From Myxococcales bacterium (lineage in GTDB: Bacteria; Myxococcota_A; UBA9160; UBA4427): a stretch of DNA of 64,000 nucleotides. Below, piece by piece: positions 1-64,000 of this stretch. The position numbers and the translations under genes were made by a program. The notes beneath the pieces were generated by a model that was given only the letters and a program-made list of their open reading frames with translations, did not search any database and was not told the DNA's origin. The stretch lies in assembly GCA_012959805.1 (NCBI GenBank), contig DUCN01000127.1, positions 1-64,000 of the forward strand, given 5' to 3'. How positions within the stretch are numbered: position 1 is the first letter of the stretch; every line of letters starts with the position of its first letter.

Positions 1-52
1 GATTGGGGTGATCATCCTTAATGTCTCCGTGGCTATTACGGCATCAATTTAG

Positions 53-87
53 AAAAAACCATGTAATTTAAAAAAAACCATGTAATT
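53..87. repeat. short AT-rich tandem direct repeat
   Basis: The 16-mer AAAAAACCATGTAATT occurs at 53-68 and again at 72-87, giving a period of 19 bases. It lies in an AT-rich patch unlike the rest of the window. No function can be assigned. Confidence 0.75.
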
Positions 88-781
88 CCCGATGCGGGCA
101 AATACGCCTCATCCTAAGTCGACTTGTCAGATGTGTTCTTAGCGGTAGTTTGAAAAAGGGGCTCTTCCGGAATTCGTGTGGGTCCGATGAGTCCTTGTTT
201 CCCTTGTAGGATGGGCTGAAAGCGGTCGCGGAGGCGTTTCCGGGGTCCATCGAGCGAGCTGTCGTCGCGCTCTCCGGGAAGCCAACCCGGCTCTTTCAGA
301 ACACGAACTGTCAGAGCTGGAGTCGACAATGTAGGCGGCAAGCCTGCCACTCAGTTCTACCTGCCGAAGAAAGTAAAGGCCGAATATAAAAAGCTCGGTG
401 TGCCTACTCCGACCGTGGATGAGCCTACGGCTGTGGTGGCTGTGGCGGTCGATGTGCTGAGCGTTGGTCGCTGAAACTGCTTAGTAGAGAGCGGGTCATC
501 AGTGGCTAGTTGATGCGTGTTCGTCCTTAGACCCACAATTTGCTCTCAGGTCGGTTGTGTCACCTTGAACGTCACCTTGAGACGCGATGGCTAGAGTGCC
601 GTCGCCGTTTCGCAACCCTTCGCTGAGAGCTGAGTGAACCGATGACGACACCGTGAGTGCCGAAAGGCGAATAACGGGGCGGTCCGCGCCGCGTTTCGAC
701 ATGGCGGCGAACACCGCGAAAAGCTTGAAGGTGACATGAAGGTGACTCTGGCATGAATCTAACCCGATCCATGTTAGGCCC

Positions 782-810
782 GTCTGCGAAACCTCTTTTA
801 TTCCGCAGAC
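782..810 (-). other. inverted repeat just downstream of tRNA-Thr
   Basis: Perfect 7-base arms (782-788 and 804-810) enclose a 15-base A/T-rich loop, five bases beyond the CCA end of the tRNA on its transcribed strand. It could act in 3' processing or termination of the tRNA transcript. There is no U-tract, so a terminator call is only tentative. Confidence 0.4.
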
Positions 811-815
811 CTAAA

Positions 816-891
816 TGGAGCCGACGATCCGATTTGAACGGACGACCTGCTCATTACGAGTGAGCTGCTCTACCAGCTGAGCTACGTCGGC
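816..891 (-). tRNA. tRNA-Thr (anticodon CGU)
   Basis: The reverse strand folds into a complete 76-nt cloverleaf with the CCA end encoded (816-818 on the plus strand). The acceptor arms GCCGACG/CGTCGGC pair perfectly. The D stem is GCTC/GAGC, and the anticodon stem GCTCA/TGAGC carries the loop CTCGTAA. The T arm is GTCCG-TTCAAAT-CGGAT. The anticodon, at 856-858, reads CGU and decodes ACG threonine codons. The gene stands alone, flanked by inverted repeats on both sides. Confidence 0.97.
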
Positions 892-910
892 CCGGGTGGT
901 TCGCTGGGTT

Positions 911-951
911 GTCTATTCGTTTGGGGCCGTGGCCGAAGCCACTGAATAGAC
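911..951. other. nested hairpin-forming inverted repeat
   Basis: The outer arms GTCTATTC (911-918) and GAATAGAC (944-951) pair perfectly over 8 bases. Inside them a second hairpin, GTGGC-CGAA-GCCAC (929-942), also pairs perfectly. A 10-base asymmetric bulge (919-928) separates the two stems. The structure lies 20 bases upstream of the tRNA 5' end and has no T-tract. It could be a processing element, a protein-binding site or part of a small RNA. Confidence 0.5.
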
Positions 952-1176
952 CCATTGCTTACCGATGGGCGGCCCGGGATCCTGACTTCGTTCCGAGGTT
1001 CCGTGAACGCTTTTGGCGTGCTTGGTTTCGGTTGAAATCCGGTCGGGCGAACGGCCCTAGGGCCGTCGGGGCGCTGAATGTAGCGCGGGGGTGACCCGGC
1101 GCCATGTCGAGAAGGGATCGGCGAATCCCGGGTGAGGCACGAGGGGGAATAAACCGGTGGGTTCTGTCAGAAGGGT

Positions 1177-1206
1177 TTGACCGGACGGGGGTATGGCGAT
1201 TAGGAT
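1177..1206 (+). promoter_or_regulatory. candidate sigma-70 promoter
   Basis: TTGACC (1177-1182) and TAGGAT (1201-1206), 18 bases apart, match the -35 (5 of 6) and -10 (4 of 6) consensus. The site would drive the small membrane-protein gene at 1289. The call rests on sequence similarity alone. Confidence 0.3.
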
Positions 1207-1288
1207 TGGCGATGGCGCGACGGATGTCATGACGACGCGCACTTGGCCAGCAAGGCGCAAACAATAACGACGATGAGGGAGTTTTTTG

Positions 1289-1609
1289 ATGCCCGTGCTT
1301 CCGCTGATCGACTTCATGCTGTTGTCTGGATGGACGGCATTGCTGATCGGCTTCGTACTCAAGGCGATCCATCTGACGACGAATTATCGACCGTCGATTA
1401 TCGGGCTGACGCCGATCGATTTCTTGTTGGTCGGCGTGGCAGCGATGTTGTTTGCGATTGCATTGGCCGCACGGACCTGGGTGAAGACGCAGGAGCCCAC
1501 GGCTGTGGCGATTCGGAGGCGGGATGAGACGCTCGAGGCATGGAATGCGCTGAGGGGCTCGAACGGGCAGGATACTGCGGAAGAGACTCAGTCCGAGGAC
1601 TCGAACTAG
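1289..1609 (+). CDS. small two-TM membrane protein
   Basis: This encodes 106 residues of unknown function. Two hydrophobic segments are visible, at about residues 5-24 and 42-63. The second ends in basic residues and is followed by a charged, hydrophilic tail (about 64-106) rich in Glu, Asp and Ser, so an inner-membrane protein with a cytoplasmic tail is likely. The ATG at 1289 has a purine-rich GAGGGAG element just upstream; a TTG three bases earlier is possible. No known domain is recognised. Confidence 0.65.
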   Translation: MPVLPLIDFMLLSGWTALLIGFVLKAIHLTTNYRPSIIGLTPIDFLLVGVAAMLFAIALAARTWVKTQEPTAVAIRRRDETLEAWNALRGSNGQDTAEETQSEDSN

Positions 1610-1812
1610 ATATAGGTGCTTGGGCGGAGCAGGTCGCTCGCAGAAACGGCCAATTCCTTGTAGAGGAGGGCGGCGGTGACGAGGGCGTTGCTGGCTTGGC
1701 GGATGGCGGCGCTCATGGTGGACTCCCAATCAATGCGAGTTTTGATCTCGCTCGAATAGAGAGTGGCCCTCGGCCGCCATCGGGTGGCGGGAAAACTGCC
1801 TTCGGGCAGCAA
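1606..1812 (-). CDS. possible small helical protein (doubtful)
   Basis: A 68-residue minus-strand frame lies between two plus-strand genes. Its last 36 residues, from an internal Met at about 1713, are an alanine-rich amphipathic stretch (SAAIRQASNALVTAALLYK) that reads more like protein than the other antisense frames. The 3' end overlaps the stop of the preceding gene by four bases in convergent orientation. No homologous family is recognised, and it may be spurious. Confidence 0.2.
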   Translation of the reverse strand: MLPEGSFPATRWRPRATLYSSEIKTRIDWESTMSAAIRQASNALVTAALLYKELAVSASDLLRPSTYI

Positions 1813-1859
1813 AACTTCTGATACATTTGCGCCCGTGGGAAAATCAGCGCCGGAGGCGG

Positions 1860-2807
1860 ATGAAATTGGCGGCGAACGACCGGCTCATTTGGGTAGATGG
1901 AGCGCTTCGGCCCTGGGCAGATGCGACCGTGCATGTAATGGCCCATTCGCATCAGCGTGGCTCGCTGGTCTTTGACTATATGTCGGTGCATTCCACGCCC
2001 CGTGGGGATGCAATTTTTCGGTTGCAGGAGCATGTCGATCGCTTCTTTCATTCTTGCGAGATGATGGGGCTGCCCGTCGACCAGACCCCGGAAACGCTTT
2101 GCGAGGCGATTCGCGAGACGGTTCGGGCGAATCCGGGTGCCCGGGCAGTCAAGATGTCGGGCTATTTCGCATCGGTCGAGATTGATGTCGTTCCCGTGGA
2201 TACGCACGTTTCGATTGCAATCGCCGCCTACGATCCCAAAGCGGATATCGCCGAGCGGTTGCCGCGAGCTTCTCCGGCGAAGGCTCGGCATCTGAAGATC
2301 TGGATCGAAAAGGTTCGGGCGAATCGGCGCGACGACATCGTTTCGCCTCAGGTGAAGGTGTCTGCGAACTACGCTTCGCCGATGACTGCGAAGGTGCGAG
2401 CGCGGGCCGAGGGATACGACGAGATCATCCTGGTCGATGAAGACGGCCACCTCGCAGAAGGTCCGACGACGAATCTCTTTGTGGTCGATAAATCCGGTCA
2501 GCTCCTGACGCCACAGAGCGAGAAGGTTCTGCACGGCGTGACCCGAAGCGCGATCATGGCGATCGCGAAGGCCGATGGGATCCCGGTCCATGAAGCGCAG
2601 CTAAAGCCCGACGCCTTGCTCAATGCGGCCGAGGCCTTTCTGACCGGAACAACGGCGGGGGTTTGGCCGGTCGAGTCCGTGGATGGCCAAATGTTAGGCG
2701 GTGTCTGTCCAGGTCCGATCTCCGAGAGATTGGGCGAACGATTTCGGCGAGCATCAGCGGGAGAAGATCCCGAGTTCGAGCATTGGTTGACGCTCGTCGA
2801 AGACTGA
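1860..2807 (+). CDS. ilvE: class IV aminotransferase (IlvE-like)
   Basis: This is a PLP-dependent fold-type IV aminotransferase of 315 residues, most like branched-chain aminotransferase, which catalyses the last step of Val/Leu/Ile synthesis. The N-terminus carries the family pattern WVDGAL-PWADATVHV. The catalytic Lys lies in VKVSANYASPMTAK, followed by the phosphate-site segment GYDEIILVDEDGHLAEGPTTNLF. The ATG at 1860 has GGAGG three bases upstream, which is short spacing; a TTG at 1827 would add 11 residues. The usual HYG-F-G motif reads RGSLVFDYM here, so related activity (D-amino acid or aminodeoxychorismate type) cannot be excluded. It precedes trpS, with a 117-base gap. Confidence 0.85.
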   Translation: MKLAANDRLIWVDGALRPWADATVHVMAHSHQRGSLVFDYMSVHSTPRGDAIFRLQEHVDRFFHSCEMMGLPVDQTPETLCEAIRETVRANPGARAVKMSGYFASVEIDVVPVDTHVSIAIAAYDPKADIAERLPRASPAKARHLKIWIEKVRANRRDDIVSPQVKVSANYASPMTAKVRARAEGYDEIILVDEDGHLAEGPTTNLFVVDKSGQLLTPQSEKVLHGVTRSAIMAIAKADGIPVHEAQLKPDALLNAAEAFLTGTTAGVWPVESVDGQMLGGVCPGPISERLGERFRRASAGEDPEFEHWLTLVED

Positions 2808-2924
2808 TTGAATGATATTACACGTGTTCACATTGGCTGTGAGGCCGAGCGTTTCTCGAAGGTGAAAACCAAAACCCAACAATGATGACGAGCCATGTCG
2901 AGTAAGGTCGAGCAAAGTTGATCC

Positions 2925-3956
2925 ATGTCCAGTCCATCTGAATCGAAAACGGATAAGCTCCCCAAACGGGCCCTGCGCGTGCTCTCGGGTACGAAACCGA
3001 CGGGTGAGCATCTCCATCTAGGCAACTATTTCGGTGCTCTTCGCCAATTTGTTGCTCTGCAACAAGAACACGATGTCGCGCTTTACTTCATCGCGGACTA
3101 CCACTCAATGACAACCGTGCGAAATGCGGCGACGCGTCGCCAGAACACGTTTGCGGTTGCACTTGATTATCTCGCCGCAGGTCTCGATCCGGACCGCGCA
3201 ATTCTCTTTCGACAAAGTGATTTGCCGGAAGTCACCGAGCTGACCTGGATTCTGACCTCCATCACGCCGATGGGGATGCTCGAGCGCGCGCATGCCTACA
3301 AGGCAGCGATGGACAAGGGTGAAGACATCGAGCACGGACTCTTCACTTACCCGGTTCTGATGGCCGCGGATATCCTTCTCTACGGTTCTCATCTCGTGCC
3401 GGTGGGCCGAGATCAGAAGCAACATATCGAGATGGCACGCGACATGGCCCAGCGTTTCAATCGCCTCTACAAGACCGATGCCCTGGTGCTACCCGAGCCC
3501 TTCATTCTGGACGATACGGCGACGGTTCCCGGGACCGATGGTCGGAAGATGTCGAAGTCCTACGACAATACGATTTCAATGTTCGCGGCGAAGGGTCGAC
3601 TCAAGAAGAGCGTGATGGGGATCGTGACGGACTCCGCGCCCGTCGAGGATCCTAAGGATACGAGCCAGGCGGTATTTGAACTCTGGAGCCTTTTTGCGAC
3701 CGAGGTCGAACGCGAGGAAATGTTCGCTCGCGCGACCGCCGGCGGGCTCGGCTACGGCGAAGTGAAGAAGGATCTCCTGGCGCGCGTGATGGATTATTTT
3801 GAACCGATGCGAGCACGTCGGACGGCGCTCGAGGGAAAATCCGACGAGATCGAATCCATTCTGCGCTCGGGTGCCGAGCGCGCACGCGCTCTGGCGACCC
3901 CGGTGATGGAGGCCTGCCGGTCCGCAGCGGGTCTCGGACCGCCGCCTTCTGTCTAG
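2925..3956 (+). CDS. trpS: tryptophanyl-tRNA synthetase
   Basis: This class I aminoacyl-tRNA synthetase charges tRNA-Trp in the cytosol. Its length, 343 residues, is usual for the bacterial form. The HIGH-like motif is HLHLGN (about residues 29-34) and the KMSKS loop is at about 208-212. The family signatures ADYHSMT and PVLMAADILLY are also present. The N-terminus has about 15 extra charged residues before the Rossmann core. No T-box or attenuator-like leader is evident upstream. Confidence 0.97.
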   Translation: MSSPSESKTDKLPKRALRVLSGTKPTGEHLHLGNYFGALRQFVALQQEHDVALYFIADYHSMTTVRNAATRRQNTFAVALDYLAAGLDPDRAILFRQSDLPEVTELTWILTSITPMGMLERAHAYKAAMDKGEDIEHGLFTYPVLMAADILLYGSHLVPVGRDQKQHIEMARDMAQRFNRLYKTDALVLPEPFILDDTATVPGTDGRKMSKSYDNTISMFAAKGRLKKSVMGIVTDSAPVEDPKDTSQAVFELWSLFATEVEREEMFARATAGGLGYGEVKKDLLARVMDYFEPMRARRTALEGKSDEIESILRSGAERARALATPVMEACRSAAGLGPPPSV

Positions 3957-4114
3957 GCGCAGTGATTCCGAGAAGCGGTCGGGGCACCCTGGATCCCTGG
4001 CCATGACCTCGGGATTCCACCCCAAGCCTGATTTCCCCTCTCAATCCCCCTGTGGAATACGCCGATGACGCAAGTAGATGGCAGCCGCGAGACGGCCGCG
4101 CGGGGGACTTTGAA

Positions 4115-5419
4115 ATGTGGAATGAAATGAATGCGTCGCATCGGCGAACGACGGACCGGAGTCCGATTCGGTCGCTCCGATTCGGCCGATCTCTCCTCCT
4201 GATGCTGCTTCTTGCGAGTCTGTCGAGCGTCATGGGCTGCAACGAAATCGGCGCGAGCCGCGATGGCGACGCTTCAAACGGCGAACCGTCGCCAGCGCTT
4301 CTCAGTCGTGCGGAGTCGGGTGAGGTCGAAGCACAGCTGGCCGTTGGGCTGTTCTACAGAAACGCAGCAAGCGCTTCCGAAACCTCGAAGCGCGCGCGTG
4401 ACGAATCCGAGGCGCTTCGCTGGTTCACGCTGGCAGCCGATCAAGGACTGGCGACCGCCCAATTCGAGCTCGGCCTGATGCTGGTCACCGCCGAAGGTGT
4501 GAATCAGAATTTCGTCGAAGGTCGCCGCTGGCTTTCGCGTGCGGGCGAAGCAGGACACGCGCCTGCCCTTTTCATGTTAGGCGATCTCTCGAAGCGAGGA
4601 GACGGTGGGCCTCCGAATCCTGTGATGGCAGTGGCGCTCTGGCATCGTGCCGCAGAACTCGGACATAGCGGCGCATTCCATCGTCTCGGCCAGGCTCATG
4701 AAGAAGGCCTCGGCGTCGACCCCGATGTGGAGTCGGCAATTGGATTCTACCGAGAGGCCTCTCTGCTCGGTTATATGATTTCTCAATATCGGCTTGCCGT
4801 GATCTACGACGAAGGTCTTCTGATGCCGCGCGACGCTTCGGAGGCCGTGCGTTTCTATCGTCTGGCCGGCGAGCAGAGTTACGCGCCTGCCCAGGCACAG
4901 CTGGGTTACCTGTATGCGCGAGGCGACGGCGTCATTCAGCGCTATGACGAAGCACTTCGATGGAGTCGAATGGCCGCGGAGCAGGGCAATGCGGACGGCT
5001 GCAATAATCTCGCGGTTCTTTATCTCAAGGGACTCGGTGTCGAGCAGAGTTTCGACGACGCGCTTCGCTGGTATCGACTGGCCGCCCAACATCAGCATCC
5101 CGGCGCCCAGAACATGCTCGGAACGCTCTATCTGACGGGTCAGGGCGTCGATGTCGATCCGAATGAGGCCGAACATTGGTGGCGCATGGCGGCGGAGCAG
5201 GGCTACGCATCGGCGCAATATAATCTGGGCGGCATGTACTCGCGAAAGATTTCAACGTCGCTGCTTCGCGAAGAGGCACTCGATTGGTTGGGCCGAGCCG
5301 CGGAGCAGGGCCATACGAGTGCGGCCCGGGAACTCGCAGAAGTTCAAGCGATGGTGGCAACGACGACAGCCCAGAAGGTTGAAGACGCCGCGATCGAGTC
5401 GGCGCAGACTACCCTCTAG
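4115..5419 (+). CDS. Sel1-repeat lipoprotein
   Basis: This is a 434-residue envelope protein of Sel1-like (TPR-related) repeats. The N-terminus has a hydrophobic stretch ending in SSVMGC, a lipobox, so it is probably lipidated and anchored to a membrane. After that come about ten repeats of roughly 36 residues with the pattern A-x(6)-W-x(3)-A-x(2)-G-x(2)-A-Q-x(2)-LG-x-(M/L)Y-x-G. Such arrays are protein-interaction scaffolds, often in envelope or regulatory functions. The start at 4115 has a GGGGGA element upstream; a longer frame begins at 4052. No partner gene is adjacent. Confidence 0.85.
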   Translation: MWNEMNASHRRTTDRSPIRSLRFGRSLLLMLLLASLSSVMGCNEIGASRDGDASNGEPSPALLSRAESGEVEAQLAVGLFYRNAASASETSKRARDESEALRWFTLAADQGLATAQFELGLMLVTAEGVNQNFVEGRRWLSRAGEAGHAPALFMLGDLSKRGDGGPPNPVMAVALWHRAAELGHSGAFHRLGQAHEEGLGVDPDVESAIGFYREASLLGYMISQYRLAVIYDEGLLMPRDASEAVRFYRLAGEQSYAPAQAQLGYLYARGDGVIQRYDEALRWSRMAAEQGNADGCNNLAVLYLKGLGVEQSFDDALRWYRLAAQHQHPGAQNMLGTLYLTGQGVDVDPNEAEHWWRMAAEQGYASAQYNLGGMYSRKISTSLLREEALDWLGRAAEQGHTSAARELAEVQAMVATTTAQKVEDAAIESAQTTL

Positions 5420-5619
5420 CCAGAGTCGGTCGCTCCGCCGGGTACCGGACGAAGCTGCAGCGCCGAACTCCGTCGCGCTCGAGTGCGCGGGCGGAGGACG
5501 CCACGGAAGCGGAGAAAAACCAGAATCCGCAGATGCATGCGGTCAGAATTGCTCGTTTGTGCTGACACATACTCGGTGTGTGCATCCGCCTGGCAGGCAA
5601 TTAGATGTAGCGATGGGGG

Positions 5620-6447
5620 CTAAAGCGGTCCGGATCTCTCTCGGTCCCGATCGGACCTCGGATTGCTGCGCCGCAGGACCCAATAACGGTTGAGATCGGC
5701 TTGGGCGCCATCCGAACGGTATTCGGCCAGAGAATCGAGCCCGAGCAGTTCCGGCCAGGAGTTGAATTCCGCGTCGCTCACCTGGTGGCAGTAGCGAGGC
5801 GGCTGAGTCGGGTCATCTCCGAAGCGCAGAAGTGCGTCACCGGCTTCGAGTTCCGACTCCTCGATCGGCGCACCGAGCACTGGCCCGAGATCCGACCAGG
5901 CGACCTGTCGGCGGGCGAAGCGCGGCCGGCCAGCGAACTGCCAGCTGGCCAGCGCCAGAATCCCGCCCTTCGCCAGACGCCGAGTCGCGGCTTCGAGCAG
6001 GCTCCTTCGCCAGTCGCTCCCCGGGACATGGTGCAGCACGCCCATGATGACAATCAGGTCGAAGGGGCCATCCGGGAGATCATCACCCGGAGACTCCGAG
6101 GCCAGGAAATCCTGCTTCGTGAGACGCCAATTCTGGCTCGGCAGATCCCTTAAGCGCGTGCGTGCGGAGTCGAGGAGGCCCGCGTTCGCGTCGATGCCCG
6201 TGTAGTCGGCGGGCACGCCGGCCTCCACCAGGAAGCGCAAAAACCGAGCATTCCCGCAGCCGATATCGAGAACCCGTTGCGGGCTGGGGGCCGTATCGAT
6301 CGTAGCCGCGGGGGCCGGAAGCAGTTCCGAGAGGCGCTGCCAGCCCGGCCAAGGCTGATGACCGCGACTGGCGTCGAAGGCATCCGCATGGGCAAGATAG
6401 AAGGCCTTTGAGAGCGCGAGGAGTTGGAGGCGGGTTTGCGGGTGCAT
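5620..6447 (-). CDS. Trm9-like tRNA wobble-uridine methyltransferase
   Basis: This is a class I SAM-dependent methyltransferase of 275 residues. Motif I is VLDIGCGNARFL; the acidic motif II is TGIDANAG; motif IV is FDLIVIMGVLHHVPG. Before motif I, the segment FDASRGHQPWPGW matches the FxxTRxxPWP signature of Trm9/ALKBH8 methyltransferases, which methylate cm5U34 to mcm5U34 in tRNA. The C-terminal GDALLRFG and RYCHQVSDAEF stretches also fit that family. It is transcribed divergently from the elp3 homolog 157 bases away, whose product would supply the substrate. The start (6447) was chosen because upstream sequence is not protein-like. No Trm112-like partner is seen. The function is inferred. 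Confidence 0.75.
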   Translation of the reverse strand: MHPQTRLQLLALSKAFYLAHADAFDASRGHQPWPGWQRLSELLPAPAATIDTAPSPQRVLDIGCGNARFLRFLVEAGVPADYTGIDANAGLLDSARTRLRDLPSQNWRLTKQDFLASESPGDDLPDGPFDLIVIMGVLHHVPGSDWRRSLLEAATRRLAKGGILALASWQFAGRPRFARRQVAWSDLGPVLGAPIEESELEAGDALLRFGDDPTQPPRYCHQVSDAEFNSWPELLGLDSLAEYRSDGAQADLNRYWVLRRSNPRSDRDRERSGPL

Positions 6448-6604
6448 GACGATCGGGAGCCTAGCTCGCAGGGAGACGTACTCGTGGGGCAGAGAGTGTC
6501 TTTCGGTTGGCGCGGCGATCGTGCGCGAGCGGCCTAGACTCCGCCGGCGAGTACTGGGGAAGCCGGAGCGAGAGAGATCGACGAGAGCATGACTGAGCAC
6601 GGGC

Positions 6605-8467
6605 ATGACTGAAAAATGGAAAGGAACTGAGCAGGCGGAGGCGGCCAGCGATCCGTCGGGCGAGCGCCTGGCCGGACGTTTCCGCGGCCGGGGACCCGAT
6701 CGATTCTTCGATCCACGACCGATGCGCGATTCGCTCTTGCCACTTCTGCGTGCAATCGAGGCCGTACCCGATGAAATCCCGGATCCCCTGTCGGCGGAGG
6801 TCATGGAGCCACTGCTTCGCGAACACGCCAAGCCCGAAGGCGGTTTCTTTTCCCGAAGCCAATTGATCGCGGCCTTTTCGGCCTTTTCGGACGAAGCCGA
6901 TTTTCGTTTCGATGAGGCCCGATTTCGCCGACGTGTTCAGCGTCGACCCGTTCGGACGCAGAGTGGCGTCACGCCGCTTACGGTTTTGACCAAGCCCTTC
7001 CCCTGTCCCGGGAAATGCATCTTCTGTCCCAATGATGTGCGCATGCCGAAGAGTTATCTCTCGGACGAGCCTGGGGCCCAGCGCGCCGCCAATAATCATT
7101 TCGATCCCTACCTGCAGACCTGGAATCGTCTCGCGGCCTTCGATGCGACGGGGCATCCCACGGACAAGATCGAATTGATCGTATTAGGCGGAACCTGGTC
7201 CTTCTACCCACACGCCTATCAGATCTATTTCGTCGCGCGTTGCCTGGAGGCGATGAACGACTTCGGAGCTGGACGCGATGGGCGAGATGCATGTCGCCCG
7301 ACCACGCCGAATTTCGAAGAGATCGATGCCGAGATTCTAGGCGAGGCCTTTCGCAACAACCCATACAACAAGACGGTGACGAAATTCCTGCAAGACAAAC
7401 AGGATGGTTTACTCGTTCTTCCCGACGAAGAATCTGACTGGGCAAGACTCTTCCGCGCTCAGCAGGCCAATGAAGCTGCCGGCGCTCGATGTGTCGGGCT
7501 GGTTCTCGAGACGCGACCGGATCATGTCGACGAAGCCGAAGTCATCCGCCTCCGCCGTCTCGGCGCGACGAAAGTCCAACTCGGCGTGCAGAGTCTCGAC
7601 GATCGCATCTTGTCGATGAATCGTCGCGGTCATGATGTCGCCGCCACAAGACGCGCGTTCGATGTTCTGCGCCGAGCAGGTTTCAAGCTCCACGCCCACT
7701 GGATGGCAAATCTATTGGGGGCGACGCCGGCTGGCGACCGCGAGGATTTTCGGCGCCTCTTCGAAGATCCATCCTTTCGCCCGGATGAGCTCAAGATTTA
7801 CCCCTGTAGCCTGATCGAGACCGCGGAACTGATGGGGCCCTGGAAACGGGGCGAGTGGTCGCCCTATGACGACGCGGAGTTACTCGAAGTCGTGGCCGAC
7901 GCGATGCCGCGGGTTCCGCGCTGGTGTCGGGTGACGCGGGTCATTCGAGATATTTCTTCGGACGACATTGTGGCCGGCAACAAGCGAACCAACTTTCGCC
8001 AGATCGCCGAGGCCGAGATCTCGCGTCGTGGCGATCCGCTCGTGGAGATTCGTCATCGGGAGATTCGGGGTGAGGCTTTCGAAGCGGCCGCCCTCGAACT
8101 CGTTGAAACCGAGTTCGAGACCGAATGTGGTCGCGAGATTTTTCTCGAATTGGTGACGACCGAAGATCGGATCGTCGGATTCTTGCGGCTGTGTCTGCCG
8201 AAGAATTCGTCGTTTATCGACGAGTTGGGAACAAATGCCCTCGTGCGCGAACTACACGTCTATGGCGGATCGGTTCAGATAGGCGCTGCATCGGGCGGTC
8301 GCGCCCAACACCGCGGTTTAGGCGCGCGGCTCCTCCAAGCGGCCCAATCGAGTGCACGCGAGGCCGGGTATCCGAAGCTCTCGGTCATTTCCGCTATCGG
8401 AACGCGTGGGTATTACCGGCAGCAGGGCTTCATCGACGGCGAACTCTATCAGCACCTAACGGTCTGA
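6605..8467 (+). CDS. elp3: bacterial Elp3 (radical SAM and GNAT domains)
   Basis: This 620-residue protein has the full Elongator catalytic-subunit architecture. The radical-SAM domain carries its cluster cysteines at about 134, 138 and 141 in CPGKCIFCPNDVRMPKSYLS, the Elp3 signature. LETRPDHVDE and LGVQSLDD follow. Further on are KIYPCSLIETAELMGPWKRGEW and RVTRVIRDISSDDIVAGNKRTN. The C-terminal GNAT domain has the acetyl-CoA loop QHRGLGARLL and ends in GYYRQQGF. Elp3 uses acetyl-CoA and SAM to form cm5U34 on tRNA. The rest of eukaryotic Elongator is absent, as in other bacteria and archaea with Elp3. The Trm9-like gene diverges from it. Confidence 0.93.
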   Translation: MTEKWKGTEQAEAASDPSGERLAGRFRGRGPDRFFDPRPMRDSLLPLLRAIEAVPDEIPDPLSAEVMEPLLREHAKPEGGFFSRSQLIAAFSAFSDEADFRFDEARFRRRVQRRPVRTQSGVTPLTVLTKPFPCPGKCIFCPNDVRMPKSYLSDEPGAQRAANNHFDPYLQTWNRLAAFDATGHPTDKIELIVLGGTWSFYPHAYQIYFVARCLEAMNDFGAGRDGRDACRPTTPNFEEIDAEILGEAFRNNPYNKTVTKFLQDKQDGLLVLPDEESDWARLFRAQQANEAAGARCVGLVLETRPDHVDEAEVIRLRRLGATKVQLGVQSLDDRILSMNRRGHDVAATRRAFDVLRRAGFKLHAHWMANLLGATPAGDREDFRRLFEDPSFRPDELKIYPCSLIETAELMGPWKRGEWSPYDDAELLEVVADAMPRVPRWCRVTRVIRDISSDDIVAGNKRTNFRQIAEAEISRRGDPLVEIRHREIRGEAFEAAALELVETEFETECGREIFLELVTTEDRIVGFLRLCLPKNSSFIDELGTNALVRELHVYGGSVQIGAASGGRAQHRGLGARLLQAAQSSAREAGYPKLSVISAIGTRGYYRQQGFIDGELYQHLTV

Positions 8468-8512
8468 CTGCCTGACGCCTGATCGGGGCTCCGCTCTCGA
8501 TGTCGACCGCGT

Positions 8513-10084
8513 TCAGCCCGCCCGCTTGAGCGGAACAAAGAGCGTGTTCGCCCCACGACGCACCAGGACGAGAATCTTCTTCTTGTCCTTCGAATCATTC
8601 AGGACATTCGCCAAGTCACCGACGCTGTTGATATTCTGGCGATCGAGTTCGATGATGATGTCGCCTCTTCGGATGCCGGCTTCGGCGGCGGGGCCACCGG
8701 GTGCGACTTCGGTGACGATGACGCCTTGCGCTTCTTCGAGTCCGAGTTCCTGGGCCAACTCGTCTGTCAGGTTCTGGGCACGAAGACCGAGTGCTTCGGC
8801 GCCGTCATTCTTCTCCGGGGTGTGGCTCACGACCTGATCCGGATCGTCGAGGCGGCCGATCTGAATCCTGAAGCTCTTGTGCTTGCCTTCCCGAATCACG
8901 ACGACCTTGGCCTTGGTGTCGACGGGCGTGTTCGCCACGACGATGGGAAGGTCATTCCATCGATTGATGGCTTCACCATTGAACTCGATGATGATGTCAC
9001 CGGTCTTGATGCCGCCTTTTTCCGCCGGCGTATTAGGCAGGACTTGAGAGACCAGGGCGCCGCTCGCTTCGTCGAGCTGGAAATGGTCCGCGATTTCGTT
9101 GGTGACGTTTTGGATCGAGACGCCGAGCCAGCCGCGGGTCACGTGACCTTCTGCTCGAAGCTGGGGCAGAATCTGCTTGGCCTGATTGATTGGGACCGAA
9201 AAGCCGATCGTGTTGGCGCCGCTTCGAATGGCGGTGTTGATTCCGATGACTCGACCATGGAGATCGATCAGGGGGCCGCCGGAATTGCCGGGATTGATCG
9301 CGGCGTCGGTTTGAATGAAATCTTCGTAGAGCTTGGGGTCCATGACGTCGCGACGATTCTTCGCGGAGACGATGCCCGCTGTCACGGTGTGGGCTAGACC
9401 GAAGGGGTTGCCGATCGCCACGACCCAGTCGCCCGGCCGGACGATTTCGGAGTCGCCGAGTGCGATGGTGTCGAGGGCGTTCTGGCCGGGGTCGACCTTG
9501 AGCAGGGCGATGTCGGTCTTCGGATCGCGGCCGACGATCTCGGCTTCGAGTTCAGTGCCGTCGAGGAAGCGCACGATGATCTCATCCATGTCGGCGACCA
9601 CATGGTTGTTCGTCACGATATAACCGTCGGGTGAGATGACAAAACCGCTGCCCTCTCCGCTGGTATGGCGTTCCTGTGGCATGCTGGGCTGATGGAATGG
9701 GCTCCCTCCGAAGAAGCCGGGAGGGAAGACACGCTGGTTCGTTGCGACGATGCCGGATGTCTGAATGCTGACGACGGCGGGTGCGACGCGTTCGGCCAAG
9801 TCCGCAAAGCTGGTCGGAATCCCGATCGGCTGTGTCTCCGGGATTTCGCTTTCAGAACGCCAGAAGGTCTCGCGTTCGGCGTGCGTTCCGCTTTTTCCCT
9901 CTGATGAGTCACCAAAGAAATCCAGAGCTTGTGCAGACTCCGGTCCGAAGATCGAAATCGAAGCAAGGCCTCTCATGAAACCGTGGTGGCCGAGGTCGCC
10001 GACTCCAGAGTCGAACCCTAGGTTTCCGCCGAGACCCAGAAGGGAAAGGACGACGACGGCGGTCGCAATTTGAAAATGTCGCAC
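8513..10084 (-). CDS. periplasmic serine protease, HtrA/DegP type
   Basis: This 523-residue Do-type protease/chaperone degrades misfolded envelope proteins. It has an N-terminal signal-type hydrophobic segment (about 6-20), then a trypsin-like domain with His161 (TNNHVV), Asp191 (PKTDIALLK) and Ser268 (NPGNSGGPL). Two PDZ domains follow, at about 300-390 and 420-515. All catalytic residues are present. A GTG start is preceded by AGGTGA. It follows a second HtrA gene on the same strand with a 52-base gap, so the two are probably co-transcribed. Confidence 0.95.
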   Translation of the reverse strand: MRHFQIATAVVVLSLLGLGGNLGFDSGVGDLGHHGFMRGLASISIFGPESAQALDFFGDSSEGKSGTHAERETFWRSESEIPETQPIGIPTSFADLAERVAPAVVSIQTSGIVATNQRVFPPGFFGGSPFHQPSMPQERHTSGEGSGFVISPDGYIVTNNHVVADMDEIIVRFLDGTELEAEIVGRDPKTDIALLKVDPGQNALDTIALGDSEIVRPGDWVVAIGNPFGLAHTVTAGIVSAKNRRDVMDPKLYEDFIQTDAAINPGNSGGPLIDLHGRVIGINTAIRSGANTIGFSVPINQAKQILPQLRAEGHVTRGWLGVSIQNVTNEIADHFQLDEASGALVSQVLPNTPAEKGGIKTGDIIIEFNGEAINRWNDLPIVVANTPVDTKAKVVVIREGKHKSFRIQIGRLDDPDQVVSHTPEKNDGAEALGLRAQNLTDELAQELGLEEAQGVIVTEVAPGGPAAEAGIRRGDIIIELDRQNINSVGDLANVLNDSKDKKKILVLVRRGANTLFVPLKRAG

Positions 10085-10136
10085 GATTGATTCACCTCGT
10101 TTCGAAGAAATGGATGTTGCAAGCGACCGGCCGTTC

Positions 10137-11504
10137 CTAGAACAGCGGAAGCGTCAGATGGTATCGGCCGAGTCCTCTCTGCACCACGACGAGTGCGCGT
10201 GTACGGCCACGAAGTCGGGCCACCGCACGCCGAAGGTCTTCGTTCGATGAAAGCGCGACGCCGTTGATGCCGAGCAGGAAGTCCCCCGCCCGAAGGCCGA
10301 GTGTTTCCGCTGCGGAGCCGGCGTTGACATCGGTCACCTCGAAGGCCCGATGAATTTCAGAACGTGTCAGATCGAGCCCAAGCTTTTGGCGCGCGATATT
10401 ATGCACCATGGTCTGGGGCAATTCTTCGGCGACGGCCATGATGGTCTGGGCTTTGCCGTCTCGGTAGAGATTGAGATGGAGTTCCTGATCCGCGGTGAGT
10501 CCCTTGAGCATTTCGAAGAGTTCTTGCGCATTCTTGACCGATCGCCCATCGACTTTGGCGACGATATCCCCACGACGAATGCCCGCCCGCGACGCAGGGC
10601 CATCGGGATTCAGGCGACTGACCAGCACGCCCGTGACCCCGTTGGGCAAGTCGAGAATCTCTCGTAGCGTGGGCGCGATGTCTTGGAATTCGAGACCCAG
10701 CCAGACGGGGTGGACTTCGCCGTAGAGAAGCAGTTCATGAATGACCCGCTTGGCGACATCGATGGGGATGGCAAAACCAATCCCCTGGGCACCGGCAAAG
10801 ATCGCGGTGTTGATTCCGATGAGTTGACCTTCGGCATTCAGTAGAGGACCGCCGGAATTGCCCGGGTTGATCAGGGCGTCGGTCTGTAGGAGTCCGTGGA
10901 TAGTGAAGTCGTTTCCCTGGGACCGGACCGATCGATTCTTGGCGGAGATGACGCCCGTCGTCACGCTATTGGAGAAGCCGAAAGGGTTTCCGATGGCGAT
11001 GACGGGTTCGCCGACCATCAAATCACTCGAGATGCCGGGCTCGGAAAAGGGCAGCATTTCGTCGGTCAAGATTTTGAGGACCGCGAGATCGTTGTTCGGG
11101 TCTGCCCCGACCAACTCCGCTTCGTACTCGCGTCCGTCCGCGATCGTGACGCGTACGCGATCTGCACGAGCGATCACGTGTTCGTTCGTGAGAACATGAC
11201 CTCCGGCGTCGAAAATGACGCCGGAGCCCAGGCTCTGAACGGTCTGGGAGCGTGGCACGAAAAAGTTCTCGAAGAAATTGTCGAAGACGGGATCGACGCC
11301 GGAGCGTCGACGAAAGGGACTCGTGGTCTTGGTAATGCGTTCGGTCGTAATGTTGACGACGCTGGGTCCGACGCTTCGGACGACGTCTACGGCCGCAGTC
11401 TGTCGAAGAAAAGGATCACCCGCGAAGGCCGCTGGCGCGCCTCCCCAAATGATCAGGACCAGCGCGACGAGCGCCCAATATTGTCGATCCAGCTTCATAT
11501 TCAT
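10137..11504 (-). CDS. second HtrA/Do-type serine protease
   Basis: This 455-residue periplasmic HtrA paralog sits upstream of the other. A signal peptide is clear (hydrophobic 10-22, likely cut after PAAFA). The catalytic triad is His109 (TNEHVI), Asp139 (PNNDLAVLK) and Ser217 (NPGNSGGPL). Two PDZ-like domains follow. Between the signal peptide and the protease core lies an arginine- and phenylalanine-rich loop (about 60-85), which in this family is the LA-loop region. An ATG at 11504 or 11498 is the likely start; the longer frame to 11645 lacks a signal peptide at its N-terminus. The two proteases are diverged, not a recent duplication. Confidence 0.93.
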   Translation of the reverse strand: MNMKLDRQYWALVALVLIIWGGAPAAFAGDPFLRQTAAVDVVRSVGPSVVNITTERITKTTSPFRRRSGVDPVFDNFFENFFVPRSQTVQSLGSGVIFDAGGHVLTNEHVIARADRVRVTIADGREYEAELVGADPNNDLAVLKILTDEMLPFSEPGISSDLMVGEPVIAIGNPFGFSNSVTTGVISAKNRSVRSQGNDFTIHGLLQTDALINPGNSGGPLLNAEGQLIGINTAIFAGAQGIGFAIPIDVAKRVIHELLLYGEVHPVWLGLEFQDIAPTLREILDLPNGVTGVLVSRLNPDGPASRAGIRRGDIVAKVDGRSVKNAQELFEMLKGLTADQELHLNLYRDGKAQTIMAVAEELPQTMVHNIARQKLGLDLTRSEIHRAFEVTDVNAGSAAETLGLRAGDFLLGINGVALSSNEDLRRAVARLRGRTRALVVVQRGLGRYHLTLPLF

Positions 11505-11722
11505 TCCGTCATCGCTCCATCCCGGGGGCGCACCGCGGATCGAGCACACATCATCGCATCGGCGACCACCCGGCAAGGTTCTTCGGTCGGTCTGCACACT
11601 CTGAAGCCGCTCGAGCTTCTCCGGTTCACGCGAACTAGGGCTCAATCGGCTCGTATTCTACCCCTCGCAGAGAAAATGCCCGCTGCTTGCCGGCCAAGAT
11701 GTCCAATGGACGCCGCAATGAG

Positions 11723-12412
11723 TCATGCATCCAATGCCCGGTCGAGTCCCTCACGCAGTTGTCTCGTAACGGCCATTGGGTTGCGCGCACCGGTGATGAT
11801 TCCAGTGACCGCAATCCCAGCAGCTCCGGCGGCGACTGCTTGCTCGGCTTTTGCGGGGTCGACTCCCCCCTGCGCGAGGATCGGAAGGCCGATGGCACAG
11901 GCCTTCTCGAGGAGAAGAATACCCACGGCAGGCCGCGAGGCCCTTTTCGACAACGGATCCCAGATTGGAGCGAGATGCGCATAAGCCAGATTCGGATCGG
12001 GCCGCAGGGCGTGGGATTCGATTTCCTGGACAGAATGAAAGGATCGACCGACTAGCCGGTCTTCCGGAAGCAGGCTTCGTGCGTGGGTCTCGGCCAGCGC
12101 GTCGAATCCGAGATGAACACCGTCCGCATCCGAGCACAGCGCAATGTCGACGCGCCGATTGATGAGGACGCGAGGCTCGTTTACATCCGTCGTTGGATCG
12201 GTCCGCCGCTGATTCAGCACTTGATTCCGCGCGTCGACGAGACCTTTGGCGAGCTGCGCAAGTTCGAGCGACGCGACCGATCGATCGCGGAGCTGAATCC
12301 AATCAACACCCGCCTCGAAGAGATCGCGCGCCAGCGTTTCGGGCGCGCCTCCAAGTGCTCGTCCGTCGAGGACGGCGCAGAGGATGGGGCGACTAGAACG
12401 TTGCGGTGCCAT
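11723..12412 (-). CDS. thiE: thiamine-phosphate synthase
   Basis: ThiE couples HMP-PP with the thiazole phosphate to make thiamine phosphate. This one is 229 residues, usual for the family, with a TIM-barrel pattern: WIQLRDRS, the phosphate-binding [28 protein letters not shown], and [12 protein letters not shown] followed by [11 protein letters not shown]. The pyrophosphate-contacting segments are recognisable but somewhat diverged: VGRSFHS and APIW replace the usual IGxSxH and GPxxxT. The start overlaps the end of thiG by 20 bases, implying translational coupling. Confidence 0.9.
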
Positions 12413-13226
12413 CAAGGGGACTCGATGCCGATGCGTAGAGTCGCTGTGGCATCCGACCAGCCTCGTAGGCGGCGCGTCCCGCCAGGACACCTTGTTTCAT
12501 GGCCATTGCCATTTTTAGTGGATCCTTGGCGTGGGCGATCGCCGTATTCATCAACAAGGCCGTCGCGCCGAGTTCCATGGCGACGGCGGCGTCGCTGGCG
12601 GTGCCGACCCCGGCATCGACGATGACCGGGACTTCGACGGTTTCGAGAATGATGCGGAGGTTGGCGGCGTTTCGGATTCCCATGCCGGAGCCGATCGGTG
12701 CCGCGAGCGGCATCACGGCCGGGCAACCCATGGCTTCGAGTCGCTGGCAGGCCACCGGATCATCCGTGATATAGGGAAGTACGGTAAAGCCATCTTCGAT
12801 CAAGGTCTTCGCGGCTTCGAGGGTCGCCGGGACGTCGGGGAAGAGCGTTCGCTCGTCCCCGATCACTTCGAGCTTGATCAGGTTGGTCTCGAGAAGTTCG
12901 CGGCCCAATCGTGCTGTGGTGACAGCGTCTTCGGCGGTATAGCAACCGGCGGTATTCGGCAGGATGACGAATTTTTTGGGTGAGATGACATCGAGGAGTC
13001 GCGGACCCTTGGCCGCATCAAAATTCACGCGCCGCAGAGCGACCGTAATCATCTCGGCGCCCGAGGCTTCAGCGCAGGCGAGATTCTGCTCGAAGCTTTC
13101 GTATTTCCCGGTTCCAATGATCAGCCGTGATTCGAATTTCCATTCGCCCACCTGCCAGCCGGAGATTTCGGTGCCGCTGTTTCCTTTAGTCGCTTCTCCA
13201 GATGCTGTTTTCGCTGGATTACTCAT
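12393..13226 (-). CDS. thiG: thiazole synthase
   Basis: ThiG builds the thiazole phosphate ring of thiamine from DXP, dehydroglycine and ThiS thiocarboxylate. It has 277 residues. The core begins at about 28 ([12 protein letters not shown]); the Schiff-base Lys lies in [37 protein letters not shown] and the phosphate-binding [21 protein letters not shown] are all canonical. It is about 25 residues longer at the N-terminus than usual. It lies between thiS and thiE in a tight minus-strand operon. No TPP riboswitch was recognised upstream. Confidence 0.97.
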
Positions 13227-13228
13227 GA

Positions 13229-13474
13229 TTATCCCCCTCCGACGGCTTCGAGTATTTCGATTCGGTCGCCGCTGGCTAACTGGACGTCGCGATACGACGA
13301 ACGAACGACGATATTTCGGTTGACGGCGACGGCCACACGCCGGTCGGACATGTCGAGCGAGACGAGTAGGTCAGCGACAGAGGATGAACCGGAGAGCTTC
13401 GTGGCATCGCCGTTCACAACGATTTCGACCTCGACCCCGACTGCGTTCGCGGAATCCGTTGGTGCCTCGCCCAT
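13229..13474 (-). CDS. thiS: sulfur carrier protein ThiS
   Basis: This ubiquitin-like sulfur carrier has 81 residues. The fold pattern begins at IVVNGDA, continues with [30 protein letters not shown], and ends [12 protein letters not shown]. The C-terminal Gly-Gly is thiocarboxylated and donates sulfur to ThiG. Here the chain ends in three glycines. About 15 extra residues precede the usual start. It is the first gene of thiSGE, two bases upstream of thiG. The adenylating enzyme ThiF and the oxidase ThiO are not in the window. Confidence 0.93.
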
Positions 13475-13609
13475 TGCTCGATCCTCCTCGGGATTCGTCC
13501 GCGACTCGCCCGGTTCGCCGTCGTCTTCTCACAATACCCGACGGACTGTCACGCCGCCGCCGGTTCAAAGCATCAAGCCTTGCGGTATGGTCGTTATCGG
13601 AGAGTGGGA

Positions 13610-14851
13610 ATGCACGATTCAGGGGAAGATCGGCCGGCGTGGGCATGGATCGATCGCGATGCGCTGAGACATAATGCACGTCATGCGATCGCCTGCGCCG
13701 ATGGACGGGCTGTGATCGGCGTCGTGAAGGCGGATGCCTATGGGCATGGCATCGCCGAGATCGCACGCGGCTTGCTGGCCGAAGGTATCTCTCGATTGGC
13801 GGTCATCTCAGTGGGAGAGGGCGCAGAATTGCGCCGCGCGGGGATCGTCGCGCCGGTTCTGTTGCTCGGCGGACTGACGGATGCAGCGGCGGCCGAGCGC
13901 GCCCTCAAGTGGGGGCTGACCCCGGTGCTGCATGACCAGCGTGGCTTCGAACTCCTTCGTGCCATTGGCCACTCGGGTTCGCCCCTTTCCGTCGAAGTCG
14001 AAATTGACACGGGAATGCACCGTATGGGCGTCGCTCCGACCGACGCCCATGCTCTACTCCAGCAGATCGTCGATACCCCCCAGCTGAGCCTCTCGGGACT
14101 CTTTACACATCTGGCCCAGGCGGATGAGGCGGATCTCCGACCGACTCGCGATCAGGTCGCGCAATTCGTCGAACTCGGTCGCCGATTTCAGGGCGCGGTC
14201 GGCGCGGCCTCGGATTCACCGGCTCTGCACGTCGCCAATTCGGCGGGTCTGTTCCGAATGGGCGAGATTGAGCCCAAGGGCGGCGAGCTGACGACGTCTG
14301 CTGTGAGGCCGGGTCTGATGCTCTACGGGGTCTCGCCGTTTTCGGAAAAGAGCGCGGAGTCCCTCGACCTAGACCCGGTCATGACCCTAGCCGCTCGTGT
14401 GGTGGCCCTTCGCTCCGTCGCGAAAGGCGATGGCGTGGGATATGGCGGCGATTGGCGCGCCACTCGGGAGACCCGGGTGGCGACCTTGCCGATTGGTTAC
14501 GCGGACGGATTGCCCCGTTCACTGGCCGGGCGCGGGCGCGTCTATCTGGCGGGGGCGATGAGGTCGATCGTTGGCCGCGTCTCGATGGATTATGTGACCG
14601 TCGATGTGGGGCCGAGTGGCGGTGCCGCGGACGTCGGTGCGGAGGCTGTCTCGGCGGTCGAGCTGGGTCAGATCGCGACGGTCTTTGGCCGAACTGGTGG
14701 CGGAAAACGCGTCCCGATCGAAGATCTCGCGGTCGCCGCTGGGACAATCGGCTACGAAATTCTCGTCGGCATAGGGAATCGGGTGCCGCGTTACGCGGGG
14801 AATGGATTGCCCCCGTATATGGATCCACACCCGCTCACCCCGGCGGTTTGA
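13610..14851 (+). CDS. alr: alanine racemase
   Basis: This PLP enzyme interconverts L- and D-alanine for peptidoglycan. It has 413 residues. The PLP lysine is Lys40 in VVKADAYGHG. The TIM barrel shows EIDTGMHRMG and HVANSAG, and the catalytic Tyr of the second subunit lies in GDGVGYGGDW. RVSMDYVTVDV near the C-terminal domain is also family-typical. The ATG at 13610 follows GGAGAG and removes ten unlikely residues of the longer frame. It diverges from thiS. The tail after residue 395 is proline-rich. Confidence 0.95.
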   Translation: MHDSGEDRPAWAWIDRDALRHNARHAIACADGRAVIGVVKADAYGHGIAEIARGLLAEGISRLAVISVGEGAELRRAGIVAPVLLLGGLTDAAAAERALKWGLTPVLHDQRGFELLRAIGHSGSPLSVEVEIDTGMHRMGVAPTDAHALLQQIVDTPQLSLSGLFTHLAQADEADLRPTRDQVAQFVELGRRFQGAVGAASDSPALHVANSAGLFRMGEIEPKGGELTTSAVRPGLMLYGVSPFSEKSAESLDLDPVMTLAARVVALRSVAKGDGVGYGGDWRATRETRVATLPIGYADGLPRSLAGRGRVYLAGAMRSIVGRVSMDYVTVDVGPSGGAADVGAEAVSAVELGQIATVFGRTGGGKRVPIEDLAVAAGTIGYEILVGIGNRVPRYAGNGLPPYMDPHPLTPAV

Positions 14852-15011
14852 CGCCGAGTCTGCGCGCGGTTACACCATGGCGAGCCCCCCAGATTCCCCA
14901 TACAGGATCGACGCGGACTGCATGGACAGAACCCACACTGCGATGTTTGGGTCGTTCAGGAAGTTTTGAAATTGAGTTTGAATCAAGTGGAATAAGAGGG
15001 AGAAGAAACGA

Positions 15012-16631
15012 ATGCCCCCCAGCAATTCGTCGACGAGTCCGGCTGCAGGATCGACACAAGAGGGCTCCGCCCAGACGCGCCGACCGGTCGTTCGTGCTCT
15101 GCTTTCGGTCTCGAACAAGGCGGGGCTCGTTGAACTGGCCAAGGACCTGACGGGCTTTGGCGTTGAATTGGTCGCCTCCGGCGGAACTGCCAGCGCAATT
15201 CGTGACGCCGGTCTCTCGGTTCTCGATGTTTCGGAGTTGACGGCGAGCCCGGAGATGTTGGGCGGTCGCGTGAAGACCCTGCACCCCAAGATTCATGGCG
15301 GAATTCTGGCCCGTCGCGATCTCGCAGAAGATCAGGCCGATCTCGAAGCCCATTCGATCCGGCTTCTCGATCTGGTGGTCTGCAATCTCTATCCCTTCGA
15401 GGCGACAGTGGCGCGGGCCGATGTGACGCGAGCCGAGGCCGTTGAGAAAATCGATATCGGTGGACCGTCAATGATCCGGTCTGCGGCGAAGAACCATGCC
15501 TATGTTGGCGTGGTCTGCGACCCGACTGATTATGTGGAGATCGTGACGGAGCTGCGCGAAGCGGGCGGACTGAGCGATGCGACGAGACGCCGGCTTGCAC
15601 TCAAGGCGTTTCAGCATACGGCGAGCTACGACGCGGCGATTTCCCAGTGGCTCGGGGAGAATGATCCCGAGGTCGAGGCGGAAGTCTTTCCGGATTCCCT
15701 TTTGATCTCCCTCGAGAAATCTGCAGAGCTTCGTTACGGCGAGAATCCGCATCAGAGGGCCGCCCTCTATGGCGGATTCCTCGAACTGGCTGAGCTGCTG
15801 CATGGCAAGGCGCTCTCTTATAACAACTTGATCGATGCCCAGGCCGCGCTGGCCTTGATTCTCGACTTCGATCCAGCCGATCGTGCAGTGGTGGCGATCC
15901 TGAAGCACAACACGCCTTGCGGTGTGGGTGCGGGCTCGTCGCCTCTCGAAGCGTATGAAAATGCCTTCGCGACGGATCCTGATTCTCCCTTCGGCGGCAT
16001 CATCGTTTCGAATCGACCTTTCGATGTTGAACTCGCGGCCAAGGTCGATGAGATTTTCACCGAAGTCTTGATCGGCCCGAGCTTTACCGACGAAGCGCTC
16101 GAACTCCTAAAGAAGAAGAAGAACCGCCGCTTGCTGGCCTTTGATCGCTCGAAGATCGATCCAGGTCAGGTCGAGGTGCGTCGGGTCTTTGGCGGGCTGC
16201 TGGTTCAGGAATCCGATCCCGCACCGGAAGAAGTGAAGACCGCCACGCTGGCGACCCAAACGACGCCCAGTGATGAACAGCGCATCGCCATGGAATTTGC
16301 CTGGCGGGTCGTGAAGCACGTGAAGAGCAACGCCATCGTTTTTGCGCTGGCGGACCGGACGTTGGCGATCGGGGGCGGTGCGACATCCCGGGTCGACGCG
16401 GTTCATGCGGCAGCGGCGAAGGCCGCACGCGTTGGGCTGCCGCTCGAGGGATCGGTTCTGGCGAGCGACGCTTTCTTTCCCTTCGCGGACGGGCTCGAGA
16501 CAGCCGTTGCCGCGGGCGCCGCCGCGGTCATCCAGCCGGGTGGATCGAATCGAGATGAGGAAGTCACTGCCGCGGCGGACAAGCTCGGGGTTCCGATGCT
16601 GATGACGGGGACGCGGCACTTCCGCCACTAA
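15012..16631 (+). CDS. purH: AICAR transformylase / IMP cyclohydrolase
   Basis: PurH carries out the last two steps of de novo IMP synthesis. It has 539 residues. The N-terminal cyclohydrolase domain (MGS-like) starts at about 30 with [11 protein letters not shown] and includes ELVASGGTA and [16 protein letters not shown]. The transformylase domain has [29 protein letters not shown] and [11 protein letters not shown]. It ends in the family-typical [15 protein letters not shown] serine-rich N-terminal extension of about 25 residues is unusual. It lies 111 bases upstream of purD. Confidence 0.97.
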
Positions 16632-16742
16632 CACGGCGTGGGCAAGTCCCAGACAGCGCGAGTCAGGCGCATGCGCTGCGCGGCGTGATCGAGAAACAGG
16701 AATCGACTCAGGCCGGAAACCAGATTTGCAGGAGGAATGTCG

Positions 16743-18026
16743 TTGAAGGTTTTGGTGATCGGCGCCGGTGGGCGTGAACATGCTCTGATCTGGAAGCTCG
16801 CCCAGAGCCCGGAACTAACAAGTCTACATGCGGCGCCGGGCAGTGCCGCGATTGCCGAATGGGCGACCTGCCATGCTGGGACGAAGGCGGCGGATCTCGA
16901 CGCGATTGTTGCGCTGGCCGCCGGGGAATCCATCGATCTCGTCGTTGTGGGTCCCGAAGATCCATTGGCCGCGGGCCTGGCCGATCGTCTTCGAGATCGG
17001 GGCATCGCGACCTTCGGACCTTCCGCCGCGGCGGCCCAGCTCGAGGGCAGCAAGGCCTTCGCGAAAGATTTCATGCAGCGGCATGAGATTCCGACCGCCC
17101 GTTATGCCGTCTTCGAAGAGAGCGATCCCGCCCACGCCTATATCGATGAATTGAAAAGCCCGTGTGTGGTGAAGGCCGATGGTTTGGCTGCAGGCAAGGG
17201 CGTGGCGATGTGTGAAGACGCGGCGGCCGCGCATGCCGCGATCGACGAGATGATGGGCGCGCGACGTTTTGGGGATGCCGGAGATCGCGTTGTCGTCGAA
17301 CAATGGCTTCGAGGAGAAGAGGCCTCGTACTACGCTATTTCCGATGGCGAGCGAATCGTCACGCTGGCGGCGGCACAGGATCATAAGCGCGCTCTCGATG
17401 GAGATCGCGGCGAGAATACGGGTGGCATGGGTGCTTATTCGCCTGCTCCAGTCGTGACCGACGCCGTCGAGAAGAAGATTCTCGAACGCGTCGTCTATCC
17501 GACGATTCGAGGCATGGCCAAGGAGGGACATCCATTTCAGGGTGTGCTCTTCGTCGGATTGATGGTCGATGAATCGGGCGAGCCCTTCGTCATCGAGTTC
17601 AATGTTCGGTTTGGGGATCCCGAGACCCAGGCGCTCCTCGTGCGAATGGAAGGCGATTTGCTGCCGCTTCTCGACGACGCTGCTCGAGGGAAACTCGATC
17701 CGGCGACCGGCATCGGCTGGGGAGAGGCCGCTGTCTGTGTCGTGCTCGCTTCGGGAGGCTATCCACGAGACTACGAAGTCGGCCAGCCGATTTCCGGACT
17801 CGGTGGAATAAGTCAAGAGGATTCGCTGGTGGCCTTTCACGCTGGCACGCGCCGGAGTGAATCGGGCGAAGGCTTCGAAACGGCTGGTGGTCGCGTCTTG
17901 GGAATCACGGCACGTGGCCGAGACGTCGTCACGGCCAGGGATCGTGCCTATGCCGCCATCGACCAGATCTCCTTCGAAGGCATGCAATATCGAAACGACA
18001 TCGCGTCCCGAGCGATTGATCGTTAG
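16743..18026 (+). CDS. purD: phosphoribosylamine-glycine ligase
   Basis: PurD (GARS) ligates glycine to phosphoribosylamine in purine synthesis. It is an ATP-grasp enzyme of about 427 residues with GAGGREHALIWKL, GPEDPLAAG, KADGLAAGKGV, DHKRALDGD and GGMGAYSP. The start decision matters. The ATG at 16737 sits only one base from GGAGG. The TTG at 16743 has seven-base spacing and gives the usual family N-terminus MKVLVIGAGGREH. I prefer TTG. It follows purH and precedes tsaC by 11 bases. Confidence 0.96.
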   Translation: MKVLVIGAGGREHALIWKLAQSPELTSLHAAPGSAAIAEWATCHAGTKAADLDAIVALAAGESIDLVVVGPEDPLAAGLADRLRDRGIATFGPSAAAAQLEGSKAFAKDFMQRHEIPTARYAVFEESDPAHAYIDELKSPCVVKADGLAAGKGVAMCEDAAAAHAAIDEMMGARRFGDAGDRVVVEQWLRGEEASYYAISDGERIVTLAAAQDHKRALDGDRGENTGGMGAYSPAPVVTDAVEKKILERVVYPTIRGMAKEGHPFQGVLFVGLMVDESGEPFVIEFNVRFGDPETQALLVRMEGDLLPLLDDAARGKLDPATGIGWGEAAVCVVLASGGYPRDYEVGQPISGLGGISQEDSLVAFHAGTRRSESGEGFETAGGRVLGITARGRDVVTARDRAYAAIDQISFEGMQYRNDIASRAIDR

Positions 18027-18037
18027 TCGAGGCCGAA

Positions 18038-18751
18038 ATGGACCGATCCAATTTGCCATCGTCCTCTCGTTCCGCCTCTTCGCCACCCACGGCGGGTTCG
18101 GCCTCGATCGATTGCGCGGTCGAGCGACTCTCAAATGATGGATTCATCGGCTATCCCACGGAAACCGTCTGGGGTCTTGGCGCCTGCGCGGATCGACCGC
18201 AGGCCATCGATCGGCTCTTCGACTGGAAGGGCCGCGCAACGGATCAGCCCATGTCGGTTCTCGTGTCGTCGCTCTCCTCGGCCATCGGGCTTGGCTGTCA
18301 TTTTGATAGACACGCTGAGCTTCTGGCCCGAAGCTTCTGGCCCGGGCCATTGACGCTGGTCATCCCCAGCGAATCCTCGTTTGCCCCTGGTGTTGCTCGC
18401 GCGGATGGTGCGCTGGGCCTGCGGTGCAGCGGACATCCCGTGGTGTTGGCGCTCGTGGCTGCGATCGAGGCGGCCGGACTCGGGCCGATCACGTCGACGA
18501 GCATGAATCGCAGTGGCCGTACGCCGGCGGAAGATAGCCGGTCAGCCGAGGAGATGGTGGCTGGGGCCACCGGTGACACGTTCGCTTCGCCATTGTTGGT
18601 TTGGGCGGGGGCGTCTCTGCAGGAGTGCGATGCGGGCGCCGCGCCCGTCAGCAGCGTGGTCGATTGCACGGGAGCGGTTCCGAAGATCTTGCGTGCTGGC
18701 GCCCTCGATGCTGGCTTACTCGAAACGGCCTGGAACCAATCGCCGAACTGA
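18038..18751 (+). CDS. tsaC: L-threonylcarbamoyladenylate synthase
   Basis: This YrdC/Sua5-type protein makes threonylcarbamoyl-AMP from threonine, bicarbonate and ATP for the t6A37 modification of ANN-decoding tRNAs. It has 237 residues; the first 25 are a Ser/Pro-rich tail. Signatures: IGYPTETVWGLG, KGRATDQPMSVLV (the KxR substrate site), SFWPGPLTLVIPS and ITSTSMNRSG. There is no C-terminal Sua5 domain. It follows purD closely and may share its transcript. Confidence 0.9.
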   Translation: MDRSNLPSSSRSASSPPTAGSASIDCAVERLSNDGFIGYPTETVWGLGACADRPQAIDRLFDWKGRATDQPMSVLVSSLSSAIGLGCHFDRHAELLARSFWPGPLTLVIPSESSFAPGVARADGALGLRCSGHPVVLALVAAIEAAGLGPITSTSMNRSGRTPAEDSRSAEEMVAGATGDTFASPLLVWAGASLQECDAGAAPVSSVVDCTGAVPKILRAGALDAGLLETAWNQSPN

Positions 18752-18866
18752 AGGCAAGCGAGCCGTCGGCTCTGTAGGATTATCTTGTGATCCGGGCGGC
18801 ACTTGCCTGGAATCGATGTCGCCCGGAAGTTGTAGAAGCCGAAGAAGCTGAGGAGAAAACAATTCG

Positions 18867-20171
18867 ATGACTGTTGTTCGTCCATTTCGAGCCGTGCGTT
18901 ACGACACCAAGCGTGTCGAGCTGTCGAAAGTGATCGTGCCCCCCTACGACGTGATCGCTTCGGATGAGCGCGAAGGATTTTTTGATTTCGATCCGCATAA
19001 CGCGATTCGTTTCGAATTGACGCGCGATGCCGCCGACGAAGCCGATGCGAACTATTTATGGATTCGCGAACTGCTCGACGCCTGGCGCGCCAGCGGCATC
19101 TTGATTCGCGACGATTCGGCTGCCTTCTATGTGATGGGTCAGCAGTTCACAGCGCCCTCTGGCGAAATACTCGAGCGCGTGGGCTTCATCGCAGAACTCG
19201 AGCTCGAAGAATATGAGACCCGCGTTGTCCGACCGCATGAAAGGACGCTGTCGGGTCCGAAGGCGGATCGGCTGAAGCTGCTGCGCTCCTCCGAAGCGAA
19301 TCTTTCCTGCGTCTTTCTTCTCTATGAGGATCGTGCGGACGAGTTGGCCGAGATGTTGGTGAACGCCCTGGACGAAGGCGAGATTGGCCGGGCCAGGGAC
19401 CAGGCTGGCATTGCCTATCGACTCGGGCGTCTGACCCAGCCCGATGAGATCGAACGGATTCAGGGATTTCTCGCGGCTCGACCGAGCGTGATCGCCGACG
19501 GTCATCATCGCTACGAAACCGCCCTCGAGTACAAACGCCAGCAGATCGAAGCGAACGGGGATCAGCCCTTTGCCCCCTGGCGTTCGACGATCGCTTTTTT
19601 TGCGAATGCCTACGCCTCGGGCAGTCTCCTGCTGCCGATTCATCGCGTCGTCCGTGACGTGCCGGCACCGGATCTCGCTCAGTGGCGAGAGCGATTGTCG
19701 GGGTGGACGATCACGGAGCTCGCGAAGGTGTCACCCGATGACATCGAGATGCAATTGGCAGAGGAGCTCGCGCTATTGGCCCCGCATCCGGCCTTCGTCG
19801 CCGCCAGCGCCGACGGTCCACGGCTGCTCATCCGCCGAAACGAAGCCCGAGACGAATTGATGGTTCGAATCATCGAGGACGAAGTTTTGAGCGTCGTCTT
19901 TGGCCTCGACCCGGAGGCCATCCGCACCGGGGCCGTGAGTTTTCCGAAGAGCGCCAAGCGAGCGGCCAAGGAGATTGAAGACGGGGTGGGGACCGTCGCG
20001 CTGTATCTGAATCCGATGACCCCGGACGATGTTTTTCGCGCGACGGCGGAAGGCGAGGTCATGCCCCAGAAATCGACGTTCTTCTATCCCAAAGTGCCTA
20101 CCGGGATGGCGTTTCGAGATCATCGCGATGAAGGTGACGGAGGCGCCGTGGGCGCCAAGCCATCGCCGTGA
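18867..20171 (+). CDS. DUF1015 family protein
   Basis: This is a 434-residue conserved bacterial protein of the DUF1015 family, whose biochemical role is not settled. It has the family opening VRPFRAVRYD, VIVPPYDVIASDE, VVRPHERTLSGPKADRL and the most conserved stretch VIADGHHRYETALEYK. The His-His in that stretch suggests a metal or nucleotide site. The stop overlaps the GTG start of the next gene (GTGA), so the two are translationally coupled. No signal peptide is present. Confidence 0.88.
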   Translation: MTVVRPFRAVRYDTKRVELSKVIVPPYDVIASDEREGFFDFDPHNAIRFELTRDAADEADANYLWIRELLDAWRASGILIRDDSAAFYVMGQQFTAPSGEILERVGFIAELELEEYETRVVRPHERTLSGPKADRLKLLRSSEANLSCVFLLYEDRADELAEMLVNALDEGEIGRARDQAGIAYRLGRLTQPDEIERIQGFLAARPSVIADGHHRYETALEYKRQQIEANGDQPFAPWRSTIAFFANAYASGSLLLPIHRVVRDVPAPDLAQWRERLSGWTITELAKVSPDDIEMQLAEELALLAPHPAFVAASADGPRLLIRRNEARDELMVRIIEDEVLSVVFGLDPEAIRTGAVSFPKSAKRAAKEIEDGVGTVALYLNPMTPDDVFRATAEGEVMPQKSTFFYPKVPTGMAFRDHRDEGDGGAVGAKPSP

Positions 20172-20518
20172 GTCGTCGACCGCCGCAGGGGAAGAGGCGA
20201 AAGGGGACGCCCACCCCGGTTGCCGATCTCGTCGGGTTGGTCCTGGGCGAACTCGGGCTGGACGCCGTCGCAAAGGCGCATCAAATCGGTGCACGCTGGG
20301 AGGAGGTCGTGGGCAAACAGGTGGCGACACATTGTCGGCCACTGGGTATTCGCGGTAAAATTCTCGAACTCGAGGTCGACAGCCCGGTTTGGTCACAACA
20401 ACTTCAATTGCGCAAACCCGAGCTTCTGGCGGCCCTGTCCAGGGTCTTCGGAGATGATGCACCGCGAGAGCTGCGCTTCCAGGTCGGCTATGCTCGCGGC
20501 CGTCAGAAAAGGGGATGA
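20168..20518 (+). CDS. DUF721/DciA-like protein
   Basis: This 116-residue protein has a basic, disordered N-terminus (about 1-18), then a KH-like DUF721 domain. Within it, ARWEEVVGKQVATHCRPLGIRGKILELEVDSPVWSQQL matches the pattern W-x(2)-VVG-x(2)-A-H-x-P-x(3)-G-x-L-x-V-x-V-S-x-W-x-Q-L. DciA proteins load or support the replicative helicase DnaB in many bacteria. It overlaps the DUF1015 stop by four bases and is followed one base later by a small zinc-ribbon gene. The role in replication is by family only. Confidence 0.82.
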   Translation: MSRRPPQGKRRKGTPTPVADLVGLVLGELGLDAVAKAHQIGARWEEVVGKQVATHCRPLGIRGKILELEVDSPVWSQQLQLRKPELLAALSRVFGDDAPRELRFQVGYARGRQKRG

Positions 20519-20519
20519 G

Positions 20520-20720
20520 ATGCAGGCAGAACGTCGAGAAAACTCCGTAGATGCACTTGGGCAGCTTTGTGATTTCTGTGGGGATCGAGTGATGACGGTT
20601 CGCCGGGTTGCTCTCGATCAGGAGTACGATCGCCTGCAGAAGATTCACCACGAGCAGTATTCTTGCTCCAGCTGTTTCGAGCAGAAGGAAGAGAGCCGAC
20701 TCGGGCTCGGACGGCGCTGA
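20520..20720 (+). CDS. small two-CxxC zinc-ribbon protein
   Basis: This encodes 66 residues beginning at the ATG one base after the dciA-like stop. Two cysteine pairs, CDFC (about residue 17) and CSSC (about residue 50), are separated by about 30 residues that contain a His pair (KIHHEQY). That suggests a single four-Cys zinc-ribbon fold. Basic residues at both ends would suit nucleic-acid binding. I do not recognise the family. Tight spacing implies co-translation with the DUF721 protein. A longer frame reaching 20220 overlaps that gene and is unlikely. Confidence 0.65.
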   Translation: MQAERRENSVDALGQLCDFCGDRVMTVRRVALDQEYDRLQKIHHEQYSCSSCFEQKEESRLGLGRR

Positions 20721-21019
20721 GTTTTCTCAGGCCGAGGGGGGCTTGCTTGAGGCGTGATCGTTCAAACCTGGGTGCAAATGGGCCGGTATGGCGCTGGATC
20801 TGGCGCTGATCAGGCATTGGAATCGGAGGATCAGGGGCCGCCGGTTGACCGACGAGAGTGATTTCCCTAAGTTGCGCGCCGGCTTAGAGCAGCCCCACAA
20901 CATCTATTCGACGTCTAGAAGAGCCGGTCCACCGGGTCGCAAATGACGTGAGATGTCTGGGTTGCGAAAGAAAATAAATCATCCAAACGAAGCGAACAAA
21001 GCGAAAGGTCGTCCACAAC
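20721..21019. other. leader/intergenic region before rpsP
   Basis: This 299-base gap precedes the ribosomal/tRNA-modification operon. A weak sigma-70-like pair, TTGACC (20845-20850) and TAAGTT (20868-20873) with 17-base spacing, may mark the operon promoter; the -10 matches only 3 of 6. The last 70 bases are purine-rich, with AAAGGT about ten bases before the rpsP ATG. No gene is visible. ffh, often upstream of rpsP, is absent. Confidence 0.4.
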
Positions 21020-21292
21020 ATGGTTAAAATTCGAATGATGCGTATGGGGTCCAAGAAACGTCCCTTCTATCGGGTGATGGCAATCGACGAACGTAAGCAG
21101 CGCGACGGTCGTCCCCTCGAATTTCTTGGAACCTATGATCCGCGCATCAATCCGCCGGCGGTCAAATTGAATCTCGAAGGAATAGACGGCTGGGTCGGGA
21201 AGGGCGCGCAGCTCTCGGGAACGGTCCGCAGCCTCGTGAATGGCGTTCGCCGAGCAGGCAACACCGCGATGACAGGAGCTTCGACAAACTAA
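21020..21292 (+). CDS. rpsP: 30S ribosomal protein S16
   Basis: S16 is a small-subunit assembly protein. This copy has 90 residues. VKIRMMRMGSKKRPFYRVM and FLGTYDPR are canonical. The C-terminal segment GWVGKGAQLSGTVRSLV matches the usual GAQPTDTVRSLL region. It begins the rpsP-khpA-rimM-trmD-rplS operon; the stop overlaps the khpA start by one base. Confidence 0.98.
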   Translation: MVKIRMMRMGSKKRPFYRVMAIDERKQRDGRPLEFLGTYDPRINPPAVKLNLEGIDGWVGKGAQLSGTVRSLVNGVRRAGNTAMTGASTN

Positions 21293-21570
21293 TGTCCGGA
21301 AATGACGACTCTCTCGACAACTCCGATGGCCCCGCAGAAAAAGGTGACGACTCCGCAGACCTGGTCGAATTCCTGGCCAAGGCGATCGTCAGCCAACCAG
21401 AAGAAGTCAACGTCGCCATCGAAGAGGATGGTGATCTGCTCGAACTCGAAACCGCCGATGGCGATCGAGGGCGAGTCATTGGTCGCCAGGGTCGCGTTGC
21501 TAAGGCCTTGCGGGCGATTTTGAATTCGACGGCCGATGGCGATGGAGTTCGACTCGACATCGTTGACTAG
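21292..21570 (+). CDS. khpA: KH-domain RNA-binding protein KhpA
   Basis: This is a single type-II KH-domain protein of 92 residues. After an acidic N-terminus (about 1-22), LVEFLAKAIVSQPEEVNV starts the KH fold. The GXXG RNA-binding loop lies in GRVIGRQGRVAKALR. KhpA-type proteins bind RNA and usually sit between rpsP and rimM, as here. The acidic 20-residue leader is longer than in most homologs. The start overlaps the rpsP stop (TAATG). Confidence 0.95.
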   Translation: MSGNDDSLDNSDGPAEKGDDSADLVEFLAKAIVSQPEEVNVAIEEDGDLLELETADGDRGRVIGRQGRVAKALRAILNSTADGDGVRLDIVD

Positions 21571-21744
21571 CACTTCGGCCGGGAAGTGGACGAGCCCGTC
21601 GGCCAAACAGCCGACGCCACGCATCCCCTTCCTTCCTCAGCAAGATTTGCTGTATTACGTCCGGTCGAGACTCACGGCTACTCGGTCTGTCGTCGTGACC
21701 GCTGAGCCCATGCTCGTTCTGTCGGCCTGCGCGGTCGAAAATTG

Positions 21745-22335
21745 ATGACCCAGCAACCACCTCTGAAATCCCTGAAGCAGTCAGCGCCCCCACCGCCCTC
21801 GCGGCAGCGCCATCAGAGAATCGTGCTCGGCGAGATCATCGGGGCGCACGGTCTCGACGGCGAAGTTCGGATTCGATTCGCCAGCGACGGCCCCGAAACG
21901 CTGCTCGCGACCGAGGCGGTCTGGGTCGGCAGCAGCGCCAATGATCCCGAGGCGCGACGCTATCGCGTTCACGGCTGTGGTCTTGGCCGGAAAGGCGAGG
22001 TGCGGCTGACTTTCGATGGAGTCGAAGGGCGCGACGCAATCGGACGATTGGTCGGTCTCGTGGTTGCGGCGCCGGCCAGCGATCTGCCGGCGCTGCCCGA
22101 GGGCGAATTCTATTGGTATGAACTCATCGGCTGCCGTGTCGCGTCGGAGACCGGTCTCGAAGTGGGCATCGTTCGCGAGATCTGGGAAACCGGCGCGCAT
22201 GACATTCTGGTCGTCGAGGACGAGGATGGCGTGCGAAGATTGCTTCCGACCGCGGCGGAGTTGATGAAGAACGTCGATCTGGATGCGGGTCGAATCGTCG
22301 TTGCGGATCTTCCGGGTCTGCTCGAGCCCGTTTAG
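21745..22335 (+). CDS. rimM: ribosome maturation factor RimM
   Basis: RimM helps assemble the 30S head and binds S19. This copy has about 196 residues, with an N-terminal beta-barrel starting VLGEIIGAHGLDGEVRI and a PRC-barrel starting EFYWYELIGCRV. The inter-domain segment GVEGRDAIGRLVGL is typical. The first 25 residues are a Pro/Gln-rich tail. ATG at 21745 is preferred; a TTG lies immediately upstream. A 174-base gap separates it from khpA, the longest gap within this operon apart from that before rplS. Confidence 0.95.
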   Translation: MTQQPPLKSLKQSAPPPPSRQRHQRIVLGEIIGAHGLDGEVRIRFASDGPETLLATEAVWVGSSANDPEARRYRVHGCGLGRKGEVRLTFDGVEGRDAIGRLVGLVVAAPASDLPALPEGEFYWYELIGCRVASETGLEVGIVREIWETGAHDILVVEDEDGVRRLLPTAAELMKNVDLDAGRIVVADLPGLLEPV

Positions 22336-22364
22336 GGTGCAGCGGCGCCGGTGAGGAATGGACG

Positions 22365-23105
22365 ATGTTCAAAATTGACATTCTGACGATCTTTCCACCG
22401 CTCTTTTCGACTTTTCTCGAGACGGCGTTCGTGGCTTCAGCGCGGAAGCAGGGCGTGGCTGAGGTCGAAGCCTATGATTTACGCGAGTGGGCGGAGGATC
22501 GCCATCGATCCGTGGACGACTCTCCCTACGGCGGCGGTCCGGGGATGGTCATGACTCCGGAACCGCTGGTGCCGGCGATCGAGGCGCTGGCAGGTCCGAA
22601 AGGCCCCGAACGTATCGGTCGGGTCATCTACCTCTCTCCTCAAGGTACGCCGCTCAATCAGGCGAAACTCATGGATCTGGCCCAGGGGCCCCCACTGTTG
22701 CTGGTGTGCGGGCGCTACGAGGGGATCGATCAGCGCGTACTCGATTTGGCGGTCGATGAAGAGATTTCGATCGGAGACTATGTTTTGTCCGGCGGCGAGG
22801 TGCCGGCGATGGTTCTCATCGAGGGAATCGTCCGGCTTTTGCCCGGAGTTTTGGGAAATCCGGCCTCGATCCAAACAGAATCGTTCCAGGGGGGAGCCGT
22901 TCTAGAAGGTCCGCAGTATACTCGTCCGCCAATTTACCGGGCCCTCTCGGTGCCGGAAATCCTTCGATCGGGTGATCACGCTGCGATCGAGGCTTGGCGC
23001 CAAAAAATCGCCCAGACCAGAACTCTTGAACGGCGCCCCGAGCTGATGGATCCGGCAGGGGCGAAAGCAGTCGGCGACACAGGAAGCTCGGAACAAAATA
23101 ATTGA
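22365..23105 (+). CDS. trmD: tRNA (guanine37-N1)-methyltransferase
   Basis: TrmD makes m1G37 in tRNA to prevent frameshifting. It is a SPOUT knot methyltransferase of 246 residues. Landmarks: FKIDILTIFPPLF, VDDSPYGGGPGMVM, YLSPQGTPLNQ, LLVCGRYEGIDQRV and the knot motif EISIGDYVLSGGEVPAMVLIE. The C-terminal domain has YTRPPIYRALSVPEIL. All expected elements are present. It lies between rimM and rplS in the usual order. Confidence 0.98.
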   Translation: MFKIDILTIFPPLFSTFLETAFVASARKQGVAEVEAYDLREWAEDRHRSVDDSPYGGGPGMVMTPEPLVPAIEALAGPKGPERIGRVIYLSPQGTPLNQAKLMDLAQGPPLLLVCGRYEGIDQRVLDLAVDEEISIGDYVLSGGEVPAMVLIEGIVRLLPGVLGNPASIQTESFQGGAVLEGPQYTRPPIYRALSVPEILRSGDHAAIEAWRQKIAQTRTLERRPELMDPAGAKAVGDTGSSEQNN

Positions 23106-23218
23106 CGTAAGACATCGAAAACAGGCGCGATTTTAGGCGACTGGATTTTAGGCCAACAGCCAATCAATCGAACACCCAACGAATCGACGGCGGAGCGATA
23201 GCGAAGCCGGTACACATG

Positions 23219-23235
23219 CCGCCCGGATCGGGCGG
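23219..23235 (+). promoter_or_regulatory. hairpin in rplS leader
   Basis: A perfect 7-bp stem, CCGCCCG (23219-23225) and CGGGCGG (23229-23235), encloses a 3-base loop 40 bases upstream of the rplS start. It has no U-tract, so it is not a terminator. Ribosomal-protein leaders often carry such structures for autoregulation, and that is only a suggestion here. Confidence 0.35.
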
Positions 23236-23275
23236 AACCACACGGCCATCAGGTCGGAGTAAAAAGGAAACAGCA

Positions 23276-23944
23276 ATGCGAACCCTGGACTTCGTCGAAA
23301 ACGAGACCCTTCGACGTGATCTTCCTCCCTTCAAGGTCGGCGACACGGTGGCCGTTCATGTGAAGGTTCGAGAGGGCGACAAAGAGCGAATTCAGATCTT
23401 TCAGGGGCTGGTGATTCGTCGCCGCGGTGGAAGCGTCAGCGAGACCTTTACGGTTCGAAAGATCTCGAGCGGCGTCGGCGTCGAGCGGACTTTTCCGGTG
23501 CAGTCGCCGCTGGTCACCAAGGTCGACATCAAGTCGCGTGGTTATGTCCGTCGCTCGCGGCTTTACTACCTGCGCGATCTTTCGGGCAAGAAGGCCCGGC
23601 TTCACAGCAAGGTTCGCGACCTTTCGGGTTTGATCTCCGAAGAGGAGGCCGAGGAGGCCGAGGCGGCCGCGAACGCGAGCTCCATGGAGGAGGCGGCCGC
23701 GCAGGTCGTCGAGACGCCGGATGAAGCCACCGAGACGAGCGATGACGGTCTCAAGGGCAAGGCTCGTAAGAAGGCGCGCGCAGAGGAAAAAGCCAAGCGC
23801 AAGGTCAAGCTCGATGCCGAGGGCGCCGAACGCGCCGCCAAGATGGCCAAAGCCCAGGCTGCCGCGGAAGCCAAAGCCGAAGCCGAGGCGGGCAAGGCCC
23901 CCGCGGACGAGTCCGAGGCTACGGAAGAGTCAGAGAAGAGCTGA
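23276..23944 (+). CDS. rplS: 50S ribosomal protein L19 with long C-terminal tail
   Basis: L19 sits at the 30S-50S interface. The first 115 or so residues are standard: [52 protein letters not shown] and [18 protein letters not shown]. After that comes a tail of about 100 residues, nearly all Ala, Glu, Lys, Asp and Arg, predicted to be disordered or helical. Total length is 222 residues against about 115-120 usual. The start at 23276 follows AAAGGAAA. A strong intrinsic terminator begins 34 bases after the stop. Confidence 0.95.
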
Positions 23945-23948
23945 GCGC

Positions 23949-24404
23949 TCAAAAAGCTGATTCCCAATGTTCAATCGACCACCGTGCCGATCCCGGCGCG
24001 GTGGTTTTGTTTTGGGTCTCGCCCATTCCATCGAAGAGGCACGTCACGACATCGAAGCGGCGTCGCCGGCTTCCGCGCGCTTGCTCGGGATTTGCATTGA
24101 GCCAGGCGTGGGCGCCGCGGCGGAGCCGGCGTTGCTTGCGGTCATCGACGGCTTCCGCAGCCAGACTGTGACCCTCATGAAGGCCACCGTGAGGTCCCAC
24201 TTCGAGGCTGGACGCATGCGGAGCACGTCGGCTCTTCACTTCGACAAACACGAGCGTGGCACCGCGTCCAACAATCAAGTCGATCTCGACGCGATCCGCG
24301 CGGACGTTGCGTGCGATGATGCGATACCCTCGTGCTTCGAGGAATAGCGCAGCACGGCGTTCGCCCTCGCATCCGAGAACCTGTCGGAAATTCGTCTTCG
24401 TCAT
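23949..24404 (-). CDS. yraN: UPF0102/YraN family endonuclease-like protein
   Basis: This 151-residue protein has the PD-(D/E)XK-like UPF0102 pattern: GCEGERRAALFLEARGYRIIARNVRA, EIDLIVGRGATLVFVEVKSR, then RFDVV near the end and a final IEHWESAF. The EVK triad suggests nuclease-type chemistry, but no activity is established for most of the family. It converges on rplS, and the rplS terminator lies inside its 3' coding sequence in an insertion (about GETQNKTTAPGSAR) before the conserved last residues. It also has an insertion around GPHGGLHEG. Confidence 0.9.
   Translation of the reverse strand: MTKTNFRQVLGCEGERRAALFLEARGYRIIARNVRADRVEIDLIVGRGATLVFVEVKSRRAPHASSLEVGPHGGLHEGHSLAAEAVDDRKQRRLRRGAHAWLNANPEQARGSRRRRFDVVTCLFDGMGETQNKTTAPGSARWSIEHWESAF
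23978..24013 (+). terminator. intrinsic terminator of the rpsP-rplS operon
   Basis: A 12-bp stem (23978-23989 with 23994-24005, one G-T pair) with a 4-base ATCC loop is followed by TTTTGTTTT. It sits 34 bases after the rplS stop. It overlaps the coding sequence of the convergent yraN gene. Confidence 0.9.
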
Positions 24405-24426
24405 GGGTGGTTGGGCAGGGTAGGGG

Positions 24427-25323
24427 ATGGGAACGCTCTACATCGTGGCGACACCGATCGGTAACCTCGAGGACGTGACCTTGCGTTCACTGCGCATCTT
24501 GCGTGAGGTTGACTCGGTGTTTGCAGAGGACACTCGGCGGACCCGGGTATTGCTCGATCATTTCGAAATTGCTCAGAGGCCGATTTCGCTTCACGCGCAT
24601 AACGAAGCGGCTCGAATCGAAGAGGTCATCGCCGTGCTTGAGTCGGACTGCGATGTAGCGCTGGTTTCCGACGCGGGGACACCCCTGGTTTCGGATCCGG
24701 GTGCGCGATTGGTGAGCGCGGTCGCAGCTGCCGGACATCGCGTCGAGGCCATTCCCGGTGCGTCTGCCTTGTTGGGCGCGCTTACGGTGGCCGGGCTCGA
24801 CACCGAGCGAGTCCTCTTTCTTGGCTTTTTGCCTCGCAAAGCCGGGGCGCGTCGACGGTTGTTGGAATCCCAGCGTGGCCGTCCCGAAACGATCGTGCTC
24901 TTCGAATCGCCGCGTCGTGTGGCCGAGACGCTGCGCGAAATCGTCGAGATACTCGGTGACCGGCGGGCCTGCCTGGCGCGCGAACTCACGAAGAAGCACG
25001 AAGAGATTCTGCGCGATGAGGCCTCTGTGCTTGCAGCGGCCTGCTTAGACACGCCACCCCGCGGTGAATGCACGCTCGTGATTGGCGGCGCAGGCGCTGA
25101 CGAGATTGAGGAAGTGTCAACCTGGGATGACCGGAAGCTGGGCGATGCGATTGGTGCAGAACTTGCCCTCGGTTCATCGACCCGTGATCTGGCCCGCGAT
25201 CTCGCTGGCCAGTCCGGACGTACCCGCAGCGATGTGTATGCGATGGCCGTGCGAATGCGAGAGCAGGGCGATACGGTGGAGGCCTCGGATAGAGCAGCCG
25301 ATGATGCGGGTGAACGAGAATGA
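24427..25323 (+). CDS. rsmI: 16S rRNA (cytidine1402-2'-O)-methyltransferase
   Basis: RsmI methylates the 2'-OH of C1402 in the ribosomal P site. It has 298 residues of the tetrapyrrole-methylase fold: TLYIVATPIGNLEDVTLR, AEDTRRTRVLLDHF, SLHAHNE, VALVSDAGTPLVSDPGARLV, IPGASALLGAL and FLGFLPRKAG. ARELTKKHEEI is also typical. The C-terminal 60 residues look like the usual helical extension. It diverges from yraN across a 22-base gap, and its stop overlaps the start of the heparinase-like gene (ATGA). Confidence 0.97.
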   Translation: MGTLYIVATPIGNLEDVTLRSLRILREVDSVFAEDTRRTRVLLDHFEIAQRPISLHAHNEAARIEEVIAVLESDCDVALVSDAGTPLVSDPGARLVSAVAAAGHRVEAIPGASALLGALTVAGLDTERVLFLGFLPRKAGARRRLLESQRGRPETIVLFESPRRVAETLREIVEILGDRRACLARELTKKHEEILRDEASVLAAACLDTPPRGECTLVIGGAGADEIEEVSTWDDRKLGDAIGAELALGSSTRDLARDLAGQSGRTRSDVYAMAVRMREQGDTVEASDRAADDAGERE

Positions 25324-27008
25324 GCCGGATTGGATCGGTGTTAGGTTTGGTTCCTCGACTTCCGAGCGTCCTGCGAACACTGCTTCGGCTTCGTCCCGCC
25401 CAGGCGCGTGCTCAGCTGCGGCATACCCTGTTTGGACTCTCTGCGCCGCGCAGTTATTCCGGTGAGAGTCCTCGGCTGGCAACTGATCGTCCCCACACGG
25501 CGTTCTTGGTTCCGCCCGCGCATGTGAAATCCGACGGTGTCACAGCCATTGAAATGCTGGGAACCTCTTTCCCGATCGGCTCTCCAATCGATTGGGCGAC
25601 CAGCCATGGCGGGCCCCTCTTCGCCTACCACCTGCACCAGCACGAGGCACTCCGGTTGCCCGCATTTTCCCCCGAAGCTCGCGCGGTCTTCATTCGAGAT
25701 TGGATTCACCACCATGAATCGGGGGTGGGTTGGGATCCACATCCGATTTCTCTTCGGCTTTTGTGTTGGGGGAAGCTTCTGGTCGCCCAAGGGATTCAGG
25801 GTGCGGATGCGGACATCCAAGAAGAGATGATTCGTTCGATGGCGAGTCAGGCCGAGACACTGTCTCATGGACTCGAGATTCGGCTACAGGCCAACCACTT
25901 GCTCTCGAATTTGATTGGCATCGTGTTCACGGGGATGTTATTGGACGGCGATGTGGCGAGCGAATGGCGCAATCGTGCCTCCGACTTGATCGAAGAGCTG
26001 GACCTTCAAGTGCGCCCGGATGGTGGCCACGAAGAGCGCAGTCCGATGTATCACGGGCTCCTGCTCGAGGGGTTGCTCGATCTGCTCAATCTTTGTCGCT
26101 CGGACGAGTCGCGGGCGCCCGATGGACTGGTGCAAAAGCTTTCCGACGTGATTCGCGAGATGCTCGTGGCTCTCGATCTCATGACCCATTCGGATGGTCG
26201 GCCGGCGCTTTTTGCGGATTGCGCCTTCGATATTGCGGCTCGATTTGCCGAGCTTCGGGACTACGCGTCTCGCCTTGGTATCACGCCGGCGGACCTAGTC
26301 CGCTCGGGCTACCTGCCCCAGACCGGATACTTCCGACTATCGGCCGGCGGCTATGAACTCATCGCATCGGTGGCCGCGCCTTCGCCCGAACATCAACCTG
26401 GCCATGCGCATTGTGATGCATTGGCTTTCGAGCTCTCCGTCGACGGGAATCGGCTCGTGACGGATATGGGGCTCTATGAGTATCGAGCCGGGCGCCGTCG
26501 AGATCTCGCGCGTGCGACGGCGAGTCATTCGACCTTTGAGTTCGATGGAAGGGAACAGGCGGAGCTTTGGGCGGCCCATCGAGTCGGCGGTCGGCCCGAA
26601 GTCGAATTGACGGGGTGGAATGAGAACGGCGAAGCGGTGGCCATCTGTCGAGGCTGGTCGCGAAACGCCCCGCTTCATCGGAGACACTTTCAGGTCGACG
26701 ATGAGGGCGTGACGATCATCGATAGCGTCGAAGGAAAGTTTGGCGAAGTCGCATTCTGCCTACCGATCGACCCGGCTTGGCAGGTCGAACTCGAGGCGAA
26801 CACAGCGCGGGCGATGCGTGATTTGGCGAGTGATGAATCGATGCCTGTCGTGGTTGAAATAGAACTCGCCGAGTGCTTCGAGTGGTGTCTGGAACGGCGC
26901 TTCTACTATCCAACCTTCGGCCGTGAAGTCGAACGCGCGGCTTTGGTCGGTCACGCCACGAATGCTCGATTCAACGGGGCAACCACACATTTTCGCCGAG
27001 TCGAATAA
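25320..27008 (+). CDS. heparinase II/III-like polysaccharide lyase
   Basis: This 562-residue protein of the heparinase II/III family would cleave acidic polysaccharides by beta-elimination. An N-terminal alpha/alpha toroid domain (about 100-330) contains NHLLSNLIGIVFTG and EERSPMYHGLLLEGLLDL. The beta-sandwich lyase domain starts near 345 with the signature GHAHCDALAFELSVDGNRLVTDMGLYEY and RATASHSTFEFDG. A clear signal peptide is missing, so it may act in the cytoplasm or be a cell-wall/EPS-linked enzyme exported otherwise. The ATGA overlap with rsmI is unusual for such a pair. Confidence 0.88.
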   Translation: MSRIGSVLGLVPRLPSVLRTLLRLRPAQARAQLRHTLFGLSAPRSYSGESPRLATDRPHTAFLVPPAHVKSDGVTAIEMLGTSFPIGSPIDWATSHGGPLFAYHLHQHEALRLPAFSPEARAVFIRDWIHHHESGVGWDPHPISLRLLCWGKLLVAQGIQGADADIQEEMIRSMASQAETLSHGLEIRLQANHLLSNLIGIVFTGMLLDGDVASEWRNRASDLIEELDLQVRPDGGHEERSPMYHGLLLEGLLDLLNLCRSDESRAPDGLVQKLSDVIREMLVALDLMTHSDGRPALFADCAFDIAARFAELRDYASRLGITPADLVRSGYLPQTGYFRLSAGGYELIASVAAPSPEHQPGHAHCDALAFELSVDGNRLVTDMGLYEYRAGRRRDLARATASHSTFEFDGREQAELWAAHRVGGRPEVELTGWNENGEAVAICRGWSRNAPLHRRHFQVDDEGVTIIDSVEGKFGEVAFCLPIDPAWQVELEANTARAMRDLASDESMPVVVEIELAECFEWCLERRFYYPTFGREVERAALVGHATNARFNGATTHFRRVE

Positions 27009-27020
27009 TGCGGGGGGAAA

Positions 27021-29171
<2,151 letters not shown>

Positions 29172-29346
29172 CTACCGCTGGGATGCGCATTATTTCTCCA
29201 TTCCCCGTATGGGAATCCCGTCAAGGGGCCACGAAGACGCGCCGATGATCTTGATGGTTCTTCGAGTATCCGACGGACCACTACGAGGATACCACGCTGT
29301 GGATCGGACCAGCATCCGATGCCCACGTGATTTGGAGCAAGAAGAG

Positions 29347-30204
29347 ATGAACGTTCAGCTCGAGGCGATACCTGGGCACTCGGAGCCGCCAGGCGCGAGT
29401 GATGTGGGCAGTGATCGGCGAAGCGATGCGTTGCAGGACGCACTGGCCCGCGTTGCTTCTCTTGAAGCGAAGCTTTCACTGCAAGCGCGTGCGCGAACGG
29501 AACTGGTGCATCTCGTCAGTCACGAGCTGCGCAATCCGATTACCGTCATCTCGGGGTTTGGAAGGCTGCTCCAGAATGAAGCGCACGGCACTCTCAACAA
29601 GGAGCAGGCGCATTACATCGATCAGAGTCTGAAGGCTTGTCGTCGGCTGGACCAATTCGTCGTCGATCTGCTCGAAGCACAGCCAGAATCGGGAACCCCG
29701 CTCTCCGTCGAGATGCTGGACGCCGACGTTCACGGACTGATCCGGTCGCATATGGAATCCCTTTCACCGCTGCTCGAGGAGCGCGGAATCAAGGTCGACC
29801 TCAGCTTGGCTGCCCGATCGCCGCGCTTCCGCTTCGATGAACGTCGGATCGAGCAGGTCATCACGAATCTGATGAGCAACGCGATTCGATACGGCAGACC
29901 TGGTGGCATCATCCGTGTGCTGACCAATACGCGTCGCGATTCCGAGTCCGGTGCGACTGAGTCGATCGAAGTCATCGTGGAAGACGACGGCCCCGGTATC
30001 CCCAAAGAAGATCGCGAGCATCTCTTCGCGCCCTATGTCCGGGGTGAAGGGCACGATGATTGTGAAGGTCTGGGCATCGGTCTCGCGATCTGTCGGAGGG
30101 TCATGACGGCGCATGGCGGAAGAATTCACGTCGAGGCCAGCGAGTTTGGCGGCGCACGCTTCGTCTTTGAATTGCCCTGTCGCCACGCGACGGAAGGCGG
30201 CTGA
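29347..30204 (+). CDS. soluble histidine kinase
   Basis: This 285-residue sensor kinase has no transmembrane segment. A short N-terminal coiled-coil (about 27-50) leads into a HisKA domain with the phosphoacceptor His59 in LVSHELRNPITVISGF. The HATPase domain has QVITNLMSNAIRYG (N box), VEDDGPGIPKED (G1) and GLGIGLAICRRVMTAHGG (G2). The open frame extends upstream to 29101; a start at 29245 would add a segment (VLRVSDGPLRGYHAV) resembling the start of an FHA domain, too short to call. It is followed three bases later by a sigma-54 response regulator, its likely partner. Confidence 0.9.
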   Translation: MNVQLEAIPGHSEPPGASDVGSDRRSDALQDALARVASLEAKLSLQARARTELVHLVSHELRNPITVISGFGRLLQNEAHGTLNKEQAHYIDQSLKACRRLDQFVVDLLEAQPESGTPLSVEMLDADVHGLIRSHMESLSPLLEERGIKVDLSLAARSPRFRFDERRIEQVITNLMSNAIRYGRPGGIIRVLTNTRRDSESGATESIEVIVEDDGPGIPKEDREHLFAPYVRGEGHDDCEGLGIGLAICRRVMTAHGGRIHVEASEFGGARFVFELPCRHATEGG

Positions 30205-30206
30205 GT

Positions 30207-31673
30207 TTGGCATCGCGAGCTGGAATCGGAAAAAATGGAGAGTCGTCGGGGCCTTCCGGGACCGCCGATCAGCCCCGCCCGCCCCGTGCCTTGATCGTTG
30301 ATGATGCGGAAGGCATGCGCGCGTACCTGGCGAGTCTATTCGAGTCGCGTGGATTCGATGTCGATACGTGTGATGACGGAGCGTGCGCGCTGACACTCCT
30401 CGAGAGTGGCGCAAATCCCGACGTGGTGATGCTCGATATCATGATGCCGGGAGCCGATGGTCTGGCCACGCTCGCTGAAATCCGTCAGTCCTGGCCGGAA
30501 TTACCTGTGATGATGGTGAGTGTCGTGGGGAAGGCGACGACGATTGTGGAGGCGATGCAGCTCGGAGCGGTCGATTATCTGACCAAACCCTTCGAAGAGT
30601 CGGAACTCGACGCCGCACTTGATCGGCTCGGATTGCATAGCGCACAGCCGGGTGCTCCGACTGATGGTCGAGGCACAACCGTGGCGCCCGGACAGACGGT
30701 CTGGGTGAGCAGTGCCATGCGTGAGATCCGTTCTGTGATTGAACAGATCGGCGAGACCGACGTGACCGTGTTGATTCAGGGCGAGAGTGGTGTCGGCAAG
30801 GAGATTGTTGCGCGAGAAGTGCATGAAGTCTCGAGTCGAGCGAAGAATGCGTTCGTCAAGGTCAACTGCGCGGCATTGCCCACGAATCTGCTCGAAAGCG
30901 AACTCTTCGGCTACGAAAAAGGCGCGTTCACAGGCGCCTTCGGGCGCAAGCAGGGGAAATTCGAGCAGGCGAATGGCGGAACGATCTTCCTCGACGAGAT
31001 CGGAGAGATGTGTCCTTCACTGCAGGCCAAGCTGCTTCAAGTTCTGCAGGATTCGGAGTTCACGCGCCTCGGCGGGAATCGCGAAGTTCGTGTCGATGTT
31101 CGTGTTGTCTGTGCGACGAATCGATCCCTGACCGAGATGGTTGCGGATGGAAATTTTCGAGAAGATCTCTTCTTCCGTCTGAACGTCGTCGCGATCGAAG
31201 TGCCGGCATTGCGTGAGCGGCGTGACGAAATCCCATTACTGGTCGAGATGTTCATGGATCGTTATGCGCGGCTCTATGAGCGGCCCAATCACGGTTTGTC
31301 ACAGCAGATGATCGAGGCGATGAATCAGTACAAATTCCCGGGCAACGTCCGAGAACTCGAGAATATGATCAAGCGGGTCGTCGTGCTCGAAAATGAGGAG
31401 TCGGTTCTCGAAGATCTTCGCAGGCCGAAGGCCAGCCGAGCCGAACGTCGAGTCGAGCTCGATGCGATTCTTGTCGAAATGGAAGAGACCGCCGGTGAGC
31501 TGCCTCTTCGGGAAGTCGGAAGACGTTTCGCCCTCGAGATCGAACGTGAGGCGATTGAGCATGTGCTGAAGCTGACCGGTTGGAATCGCAAGCAGGCGGC
31601 GACGCGACTCGGGATCAGCTACAAGACCCTGCTTCATAAAATTCGCGATTGTCAGGTCGAGCTACGCACCTGA
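30207..31673 (+). CDS. NtrC-family sigma-54 response regulator
   Basis: This 488-residue regulator has a receiver domain (about 26-145; phosphorylated Asp77 in [10 protein letters not shown], Lys in YLTKPF). A sigma-54 AAA+ domain follows (about 170-400). Its Walker A is GESGVGKE, its sigma-54 contact loop is GAFTGA, and it has [17 protein letters not shown] and an arginine finger [10 protein letters not shown] Fis-type helix-turn-helix ends the protein ([20 protein letters not shown]). It would activate sigma-54 promoters when phosphorylated by the kinase encoded three bases upstream. A TTG start is likely, giving a Gly/Ser-rich 25-residue leader. Confidence 0.94.
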
Positions 31674-31778
31674 GAAGTCGGGCCGCGAGGCGCGCATCAA
31701 ACTCGCCGAATCGGCGTGCGATCTGTACTGCGACTTCACCGTCACCGGTCGGGTTCTCTTGATCCGGTCGGGCGAGCA

Positions 31779-33008
31779 TTAGTCGACGGAGTCGACGACA
31801 CGCTCGAGAAAGCGTGCCATTTTTCTGGCCAGATCATCACGGATGAAGCCCTGCTCGACCCAGCTTCGCCCAGCGGCCGCTCGGCTGGCCGCTTCTTCTG
31901 GCCGCTGAATCACTTCTTCGATTGCAGAAGCGAGCTGGTCGGTGACCTCGGGGTCGATCACCAACGCGCCCCCGGCTTCGTCCATCATGCGCCGAATCTC
32001 GCCCTTGGCCGCCAACACGACGGGCCGCTCCTCTGCAAGGAATTCGAAGATCTTGGACGGGATCACCGTTTCAAAGACAGGTAGATCGCGCAAGAGAACA
32101 AGCAGAAGATCGATCGAGGCAATCCAGTCCGGCATCATGCTGCGTGGCTGAAGTCCGAGGAGCGTCACATTCGTGAGGCCGCGTCGTGAAATGTCGGCTT
32201 CGAGTTTCGCGCGGTCGGCGCCATCTCCGATCAGCACGAACTGAACTTCTTTCCGCTCGCGCATCCTTTCGGCGACGTCGATGAGGAGAGTGAGTCCATG
32301 GGCCAGGCCCAAGGTGCCGACATAGGCGACCGTGAATCGTCCCGCTAGATTATGTTTCGCCAACAATTCGAGATTCTTGGCTTTCGGGTGGAAGGCCGCT
32401 GGATCGATGCCGTTATAGACGAGTTCTATCCGATCGCTCGCGATGCCCCGGGCCGTGATGTGATCGTGGAAAGTTCTCGTATTCACGACGACGCCACTGG
32501 CGCTTCGATAGAGCCACCTCTCAAGCGCTTCGAGCGCTCTGAGGATCGGTCCTTCGCTGAGCTGCCCGAGTTCGACGATCGATTTAGGCCAGAGGTCTCG
32601 AATCTCGAGAACGAAGGGACGGCGTTTCAGCTTCGCAATGATTGCCCCGGCTACACCGACGAAGAATTGCGGACTGGTTGCGACGACGATGTCGGGCCTA
32701 TTGGTTCGAAAAGACGCGAGAATCGCCGTGAGAGCAAAAACCAGATAGTTGGCGATGCGCTTCAGGAATCCGGCATTGGGGGCGAGGTACATCCATGTTC
32801 GGATGACGTGAATCCCATCGATCGTTTCTTCCTGAATCCATTTATTTTCAAAACCATCGAAGACCTCACCGCGCGGATGGTTCGGTACGCCCGTGATGAC
32901 GGTGACATCGTGACCGTCGAGGACCCAGCGCCGGCAATGTTCATGCGTTCGATTGGCGGGCGCGTTGACTTCGGGTGGGAAGTAGTGCGTAACGAATAGG
33001 ATCTTCAT
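31779..33008 (-). CDS. family 4 glycosyltransferase
   Basis: This GT-B glycosyltransferase of 409 residues resembles WbuB-type enzymes that extend lipid-linked glycans at the inner membrane. The N-terminal half has KILFVTHYFPPEVNAPANR, HDVTVITGVPNHPRGEVFDGF and VLEIRDLWPKS. The C-terminal half has the nucleotide-sugar site VAYVGTLGLAHGL, LIGDGADR and the E-x7-E-like PVFETVIPSKIFEFLAEERPVV. A membrane-associated hydrophobic stretch is at about 85-100. It is the last gene of the wecB-exosortase-epsI operon, 67 bases after epsI. The sugar transferred cannot be told from sequence. Confidence 0.9.
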   Translation of the reverse strand: MKILFVTHYFPPEVNAPANRTHEHCRRWVLDGHDVTVITGVPNHPRGEVFDGFENKWIQEETIDGIHVIRTWMYLAPNAGFLKRIANYLVFALTAILASFRTNRPDIVVATSPQFFVGVAGAIIAKLKRRPFVLEIRDLWPKSIVELGQLSEGPILRALEALERWLYRSASGVVVNTRTFHDHITARGIASDRIELVYNGIDPAAFHPKAKNLELLAKHNLAGRFTVAYVGTLGLAHGLTLLIDVAERMRERKEVQFVLIGDGADRAKLEADISRRGLTNVTLLGLQPRSMMPDWIASIDLLLVLLRDLPVFETVIPSKIFEFLAEERPVVLAAKGEIRRMMDEAGGALVIDPEVTDQLASAIEEVIQRPEEAASRAAAGRSWVEQGFIRDDLARKMARFLERVVDSVD

Positions 33009-33075
33009 GGCTTGCTTGAATGTCCCATCACGAGCCTTCACGCCCATTCACGAATTGTGCCGGAAGTCGCACGGG

Positions 33076-33723
33076 TTAGTCCGGGGCATACTCCGAGAGG
33101 AGCGGCGCGATGGACTGCGCGAGGTCTTTGAAATGGGCTTCGGCAGCGTCGACATCCCCATAGCGAACCGGGATGGTGAACCGAACGAGCGAGCCGTCCG
33201 TTCGACCACGACGGGCACGATCGAGGAACATCCAGAGAATCTTCTCGTGGCTTTGCGCGATGACATGACCGCGAGAGTGATACCAGAAATAAACTAGGGA
33301 GCGCTGATTTCCCTTCGCGATCACGAATCGTTTGGCTTCACCGTCGAGACCGAAATCGAGCGCGACGATATCGGATTCGATGACATCCCAACCCGCGCCG
33401 GGAAGGCAATGTTCGGGTGGATGGATGGCGGAAGCAGCGCCGGTCTCGCGGTCGCGAGTCTGACGTTCGTGGTAGCCAATATAAAGATGGACGGCCTTGT
33501 GTTCTGCCTTGTCATAGTACCCGCAGGAGAGATAATCGGTCACGCGTAGATTGTTGATGACAGCGTCGTCGAGGGTTTCGCGGTTATAGCAGCGCCAGTC
33601 GCCGAACTGGTCTGGGAATTGGGCGAACTCCGAGCGGGGAGGGAGCACCTCGTCGCTACCCAAGAACCAATACACATAACTGTTCAGGCCGAGGATCAAA
33701 AAGGCGGCGAGGAATTTGATCAT
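33076..33723 (-). CDS. epsI: EpsI family exosortase-associated protein
   Basis: This 215-residue protein matches the EpsI domain. It has an N-terminal transmembrane segment (about 3-20) followed by a periplasmic region. The signatures are FPDQFGDWRCY, VHLYIGYHERQ, HPPEHCLPGAGW, a small-residue stretch and FWYHSRGHVIAQ. The conserved Cys in PPEHCLPG is intact. In many bacteria this domain is fused to the exosortase C-terminus, but here it is a separate gene whose ATG overlaps the exosortase stop by four bases. Its precise role in exopolysaccharide export or sorting is not established. Confidence 0.9.
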   Translation of the reverse strand: MIKFLAAFLILGLNSYVYWFLGSDEVLPPRSEFAQFPDQFGDWRCYNRETLDDAVINNLRVTDYLSCGYYDKAEHKAVHLYIGYHERQTRDRETGAASAIHPPEHCLPGAGWDVIESDIVALDFGLDGEAKRFVIAKGNQRSLVYFWYHSRGHVIAQSHEKILWMFLDRARRGRTDGSLVRFTIPVRYGDVDAAEAHFKDLAQSIAPLLSEYAPD

Positions 33724-34727
33724 TGCGAGTTGACTTCCTCGTGAACGATGTCTTTGGTCTGGCCGCCGATCTCTCGCCTACTTTCAAGCGACCGCAGGGT
33801 CAGCTCAATCAGGCGGCCCAGTGCGAGCAGGGCAAAGAATGCTAGGCCGAAAGTAAATATGCCTTGGAAATCGTGAATGACGCCGGTCGCAAATTCTTGT
33901 CCGAAACGATGCGAGAGGTAGCCGGTCAGGGCCACGCGAAAGGAATTGACCATGATGGCGATCGGAATCGTCGAAGAGACGAGAAGGAGCTGAATCCAGA
34001 GCGTGCTTCGATTGAAGAAGTAGGCGAAGACGACTCCGAGCGTAATCAGGGCCATGAGGCTACGCAGCCCACTGCAGGCTTCGTGGACGAAGAGTTCGGC
34101 GTGCGCGAGATGGATGATGTTGCCTTCCAGCAGAGCGGGGATCCCTATTTCCTGAAGGCTCCAGACCGCAAATTTCGCCGCGATGAGCTGCAGCGGGAAG
34201 GCGATCGTATTCACGAGCGATTGCGGCAGCGGAATCATCAGGAAGAGAAAGAAGAGGGGGAACGCAAGGATCTTGAAGATCTCACGACCGAGCAGTAACA
34301 GGATGAGGCCGATCAGCGTGAAGATGAATCCCGCTCGCATGGTCATGAGCTCGGTGCCGAGGCGGCCGATCGTGAGGGATGTCAGGCCAATGAACATCGG
34401 GATGAGGCCAAGCCAGCTGCCTTTGATGATCGAATCCTCGAGATCCCAACGTCGTTGATAGGCGAAGAAGAGTGCGAGGGGAGCGATGATGAACCCGTGT
34501 TGGTAGTCCTCGACCGCGCTCCAGTGCTGAACCATGTTTCGCAGAATCGGGAAATAGACGCCGAAGGCCAGGACGATGAAGCCACAAGTTACATAGGCAA
34601 CGTACCGCTGATCCGGGTGGGCCAGCGGTGGCTGAGAGCTTTGGGTGTTGTCTGGCGACGAGGTGCCGTTTGCCGCGTTTGCCGCGTGGTTGGTTTCGCC
34701 TGTTGTTAGGTGCGTCGCTTCCGTCAT
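33720..34727 (-). CDS. exosortase
   Basis: Exosortases are integral membrane cysteine proteases that cleave C-terminal sorting tags such as PEP-CTERM. This one has 335 residues and about eight transmembrane segments. The catalytic triad is intact: Cys218 in HEACSGLRSL, Arg264 in NSFRVALTG and His285 in HDFQG. A hydrophilic, Asn/Ser/Thr-rich tail (1-38) precedes the first helix. WSAVEDYQHGFIIAPLALFF near the N-terminus is family-typical. It starts directly after the wecB stop and is coupled to epsI. No gene for a tagged substrate is visible in the window. Confidence 0.94.
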   Translation of the reverse strand: MTEATHLTTGETNHAANAANGTSSPDNTQSSQPPLAHPDQRYVAYVTCGFIVLAFGVYFPILRNMVQHWSAVEDYQHGFIIAPLALFFAYQRRWDLEDSIIKGSWLGLIPMFIGLTSLTIGRLGTELMTMRAGFIFTLIGLILLLLGREIFKILAFPLFFLFLMIPLPQSLVNTIAFPLQLIAAKFAVWSLQEIGIPALLEGNIIHLAHAELFVHEACSGLRSLMALITLGVVFAYFFNRSTLWIQLLLVSSTIPIAIMVNSFRVALTGYLSHRFGQEFATGVIHDFQGIFTFGLAFFALLALGRLIELTLRSLESRREIGGQTKDIVHEEVNSQ

Positions 34728-35855
34728 CTAGGAATTCCCCAGGTCTTTCTCGAGAATGTCGACGATTCGCGCTGCGGCATTGCCGTCCCACAGCGCGGGC
34801 TGACGCTGCTTTGTGGCCGGAGCCGCACGCAGCTTCTCGATGGCCTTCTCGATCTCCGAGGGGTCGGTACCCACGATTGTATTGGTCCCTTCGGAGACTG
34901 TGACGGGACGTTCCGTACTATCCCTCAGTGTAAGGCAGGGAACGCCTAGTGCAGTGGTTTCTTCTTGAATTCCACCCGAATCCGTCAACACCATCTGAGC
35001 ATCCGTCATGAGACTCAAGAAATCCAGGTAGCCGAGCGGGCCGCTCATGTGGAGATCCGGCTTGAACCCCCCAAGATGTTGTTCGATCGCGTTTGTCGTG
35101 CGCGGATGTGCTGGGAAGACGACGGGGAGTTCCTGGTTGAGCTTTCCCAATACTTCGAAGAGTCGTCGTAGTTGTTCAGGTGAGTCGACATTGCTCGGTC
35201 TGTGCAGCGTGAGTACCGCGTATCGATTGGTTTCGAGGCCGAGTCGACGTGCGGTGCCGAGTTTTTTTGCCTGTTCACGATGCGTCAATAACGTGTCGAT
35301 CATGACGTTTCCGACGAAGTGAACCTTCTCTTGGGACACGCCTTCGCGTGCGAGGTTTTCCGCTGCGACAGCTTCGGTCGTGAAGAGCCAATGTGAAACG
35401 GAGTCGGTCAGAATGCGGTTCAGCTCTTCGGGCATGTCTCGATCCCAGGATCGAAGTCCCGCCTCCACATGAGCGACTGGAATGTGCAGTTTGATGGCGG
35501 CCAGGGTCGCGGCCAGAGTCGAGTTCACGTCGCCCACGACGAGGACGACATGTGGTCGCTGCTCGATCAAGAGCTCCTCGATCTTCATCAGGACCTGCGC
35601 GGTCTGAACGGCGTGCGATCCCGATCCAACGCCTAGATTGACGTCCGGTTCGGGGATGCCGAGGTCTCGAAAGAACGAGTCGGACATCGCCTGGTCGTAG
35701 TGCTGGCCGGTGTGCACGAGGGTTGGATCGAAGCGGTCGGATCGAGCCTTGAACTCGTGCATCAGCGGCGCGATTTTCATGAAATTCGGTCGAGCCCCGG
35801 CAACGGCGAGCACTCGGATTTTTTCGTTCGGATTGGCTCGTTCGGGGGCAGGCAT
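34728..35855 (-). CDS. wecB: UDP-GlcNAc 2-epimerase (non-hydrolysing)
   Basis: This enzyme interconverts UDP-GlcNAc and UDP-ManNAc for surface glycans. It has 375 residues. Landmarks: AGARPNFMKIAPLMHEF, LVHTGQHYDQAMSD, VVGDVNSTLAATLAA, HVEAGLRSWDRDMPEELNRILTD, LTLHRPSNVD and LTDSGGIQEETTALGVPCLTLRDSTERPVT. All expected catalytic Glu/His residues are present. It is the first gene of a four-gene minus-strand operon leading into the exosortase. A UDP-sugar dehydrogenase (ugd) is 9.5 kb away and might use its product. Confidence 0.96.
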   Translation of the reverse strand: MPAPERANPNEKIRVLAVAGARPNFMKIAPLMHEFKARSDRFDPTLVHTGQHYDQAMSDSFFRDLGIPEPDVNLGVGSGSHAVQTAQVLMKIEELLIEQRPHVVLVVGDVNSTLAATLAAIKLHIPVAHVEAGLRSWDRDMPEELNRILTDSVSHWLFTTEAVAAENLAREGVSQEKVHFVGNVMIDTLLTHREQAKKLGTARRLGLETNRYAVLTLHRPSNVDSPEQLRRLFEVLGKLNQELPVVFPAHPRTTNAIEQHLGGFKPDLHMSGPLGYLDFLSLMTDAQMVLTDSGGIQEETTALGVPCLTLRDSTERPVTVSEGTNTIVGTDPSEIEKAIEKLRAAPATKQRQPALWDGNAAARIVDILEKDLGNS

Positions 35856-36333
35856 TCAGTCTTTCTAGTGGTCGTGAACGCGGTGAGCGCGATGCGACCA
35901 CGCGGATACGTCGGGAGCCAGGCGTGCCGAAGATGTGGTCCTTTTGGGATATTCGGGACGACTGGGTTCCTTCTTTAGCATGTGTGCGACTTCGTCGGTT
36001 CCTCGAGAGCGTCCGGGTATCCCCCCGGGTCGTCTGCTCTGCGCGCCTCTCAATTTTATGGCCCAGAATAGTCCTGAGAGCAAAATCCTCCGAAAGATGT
36101 AACTGAGTCGACCGATGAGGGAAGAAAGTTTCCTATCGGGTATTCAAGTATCCATTTCTGGTATATTTTTTCACAATTCGAGGAAATAGGCATTCACCCA
36201 TGGCTAGGATGCGGACTACCCAGGTGGAAGATCATTCCGAGTCGATTTTGGAACAGTGTTTGTCTGAGTGCTTGAGAGCGAATTTGGCAGAAAACAACCA
36301 AAAATGTGTTTTGCCGGGAGTTCTACGGATTCG
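35856..36333. other. divergent promoter region of the exosortase/EPS locus
   Basis: This 478-base gap separates the minus-strand wecB operon from the plus-strand regulator/export operon, so it should contain both promoters. The middle (about 36125-36185) is notably AT-rich for this window and includes TATATTTTTT around 36160. I saw no convincing sigma-54 -24/-12 element in either direction by eye. The regulator frame could extend into it (GTG at 36268, ATG at 36304). Confidence 0.6.
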
Positions 36334-37752
36334 ATGACAGGACAGGTAACCGTTCTCGTGATCGATGATGATCCCGGGATCCGAGACTATTTGGAGGCCC
36401 TCGCCACGCGTCAGGGCTACCGCGTCTTCACAGCGGTGGACGGCGAGAGTGCGCTCGAGGGTTTTGATAAGACGAAGCCCGATCTCATTACGCTCGACGC
36501 AGTGCTTCCGGGCATGGACGGACTCGAAACACTTCGGCGCATTAAACAACGGGCGCCCGAAGTGCCGGTGATCATGCTCTCGGGTCATGGGCAGGCGCGG
36601 ACGATCGTTGAGGCGATGCGGCTCGGTGCGACCGACTTTTTGCGCAAGCCATTCGAGGTTGAAGAGCTCGAACTCGCCTTCCGAAAGGCGCTGGAGAATC
36701 GTGCGCTCGAAGAAGAGGTCAAGAGTCTTCGCGGACGCGTGCGGACCGAGGTCGACGGACTTCCAATGGGTGGCGACACGCCGAAGATGCGTGAAGTGCG
36801 TGAGATCATCGAGCAGGTTGCAGACACGGACATCACCGTGCTCGTTCGGGGTGAGAGCGGAACGGGCAAGGAAGTCGTCGCCCGGGCCCTGTTCCAGCTT
36901 GGCAATCGGCGCAATCGACCCTTCGTGAAGGTGAACTGCGCGGCGCTGCCATCCGAGCTGCTCGAGAGTGAACTCTTCGGCTTCGAGCGAGGCGCCTTCA
37001 CGGGTGCACAGAAGCGCAAGCTCGGAAAATTCGAATACGCGAACCAGGGTACGATTTTTCTCGATGAGATCAGCGAAATGGCGCCGGGTCTGCAGGCGAA
37101 GCTTCTGCAGGTCCTTCAGGACGGCGAATTCTCGCGTTTGGGCGGAGAGGTGGATGTGCGAGTCGATGCGCGAATCATCGCGGCGACGAATCGCAACCTC
37201 GAAGAAGCCGTTCGAAGTCAGGAATTTCGAGAAGACCTTTATTACCGACTGAATGTCGTTACGATTCTGATTCCGCCGCTGCGCGAGCGCATAGATGCCG
37301 TTCCGCTTCTCGTCGAACACTTTCTCAGGATGTATAACGAGCAGTACAAGAAGGATTTCGAGAAGATCTCGCCCGAAACCATGAAGCTGCTCATGGAGTA
37401 CCACTGGCCCGGCAACGTGCGCGAACTCGAAAACATGATCAAGCGCATGGTCGTTCTCGGGAGCGAGCAGACCGTTCTTCATGAACTCTCGCAGCCGGCA
37501 CCGCTTCGGGACGTCAGCGCCGACCAGGATGAATTGGATCTCGCGGCGTTGGGGGCAGGTTTTGCGGACGGCCAGGAACTCGACCTGAAGGCCATCTCGA
37601 AGCGCGCTTCGCAGATCGCGGAGAAGAAGGTCATCGAACGTGTGCTTGGTCTAACGCGTTGGAATCGAAAAGAAGCAGCCGGACGTCTACAGATTAGTTA
37701 CAAGGCGTTGCTCTATAAAATGAAAGAAAACGGATTGAGCGAGGGCCGATGA
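36334..37752 (+). CDS. prsR: sigma-54 response regulator of the exosortase/EPS locus
   Basis: This 472-residue NtrC-type regulator heads the EPS export operon. The receiver (about 5-120) has the phosphorylated Asp55 in LITLDAVLPG and FLRKPFEVEE. The AAA+ domain has GESGTGKE, GAFTGA, TIFLDEISEM, AATNRNL and LRERIDAVP. The C-terminal Fis helix-turn-helix is NRKEAAGRLQISYKALLYKM. It resembles the PEP-CTERM-box regulator PrsR. There is no kinase beside it, so it may be phosphorylated by the kinase at 29347 or another. The ATG at 36334 lies 13 bases after GGAG; two upstream starts are possible. It is clearly a paralog of the regulator at 30207. Confidence 0.92.
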   Translation: MTGQVTVLVIDDDPGIRDYLEALATRQGYRVFTAVDGESALEGFDKTKPDLITLDAVLPGMDGLETLRRIKQRAPEVPVIMLSGHGQARTIVEAMRLGATDFLRKPFEVEELELAFRKALENRALEEEVKSLRGRVRTEVDGLPMGGDTPKMREVREIIEQVADTDITVLVRGESGTGKEVVARALFQLGNRRNRPFVKVNCAALPSELLESELFGFERGAFTGAQKRKLGKFEYANQGTIFLDEISEMAPGLQAKLLQVLQDGEFSRLGGEVDVRVDARIIAATNRNLEEAVRSQEFREDLYYRLNVVTILIPPLRERIDAVPLLVEHFLRMYNEQYKKDFEKISPETMKLLMEYHWPGNVRELENMIKRMVVLGSEQTVLHELSQPAPLRDVSADQDELDLAALGAGFADGQELDLKAISKRASQIAEKKVIERVLGLTRWNRKEAAGRLQISYKALLYKMKENGLSEGR

Positions 37753-38399
37753 TGCAGACTCGCTGGAGACCCACAATGATCGCTGTTCGCACTGGTGTTC
37801 GAAGTATTTCACGACTCATCGCAGTCCTCGCGCTGGTGGTTTTCGCCTCCAGTAGTCTCGGCTGTGTCGGCCGGGGTGCGCCGATGCCGCCGGAGCCGGC
37901 CGCAGGCGAACGTGATGACTATGTGATTGGCATTCCAGACCAACTGAGTATTGTGGTCTGGAAGAATCCAGAACTTTCAGTTGAAATTCCCGTTCGACGT
38001 GACGGGAAGATCTCCGTGCCCCTCGTCGACGACGTTCAGGCCGAAGGCTTGACGCCGGAAGAGTTGAAGGAAGTCTTGACCGAAGCGTTGGCGGAATTTG
38101 TGACTGCGCCGGACGTGACAGTGATCGTGACCGCCATCAATAGTCATACGGTCACCGTCATCGGCGGTGTCGCCCGGTCCGGGCAAATCTCACTGATTCG
38201 TCAGATGCGAGTCGTCGAAGCGATTGCCTCGATGGGCGGTTTCAACGCGTGGGCGAAGAAGGACCGAATCAAGATCATACGCCAGGTCGACGGCCAGCTG
38301 GTTGAATACATCTTTGACTACGGCGCGTACAGCGCGGGCAAGGCGCCCGATTCAAACCTCTTACTTCAGCCAGGTGACACCGTTGTCGTGCCGGATTAG
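37749..38399 (+). CDS. Wza-like polysaccharide export lipoprotein
   Basis: This 216-residue outer-membrane protein has a signal peptide ending in a lipobox (SSSLGC, about residue 38). The poly-export domain starts DYVIGIPDQLSIVVWKNPELS and contains VRRDGKISVPLVDDVQAEGLTPEEL; a SLBB-type domain follows (VTVIGGVARSGQISL, LLLQPGDTVVVPD). It is shorter than capsule Wza, like the version found in exosortase-linked EPS loci, and would form the periplasmic/outer-membrane part of the export channel. Its ATG overlaps the stop of the upstream regulator. Confidence 0.93.
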   Translation: MMQTRWRPTMIAVRTGVRSISRLIAVLALVVFASSSLGCVGRGAPMPPEPAAGERDDYVIGIPDQLSIVVWKNPELSVEIPVRRDGKISVPLVDDVQAEGLTPEELKEVLTEALAEFVTAPDVTVIVTAINSHTVTVIGGVARSGQISLIRQMRVVEAIASMGGFNAWAKKDRIKIIRQVDGQLVEYIFDYGAYSAGKAPDSNLLLQPGDTVVVPD

Positions 38400-38411
38400 A
38401 AGAGGCCGAGG

Positions 38412-39638
38412 ATGCTTCATGCGCGGTTTTGCGCAGTTTTGGGATTTGCTTTGATGCTTGCAGCCACACAGGCAAATGCGCGAGAGCTACGCCTCTCCGT
38501 CGATAATAATATTGGCGGTGATAGCAATGTCTTTCGAAGTTCGGCGAACCCCCGTGCGGATGGGCTCTTCGAGTTCTCACCGCGCGCACTCGTGCGTAAT
38601 ACGCAAGACACGCTGGAGTATGAGTTCAGCTACCGACCGACCTACCAAGCCTATCTTTCGACCGCAGGTATCAGCGGGTTCAATCATAACGGGCTGGGAG
38701 ATGTCGAGTGGCGGCCGTCGCCCACGAATACATTCTCTTTTGGTGGGAGTATCGTCAATTCGCGAATTGTTCGACTGATCGACTCGGATTCTGGCTTAGC
38801 GCCGTCCGATCCAGATCAAAATCTTCTGGTCGTATCGGACAGCGCACGATCGACGCGTTCGCGGGCCAATTTTGGCTATCTCCGAAGTTTCAGTCCCGCG
38901 CAATCAGCTCAAATCGATTTCAGGTTTGACGACACCGCCTTCAATGATCGCGAGAACATCGATTCACGCGGATATTCGGTTTCGATCGGTTCAACCCGCG
39001 TACTCAACGAGCGGACCCAGGCCGGACTATCGTTTACGGGTCTAGGTCGCGACGCGCGAGCCGTGGGATTGCGGCCCGGCAGCCGGACGCGGACCATCGA
39101 CGTATCGCTGTCCTTGGTCCTCGCCATCACGCCCAGTTTGGACCTGAACGCTCGGGCGGGTCCGTCGTTCATCCGGACAAAACAGTTCACAGCCTCCAAT
39201 ATGCAGTTGGCATCAAGCAAGGACATCTCGTATGTCGCCGATGTGAGTCTAACCAAGCGCTACCACCTCTCGACCGGGTCGCTTCAGTACACGAGATTTC
39301 AATCCGGATCTGGCGGCGATGCTTCGACGTCGATCGTGGATACCGTGAACCTGAGGATCAATCAGCAATTGGGTCGCGAATGGATTTTCAATCTCAATCT
39401 TGGGTGGACACAACGTGAGCAAATTTCAGCGCTCGGGTCTGAAGCCGTTACTCGTTTTCGGCTGTATTCCCTCGCGACCACTGCCGAGTACAGGATCTCT
39501 AGAGGGTTTTCGATCTTGGGCCGGTTTTCGCTCCAACGTATCGAGAACGACCAGAGCAATTTAGATAAATCACTCGTCACCGACGTTGTCGTTGGCGGGA
39601 TCACTTTTCGTTACTCATTCGACCCCATTCAATTCTAG
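38412..39638 (+). CDS. outer-membrane beta-barrel protein of EPS locus
   Basis: This 408-residue protein has a signal peptide (hydrophobic 6-18, cut near QANA) and then repeating amphipathic beta strands with alternating polar and aromatic residues. It ends in Phe, as outer-membrane barrels do. It fits the barrel family found beside export proteins in PEP-CTERM loci, though I recognise it by context more than motif. It may act as the export porin or a spacer for the Wza-like protein encoded 12 bases upstream. Confidence 0.8.
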   Translation: MLHARFCAVLGFALMLAATQANARELRLSVDNNIGGDSNVFRSSANPRADGLFEFSPRALVRNTQDTLEYEFSYRPTYQAYLSTAGISGFNHNGLGDVEWRPSPTNTFSFGGSIVNSRIVRLIDSDSGLAPSDPDQNLLVVSDSARSTRSRANFGYLRSFSPAQSAQIDFRFDDTAFNDRENIDSRGYSVSIGSTRVLNERTQAGLSFTGLGRDARAVGLRPGSRTRTIDVSLSLVLAITPSLDLNARAGPSFIRTKQFTASNMQLASSKDISYVADVSLTKRYHLSTGSLQYTRFQSGSGGDASTSIVDTVNLRINQQLGREWIFNLNLGWTQREQISALGSEAVTRFRLYSLATTAEYRISRGFSILGRFSLQRIENDQSNLDKSLVTDVVVGGITFRYSFDPIQF

Positions 39639-39654
39639 GGGGCTGGCGAGCGTT

Positions 39655-41301
39655 ATGAATCTCGATCAAGGTAATCAGCAAGGCATTCAACTTCCCGATC
39701 TCTTCGGCGTCGCACGGCGTCGCGGAAAGCTCATAGCGATCGTGTCCGGCGCTGTCATTCTCGTGACGTTCTGGATCGCTATGGCTCTGCCTAATATTTA
39801 TACCTCTTATGCGGTAGTGCTCGTGGAGCCCCAGTCCATTGACAAGGGTTTGGTGAATTCCGGCGTGCGGGGTGGCGAACTCGCGGAGCGGCTCGGGTTG
39901 ATGACTGCGGAAATTCTCGGCCGCGCTCGTCTCTCAGAGATCATCAGCGACATGAATCTCTTTGAAGACGAACACGAGGACATGGAGCGGTTCGAAGTTG
40001 TCCAGCTCATGCACTCATTCTTCTCGGTTGAGCCGGTCGTGACAGAACTCGAAGAGCGACGAAACCGTAACCAAGAACAGCCGTTTCGAACTTTCAAAAT
40101 CAGCTTCCAGAGTGATAGCGCCACCGTCGCAAGGGACGTGACTCAGCGGATCGCCAACGACTTCATCAATGCCAATATCACTCGGCGCACTGAAGTCACA
40201 GCAAAGAGTCTCGACTTCATGCAGGATGAGATCGATTCGCTGACGAGGGAACTCCGGCGTGTCGAGGGCGACATCGGAGATGTCAAAGAGGCGAACGTCG
40301 GCCGGCTGCCAGAAGAGTACAACTCCCATCAGCAACGACTTCAGTACACGATCGGCAGTTTGCGGGACGCACAGAGAGCCTTCGACGCCGCGAACAGCGA
40401 TGCTGCATTCTGGGCAAACCAAGTCATGACGGTTTCTGAGCTCTCGTCTGACGTCAATCCGACGAGTCCGACCTACCGCAAGCGGGGATTGGAGATCGAA
40501 CGTGGAGGTCTCCTGGCACGTGGTTTTACTAGCCGGCACCCCGACGTCATTCGAGTCGAGGCAGAACTTGAGATCCTGACGAAGCAGCTCGAAGGCGAAG
40601 GCGCTGATGGGCAGGAAATTTTGTCGCAGAGTGAGCAGAGCGCGTTGGCGCAACAAAATCGTGCCGAGCTACGGAGCAAGGCGTCGCAGGAGGAAGTGAA
40701 ACGACTCGAAGCGACGGTGATCGAGCTCGAAGAGAGGCTGGCGCAGACCCCTGCAGTGGCCGAGCAGCTCGATGCCCTACAGCGAGTGTACGACCAGCTT
40801 TATGCGAGCTACCAGGATTTCAGTCATCGTCGCCAGCAAGCCGACGTGCAGGCCGATCTCGAACGCCGTCAACTCGGCGAGCGGTTCCGAATTCTCGAAC
40901 CGGCGGAGAGGCCACGGCAACACAGCTCCCCGAACCGTATCCTGCTCCTCATCCTCGGAACGGTCCTGGGTGTCGCATTAGGCGGCGGCATCGGATTGAT
41001 CGCCGAGATCTCGGATTCCTCGATCCATACTTCGACGGCACTTCAGGCAGCGCTCGGAATTCCCGTTCTCGTCTCGGTTCCCAAGATCATGCTTGAGCCG
41101 GATCGGATTGCGCGCTCGCGGCGAATTCTTCGTGAATCCCTGGCAGCCGTCGGTGTGGTTGCCTTCGTTCTAATTGGAGGCGTTGCCACCTATTATATGG
41201 TCAACGGAGTGCGTTCAACGAATCCCGCGGAAGTCGAGACGGAAGAGCCGCGTGGCAGCGCGACCGAAGCCCGATTCGATTCTGGATCGCGGCGCGGCTA
41301 G
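39655..41301 (+). CDS. Wzz/GumC-like chain-length determinant
   Basis: This 548-residue inner-membrane protein regulates EPS chain length and couples to the export channel. The first transmembrane segment (about 27-46, after ARRRGKLIAIV) starts the Wzz domain. A long periplasmic coiled-coil region follows (about 180-390, rich in Glu, Gln, Arg and Leu). The Pro-rich segment LEPAERPRQHSSPNRILLLILG marks the second membrane segment. A further hydrophobic segment is at about 510-527. No kinase domain is fused; the tyrosine kinase is a separate gene downstream. The start at 39655 excludes a 23-residue overlap with the barrel gene. Confidence 0.92.
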   Translation: MNLDQGNQQGIQLPDLFGVARRRGKLIAIVSGAVILVTFWIAMALPNIYTSYAVVLVEPQSIDKGLVNSGVRGGELAERLGLMTAEILGRARLSEIISDMNLFEDEHEDMERFEVVQLMHSFFSVEPVVTELEERRNRNQEQPFRTFKISFQSDSATVARDVTQRIANDFINANITRRTEVTAKSLDFMQDEIDSLTRELRRVEGDIGDVKEANVGRLPEEYNSHQQRLQYTIGSLRDAQRAFDAANSDAAFWANQVMTVSELSSDVNPTSPTYRKRGLEIERGGLLARGFTSRHPDVIRVEAELEILTKQLEGEGADGQEILSQSEQSALAQQNRAELRSKASQEEVKRLEATVIELEERLAQTPAVAEQLDALQRVYDQLYASYQDFSHRRQQADVQADLERRQLGERFRILEPAERPRQHSSPNRILLLILGTVLGVALGGGIGLIAEISDSSIHTSTALQAALGIPVLVSVPKIMLEPDRIARSRRILRESLAAVGVVAFVLIGGVATYYMVNGVRSTNPAEVETEEPRGSATEARFDSGSRRG

Positions 41302-41316
41302 CGGAGAGGACCTAGA

Positions 41317-42216
41317 GTGTATAACGAGTATTACGGGCTGATTCGTTCGCCCTTTGAAATGACGCCGGATCCGTCGTTCTTGTACATGGGTGAAGCCCAT
41401 CGCGAGGGATTGGCGACGCTCGTGTATGCCGTGAATTCCGGGAAGGGCTTCGTCATGTTGACAGGGGAGGTCGGTACGGGGAAGACGACTCTTTTGCATG
41501 CTCTTCTCTCGCAGCTCGACTCCTCGACGAACTCGGCCTTCATCTTCAACCCGCGGCTTGATCCCATGGGATTCTTTCGGATGTTATTCGAGGAGCTTGG
41601 AGTGGGTCCGGCTTGCGACTCCAAGGCCGAGTATCTACTCGCGCTGAACCAGTATCTGATCGACAAACTCGCTGCCAATGAACGTGTTCTGCTCATCGTT
41701 GATGAAGCGCAAAATCTATCGACAGAAATGCTCGAGGAAATTCGACTGCTTTCGAATCTCGAAACGCCGACGTCGAAGTTGATTCAGATCATGCTGGTGG
41801 GCCAGCCCGAACTCCAGGACCTGATCGATCAGCCCGAACTCCGCCAATTGCGCCAGCGCATCTCGCTGCGACACCATTTGCGCCCCTTTGACGAGGGGGA
41901 AGTGACGGAATACGTGAACGAGAGATTGAACAAGGCAGGTTATACGGGTCGCGGTATTTTTAAGAAGAAGGCGATTCGAGAGCTCTATTATGTGACCGAG
42001 GGAACGCCTCGTATGATCAATAACGTCTGCGACGGCGCACTCTTGTTGGGCTATGCGCGACAGGAGACCTCGCTCGGTGCAGATGCAATTCGCGAAGTGG
42101 CTCATGACCTCGGATTCGGTCCAAAGGACGAATCCGAGGGAAACGGAAAAGTCGGGGGTAAGGGAAGCCCCTCGAAGAGACGCTCGAAGCGTCGCTTGTT
42201 TCGGTTTCGCCGTTAG
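41317..42216 (+). CDS. ExeA-like AAA ATPase of EPS locus
   Basis: This 299-residue ATPase belongs to the ExeA/GspA-like group often found in exosortase-associated EPS clusters. It starts YYGLIRSPFEMTPDPSFLYMGEAHREGL, with Walker A GEVGTGKT, Walker B LLIVDEAQNLS, sensor-type LVGQPEL and the arginine-rich RQLRQRISLRHHLRPFDEGE. The C-terminal 35 residues are strongly basic (KRRSKRRLFRFRR) and might contact membrane or nucleic acid. A GTG start is likely. Its exact role in export is unknown. Confidence 0.9.
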   Translation: MYNEYYGLIRSPFEMTPDPSFLYMGEAHREGLATLVYAVNSGKGFVMLTGEVGTGKTTLLHALLSQLDSSTNSAFIFNPRLDPMGFFRMLFEELGVGPACDSKAEYLLALNQYLIDKLAANERVLLIVDEAQNLSTEMLEEIRLLSNLETPTSKLIQIMLVGQPELQDLIDQPELRQLRQRISLRHHLRPFDEGEVTEYVNERLNKAGYTGRGIFKKKAIRELYYVTEGTPRMINNVCDGALLLGYARQETSLGADAIREVAHDLGFGPKDESEGNGKVGGKGSPSKRRSKRRLFRFRR

Positions 42217-42247
42217 GCGAACCGGGAAGGTTTTAGGGAGAATCTAG

Positions 42248-43093
42248 ATGCCTAAACATTACGAAGCGCTACAGCGCGCCGAACAGGAGAGACGCCGTAA
42301 GGTGTCCGGGGTCGGCTCGCCTGTGCCGGCCGCCGTGCCCTTTGAGGGGCCGATTGCGCCGTCGGTCAGTGCCCCGCGCCCCGGAGCCTTCAGCCGCCTC
42401 TTCCGCAGGAATCGGGGGCGAACGACAGAAGACGCGAGCGACGCCAACAAGCGACGAATAGCATTGCTGCAACCCGACTCCTATGTCGCCGAGCAGTATC
42501 GAAGTCTGCGTGGACGGATCGATGCTCTCGCTTCGCAGCGACCCTTGAAAACCATTGCAGTGACGAGTGCGAATTCAGGTGAGGGGAAGTCGACCTGTTC
42601 AGTGAATCTCGCGACTGTCACGGCGATGAGTGTCGGACGGAGTGTCTTGTTGATCGACTGTGATCTCCGGCGTCCGAAGATTCATTGGACGCTCGGTCTG
42701 CAGCCCCAGGTCGGATTGGCCGAAGTGCTGCTCAACCAAGCGACCGTCGATGAAGCCATTCAGAAGCTCGATGGTGTCAATCTCGATGTGCTCATGGTTC
42801 GGACGATTCCCGCTAATCCATCGGAATTGCTCGCGTCGCCGGAGATGCGCAATCTGGTCGAAGACGTCGCGGGACGCTATGACCGAGTCATCCTCGATAC
42901 GCCCGCTTGTCTGGGGTTGCCCGATGCGAAGGGTATTTCGGAGATTTGTGACGGTTTGATCATGGTCGTACGAGCGGATGTCACACCCCAGGAAGAAGTC
43001 CAAGCCGCTCTCGACATTCTCGATCGCCGGCGAGTTGTCGGAACGGTACTCAACGGTTCCGAGGGGACTCGCGAACAATACGGGTACTACTAA
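42248..43093 (+). CDS. bacterial tyrosine kinase (CpsD/Wzc-type)
   Basis: This 281-residue cytoplasmic kinase controls EPS assembly through its membrane partner, the Wzz-like protein. It has Walker A SANSGEGKST, Walker A' VLLIDCDLRRPK and Walker B RVILDTPA. The final residues GYY form a short Tyr cluster with one more Tyr just before, the usual autophosphorylation site. The first 75 residues are basic and Pro-rich. It follows the ATPase by 31 bases. Confidence 0.93.
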   Translation: MPKHYEALQRAEQERRRKVSGVGSPVPAAVPFEGPIAPSVSAPRPGAFSRLFRRNRGRTTEDASDANKRRIALLQPDSYVAEQYRSLRGRIDALASQRPLKTIAVTSANSGEGKSTCSVNLATVTAMSVGRSVLLIDCDLRRPKIHWTLGLQPQVGLAEVLLNQATVDEAIQKLDGVNLDVLMVRTIPANPSELLASPEMRNLVEDVAGRYDRVILDTPACLGLPDAKGISEICDGLIMVVRADVTPQEEVQAALDILDRRRVVGTVLNGSEGTREQYGYY

Positions 43094-43181
43094 GCGGGCA
43101 GGTATAGGCGGACAGAAGACCCGGGCGGCGAATCGCTGTTCCTTTCTGACCACCGTTTAGCCGGACCTGGAGAACCCAGAG

Positions 43182-45349
<2,168 letters not shown>

Positions 45350-45392
45350 GACTCGATCCGAATCGGGGCGCTAAGAATGAGGGAGCCCAAAT

Positions 45393-46709
45393 ATGAACAT
45401 CACAGTCATCGGTACGGGTTATGTAGGCTTGGTGACCGGCGCTTGCTTTTCGGAGTTTGGTGTCCAGGTCACCTGCGTTGATCAGGCGCAGGATAAAATC
45501 GAGTTGCTCGAGCGCGGCGAGATGCCGATCTACGAGCCAGGTCTCGATGAGATCGTTGCGCGAAATGTACGTAGTGGCCGCCTCCAATTTACCATCGACG
45601 GCGCCGAAGCCATCGACCGAGGTCTGGTGATCTTCATTGCCGTCGGGACCCCTTCGTCTGAGGATGGCAGCACTGACCTCCAGTTCGTCGAGGCCGTCGC
45701 CCGGGAAATTGGCCAGAGAATCGACAGCTACAAGGTCATCGTGACCAAGAGCACAGTGCCCGTCGGCACTTCGGACAAGATTCGCGGATGGATTCAGGAA
45801 GAACTCGACCTGCGTGGAGACAAGACCCGATTCAGCGTCGCGTCGAATCCGGAGTTTCTGCGTGAGGGGGCAGCGATTGGTGACTTCATGCGGCCCGATC
45901 GCGTCGTGATAGGAACCGATGAGGGCGATGACCATGCCATAGCCATCATGAAGGATCTCTATCGCCCGCTCTATCTAAATGAAACGCCTTTCGTCGAGAC
46001 GGATATCCACACGGCCGAGCTCTCGAAATACGCCGCGAATGCATTTCTCGCTACGAAGATTTCGTTTATCAACGAGATCTCGGTGTTATGCGAGCGAGTG
46101 GGCGGCGACGTCCAGGCGGTGGCACGAGCCATGGGGCTCGATCGCCGTATCGGCAAGAAATTCCTGCATGCGGGGCCCGGCTTCGGTGGATCGTGTTTTC
46201 CGAAGGACACGCGTTCGGCTGCATTCTTTGCGCGAGAGCTTGGGCAGGAATTCTCGATTGTCGAGGCGTCGATTCGCGTGAACGAACGCCAGCGCATGAG
46301 AATGGTGGACAAAGTCATTTTCGCGCTGGAAGGCGAGCCGGACGGCAAAACCGTCGCGATCCTGGGGCTCTCGTTCAAGCCCGAAACCGACGATATTCGC
46401 GAGTCACCGGCGATTTTCATCGTGCAATCCCTGCGCGAGCGAGGCGCCAATATTCGTGCCTACGATCCAGCCGCTATGGCGGCGGCCGGCCGGCTGATTC
46501 CAGAGATGGTGCTCTGCAAAGACGTTTATGAGGCGCTCGACGGCGCCGACGTGATGGTCATCGTGACGGAGTGGAATGAATTCCGAATGATCGACCTCGC
46601 GCGAGCCAAGGAAATCATGTCCGAGATGCGCATGGTCGACCTACGAAATGTCTACGATGTGGAGCAAATCGCGGCAGCGGGGTTCGAGTATTGGGGCGTC
46701 GGGCGATAG
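45393..46709 (+). CDS. ugd: UDP-glucose/UDP-HexNAc 6-dehydrogenase
   Basis: This NAD-dependent UDP-sugar dehydrogenase has 438 residues and oxidises C6 to a carboxylate, giving uronic acids for the EPS. The Rossmann start is ITVIGTGYVGLVTGACF. Other motifs are FIAVGTPSSEDGS, VTKSTVPVGTS, SNPEFLREGAAIGDFMRPDRVVIG and AELSKYAANAFLATKISFINEI. The catalytic Cys lies in GFGGSCFPKD. Sequence features suit UDP-glucose dehydrogenase best; UDP-ManNAc from the wecB product is a possible alternative substrate. Confidence 0.95.
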   Translation: MNITVIGTGYVGLVTGACFSEFGVQVTCVDQAQDKIELLERGEMPIYEPGLDEIVARNVRSGRLQFTIDGAEAIDRGLVIFIAVGTPSSEDGSTDLQFVEAVAREIGQRIDSYKVIVTKSTVPVGTSDKIRGWIQEELDLRGDKTRFSVASNPEFLREGAAIGDFMRPDRVVIGTDEGDDHAIAIMKDLYRPLYLNETPFVETDIHTAELSKYAANAFLATKISFINEISVLCERVGGDVQAVARAMGLDRRIGKKFLHAGPGFGGSCFPKDTRSAAFFARELGQEFSIVEASIRVNERQRMRMVDKVIFALEGEPDGKTVAILGLSFKPETDDIRESPAIFIVQSLRERGANIRAYDPAAMAAAGRLIPEMVLCKDVYEALDGADVMVIVTEWNEFRMIDLARAKEIMSEMRMVDLRNVYDVEQIAAAGFEYWGVGR

Positions 46710-46770
46710 GACTGCAGGTCCGGTGCATTTTTCGCCGTGTAGGCGGTTTCTCCAGGATTGGAACCGAAGT

Positions 46771-46786
46771 TGTGACTTCGGTCACT
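46771..46786. promoter_or_regulatory. Crp-type palindrome (or UUCG hairpin)
   Basis: TGTGA-CTTCGG-TCACT matches the Crp half-sites TGTGA-N6-TCACA at 9 of 10 positions. It lies 158 bases upstream of a Crp/Fnr-family gene, so it could be an autoregulatory operator. The same bases would fold in RNA as a GUGAC stem with a stable UUCG tetraloop 61 bases after the ugd stop, but with no U-tract. Confidence 0.45.
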
Positions 46787-46943
46787 CAGTCTAGATGGGA
46801 TTTAGACGTACGATCCCGAGCGGGCTGTGGACGTCACTTCCTCGAGAAGTCGGGCCGATCGCGGCAGGTTTTCCAGTGGGACGCGTCGCGTGCGTCTCAT
46901 CCATGGCGCCAAGCGTCAGTGCGACTCAAGGCGAGGTTGACCA

Positions 46944-47621
46944 ATGAATACGGCCGGTTTAGTTCGGAAAGAAGTACTGAATTCGCTGCGCGTTATCCCG
47001 CTCTTCAGTCGAGTTTCTGAGGGTGACCTCGAGGAACTGGGAACGCATTTGATCGAGCGCCGCTTTCCGAAGAACGCGACGGTCGTCGAAGAGGGCTTGA
47101 CCGGCGACTATATGTACGTGATTCGCTCGGGGCGAGCGAAGGTGACCAAGGCCTCTGAAGACGGGCGCGAGAAGATCATGAACTTTCTCGAAGCCGGCGC
47201 ATTCTTTGGCGACATGGCACTGCTCGGGGACGAGCCTCGTTCGGCGAGCGTAAAGACCCTCGAGGAATCGGTACTGCTGGCTCTGTCTCGTCGGGACTTC
47301 ATCGAACTTCTTCGCCAAAGCCCGGATCTCGCCCTGTCCGTGATCGAGGAACTCGCGAATCGACTTCGGGAGACGAACGAACAGGCGCGCTCGCTTTCGT
47401 TCCAAGGCGTCGAGGAAAGGACGCGAAATCTCTTCGAGCGGATCGCGCGCCCAGAAGAAGGGGGCAGCGGACGGCTCCTCACTCCAGTTCTCACGCATCA
47501 ACAAATTGCCGACATGGTTGGTACCTCTCGGGAAACCGTGACGCGATCGATCAAGCAACTGAAGGCATCCGGCTGGTTGTCCCAAGAGGGCAAGCGCTAC
47601 GTCATTCCAACGGATCGGTGA
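46944..47621 (+). CDS. Crp/Fnr-family transcription regulator
   Basis: This 225-residue regulator has an N-terminal cyclic-nucleotide-binding fold (about 17-130). Its phosphate-binding cassette region is AGAFFGDMALLGDEPRSASVKTLEE, a good match to the cAMP-binding family. A dimer helix (about 132-155) and a C-terminal winged helix-turn-helix follow, with LTHQQIADMVGTSRETVTRSIKQLKASGWL. No Fnr-type cysteines are seen. The recognition helix SRETVTR is like that of Crp. It sits between ugd and the TPR lipoprotein and could link EPS expression to a cyclic nucleotide; that is inference. A Crp-type palindrome lies upstream. Confidence 0.94.
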   Translation: MNTAGLVRKEVLNSLRVIPLFSRVSEGDLEELGTHLIERRFPKNATVVEEGLTGDYMYVIRSGRAKVTKASEDGREKIMNFLEAGAFFGDMALLGDEPRSASVKTLEESVLLALSRRDFIELLRQSPDLALSVIEELANRLRETNEQARSLSFQGVEERTRNLFERIARPEEGGSGRLLTPVLTHQQIADMVGTSRETVTRSIKQLKASGWLSQEGKRYVIPTDR

Positions 47622-47806
47622 ATCCGGGGTCTTCCGCCAGTAGCCAGCGAATCCGCCTCTTTCCTGCCGTCGAGTTTCCGGCGTCCGTTCGACTTCCGGG
47701 GAACGTTCCCATCAATTGCGATCCAGGTTGGCAGCGACCCGACGAGACTTAGTCTGGCATCGACCTTTGGGATGGCGCACTCTCTCAGCCAGATATTGTT
47801 CCCCTA

Positions 47807-47826
47807 GGGCTAACCGCTGATAGCCC
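47807..47826. other. inverted repeat before TPR lipoprotein gene
   Basis: GGGCTA (47807-47812) and TAGCCC (47821-47826) pair perfectly around an 8-base loop, ending 27 bases before the ATG at 47854. It may be an operator or a leader hairpin. Nothing else was recognised in the 47622-47853 gap. Confidence 0.35.
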
Positions 47827-47853
47827 CTTGGTGATGTGTAAAGGATTCATTTG

Positions 47854-50418
47854 ATGACTTCGAGTCTCTGGCTGCAACCCCAAAGCACTGTTTCGATCCT
47901 ACTCGCCGCGACGCTTGGCATTCTCGTCGTGAGCGGATGTTCGAGCGATGAAGATCGTGTCAGTGAATTCATCGAACGGGGCGAACAGTACGTCGAAGAT
48001 GAACAGCCCGAAGAAGCGATCATCGAATTCAAGAATGTTCTTCAGCTCGAACCCGATAACGCAACGGCCCACGAAGCGCTCTCGCTGGCCTACCTGAAGG
48101 TTTCAAAGCCTCGCGAAGCCTATTGGGAAATGTCCGAGACCGTTCGTCTCGATCCCGAGAACGTTGATGCGCGCTTGCGGTACGGAACGGTCTCTGCGGC
48201 GATTAATGATTTCGATTTATCCTCGGAACAGGCTGAAGCCGTGCTTCGGCTTGATCCCACGAATTCCGCCGCATTCGTCTTGCTTGGTCAGGCGAAAGAG
48301 TTTCGCGAAGACTTCGGAGGCGCCGAGTCTGATTTTCGATCGGCGATCGCGAACGAGCCAAATGGCGCGGCTTTTCGATTTCTGCTGAGTGGCTTTTATG
48401 AACGTCGTGGGGAGACAGAAGCATCAGAGAAGACACTTCGCGAGCTGATCGAAGTCGAGGAGAGTTTTCTGGCATTGTCGGCGTTGGCACGGATGCTCAT
48501 GCGGGGCGAGGGTCGCGAGGACGAGGGGCTCGAAATCTTGAAGCGGACCCTTGCATTGGCGGCATCTGCGCCGACCGAAAGGCCGGCCACAGACGAGGTT
48601 GATGAGAGTCTCCGGGCTTCGCTGCGATCCAATGTATTGCGCGAGGAGGCCATTCAATCGTCCTATTTGCTTCTCGCGAGCTACTACAACGACCAGGGCC
48701 AATTCGACACGGCAATCGAAGTCCTCGAGAAGGGCATCAAGCTCTCGGAGACCAAGGTCGAGTTGATCTACCAGATGGCCGGCCTCTATCGCCGTCAGGG
48801 AATGCCAGAGAAGGAAGACGAATTGATTCGTCGCGCCACTGTTGAGTCTCCCGACAGTGTGACCGCACAACTGGTGTTGTCCGCCTATCTCGGGCGACAG
48901 GGCGAGCTGGCCGATGCGCTGAAAGCTGCACGCGCTGCAGTGGTGATCGAACCCAAAAACACGACGGCGCTGCTTCGCGAAGCGGAGCTGTTAGTCGATA
49001 TTGGCTACCAGGAATCGGACAGCGCGATGATTCAGTCTGGACGAGACCTGGTGGACGGTGTGCTCGAAGAGCAGCCCGATAGTCCAGATGCGAATTTCGT
49101 TCGGGCCAAGGTCGAACTCTCCAGTGGCAACATGGAGGCCGCAAAGCAATCCCTCGAGACCGTTTTGCAGGCACGGCCCGACTGGGCGCAGGCGCGCTTC
49201 GTGTTGGGATCTGCGCTGGGTGCCTCGGGCGAACTCAGTCGAGCTCGTGTCGAACTCGCGCGCGCCATCGAGATTGATCCCCGATTGGCTGGTGCGCGAA
49301 AGTTGCTCGTGAAGCTTCATTCACAGCTTGGTGAACATGAATTCGCAATCGAACTCGGTCGGGTATATCTGCAGTCCCATCCCGAAGATGTCGATATTCG
49401 GATCATCGTTGGTCAGAGCCTGATTCGCGTTGGCCGTGGCGAAGACGCCTACGCCGAAGTCTCGAAGATTCCGGAAGAGGAGCGAGGGGCTCCGGCGCTT
49501 TTCGCGCTGGGTCGTCTGGATATGGCATTCGGTCGAGTGGAGCTGGGCGCCGAACGGCTTCGGCAGGCGGATCGGCTCTCGCCCGGTCGTTCCCAAGTCC
49601 TTCGCGAGTTGCTTCGCATCGATCGTCAGAATAATCAGATTGAGGCCTCCGTCGAGCGAGTCGCCAGAGCCTTGGAGGCCAACCCGGATCAATCGGAAAT
49701 CGTCGAGATCGATGCGGAAGTCAAGATGTCGCTCGGGGACGAAAAAGCGGCGCGGACAGCTCTCATGCGGGCCATCGAACTCAATCCGCGTAACGTCACG
49801 GCGCAGTTGGCGCTTGCAAGTCTGGAAGGAAGATCCGGAAACATCGACGGAATGCTCTCAGTCATGGAAAGTGCTGCGCAGGCAGCCCCGGAGTCCTCGG
49901 ATCTTCAGTACCGCTTGGCGATGGCCTATGAAAGCAATGAGCGTCCCGCCGATGCAAAGGATGCCTACGAGAAGTCGATCTCACTGAATTCGGATTTGGC
50001 CGTGGCCAAGAATAATCTCGCCTATCTGTTGGCCGATTCCGGAGGCGATCTCGATCGAGCCCTCGAGTTGGCGCAGCAGGCGAAGGAGCAGCTGCCCGAT
50101 GACGCGAATTCCGCGGACACGCTGGGCTGGGTCTTGCTCAAGCGCGGCATTCCCTCCGCGGCGATCGGCTACCTCGAAGAAGCTGCGGAACGCTTTCCCT
50201 CCAGCGCGGTCGAAGCCCAGGGAATCGTTCGAAATCATCTGGCCGAGGCCTACGAGAAGAACGCAGAGTCGGCGAAGGCCGTGGTCGAAAGCCGAAAGTC
50301 CGTAGACTTCTTTGAGCAGCTTTCGAAGCTCGCGGAGGAGCGCGGAGTCGAGTTTGCGGAGCCGAGCTGGGCCAAGGAAGCCCGCGACCGAATCGCCCGG
50401 CTCGACTCGGCGACCTAA
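47854..50418 (+). CDS. large TPR lipoprotein (PrsT-like)
   Basis: This 854-residue protein starts with a signal peptide and lipobox (LVVSGC, about residue 29). From residue 35 on it is an almost continuous array of tetratricopeptide repeats with the pattern A-x(2)-x(3)-A-x(6)-P. It resembles the large TPR protein PrsT of PEP-CTERM/exosortase systems and the PelB/BcsC-type scaffolds of other polysaccharide secretion machines. It is probably periplasmic and lipid-anchored. AAAGGA precedes the ATG at 47854. It lies downstream of ugd and the Crp/Fnr gene and closes the EPS region. Confidence 0.88.
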   Translation: MTSSLWLQPQSTVSILLAATLGILVVSGCSSDEDRVSEFIERGEQYVEDEQPEEAIIEFKNVLQLEPDNATAHEALSLAYLKVSKPREAYWEMSETVRLDPENVDARLRYGTVSAAINDFDLSSEQAEAVLRLDPTNSAAFVLLGQAKEFREDFGGAESDFRSAIANEPNGAAFRFLLSGFYERRGETEASEKTLRELIEVEESFLALSALARMLMRGEGREDEGLEILKRTLALAASAPTERPATDEVDESLRASLRSNVLREEAIQSSYLLLASYYNDQGQFDTAIEVLEKGIKLSETKVELIYQMAGLYRRQGMPEKEDELIRRATVESPDSVTAQLVLSAYLGRQGELADALKAARAAVVIEPKNTTALLREAELLVDIGYQESDSAMIQSGRDLVDGVLEEQPDSPDANFVRAKVELSSGNMEAAKQSLETVLQARPDWAQARFVLGSALGASGELSRARVELARAIEIDPRLAGARKLLVKLHSQLGEHEFAIELGRVYLQSHPEDVDIRIIVGQSLIRVGRGEDAYAEVSKIPEEERGAPALFALGRLDMAFGRVELGAERLRQADRLSPGRSQVLRELLRIDRQNNQIEASVERVARALEANPDQSEIVEIDAEVKMSLGDEKAARTALMRAIELNPRNVTAQLALASLEGRSGNIDGMLSVMESAAQAAPESSDLQYRLAMAYESNERPADAKDAYEKSISLNSDLAVAKNNLAYLLADSGGDLDRALELAQQAKEQLPDDANSADTLGWVLLKRGIPSAAIGYLEEAAERFPSSAVEAQGIVRNHLAEAYEKNAESAKAVVESRKSVDFFEQLSKLAEERGVEFAEPSWAKEARDRIARLDSAT

Positions 50419-50481
50419 TCGGATGAAGTCGAGGACCGGAGCCGTTTTGGGTCCAGGTGCAGGTCGAGCCAGCGCCGGACC

Positions 50482-50724
50482 TTGGCTGTCCTCAAATGGG
50501 CCCAGCGGCGTACGACCTCTTTCGAACCCTCGACTGCTGGTTTTACGACGCTGAATGCCTCGCTGTCCTTTCGCTGCGAGCCAGCCTCCGGGCTCCCGCT
50601 GACCTGGACGCTCAGCGCACGAAATCTGACGGATGTGCGTGGGCGCAACCATGTTGCCTTCAACAAAGATGACGTATTGCGTCCCGGCCGAGAGATCCGA
50701 TTTGGACTGCGCGCCCAGTTCTGA
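50482..50724 (+). pseudogene. 3' remnant of a TonB-dependent receptor
   Basis: The frame encodes about 80 residues that look like the last three strands of a TonB-dependent receptor. TTSFEPSTAGFTTLNASLSF matches the usual penultimate hairpin. Next comes LTWTLSARNLTDVRGRNHVAF, with the conserved NLTD-x-RGRNH pattern. The end, LRPGREIRFGLRAQF, has the terminal aromatic Phe. The plug and most of the barrel are missing, and the frame has no clean start. It is best read as a decayed fragment left after a deletion downstream of the TPR gene. Confidence 0.65.
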
Positions 50725-50977
50725 CCAGGGCGCGTGGCGGCAAAGGATAGGCTCGAGTCGTCGGAGCCCGTGAGGGCCCTTGTGACGCGTTTCTCATCGA
50801 CCCGCCGGGCACGTACCCGCGGGACTCTCGCCGTCAGCCACCCAGCCACACGTTCAAGAGATGCCCAGCGCGGGCCGATAAGTTCGGCGAGGGGGTCCTT
50901 TGTCCGAGATCGGATAATCGCCTTCTTGACCGGCATCGGATCCGCTGCTTTGCACGATCCGGTTCATGGAGGAGTAC

Positions 50978-52291
50978 ATGTTGCGCATTCAGATTTTTAT
51001 TCTTGTGGCGGTTTTGGCTTTTGCGCCGATTCTGGTCCTCGCCGACCCGATCCCGGAAAGCTCGCTCGCTCTCTCAGAAGACTCGGGCGAGGGTGGTGAA
51101 GCGGAAGTGGCCGCCGAACTGGCCAGCCCAGGCGGTGTTCATTTGTCGGGTTCCGACGAAGTCCAGATGTCCGCGGGAGTCAAGCTTGGTCCCGTTGGCA
51201 TCGACGACCTTGGGCGAACCGGTCGACTCCACAACGTTGCGCGCGGGGACACACTTTGGGATCTCGCGGCGGCCTATCTGGGGACACCCTGGGTCTGGCC
51301 GTCCGTTTGGATCGACAACAAGAACATTGAGAATCCACATCTGATTACGCCCGGCGACAAGATCTGGATCACGGCCAATGAAATGCGCATCGTGAGTGAT
51401 GAGGAGGCCGAGTCGTTTCTTGAGCCACAGGCTGAGCAGCCGGTCGCCGAAGCGGTGGTCTCTGATTCAATGATCGATGACGAAATGACCGCCTTCGAGC
51501 CAATCGCCGAGGCAGAGGAGGTCTCTCCCGTTGCGGCGCTCGAGGCCTTCCCGGTTTCCGTGGTTGGACAAGAGCCAGAGACCATGGTCTCTGGACGTCA
51601 GATTACGATCAGCCAACGAAATGCGATGGGTTTCGTGAGCGCAGAGGATCTGGACGGTGCGACCAGCATCATCGACAGTTCGAGCGAGCGAACCTATCTC
51701 GCTGCGGGAGACCCGGTCGTACTCGGCATGGGTGAGGGCGATGTCGAGATCGGTGATCAGTTCACGATCTTCAAGGTCGTTGAGGAAGTTCGGGACGTCG
51801 ACACCAATCGAATCCTGGGTCATCACGTCGATATCTTGGGCTGGCTCGAAGTTCGCGAGTTGACCGGCGACACGTCACTGGCGGAAATTCGAATGAGCTA
51901 CGCCGAGATGCGTCGAGGTGTTCGCGTCATGTCTCGCCCGATGGCGGAGCGGCACGTGACTGCGCGTTCCACTCCGGACAGCATCGAGGGGAAGATCGTT
52001 TTCCTTCCGGGTGAGCTAACCGTGATGGCAGATGGTGGTTATGTCTACCTGAATCGGGGCGAATTTCATGGTGTCGAAATCGGCAGTGAACTCGAGGTCT
52101 TCGAGTCTGGCGAGATCCTGAACGACCGCTCGCGTCGAGTGGATGTTCGGACGCCCGATCATCGTGTGGCGCGACTCGTCGTTGTTTCAGTCACCGCGGA
52201 TACGTCCGTGGCCTTCGTGCTGACGTCGAGCCGCGAACTCGCGGTGGGCGACACCGTGCGTCCGATGATTGAAACGATGGCTCAGCGTTAG
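50978..52291 (+). CDS. LysM-domain cell-wall protein
   Basis: This 437-residue exported protein has a signal peptide (hydrophobic 3-20, likely cut after LVLA) and a LysM peptidoglycan-binding domain at about 85-135. The LysM region has HNVARGDTLWDLAAAYLGTPWVWPSVWIDNKNIENPHLITPGDKIWI. An acidic linker follows. The rest (about 195-435) is beta-rich and of unknown function. GGAGG stands six bases before the ATG at 50978. It precedes dprA and ends in a strong terminator, so it is its own transcript. Confidence 0.9.
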   Translation: MLRIQIFILVAVLAFAPILVLADPIPESSLALSEDSGEGGEAEVAAELASPGGVHLSGSDEVQMSAGVKLGPVGIDDLGRTGRLHNVARGDTLWDLAAAYLGTPWVWPSVWIDNKNIENPHLITPGDKIWITANEMRIVSDEEAESFLEPQAEQPVAEAVVSDSMIDDEMTAFEPIAEAEEVSPVAALEAFPVSVVGQEPETMVSGRQITISQRNAMGFVSAEDLDGATSIIDSSSERTYLAAGDPVVLGMGEGDVEIGDQFTIFKVVEEVRDVDTNRILGHHVDILGWLEVRELTGDTSLAEIRMSYAEMRRGVRVMSRPMAERHVTARSTPDSIEGKIVFLPGELTVMADGGYVYLNRGEFHGVEIGSELEVFESGEILNDRSRRVDVRTPDHRVARLVVVSVTADTSVAFVLTSSRELAVGDTVRPMIETMAQR

Positions 52292-52336
52292 GCGCTCGAG
52301 CGTTCTATTTCGATCCGCTCTGGATGGAGCTTGATG

Positions 52337-52376
52337 ATCGGGCCCGCGTGTTCATTCGCGCGGGCCCGATTCGTTT
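52337..52376 (+). terminator. intrinsic terminator after LysM gene
   Basis: A perfect 12-bp stem (52337-52348 with 52359-52370) encloses a 10-base loop and is followed by TCGTTTT. It lies 46 bases after the LysM gene stop. Confidence 0.92.
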
Positions 52377-52501
52377 TGGAGAACGGATATCGTCAAAATC
52401 CGAATTTCCGTGAACGAAAGGCTCTGGCAAGCATCGGCTGAGAGAATGTTGTTCATTGGCTGGGCCTCGCAGATCGTGTCCCCTTGAAATGATCAACGGC
52501 C

Positions 52502-53710
52502 ATGTCAGAGAAAGTCATCAGCACACACGAGATCGATGCATCCAACAACGGTTTGTCGCCGTCAGAGGCTTTCGACTGGTTGGAGTTGCAACAGTCTCTT
52601 GCATGGAAGCCAGAAGCCGTCGGGATTCGGTTGCGCGAAGGGATGTCTCCGCGAGAAGTCCTGAGCCGTCTGCGTGGCCAGCTTGAACTTCTGCCGCCGG
52701 ACGTCGCCGCCGGTGAGTTCGGGGGGGCGCGTCGGCGAGATGACCTTGGTGATGATCGTCGAGGCGAGCGGCGTCTGCGAGAATGCGAACGACTGGCGTT
52801 GCGAGTCGTGCCACTGACTGATCCGGCTTATCCGCGGCCTTTGGCGGAGCTGGTCGATGCGCCCCCGGTGCTGCTCGTTAGGGGTCGCGTCCGCGCGCTT
52901 GCTGGACCGGGAATTGCGATTGTTGGGGCCCGCGCGGCGACCCGCGCAGCTCGTGAGACCGCTCGTCGTCTGGCGCGGGAACTCGCTGCGACAGGTCTCG
53001 TGATCGTTTCGGGGCTGGCGCGAGGGGTCGATGCAGAAGCGCATCGCGGCGCTCTCGAAGCGAACGGGACAACGGTTGGCGTACTCGCTTGTGGGCTGAA
53101 CCAGGTCTATCCGCCGGAACATCGAGAACTCGCACAAGAGATGACACTCTCCGGAGCTGTGATTTCCGAAATGCCGCTGGGCGTACCGCCACGTCGAGCG
53201 CATTTCCCCTTGCGCAATCGGATCATCAGCGGACTCTGCCTGGGGGTCATAGTCGTCGAAGCTCGCCGGCGCAGTGGATCGCTCATGACGGTGCGACATG
53301 CCTTGGGTCAGGGCCGGGAGGTCTTCGCCGTGCCCGGCTCGGTTGAAGGTCCCTTTGCCGAAGGCACGAACCAACTCCTACGCGAAGGTGCACGCCCGAT
53401 TTGCTCGGCCGGGGATGTGCTTGAAGACCTCGGCTTTCAAGCGTCTCTGAATCGCATCGGCGGCTCGCCGCACGCCTGCGTCGAAGTAAGGCCCGTCGTA
53501 CCATCGAATGTCGTCTCGGGAGTCGACTTGACCGGGACCTCGGTGGAAGACCGGATTCTGAAGACCCTCGAAGACGGTCCCGCGACGCGGGATGATCTCG
53601 TTGGGCGGACAGGGCTGGGTGTTTCGGAATTGGCGGGTGCGCTCGTCGAACTTGAGCTCGCCGGTCGAATCATCATGGAGCGCGACGGCCGAATTTATGC
53701 CAAATGGTGA
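52502..53710 (+). CDS. dprA: DNA processing protein DprA
   Basis: DprA binds incoming single-stranded DNA and loads RecA during natural transformation. This copy has 402 residues. An N-terminal helical part is Arg-rich. The Rossmann-like core starts GPGIAIVGARAATRAARETARRLARELAATG. VSGLARGVDAEAHRGAL, LACGLNQVYPPEHREL, ISEMPLGVPPRRAHFPLRNRIISGL, VVEARRRSGSLMTVRHALGQGREVFAVPGS and GTNQLLREGA complete the family signature. A winged-helix domain ends the protein (about 340-402). topA, its usual next gene in related bacteria, is absent. Confidence 0.95.
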   Translation: MSEKVISTHEIDASNNGLSPSEAFDWLELQQSLAWKPEAVGIRLREGMSPREVLSRLRGQLELLPPDVAAGEFGGARRRDDLGDDRRGERRLRECERLALRVVPLTDPAYPRPLAELVDAPPVLLVRGRVRALAGPGIAIVGARAATRAARETARRLARELAATGLVIVSGLARGVDAEAHRGALEANGTTVGVLACGLNQVYPPEHRELAQEMTLSGAVISEMPLGVPPRRAHFPLRNRIISGLCLGVIVVEARRRSGSLMTVRHALGQGREVFAVPGSVEGPFAEGTNQLLREGARPICSAGDVLEDLGFQASLNRIGGSPHACVEVRPVVPSNVVSGVDLTGTSVEDRILKTLEDGPATRDDLVGRTGLGVSELAGALVELELAGRIIMERDGRIYAKW

Positions 53711-53984
53711 TCGGCGTGGCGGGTGCCCGCGTTCTGGGACCGGCTGAGCTATCTTCATGATCGCGGTTGTTGTCTACGTGTGTTCAGCGCGACACAGCTG
53801 ATCACTGCCCCCGATGCCAATGACTCTTGAACACTGAAGGCTCCAAAGCAGCTGAAGGCTCCCCTCGTAGCCGAAAGTTTTGCCCGGCCAGGACGGCTAT
53901 GCATTGCTCGTCGAGGCGCCGGAGGTTCCCGGTGACCAGGATGGGCCATGAAGAGATGACCGGACGCAGCAGACAGGAGTTTGG

Positions 53985-55403
53985 ATGAGGGCGGAAAACG
54001 AAAATCGCGTCATTGTCGTAGGGGCTGGATTGGCCGGCAGCGAGGCGGCCTGGCAGCTGGCTCAGCGCGATATCGATGTGACGCTTTTCGAGATGAAGCC
54101 CGAGCGAAGGTCTCCCGCGCACGCTTCGAACGACTTTGCCGAACTGGTCTGTAGTAACTCTCTCCGCGCCAATACGCTGGGCAACGCCGTCGGTCTGTTG
54201 AAAGAAGAAATGCGCATGCTCGATTCCCTCGTGATTCGAGTCGCCGATCGCACGGCGGTTCCCGCCGGCAAGGCGCTGGCCGTCGATCGAGATGAATTTT
54301 CCGCAGCGATGACCGAGGCGATCAGCGGTCATCCACGCATCGAAGTTCGAACCGAGCGGATCACAAAGATTCCAGAGGCTCGACTGGTGATTCTGGCGAC
54401 GGGGCCGCTTACGGACCCCGAGTTGGCGGAAGATCTCGCCAAGACCCTCGGCGAACAATATCTCTATTTCTATGACGCCATCTCGCCCACAATCTACGCA
54501 GATTCGATCGACGATGAGATCGTGTTTCGCGCTTCACGATACGACGAGGGCGTAGGCGATTATCTGAACGTGCCGCTCTTGCGGGACGAGTACGAAGCTT
54601 TCGTCGAGGAACTTCTTCGTGCCGAGACGGTCCCCTTGCATGAATTTGAAAAGGCGATGTATTTCGAGGGGTGTCTGCCCATTGAAGAAATGGCCCGGCG
54701 CGGACGCGATACGCTGGCGTTCGGTCCCCTCAAGCCGGTTGGCCTAGTCGATCCGCGAACCGGCCGGCGCCCCCACGCGGTCGTTCAGCTTCGTCAGGAA
54801 GACCAGAACGGGACGCTCTGGAATCTGGTCGGATGCCAGACGAAGCTGCGTGTCGGGGAGCAAAAGCGAATTATTCGAGCCTTGCCGGGGCTGGGCAAGG
54901 CGGTTTTTGCGCGGTTTGGATCGATCCACCGCAACACATACGTGAATGCTCCGATTCAATTGGATCCGACGCTGCAGTTGAAACGGCGCCCGGGTGTCTT
55001 CCTCGCTGGACAAATGGCAGGGGTCGAGGGTTATGTCGAGTCCGCCGCCCTCGGATATGTGGCGGGTGTGGGCGTCGCCCGATTGGCTCGAGGCCTCGAT
55101 TTTGAATTGCCGCCTGTCGAGACCGCGCACGGTGCGCTCCTGCGACATTTGCAGAACGCGGATGCGAAGCATTTTCAGCCGATGAACGTGAATTACGGAC
55201 TCTTCCCGCCGCTTGATCGCGAAACCATCGATCGTGCCTTGATGGCAGCTTCGGATCAGTCTGCGGCGGGTGCTACGAAGCGCAGTGGCCGCCGAAGAAA
55301 GCTTCCAAAGCGAGAGAAGAACGAGCTGCTCGCGGCGCGCGCCCTGGCCGCGATGAATCGCTACATGCGTCGCGAAACGCTGACGGCAATGGGGGCCTCA
55401 TGA
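53985..55403 (+). CDS. trmFO: tRNA (uracil-54-C5)-methyltransferase, folate-dependent
   Basis: TrmFO makes m5U54 (ribothymidine) in the T loop using methylene-THF and FADH2. It has 472 residues. The FAD site is VIVVGAGLAGSEAAWQLAQR; the family motifs HASNDFAELVCSNSLRA, KALAVDRDEFS and LATGPLTDPEL are present. So are FYDAISPTI, FEGCLPIEEMARRGRDTLAFGPLKPVGL, NLVGCQTKLRVGEQKRI and QMAGVEGYVESAALG. The C-terminus ends with a basic stretch. Its stop overlaps the xerC start by four bases. Confidence 0.97.
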   Translation: MRAENENRVIVVGAGLAGSEAAWQLAQRDIDVTLFEMKPERRSPAHASNDFAELVCSNSLRANTLGNAVGLLKEEMRMLDSLVIRVADRTAVPAGKALAVDRDEFSAAMTEAISGHPRIEVRTERITKIPEARLVILATGPLTDPELAEDLAKTLGEQYLYFYDAISPTIYADSIDDEIVFRASRYDEGVGDYLNVPLLRDEYEAFVEELLRAETVPLHEFEKAMYFEGCLPIEEMARRGRDTLAFGPLKPVGLVDPRTGRRPHAVVQLRQEDQNGTLWNLVGCQTKLRVGEQKRIIRALPGLGKAVFARFGSIHRNTYVNAPIQLDPTLQLKRRPGVFLAGQMAGVEGYVESAALGYVAGVGVARLARGLDFELPPVETAHGALLRHLQNADAKHFQPMNVNYGLFPPLDRETIDRALMAASDQSAAGATKRSGRRRKLPKREKNELLAARALAAMNRYMRRETLTAMGAS

Positions 55404-56371
55404 ACTGGTCCCAGGCAACCGAGTCTTTTGGCCAATATCTCTCGGTCGAGCGGGGCCTCTCTCCACATACCCGTCGGGCCTACGAATCTGATGTTCGGCA
55501 GCTGACCGTTCATACGGGCGCGCAAATCTCGCCGGCGGATGTGAATGCAGATCATGTTCGCGCCTGGCTGGCCAGTCTTCACCGTCGGCGCAGTCCCGCC
55601 ACGTTAGGTCGGAAGCTCGCCTCGGTTCGCTCTTTCTTTCGTTGGTTGGTGCGTGAGGGTGTGGTCCGCGATGACCCTACGGCGGGATTGCCGATGCCGA
55701 AGCTGGAGAAGCGTCTTCCGCGACCTCTCTCAGTCGATGACTGCGAGCAATTGATGACTCGCGACCGGCCTCAGACCCGGCGGCCGGTGCCGGAAGGGGG
55801 CGATCGGCAGCGGCGTTCAATCTGGATGAAGCTTCGCGACCGGGCTCTCGTTGAGCTGCTCTACGGAAGCGGAATTCGGGTCGGAGAATTGACGGCCCTC
55901 GATGTCCGGGATCTCGAACTGCGGGCGCGCGAGATCAGGGTGATGGGCAAGGGCGGCAAGGAGCGGATCGTTCCGATTCCGGCCGCGGCGCGCGAGGCAT
56001 TGGCGGAGTGGCTCGAGGTTCGGCGACATACGGGGGTCCTCGGTGAACCCCTTTTCATCTCCCTGCGCTCTCGGCGGGAGGAGAAGCCACGACGGCTGGC
56101 GGCTCGAGAGGCGCGTCGCATCTTGCAGGAGCGCGGGATCGGTGCGGATCTGGATCAGCATGTGCATCCTCATCGACTTCGCCACAGTTATGCCACGCAC
56201 CTACTCGATATGGGCGCGGATCTGCGCGAAATTCAAGAGCTGCTCGGCCACGCGAGTTTGTCCACGACGCAGAAATACACCGCGGTTTCGATCGAACATC
56301 TGCGCGACGCCTATGATCATGCACATCCGAGGGCACGTGAGCGACAAGGCGGGCAGGACAAGTCGAAATAG
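55400..56371 (+). CDS. xerC: tyrosine recombinase XerC/D
   Basis: Xer recombinases resolve chromosome dimers at dif. This one has 323 residues, with a SAM-like core-binding domain (1-90) and a catalytic domain. The catalytic residues are Arg160, Lys184 or 187, His258, Arg261, His284 and the nucleophile Tyr293 (QKYTAV). A hydrophilic insertion of about 20 residues (about 121-140, rich in Arg, Pro and Gln) is unusual. Its place between trmFO and hslV suggests the housekeeping XerC rather than a phage integrase. The ATGA overlap with trmFO supports co-transcription. Confidence 0.93.
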   Translation: MNWSQATESFGQYLSVERGLSPHTRRAYESDVRQLTVHTGAQISPADVNADHVRAWLASLHRRRSPATLGRKLASVRSFFRWLVREGVVRDDPTAGLPMPKLEKRLPRPLSVDDCEQLMTRDRPQTRRPVPEGGDRQRRSIWMKLRDRALVELLYGSGIRVGELTALDVRDLELRAREIRVMGKGGKERIVPIPAAAREALAEWLEVRRHTGVLGEPLFISLRSRREEKPRRLAAREARRILQERGIGADLDQHVHPHRLRHSYATHLLDMGADLREIQELLGHASLSTTQKYTAVSIEHLRDAYDHAHPRARERQGGQDKSK

Positions 56372-56469
56372 GTCGAAACTAAATCGAAACGCACGGCGCG
56401 GTGAAAAATGGGATGGACCTCTATGCGCGGGCGTGACATGCGAGAGCTGAAAGTGATTGGGAAGAATTG

Positions 56470-57042
56470 ATGGATGAACTGGATGGGGCTGCGGCCTCCG
56501 GAAAGGCCGGCCGAATTCGGTCGACGACGGTTGTTGCGGTTTTACGCGACGGCCATGTGGCGATTGCCGCAGATGGCCAGGTCACGCTAGGCGAAACCGT
56601 GATGAAGCAAACGGCTGAGAAGGTGCGTCGAATCGGCCAGGGTCGCGCTCTGATTGGCTTTGCCGGCGGTGTGGCGGATGCGCTGACTTTGATGGAACGC
56701 CTTGAGTCCAAGCTCGAAAGTCATCCCGGCAATATTCGTCGTGCGGCGGTCGAACTTGCTCGCGATTGGCGTACGGATCGTGTGCTCCGGAAATTGGAGG
56801 CGATGATTCTGTTGGGCGATACGGAGACATTGCTGATGGTTTCGGGCAATGGCGATGTGATCGAACCCGATGATGGTGTGGCGGCAATCGGGTCGGGTGG
56901 AGGCTATGCACTCGCAGCGGCGCGTTCATTGGCCGCGCATACGACGATGAGTGCGACTGAGATCTCGGAAGCTGCGATCAAGGTTGCGGCTGGAATCTGC
57001 ATCTACACCAACGACAACATAAAAATGGAAACGCTCCCTTGA
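56470..57042 (+). CDS. hslV: ATP-dependent protease subunit HslV
   Basis: HslV is the proteolytic part of the HslVU complex. From the ATG at 56470 it has 190 residues. The mature N-terminal threonine is the first Thr of RSTTVVAV, so about 18 residues would be processed away, longer than usual. [36 protein letters not shown] and [16 protein letters not shown] are typical. Its stop overlaps the TTG start of hslU by three bases. Confidence 0.97.
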
Positions 57043-58412
57043 GTAAAATGCCAGCATCACCAGAAACGCAATCCTTTACACCGCGGGAAATCGTCTCAGA
57101 ACTCGATCGATATGTCATCGGGCAGAAGGAGGCCAAGCGCGCGGTCGCGATTGCTCTGCGCAATCGATGGCGCAGGCAGCAGGTCCCTGAGGCCTTGCGA
57201 GACGAGATCGCCCCGAAGAACATCATCATGATCGGGGCGACCGGCGTCGGCAAGACCGAGATCGCGCGCCGCCTGGCGAAACTTTCGCAGGCGCCCTTCA
57301 TCAAGGTCGAAGCTTCGAAATTTACTGAGGTGGGATATGTCGGTCGAGATGTCGAATCGATCATTCGCGATTTAATGGAGCTCGCGATCCAGATGGTCTC
57401 CGAGGAAGAGCAAGAGGCTGTACGTGCGAATGCTGAGTCGCTGGCGGAAGAGCGGTTGCTCGATGCTCTCCTGCCTGAATCCGCGGCACCTGTGGTGAAC
57501 ACGATCACGGAACCCGGGGCGCCGGGAAATGACACTCGGGAAAAGCTGCGTCGGCTACTTAGACTCGGCGAACTAGAAGAGCGCATGCTCGAAATTGAAT
57601 TGAACGACGAGACCACCGGGCCCTCGATGTCCATTATGTCGCCCGGCGGTGTCGAGGAGATGGGCCTGCAATTCAAGGACATGCTTTCGGGCTTCATGCC
57701 GAAGCAGACGCGGCGCCGAACGATGAAGCTGGCGGAGGCGCGCGAGGCTTTGATCGCGCAGGAAGCGCTGGCGCTCGTCGATGCGGACAAGGTTCGAGAA
57801 ATGGCCGTGCGCCGTGTCGAAGATACGGGAATCGTATTCATCGACGAGATCGATAAAGTGGCAGTCGGCGGCGGTAATCGTCAGGCTGCCGACGTTTCAA
57901 GAGAAGGGGTTCAGCGAGACCTGTTGCCGATCGTCGAGGGCTCGACGGTGCAGACGAAACATGGCGCGGTCTCGACGGACCATATTCTCTTCGTTGCGGC
58001 GGGCGCCTTTCACGTTGCCAAGCCGTCGGACCTCATTCCTGAGCTACAGGGCCGATTTCCGATTCGTGTCGAGCTTGCGAGTCTGGGGCGAGACGATCTG
58101 GTTCGGATCCTGACGGAGCCGACCAATTCCCTGGTTCGACAATACACGGCGCTGCTTGCGACGGAAGACATCGATCTGGTTTTCGAAGAATCCGGCATCG
58201 AGGCCATCGCAGAACTCGCTGCGACCGTCAACGAGAGAATGGCCGACATCGGTGCGCGTCGACTGCATACGGTCATGGAACGTCTGCTCGAAGAACTTTC
58301 TTTCGACGCGCCGGATCTAGGCGAAATCAAGGTGATCATCGACGAAGCTCTGGTGCAAAAGAAGTTGAAGGACCTGGTCGATGATCAGGATCTTTCGCAA
58401 TTCATCCTGTAG
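57039..58412 (+). CDS. hslU: ATPase subunit HslU
   Basis: HslU unfolds substrates and threads them into HslV. It has 457 residues from a TTG at 57039; ATG at 57048 is an alternative. The core has [24 protein letters not shown], Walker [18 protein letters not shown] and [19 protein letters not shown]. Walker B is [11 protein letters not shown], and [17 protein letters not shown] and GRFPIRVEL follow. The C-terminal DLSQFIL tail, needed to dock HslV, is present. The I domain is typical. Confidence 0.97.
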
Positions 58413-58447
58413 CTTTCTCAAGTGCGCTTGAGCGGGGGGAATGGCCG

Positions 58448-59977
58448 GTGTTTCAAACGAATGCACACGAGCGGAGTCACGGGCATGTCCTGATCGTGGA
58501 CGATGAACGCTTCTTTCGCGAAGCGATCGATGAGATTCTTCGCGACGGTGGATTTGAAACCATTCTTGCGGAGGACGGGGCGAGCGCTTTGGCCGCCGCC
58601 ACCGATCCATCGGTCGGTGTCGTCGTTCTCGATGTTCGCTTGCCTGACATGGACGGGATTCAAGTGTTGGCCTCGATTCGCGAGATGAGACCCGAGCTCT
58701 CGATCATCATGCTCTCGTCTTCGACGGATCAGGAAATCGTTCTCGAGGCGCTTCGGCTGGGCGCCTGCGATTACCTCGCCAAGCCGCTGCACGACGAAGA
58801 ACTGACGCTTGCGGTTGGGCGGGCCGTCGATGGTTTCGAGGCGAATGCGGGCCGTCGCCGCCTTCGGGATCGAATCGATCGTCTGGTTTCGGGGATGGAT
58901 CGCCTCTCACAGCTGGTTCGATTGGCCTCGCCGGAAGAGCGTGTCGATGTTCTTCGGCAGGGCATTGTCGATGCAGCCAGTGTTGTACTCGAGACTTCTC
59001 GCGTGTCGCTCATGCTGGCAGATGCGAATCGTGAATGGCTTTCGGTCGTGGCGACCCGGGGTGTCGACGTTCAATCGGTAACGCTGAGCGCTCGCAAAGT
59101 GGGCGAAGGGCCAGCGGGCATTTGTTTCGAGCAGGGTCAGGTCCTTTGTGTCTCGGAAGTCGAGGCCGATCCTCGATTCTCCGGTCGTGGCGCCGGCATT
59201 TATGAGGACAGCGCCTTTGCGATCGTGCCGCTCATCTGTCTCGGGATTCCCGTCGGCATACTGTGCATGACGGAAAGCGAGGATGCCGAAGCGCTGTCCG
59301 AAGACGAGAGCAATGTTCTTCGTCTGCTCGGAATGCAGATTTCCGAGTTTCTGGCTGCGGACCCCGAAGTCGACCGCTTGTTGCAAGCGGCAAGCGCGAT
59401 GACGGCGGAAGGTGTTGTTCTAGCCGAAGTAGCCATGTTGGAAGGCGATGCGGAGTTGGCGAGGGTTGTCTGTGAGGCGGTCGCGGCGGAAGTGGAGCCC
59501 GATCGCGTGCTTCGGATGGCGACGACGGCGGTGGCTGCGCAGCTATCCGCTGCCCCGGTTTCCCTCTATCTGTTGAATTCGGAGCGGACGCTGCTCGAGA
59601 TGTTGGCAGAGGCCGATGGCGGGATCGCCAACGATCGAAATGACGTTCCGGCCGACCGTGGGTTGGTCGGGAGCGTGGTCGCCACTGGCCAACTCGTCGC
59701 GGCGGAGGATCCAGCCCGCGATGCTCGATTTGATGTCGCCGTGGATACGCCGAGTGATGGGATGGCGAGACCCTATCTGTGCATTCCACTCAAATTGCGT
59801 GGCAAGGTTGTCGGTGTGCTACGGGTGTTCCTGCAAGAGGGCCAGTCCGCTTCAGCGCGAACGGCCGAGGTCCTCGCCGCTGCGTTTTCCGCAGCCGTGC
59901 GAAACGTTCTCCTCTACCGAAGCCTGCTTCAGAGTATCGAAGAGGTCGCGACCGCGCGGCGGCAAGCTCGGGGCTAG
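58448..59977 (+). CDS. response regulator with two GAF-like domains
   Basis: This 509-residue protein begins with a receiver domain (about 12-130; phosphorylated Asp in VVVLDVRLPDMDG, switch Lys in YLAKPLHDEE). A short coiled coil follows. A GAF-like domain is at about 170-295 (VLETSRVSLMLADANREWLSVVATRG, IVPLICLGIPVGILCM) and a second at about 340-495 (SAAPVSLYLLNSERTLLEMLAE, LCIPLKLRGKVVGVLRVF). No DNA-binding, kinase or cyclase domain is present, so it may act by protein contact. It stands between hslU and argB, whose genes have no obvious link to it. Confidence 0.85.
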   Translation: MFQTNAHERSHGHVLIVDDERFFREAIDEILRDGGFETILAEDGASALAAATDPSVGVVVLDVRLPDMDGIQVLASIREMRPELSIIMLSSSTDQEIVLEALRLGACDYLAKPLHDEELTLAVGRAVDGFEANAGRRRLRDRIDRLVSGMDRLSQLVRLASPEERVDVLRQGIVDAASVVLETSRVSLMLADANREWLSVVATRGVDVQSVTLSARKVGEGPAGICFEQGQVLCVSEVEADPRFSGRGAGIYEDSAFAIVPLICLGIPVGILCMTESEDAEALSEDESNVLRLLGMQISEFLAADPEVDRLLQAASAMTAEGVVLAEVAMLEGDAELARVVCEAVAAEVEPDRVLRMATTAVAAQLSAAPVSLYLLNSERTLLEMLAEADGGIANDRNDVPADRGLVGSVVATGQLVAAEDPARDARFDVAVDTPSDGMARPYLCIPLKLRGKVVGVLRVFLQEGQSASARTAEVLAAAFSAAVRNVLLYRSLLQSIEEVATARRQARG

Positions 59978-59987
59978 TACGGAACCG

Positions 59988-60935
59988 ATGAAGAAGTTAG
60001 TCGACAACGGCAACGATGACGGGCGCGAGGATGCCCCGGGCAATGCTCGGGACAACATACAAGAGAACGCCCAACAAAAAGCGAAGATCTTGATGGAGGC
60101 GCTGCCCTATATGCAGCGGCTCTACGGCAAGACGATCGTGATCAAATACGGCGGTCATGCGATGACCGATGAGTCGTTGAAGGCTTCCTTCGCCGCGGAT
60201 GTCGTGATGCTCAAGCAGATTGGCGTCCGGCCTGTGATCGTCCACGGCGGTGGGCCACAGATCGCGGAGACCCTCAAGCGAATGGGGCGCAAGTCTCAGT
60301 TCATCGATGGGCGACGGGTGACCGACGACGAAACGATGGAAGTCGTCGAGAGGGTGCTCGGGGGCAAGGTCAACCGCGAGATCGTGGAACTCATCGGGCA
60401 GGCTGGCGGAACGGCGGTCGGCTACAGGGGAAGCGATGGCGGGCTGCTGCGAGTCCAGAAAAAGCTGATCGACGGACAGGACCTAGGTCGAGTCGGCGAG
60501 GTGATCGCCGTTGATCCGAGCGTCGTGCGCGACGCAGTCGAGTCGGGCTTCATCCCAGTGGTCGCGCCGATCGGCGTCGACGCCAAAGGGGTGAGTCATA
60601 ACGTGAATGCCGATGAAGCGGCGGGAGCTCTAGCGGCCGCGCTCGAAGCCGAGAAGCTGATGCTCCTCACGGATATCGAGGGCGTGCTCGACGACAAAAA
60701 TCAACTGATCAGCGAGCTCTCCGTAGAGGAATGCAATCGACTGATTGCGAATGGAACGATCAAGGGCGGTATGATTCCGAAGATGGAATGCTGTATTCAG
60801 GCCTTGTTGGGGAATGTGGGGCGTACGCATATCGTCGACGGTCGGGTTCTTCATGCCGTATTGCTCGAGATCTTCAGCGACGATGCGGGGATTGGAACGC
60901 TCCTGGTTCCTTCTCCAGCAGGTTCTGCGGGGTAA
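59988..60935 (+). CDS. argB: acetylglutamate kinase
   Basis: ArgB phosphorylates N-acetylglutamate, the second step of arginine synthesis. It has 315 residues, with an N-terminal extension of about 25. The core has KTIVIKYGGHAM, VIVHGGGPQI, FIDGRRVTDDETMEVVERVLGGKVN, NVNADEAAGALAAALEAEKLMLLTDIEGVL and GTIKGGMIPKMECC. The helix before the core (AQQKAKILMEALPYMQ) is typical of arginine-sensitive hexameric enzymes. It starts ten bases after the GAF gene and runs directly into argF. Confidence 0.96.
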   Translation: MKKLVDNGNDDGREDAPGNARDNIQENAQQKAKILMEALPYMQRLYGKTIVIKYGGHAMTDESLKASFAADVVMLKQIGVRPVIVHGGGPQIAETLKRMGRKSQFIDGRRVTDDETMEVVERVLGGKVNREIVELIGQAGGTAVGYRGSDGGLLRVQKKLIDGQDLGRVGEVIAVDPSVVRDAVESGFIPVVAPIGVDAKGVSHNVNADEAAGALAAALEAEKLMLLTDIEGVLDDKNQLISELSVEECNRLIANGTIKGGMIPKMECCIQALLGNVGRTHIVDGRVLHAVLLEIFSDDAGIGTLLVPSPAGSAG

Positions 60936-60939
60936 TGAG

Positions 60940-61866
60940 ATGGCGAAGGATCCAAAGGATTTTATCAGCGTAGCGGACTGGTCCGCGGACGCGCTTTGGT
61001 CGATGATGGATCGTGCACTCGAGCTGCGAGGATTGCACCGCTCCGGGAAACGGCCGAGAACTCTCGAAGGGCGCACGCTCGCCATGTATTTCGAGAAACC
61101 TTCACTGCGCACCCACGTCACTTTCGAAGCCGGCATCAATCAATTGGGCGGCCATGCGATTCTGCTCAAGCCGGAGCAGATCGGAATTGGGACGAGGGAA
61201 AGCCCAGAGGACGTGGCACGGGCATTGTCTCGCTGGGTCGATTGTCTGATGGCGCGTACTTACAGCCATGAACTCGTTGAGCAGCTGGCGCGGGACGCAA
61301 CGATTCCGGTGGTGAACGGCCTAACAGATCTACTTCACCCATGTCAGGCGATGGCGGATCTGGTGACCATCGCGGGCGTAATGAAGCCGCAGGACGCGAC
61401 GATTGCCTATGTTGGGGACGGAAACAACGTTGCGAATTCGCTGATTCTGTTGGCCGCGGTTCTGGGGCTCGGGGTGCATGTTGCGACGCCGACCTCTCAT
61501 CCGCCGTCTGCGAGAATCCTTGCAAAGGCCAGGAAACTGGCTCTCGATAGCGGTGCCAAGATCGTGGTCGGCGTTGATCCGGTCGTCGCTGTGAAGGACG
61601 TTGACTTCGTCTACACGGATACCTGGACGAGTATGGGCCAAGAAGACGAGGCGGCGCTACGACGCGAACTCTTCCGCCCCTACCAGGTCAACGCCGAGCT
61701 GCTCAGCCATACGGCGAACGCCTATCTGCTGCATTGCCTTCCCGCTCATCGCGGGGAGGAGGTGACGGCCGATGTGCTCGATGGACCGAGAAGTCTGGTC
61801 TTCGACCAGGCCGAGAACCGACTCTATGCCCAGAACGCCATCCTCGAGCGACTGCTGCGAGATTGA
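60940..61866 (+). CDS. argF: ornithine carbamoyltransferase
   Basis: ArgF condenses ornithine with carbamoyl phosphate to citrulline. It has 308 residues. The carbamoyl-phosphate site is EKPSLRTHVTFEAG. MARTYSHELVEQLA, GLTDLLHPCQAMADL, the ornithine loop TDTWTSMGQEDE and HCLPAHRGEE are present. SLRTH replaces the commoner STRTR, as in some other bacteria. It starts four bases after the argB stop. argD, which lies between argB and argF in some relatives, is absent. Confidence 0.94.
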   Translation: MAKDPKDFISVADWSADALWSMMDRALELRGLHRSGKRPRTLEGRTLAMYFEKPSLRTHVTFEAGINQLGGHAILLKPEQIGIGTRESPEDVARALSRWVDCLMARTYSHELVEQLARDATIPVVNGLTDLLHPCQAMADLVTIAGVMKPQDATIAYVGDGNNVANSLILLAAVLGLGVHVATPTSHPPSARILAKARKLALDSGAKIVVGVDPVVAVKDVDFVYTDTWTSMGQEDEAALRRELFRPYQVNAELLSHTANAYLLHCLPAHRGEEVTADVLDGPRSLVFDQAENRLYAQNAILERLLRD

Positions 61867-62135
61867 CTCTCGGCGCCGAACGGCGAGCCCCAATTTCAGA
61901 CAATTAGGCCCTGGGGCATCGCCGTCTCGAATCGTGACTCGCGTGGCAGTTTTGCCCACTCGGCATTTCAACCGGGAAAATATGCCAAATCCCCGAGGGG
62001 GCCCGATCCGCATCGCTTAACGAATCCCGGTGTAAAGGCTGGGCCGCTGCGCATGATTTCTCAGACTTCGCGGCGCGCCGGCCGATGAGTTTCGAGTGGG
62101 GGCTCGCCTGGTGGTCAGTCCCTGCTGGGAGGTCG

Positions 62136-63458
62136 ATGCAGACCGTGGAGCAGGATTCGGATTCAATGGGGCAGATTTTCGTCCTGGCATCGGGATGTGA
62201 TATACGGCAGCTCAATTTGAGTGTCGCGGAAGGCTATTTGCTGTCCCGTTTTGACGGGGCCACCCCATGGCGCGTACTGCGTGAAATGGCGGGCATTCCG
62301 GCGCTGGAAGCCGACACAGTCCTGGGTCGATGGATCGACGCAGGACTCCTCGAACCCATTCGGAATGCGGACGCGGCAGAAGCGTCGATGCAGCCGGCCG
62401 GCGATTCGCTGGTTACCGAATCCCTCGAGGTCGAGAGTACGTCCGTGGAAACGCGCGCGATCGATGAGACGCAGATCGATGAAGAACTGGACATCGATGT
62501 GGCGACACAGCGCCGCATCCTCGAGTTCGAAGCCTCTTTGGATTTGCCGTATGACGAGCTTCTCGACGTTCCCCGAGGCTCCGAGCCCAAGGTCGTGAAG
62601 CGCGCGTATTTCAAGCTCTCAAAGGAATTTCATCCCGACCGATATTTTCGTCGGGACATCGGATCGCACGCGGCACGTCTCGATCGAATCTTCAAGAAGG
62701 TTCTGGAGGCCCACGAACTCCTTTCGGATCCCGATCTTTGCCAGGTCGAGAATCGTTCGACTGTGAAGTCGGACGCTGAAGCGCCAGTTGCGCAGCTGGC
62801 GGCGAGTGAGTCCGCTGCGAAACCCGAAGTAGCCGCTCCAAAGCCGCTTACGAAACTCGAACGCTTGCGTCAGCGCATGCCCTTCAAGATCGACCAGTTC
62901 GCGTTTGAAGAGCGGCGGGCCACGGCGCAGGAAATTTTTCGGGCGGCCGAAGTATCTCAGAACGCAGGTCGCATGAAAGAGGCGGAAGCCAATATTCGAA
63001 TTGCCATCAGTTTCGATCCTGGGCGGGCTGAATTCAAGGAAGCACTCGGCGGACTGCGGATTCAGGCGGCCGGTGCGCGTGCAACGAAGCTCCTGGCAAC
63101 GCCGATCGAGCGCATGAGTGATGGGGAAATTCGGGACACTTGGACGCTGCTGGACGAAGTCTTGATCTATCGCCCACACGATCCCGAATTGAACGAACGG
63201 GCGGCTCGGATCTGTCTGCAACTCGGGAAAATCGGCCTGGCCGAAGAGTATGCACAGACGCTGATCGAGGGCGCGCCAGACGTGGCGGGATCACACACTT
63301 TGATGGGCAGGATCCATAGGGAGTTGGGCGACATGAAAGCGGCGGTTGGCTCGTTCGAGACAGCGCTCAAGCTGGACGATGAAGATTTGGATGCACGGCG
63401 AGCCTTGGCTGCTGTGCGACTTGGGGCGCACAAGGAAGCGCAAGGGGGAATGGCATGA
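62136..63458 (+). CDS. J-domain and TPR protein
   Basis: This 440-residue protein combines a J-domain with tetratricopeptide-like repeats. An N-terminal region (about 15-65) of DUF-like character contains [23 protein letters not shown]. The J-domain is at about 140-200 and holds the Hsp70-stimulating HPD in [10 protein letters not shown]. After a Pro/Ala linker, TPR-like helices span about 260-430. Its stop overlaps the dnaK start by four bases, so it is the likely dedicated cochaperone. The start is uncertain: 62085, 62136 or 62166 are all possible. Confidence 0.87.
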
Positions 63459-64000
63459 GCCGAGTGATTGGAATTGATCTGGGAACGACGAATTCGTGCG
63501 TGGCCGTGATGGAAAATGGCCAACCGACGGTGATTCCGAATTCGGGGGGGTACAAGACGACACCTTCCATGTTTGGAATTTCACAGGACGGCAAACGACT
63601 CGTCGGTCACCTCGCTAAGCGTCAGGCGATCACCAACGCCAGAAACACGGTTTCTGCGGCCAAGCGCCTGATCGGCCGTCGCTTCGACGACCCCGAGGTT
63701 CAGAAGTCGATTGATCTCTCGCCCTTCGAAATCGTGCGCGGTCCGAATGGGGATCCCCGCATCAAGGCGGGCAGCAAGACTTTTACGTGTCCCGAAATTT
63801 CGGGAATCATCTTGCGAGAGATGAAGCGGGTCGCCGAGGAATATCTCAGCGAGACGGTCCATGAAGCGGTTATCACGGTTCCCGCCTATTTCAACGATTC
63901 GCAGCGACAGTGCACGAAGGACGCTGGCAAGATCGCTGGGCTCGAAGTGCTCCGCATTATCAACGAACCGACGGCAGCCGCGCTCGCCTACGGCATGAAC
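63455..64000 (+). CDS. dnaK: chaperone DnaK (Hsp70), 5' part
   Basis: This is the start of an Hsp70 chaperone, 182 residues of which lie in the window before it runs off the right edge. The phosphate-1 loop [59 protein letters not shown] and [17 protein letters not shown] are present. It is coupled to the upstream J-domain/TPR gene (ATGA). It could be the main DnaK or a specialised paralog. No CIRCE element was seen in the 61867-62135 gap before the J-domain gene. Confidence 0.95.

Follow-up and report, generated by a model that had tools for sequence, protein, structure and literature searches.

The two divergent genes at positions 5620 to 8467 of the window (the whole stretch of 64,000 nucleotides analyzed here) probably constitute, with a likelihood that we put at roughly three in four, a minimal bacterial route for wobble uridine modification, U34 to cm5U34 to mcm5U34, replacing MnmE/MnmG; the chemistry is inferred, and no tRNA was measured. 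The original prediction of such a two-gene pathway is supported at the sequence level by the homologies of both proteins, their conserved residues, the strict co-occurrence and head-to-head synteny of the genes, and the absence of MnmG and MnmE, all of which we observed directly. Which reactions take place, and on which tRNAs, remains inferred, without nucleoside, biochemical, or mass-spectrometric data.

These results suggest that bacteria lacking MnmE/MnmG but carrying Elp3 head to head with a relative of Trm9/ALKBH8 decode with mcm5U. To our knowledge, this nucleoside is otherwise known from eukaryotes and has been proposed for some archaea. The pair supplies bacterial Elp3 with a partner and a predicted product, would explain how U34 modification remains possible in a lineage that lacks MnmEG, and gives structural work and enzymology a two-protein, minimal Elongator/ALKBH8 route.

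The divergent gene pair and its Elp3

The two genes had been described as divergent and 157 bases apart, and their positions bear this out:

5620..6447, minus strand: Trm9-like class I SAM methyltransferase, 275 amino acids, predicted tRNA (cm5U34) carboxyl methyltransferase
6448..6604, no strand: intergenic region between both start codons, divergent, 157 bases
6605..8467, plus strand: Elp3 with radical SAM and GNAT (KAT) domains, 620 amino acids (ATG at 6605, stop at 8467)

The mechanical open reading frame of the methyltransferase is longer (403 amino acids), opening at a TTG at 6831 inside Elp3. Since the homologues start at the position of MHPQTR, we adopted the shorter start (M6447), and the gene is best placed from the ATG at 6447 to the stop at 5620. 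No match to a sigma-70-type promoter was found in the 157 bases between the genes. As read by eye from the translations, the methyltransferase adjoins a Sel1-repeat-like protein (4052-5419, plus strand), and two neighboring genes for DegP/HtrA-like proteases lie at 8513-10084 and 10137-11645, both on the minus strand. A Sel1 match (Pfam) was seen again next to the methyltransferase in a distant genome (G190, L115:7623-8288), possibly by coincidence.

The claim that Elp3 is intact held in all its parts: the 620-residue frame has no internal stop, the cysteines stand exactly at positions 134, 138, and 141, and GNAT-type matches were obtained at the C terminus. The protein scored 453.5 bits against TIGR01211 (cutoff, 350), while the matches of Pfam Acetyltransf_1/_10 to the C-terminal domain were slightly under the cutoff. 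The PDB search retrieved Elp3 chains only (Dehalococcoides, Methanocaldococcus infernus, and Elongator), with DmcElp3 (5l7j) at the top (E value, 1.2e-93). Its radical SAM cysteines and acetyl-CoA domain are placed as follows:

7004..7027, plus strand: radical SAM cysteines C134, C138, and C141 (CPGKCIFC), without exception among the 42 homologues of Elp3 from the phylum
8105..8437, plus strand: GNAT/KAT acetyl-CoA domain, residues ca. 501 to 611, spanned by TIGR01211 and by the alignment with DmcElp3 (5l7j)

The acetyl-CoA/tRNA catalytic residues of importance in MinElp3 are K150, K266, Q461, and Y517 (PMC6367351), which align with K188, K361, E549, and Y603 of the window Elp3. Both lysines are invariant among the 42 homologues from the phylum. 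The glutamate at the Q461 position is found likewise in the alignment of DmcElp3, and position 603, a tyrosine in the window, is either tyrosine or tryptophan among the relatives. Compared with DmcElp3, the radical SAM domain of the window protein contains an additional stretch of ca. 55 residues, and the zinc-binding cysteines in the linker of the aligned DmcElp3 have no counterpart (8013-8075 in the window); eukaryotic Elp3 is likewise without them (PMC6367351). Within the radical SAM domain, residues ca. 224 to 281 (7274-7447) form a lineage-typical stretch of ca. 30 to 60 residues with a recurring YN-x-x-V motif, which is almost missing in three genomes (G132, G253, and G244). That this Elp3 makes cm5U34 is inferred from its family membership and these residues.

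Relationship of the methyltransferase to Trm9

Searches with the single methyltransferase sequence returned generic class I methyltransferases only and were not decisive for Trm9. We therefore relied on two profiles, A1 (29 homologues) and A2 (32 homologues, with more divergent members). The best PDB match of both was Yarrowia Trm9 (5cm2, chain Z with A1), at 52.5 bits for A1 (E value, 3.4e-13; runner-up chain, 42.0) and 56.1 bits for A2 (E value, 2.7e-14; runner-up chain, 46.3), so that Trm9 was ca. 10 bits ahead of every other chain in both cases. The methyltransferase thus groups with Trm9 and not with UbiE/UbiG or small-molecule enzymes. The match to 5cm2 starts at TRxxPWP, the motif already noticed in the original prediction, which had reported a Trm9/ALKBH8 signature ahead of SAM motif I; this signature, FDASRGHQPWPGW, indeed occupies residues 24 to 36, in front of VLDIGCGN. 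Along similar lines, hhalign gave 98% for the methyltransferase profile against yeast Trm9. Used directly as a pairwise query, yeast Trm9 recovered the neighbor of Elp3 in many relatives (best, 38.7 bits) and nothing in the window's own genome at an E value of ≤0.001. The AlphaFold model was confident (pLDDT, 91), but Foldseek placed Trm9 only eleventh among many methyltransferases, and since it failed to single out Trm9, the structural comparison does not decide the matter.

Other identities were considered. UbiG reached 38.6 to 42.3 bits with the profiles, below the values for Trm9, and CmoB-type enzymes reached only 14.6 to 19.7 bits. No named NCBIfam or Pfam family could be assigned, given that just general models fit (Methyltransf_12 and _25 as the best in Pfam) and the NCBIfam matches were far under their cutoffs. 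A PADLOC match to mad2 was restricted to the SAM domain and was treated as generic. Scanning genome contigs with the single methyltransferase protein yielded just one archaeal methyltransferase, which is unrelated and lies in a glycosylation-type locus without Elp3, and the plasmid search gave no relative of the methyltransferase and a sole, haloarchaeal match for Elp3.

A review written by those who reported the Trm9-Trm112 structure lists R29A, H115A, R241A, Y243A, and N271A as yeast Trm9 mutations that impair both the affinity for tRNA and the activity (PMC5372719). We mapped these positions through three alignments of yeast Trm9 with the 32 homologues; in the yeast reference sequence used, the five mutated residues sit at their published numbers. 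Four of the five are kept in the window protein:

6340..6378, minus strand: N-terminal Trm9/ALKBH8-like motif (residues 24 to 36), in which R28 corresponds to yeast R29 (32/32 homologues)
6031..6033, minus strand: H139, corresponding to yeast H115 (HH motif; 32/32 homologues)
5794..5796, minus strand: R218 in the RYCH motif, corresponding to yeast R241 (RYYH; 32/32 homologues)
5689..5691, minus strand: N253 in the DLNRY motif, corresponding to yeast N271 (DNWW; 31/32 homologues)

The fifth, Y243, is replaced by C220, and a cysteine stands there in most of the 32 homologues. Ten paralogous methyltransferase sequences of the phylum do not keep the equivalents of R29 and N271; H115 is common among them, and an arginine is often aligned with R241, although their C-terminal alignment is uncertain. 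The most divergent member of the pair (G244, L117:6314-7054) has neither a residue equivalent to N271 nor the PWP motif yet lies head to head with Elp3, and it is a candidate for altered specificity.

Eukaryotic Trm9 requires Trm112. The search for a Trm112-like partner came back empty, with no PF03966 match at an E value of ≤0.01 in the window's genome, which is ca. 90% complete, and in many relatives the PF03966 matches were weak and unspecific, with or without the pair. Together, the missing Trm112 and the cysteine at the Y243 position make a different product or mode of working conceivable. Thus, Elp3 might make cm5U34 and the methyltransferase might act on the wobble uridine with a different outcome, such as ncm5U or another ester or derivative, the cysteine (found in nearly all members) reflecting a changed specificity. 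We regard this as rather unlikely. One report describes ncm5U accumulating in yeast trm9 mutants, so that the product of the cm5U branch would not be fixed by Elp3 alone (PMC3110198), and U34 of archaea was judged similar, not identical, to mcm5s2U (PMC2584109). However, the equivalents of R29, H115, R241, and N271 are kept, and carboxyl methylation is the reaction that best fits a SAM methyltransferase whose SAM motif is intact.

Distribution of the pair and of MnmE/MnmG

We surveyed 266 genomes of one phylum only; organisms beyond it were outside the survey. Elp3 was detected in 46 genomes and the methyltransferase in 49, among them all 46 with Elp3. In the three genomes with the methyltransferase only, its gene lies at or near a contig end, in one case (G014) beside an Elp3 truncated by that end. 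The adjacency first seen in the window recurs across the survey, the genes being head to head in 45/45 genomes with both on one contig. The Elp3 and methyltransferase matches are separated by 152 to 508 bases in 42 of these pairs and by 1.4 to 6 kb in the other 3. Since the head-to-head arrangement recurs in every such genome, the pairing is not due to chance. The genomes are related, and the counts of co-occurrence are not independent events. Families with both genes include f1, f3 to f5, f7, f12, f21, f27, f40, f51, and f55. The flanking genes vary by family and locus (CstA, MFS transporter, phosphoesterase, epimerase, kinase, and Clp ATPase), and conservation is therefore confined to the pair itself.

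This distribution bears on the suspicion that the methyltransferase acts on an unrelated substrate (a small molecule, a lipid, or a protein) and is merely a conserved divergent neighbor sharing a promoter region with Elp3. Class I SAM methyltransferases are prone to over-reading, the general Pfam models came out on top with NCBIfam far under its cutoffs, and Foldseek ranked several small-molecule enzymes above Trm9. Nevertheless, we consider this improbable in view of the complete co-occurrence and constant orientation across many families with otherwise changing neighbors, of Trm9 as the top PDB profile match, and of the retention of Trm9-specific residues, most of which the paralogues lack.

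The search for MnmE and MnmG came out as a replacement by the Elp3-Trm9 pair would have it. Among the 61 closest relatives of the window's genome, MnmG was absent from all (0/61), and MnmE gave just partial matches to its G domain, none over the cutoff. In the whole survey, MnmG was present in 139/266 genomes, that is, in 139 of the 220 without Elp3 and in none of the 46 with it (Fisher P value of ca. 1e-17, uncorrected for kinship). When MnmG was searched for again in 15 genomes that carry Elp3 but lie outside the window's family, this time scoring almost every candidate, only weak partial matches were obtained, none over the cutoff. Similarly, no MnmE over the cutoff was obtained in 10 Elp3 genomes outside the order, while it was detected in three controls with MnmG.

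Neither MnmG nor Elp3 was found in ca. 81 of the 266 genomes, several of which are 97 to 100% complete (e.g., G065, G068, G070, and G074). Given that some near-complete relatives have neither, replacement by the pair is not required upon loss of MnmEG; the pair can explain how its bearers cope without MnmEG, yet it does not always accompany that loss. The same relatives imply that U34 C5 may be left unmodified or that another route exists, but the idea that an unrecognized enzyme makes the C5 side chain and that the pair, though real, is limited to a few tRNAs or some conditions seems very improbable to us, as none of the 266 genomes has both MnmG and the pair, which is what is expected of alternatives for one job.

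The window's genome has MnmA (G000:C78), and MnmA was over the cutoff in 53 of the 61 closest genomes, so mcm5s2U is possible. On balance, we lean slightly toward the broader view that MnmEG has been replaced, throughout the lineage and in several distinct families of the phylum, by an Elp3-Trm9 pathway of two genes that does not depend on Trm112; these bacteria would thus decode with mcm5U/mcm5s2U of the eukaryotic type, with MnmA supplying the thiol.

Predicted pathway and known systems

As we picture the Elp3-Trm9 route, Elp3 would first add a carboxymethyl group to C5 of U34 through its [4Fe-4S]/SAM radical and acetyl-CoA, giving cm5U34, and would do so alone, without Elp1, Elp2, or Elp4 to Elp6; archaeal Elp3 works alone in vitro. 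The Trm9-like enzyme would then bind cm5U34 through R28, H139, R218, and N253 and methylate its carboxylate from SAM, giving mcm5U34. From a separate locus, bacterial MnmA may thiolate position 2, which would result in mcm5s2U34 in the tRNAs for Lys, Glu, and Gln.

We found no description of a bacterial Trm9-type partner of Elp3 in the open-licence papers searched, and within that scope it appears to be undescribed; the clustering of Elp3 and Trm9 in archaea is already known. According to a 2017 review, no bacterial genes resembling the Trm112-dependent eukaryotic methyltransferases were detectable (PMC5372719). The only bacterial clade with Elp3 that a 2020 review named is Dehalococcoides, without evidence for cm5U derivatives there (PMC7663514), and a recent paper reports Elp3 in numerous bacteria (PMC13315578).

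The MnmE/MnmG system of most bacteria, which makes cmnm5U34/mnm5U34, shares with the pair the nucleotide position and the presumed decoding role, but its enzymes are unrelated, and it is absent here and was never found alongside the pair. Dehalococcoides mccartyi DmcElp3 belongs to the same Elp3 family; no methyltransferase partner has been described for it in the literature surveyed, and xcm5U had not been directly shown in Dehalococcoides (PMC7663514). The archaeal homologues in Sulfolobus solfataricus and Haloferax volcanii likewise combine a lone Elp3 with a partner of the Trm9 family. Their genes are reported to cluster in S. solfataricus, and mcm5s2U has been proposed for Haloferax (PMC2584109; PMC5372719). 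These systems differ in being archaeal, with archaeal thiolation and without the replacement of MnmEG. Compared with eukaryotic Elongator (Elp3) and Trm9/ALKBH8-Trm112, the window pair is bacterial, has no Trm112 found in its genome, carries a cysteine in place of Y243, and would rely on bacterial MnmA rather than Ncs6/Urm1 for thiolation, whereas both catalytic families are the same, four of the five Trm9 residues are kept, and the best PDB match of the methyltransferase is Trm9 itself (5cm2).
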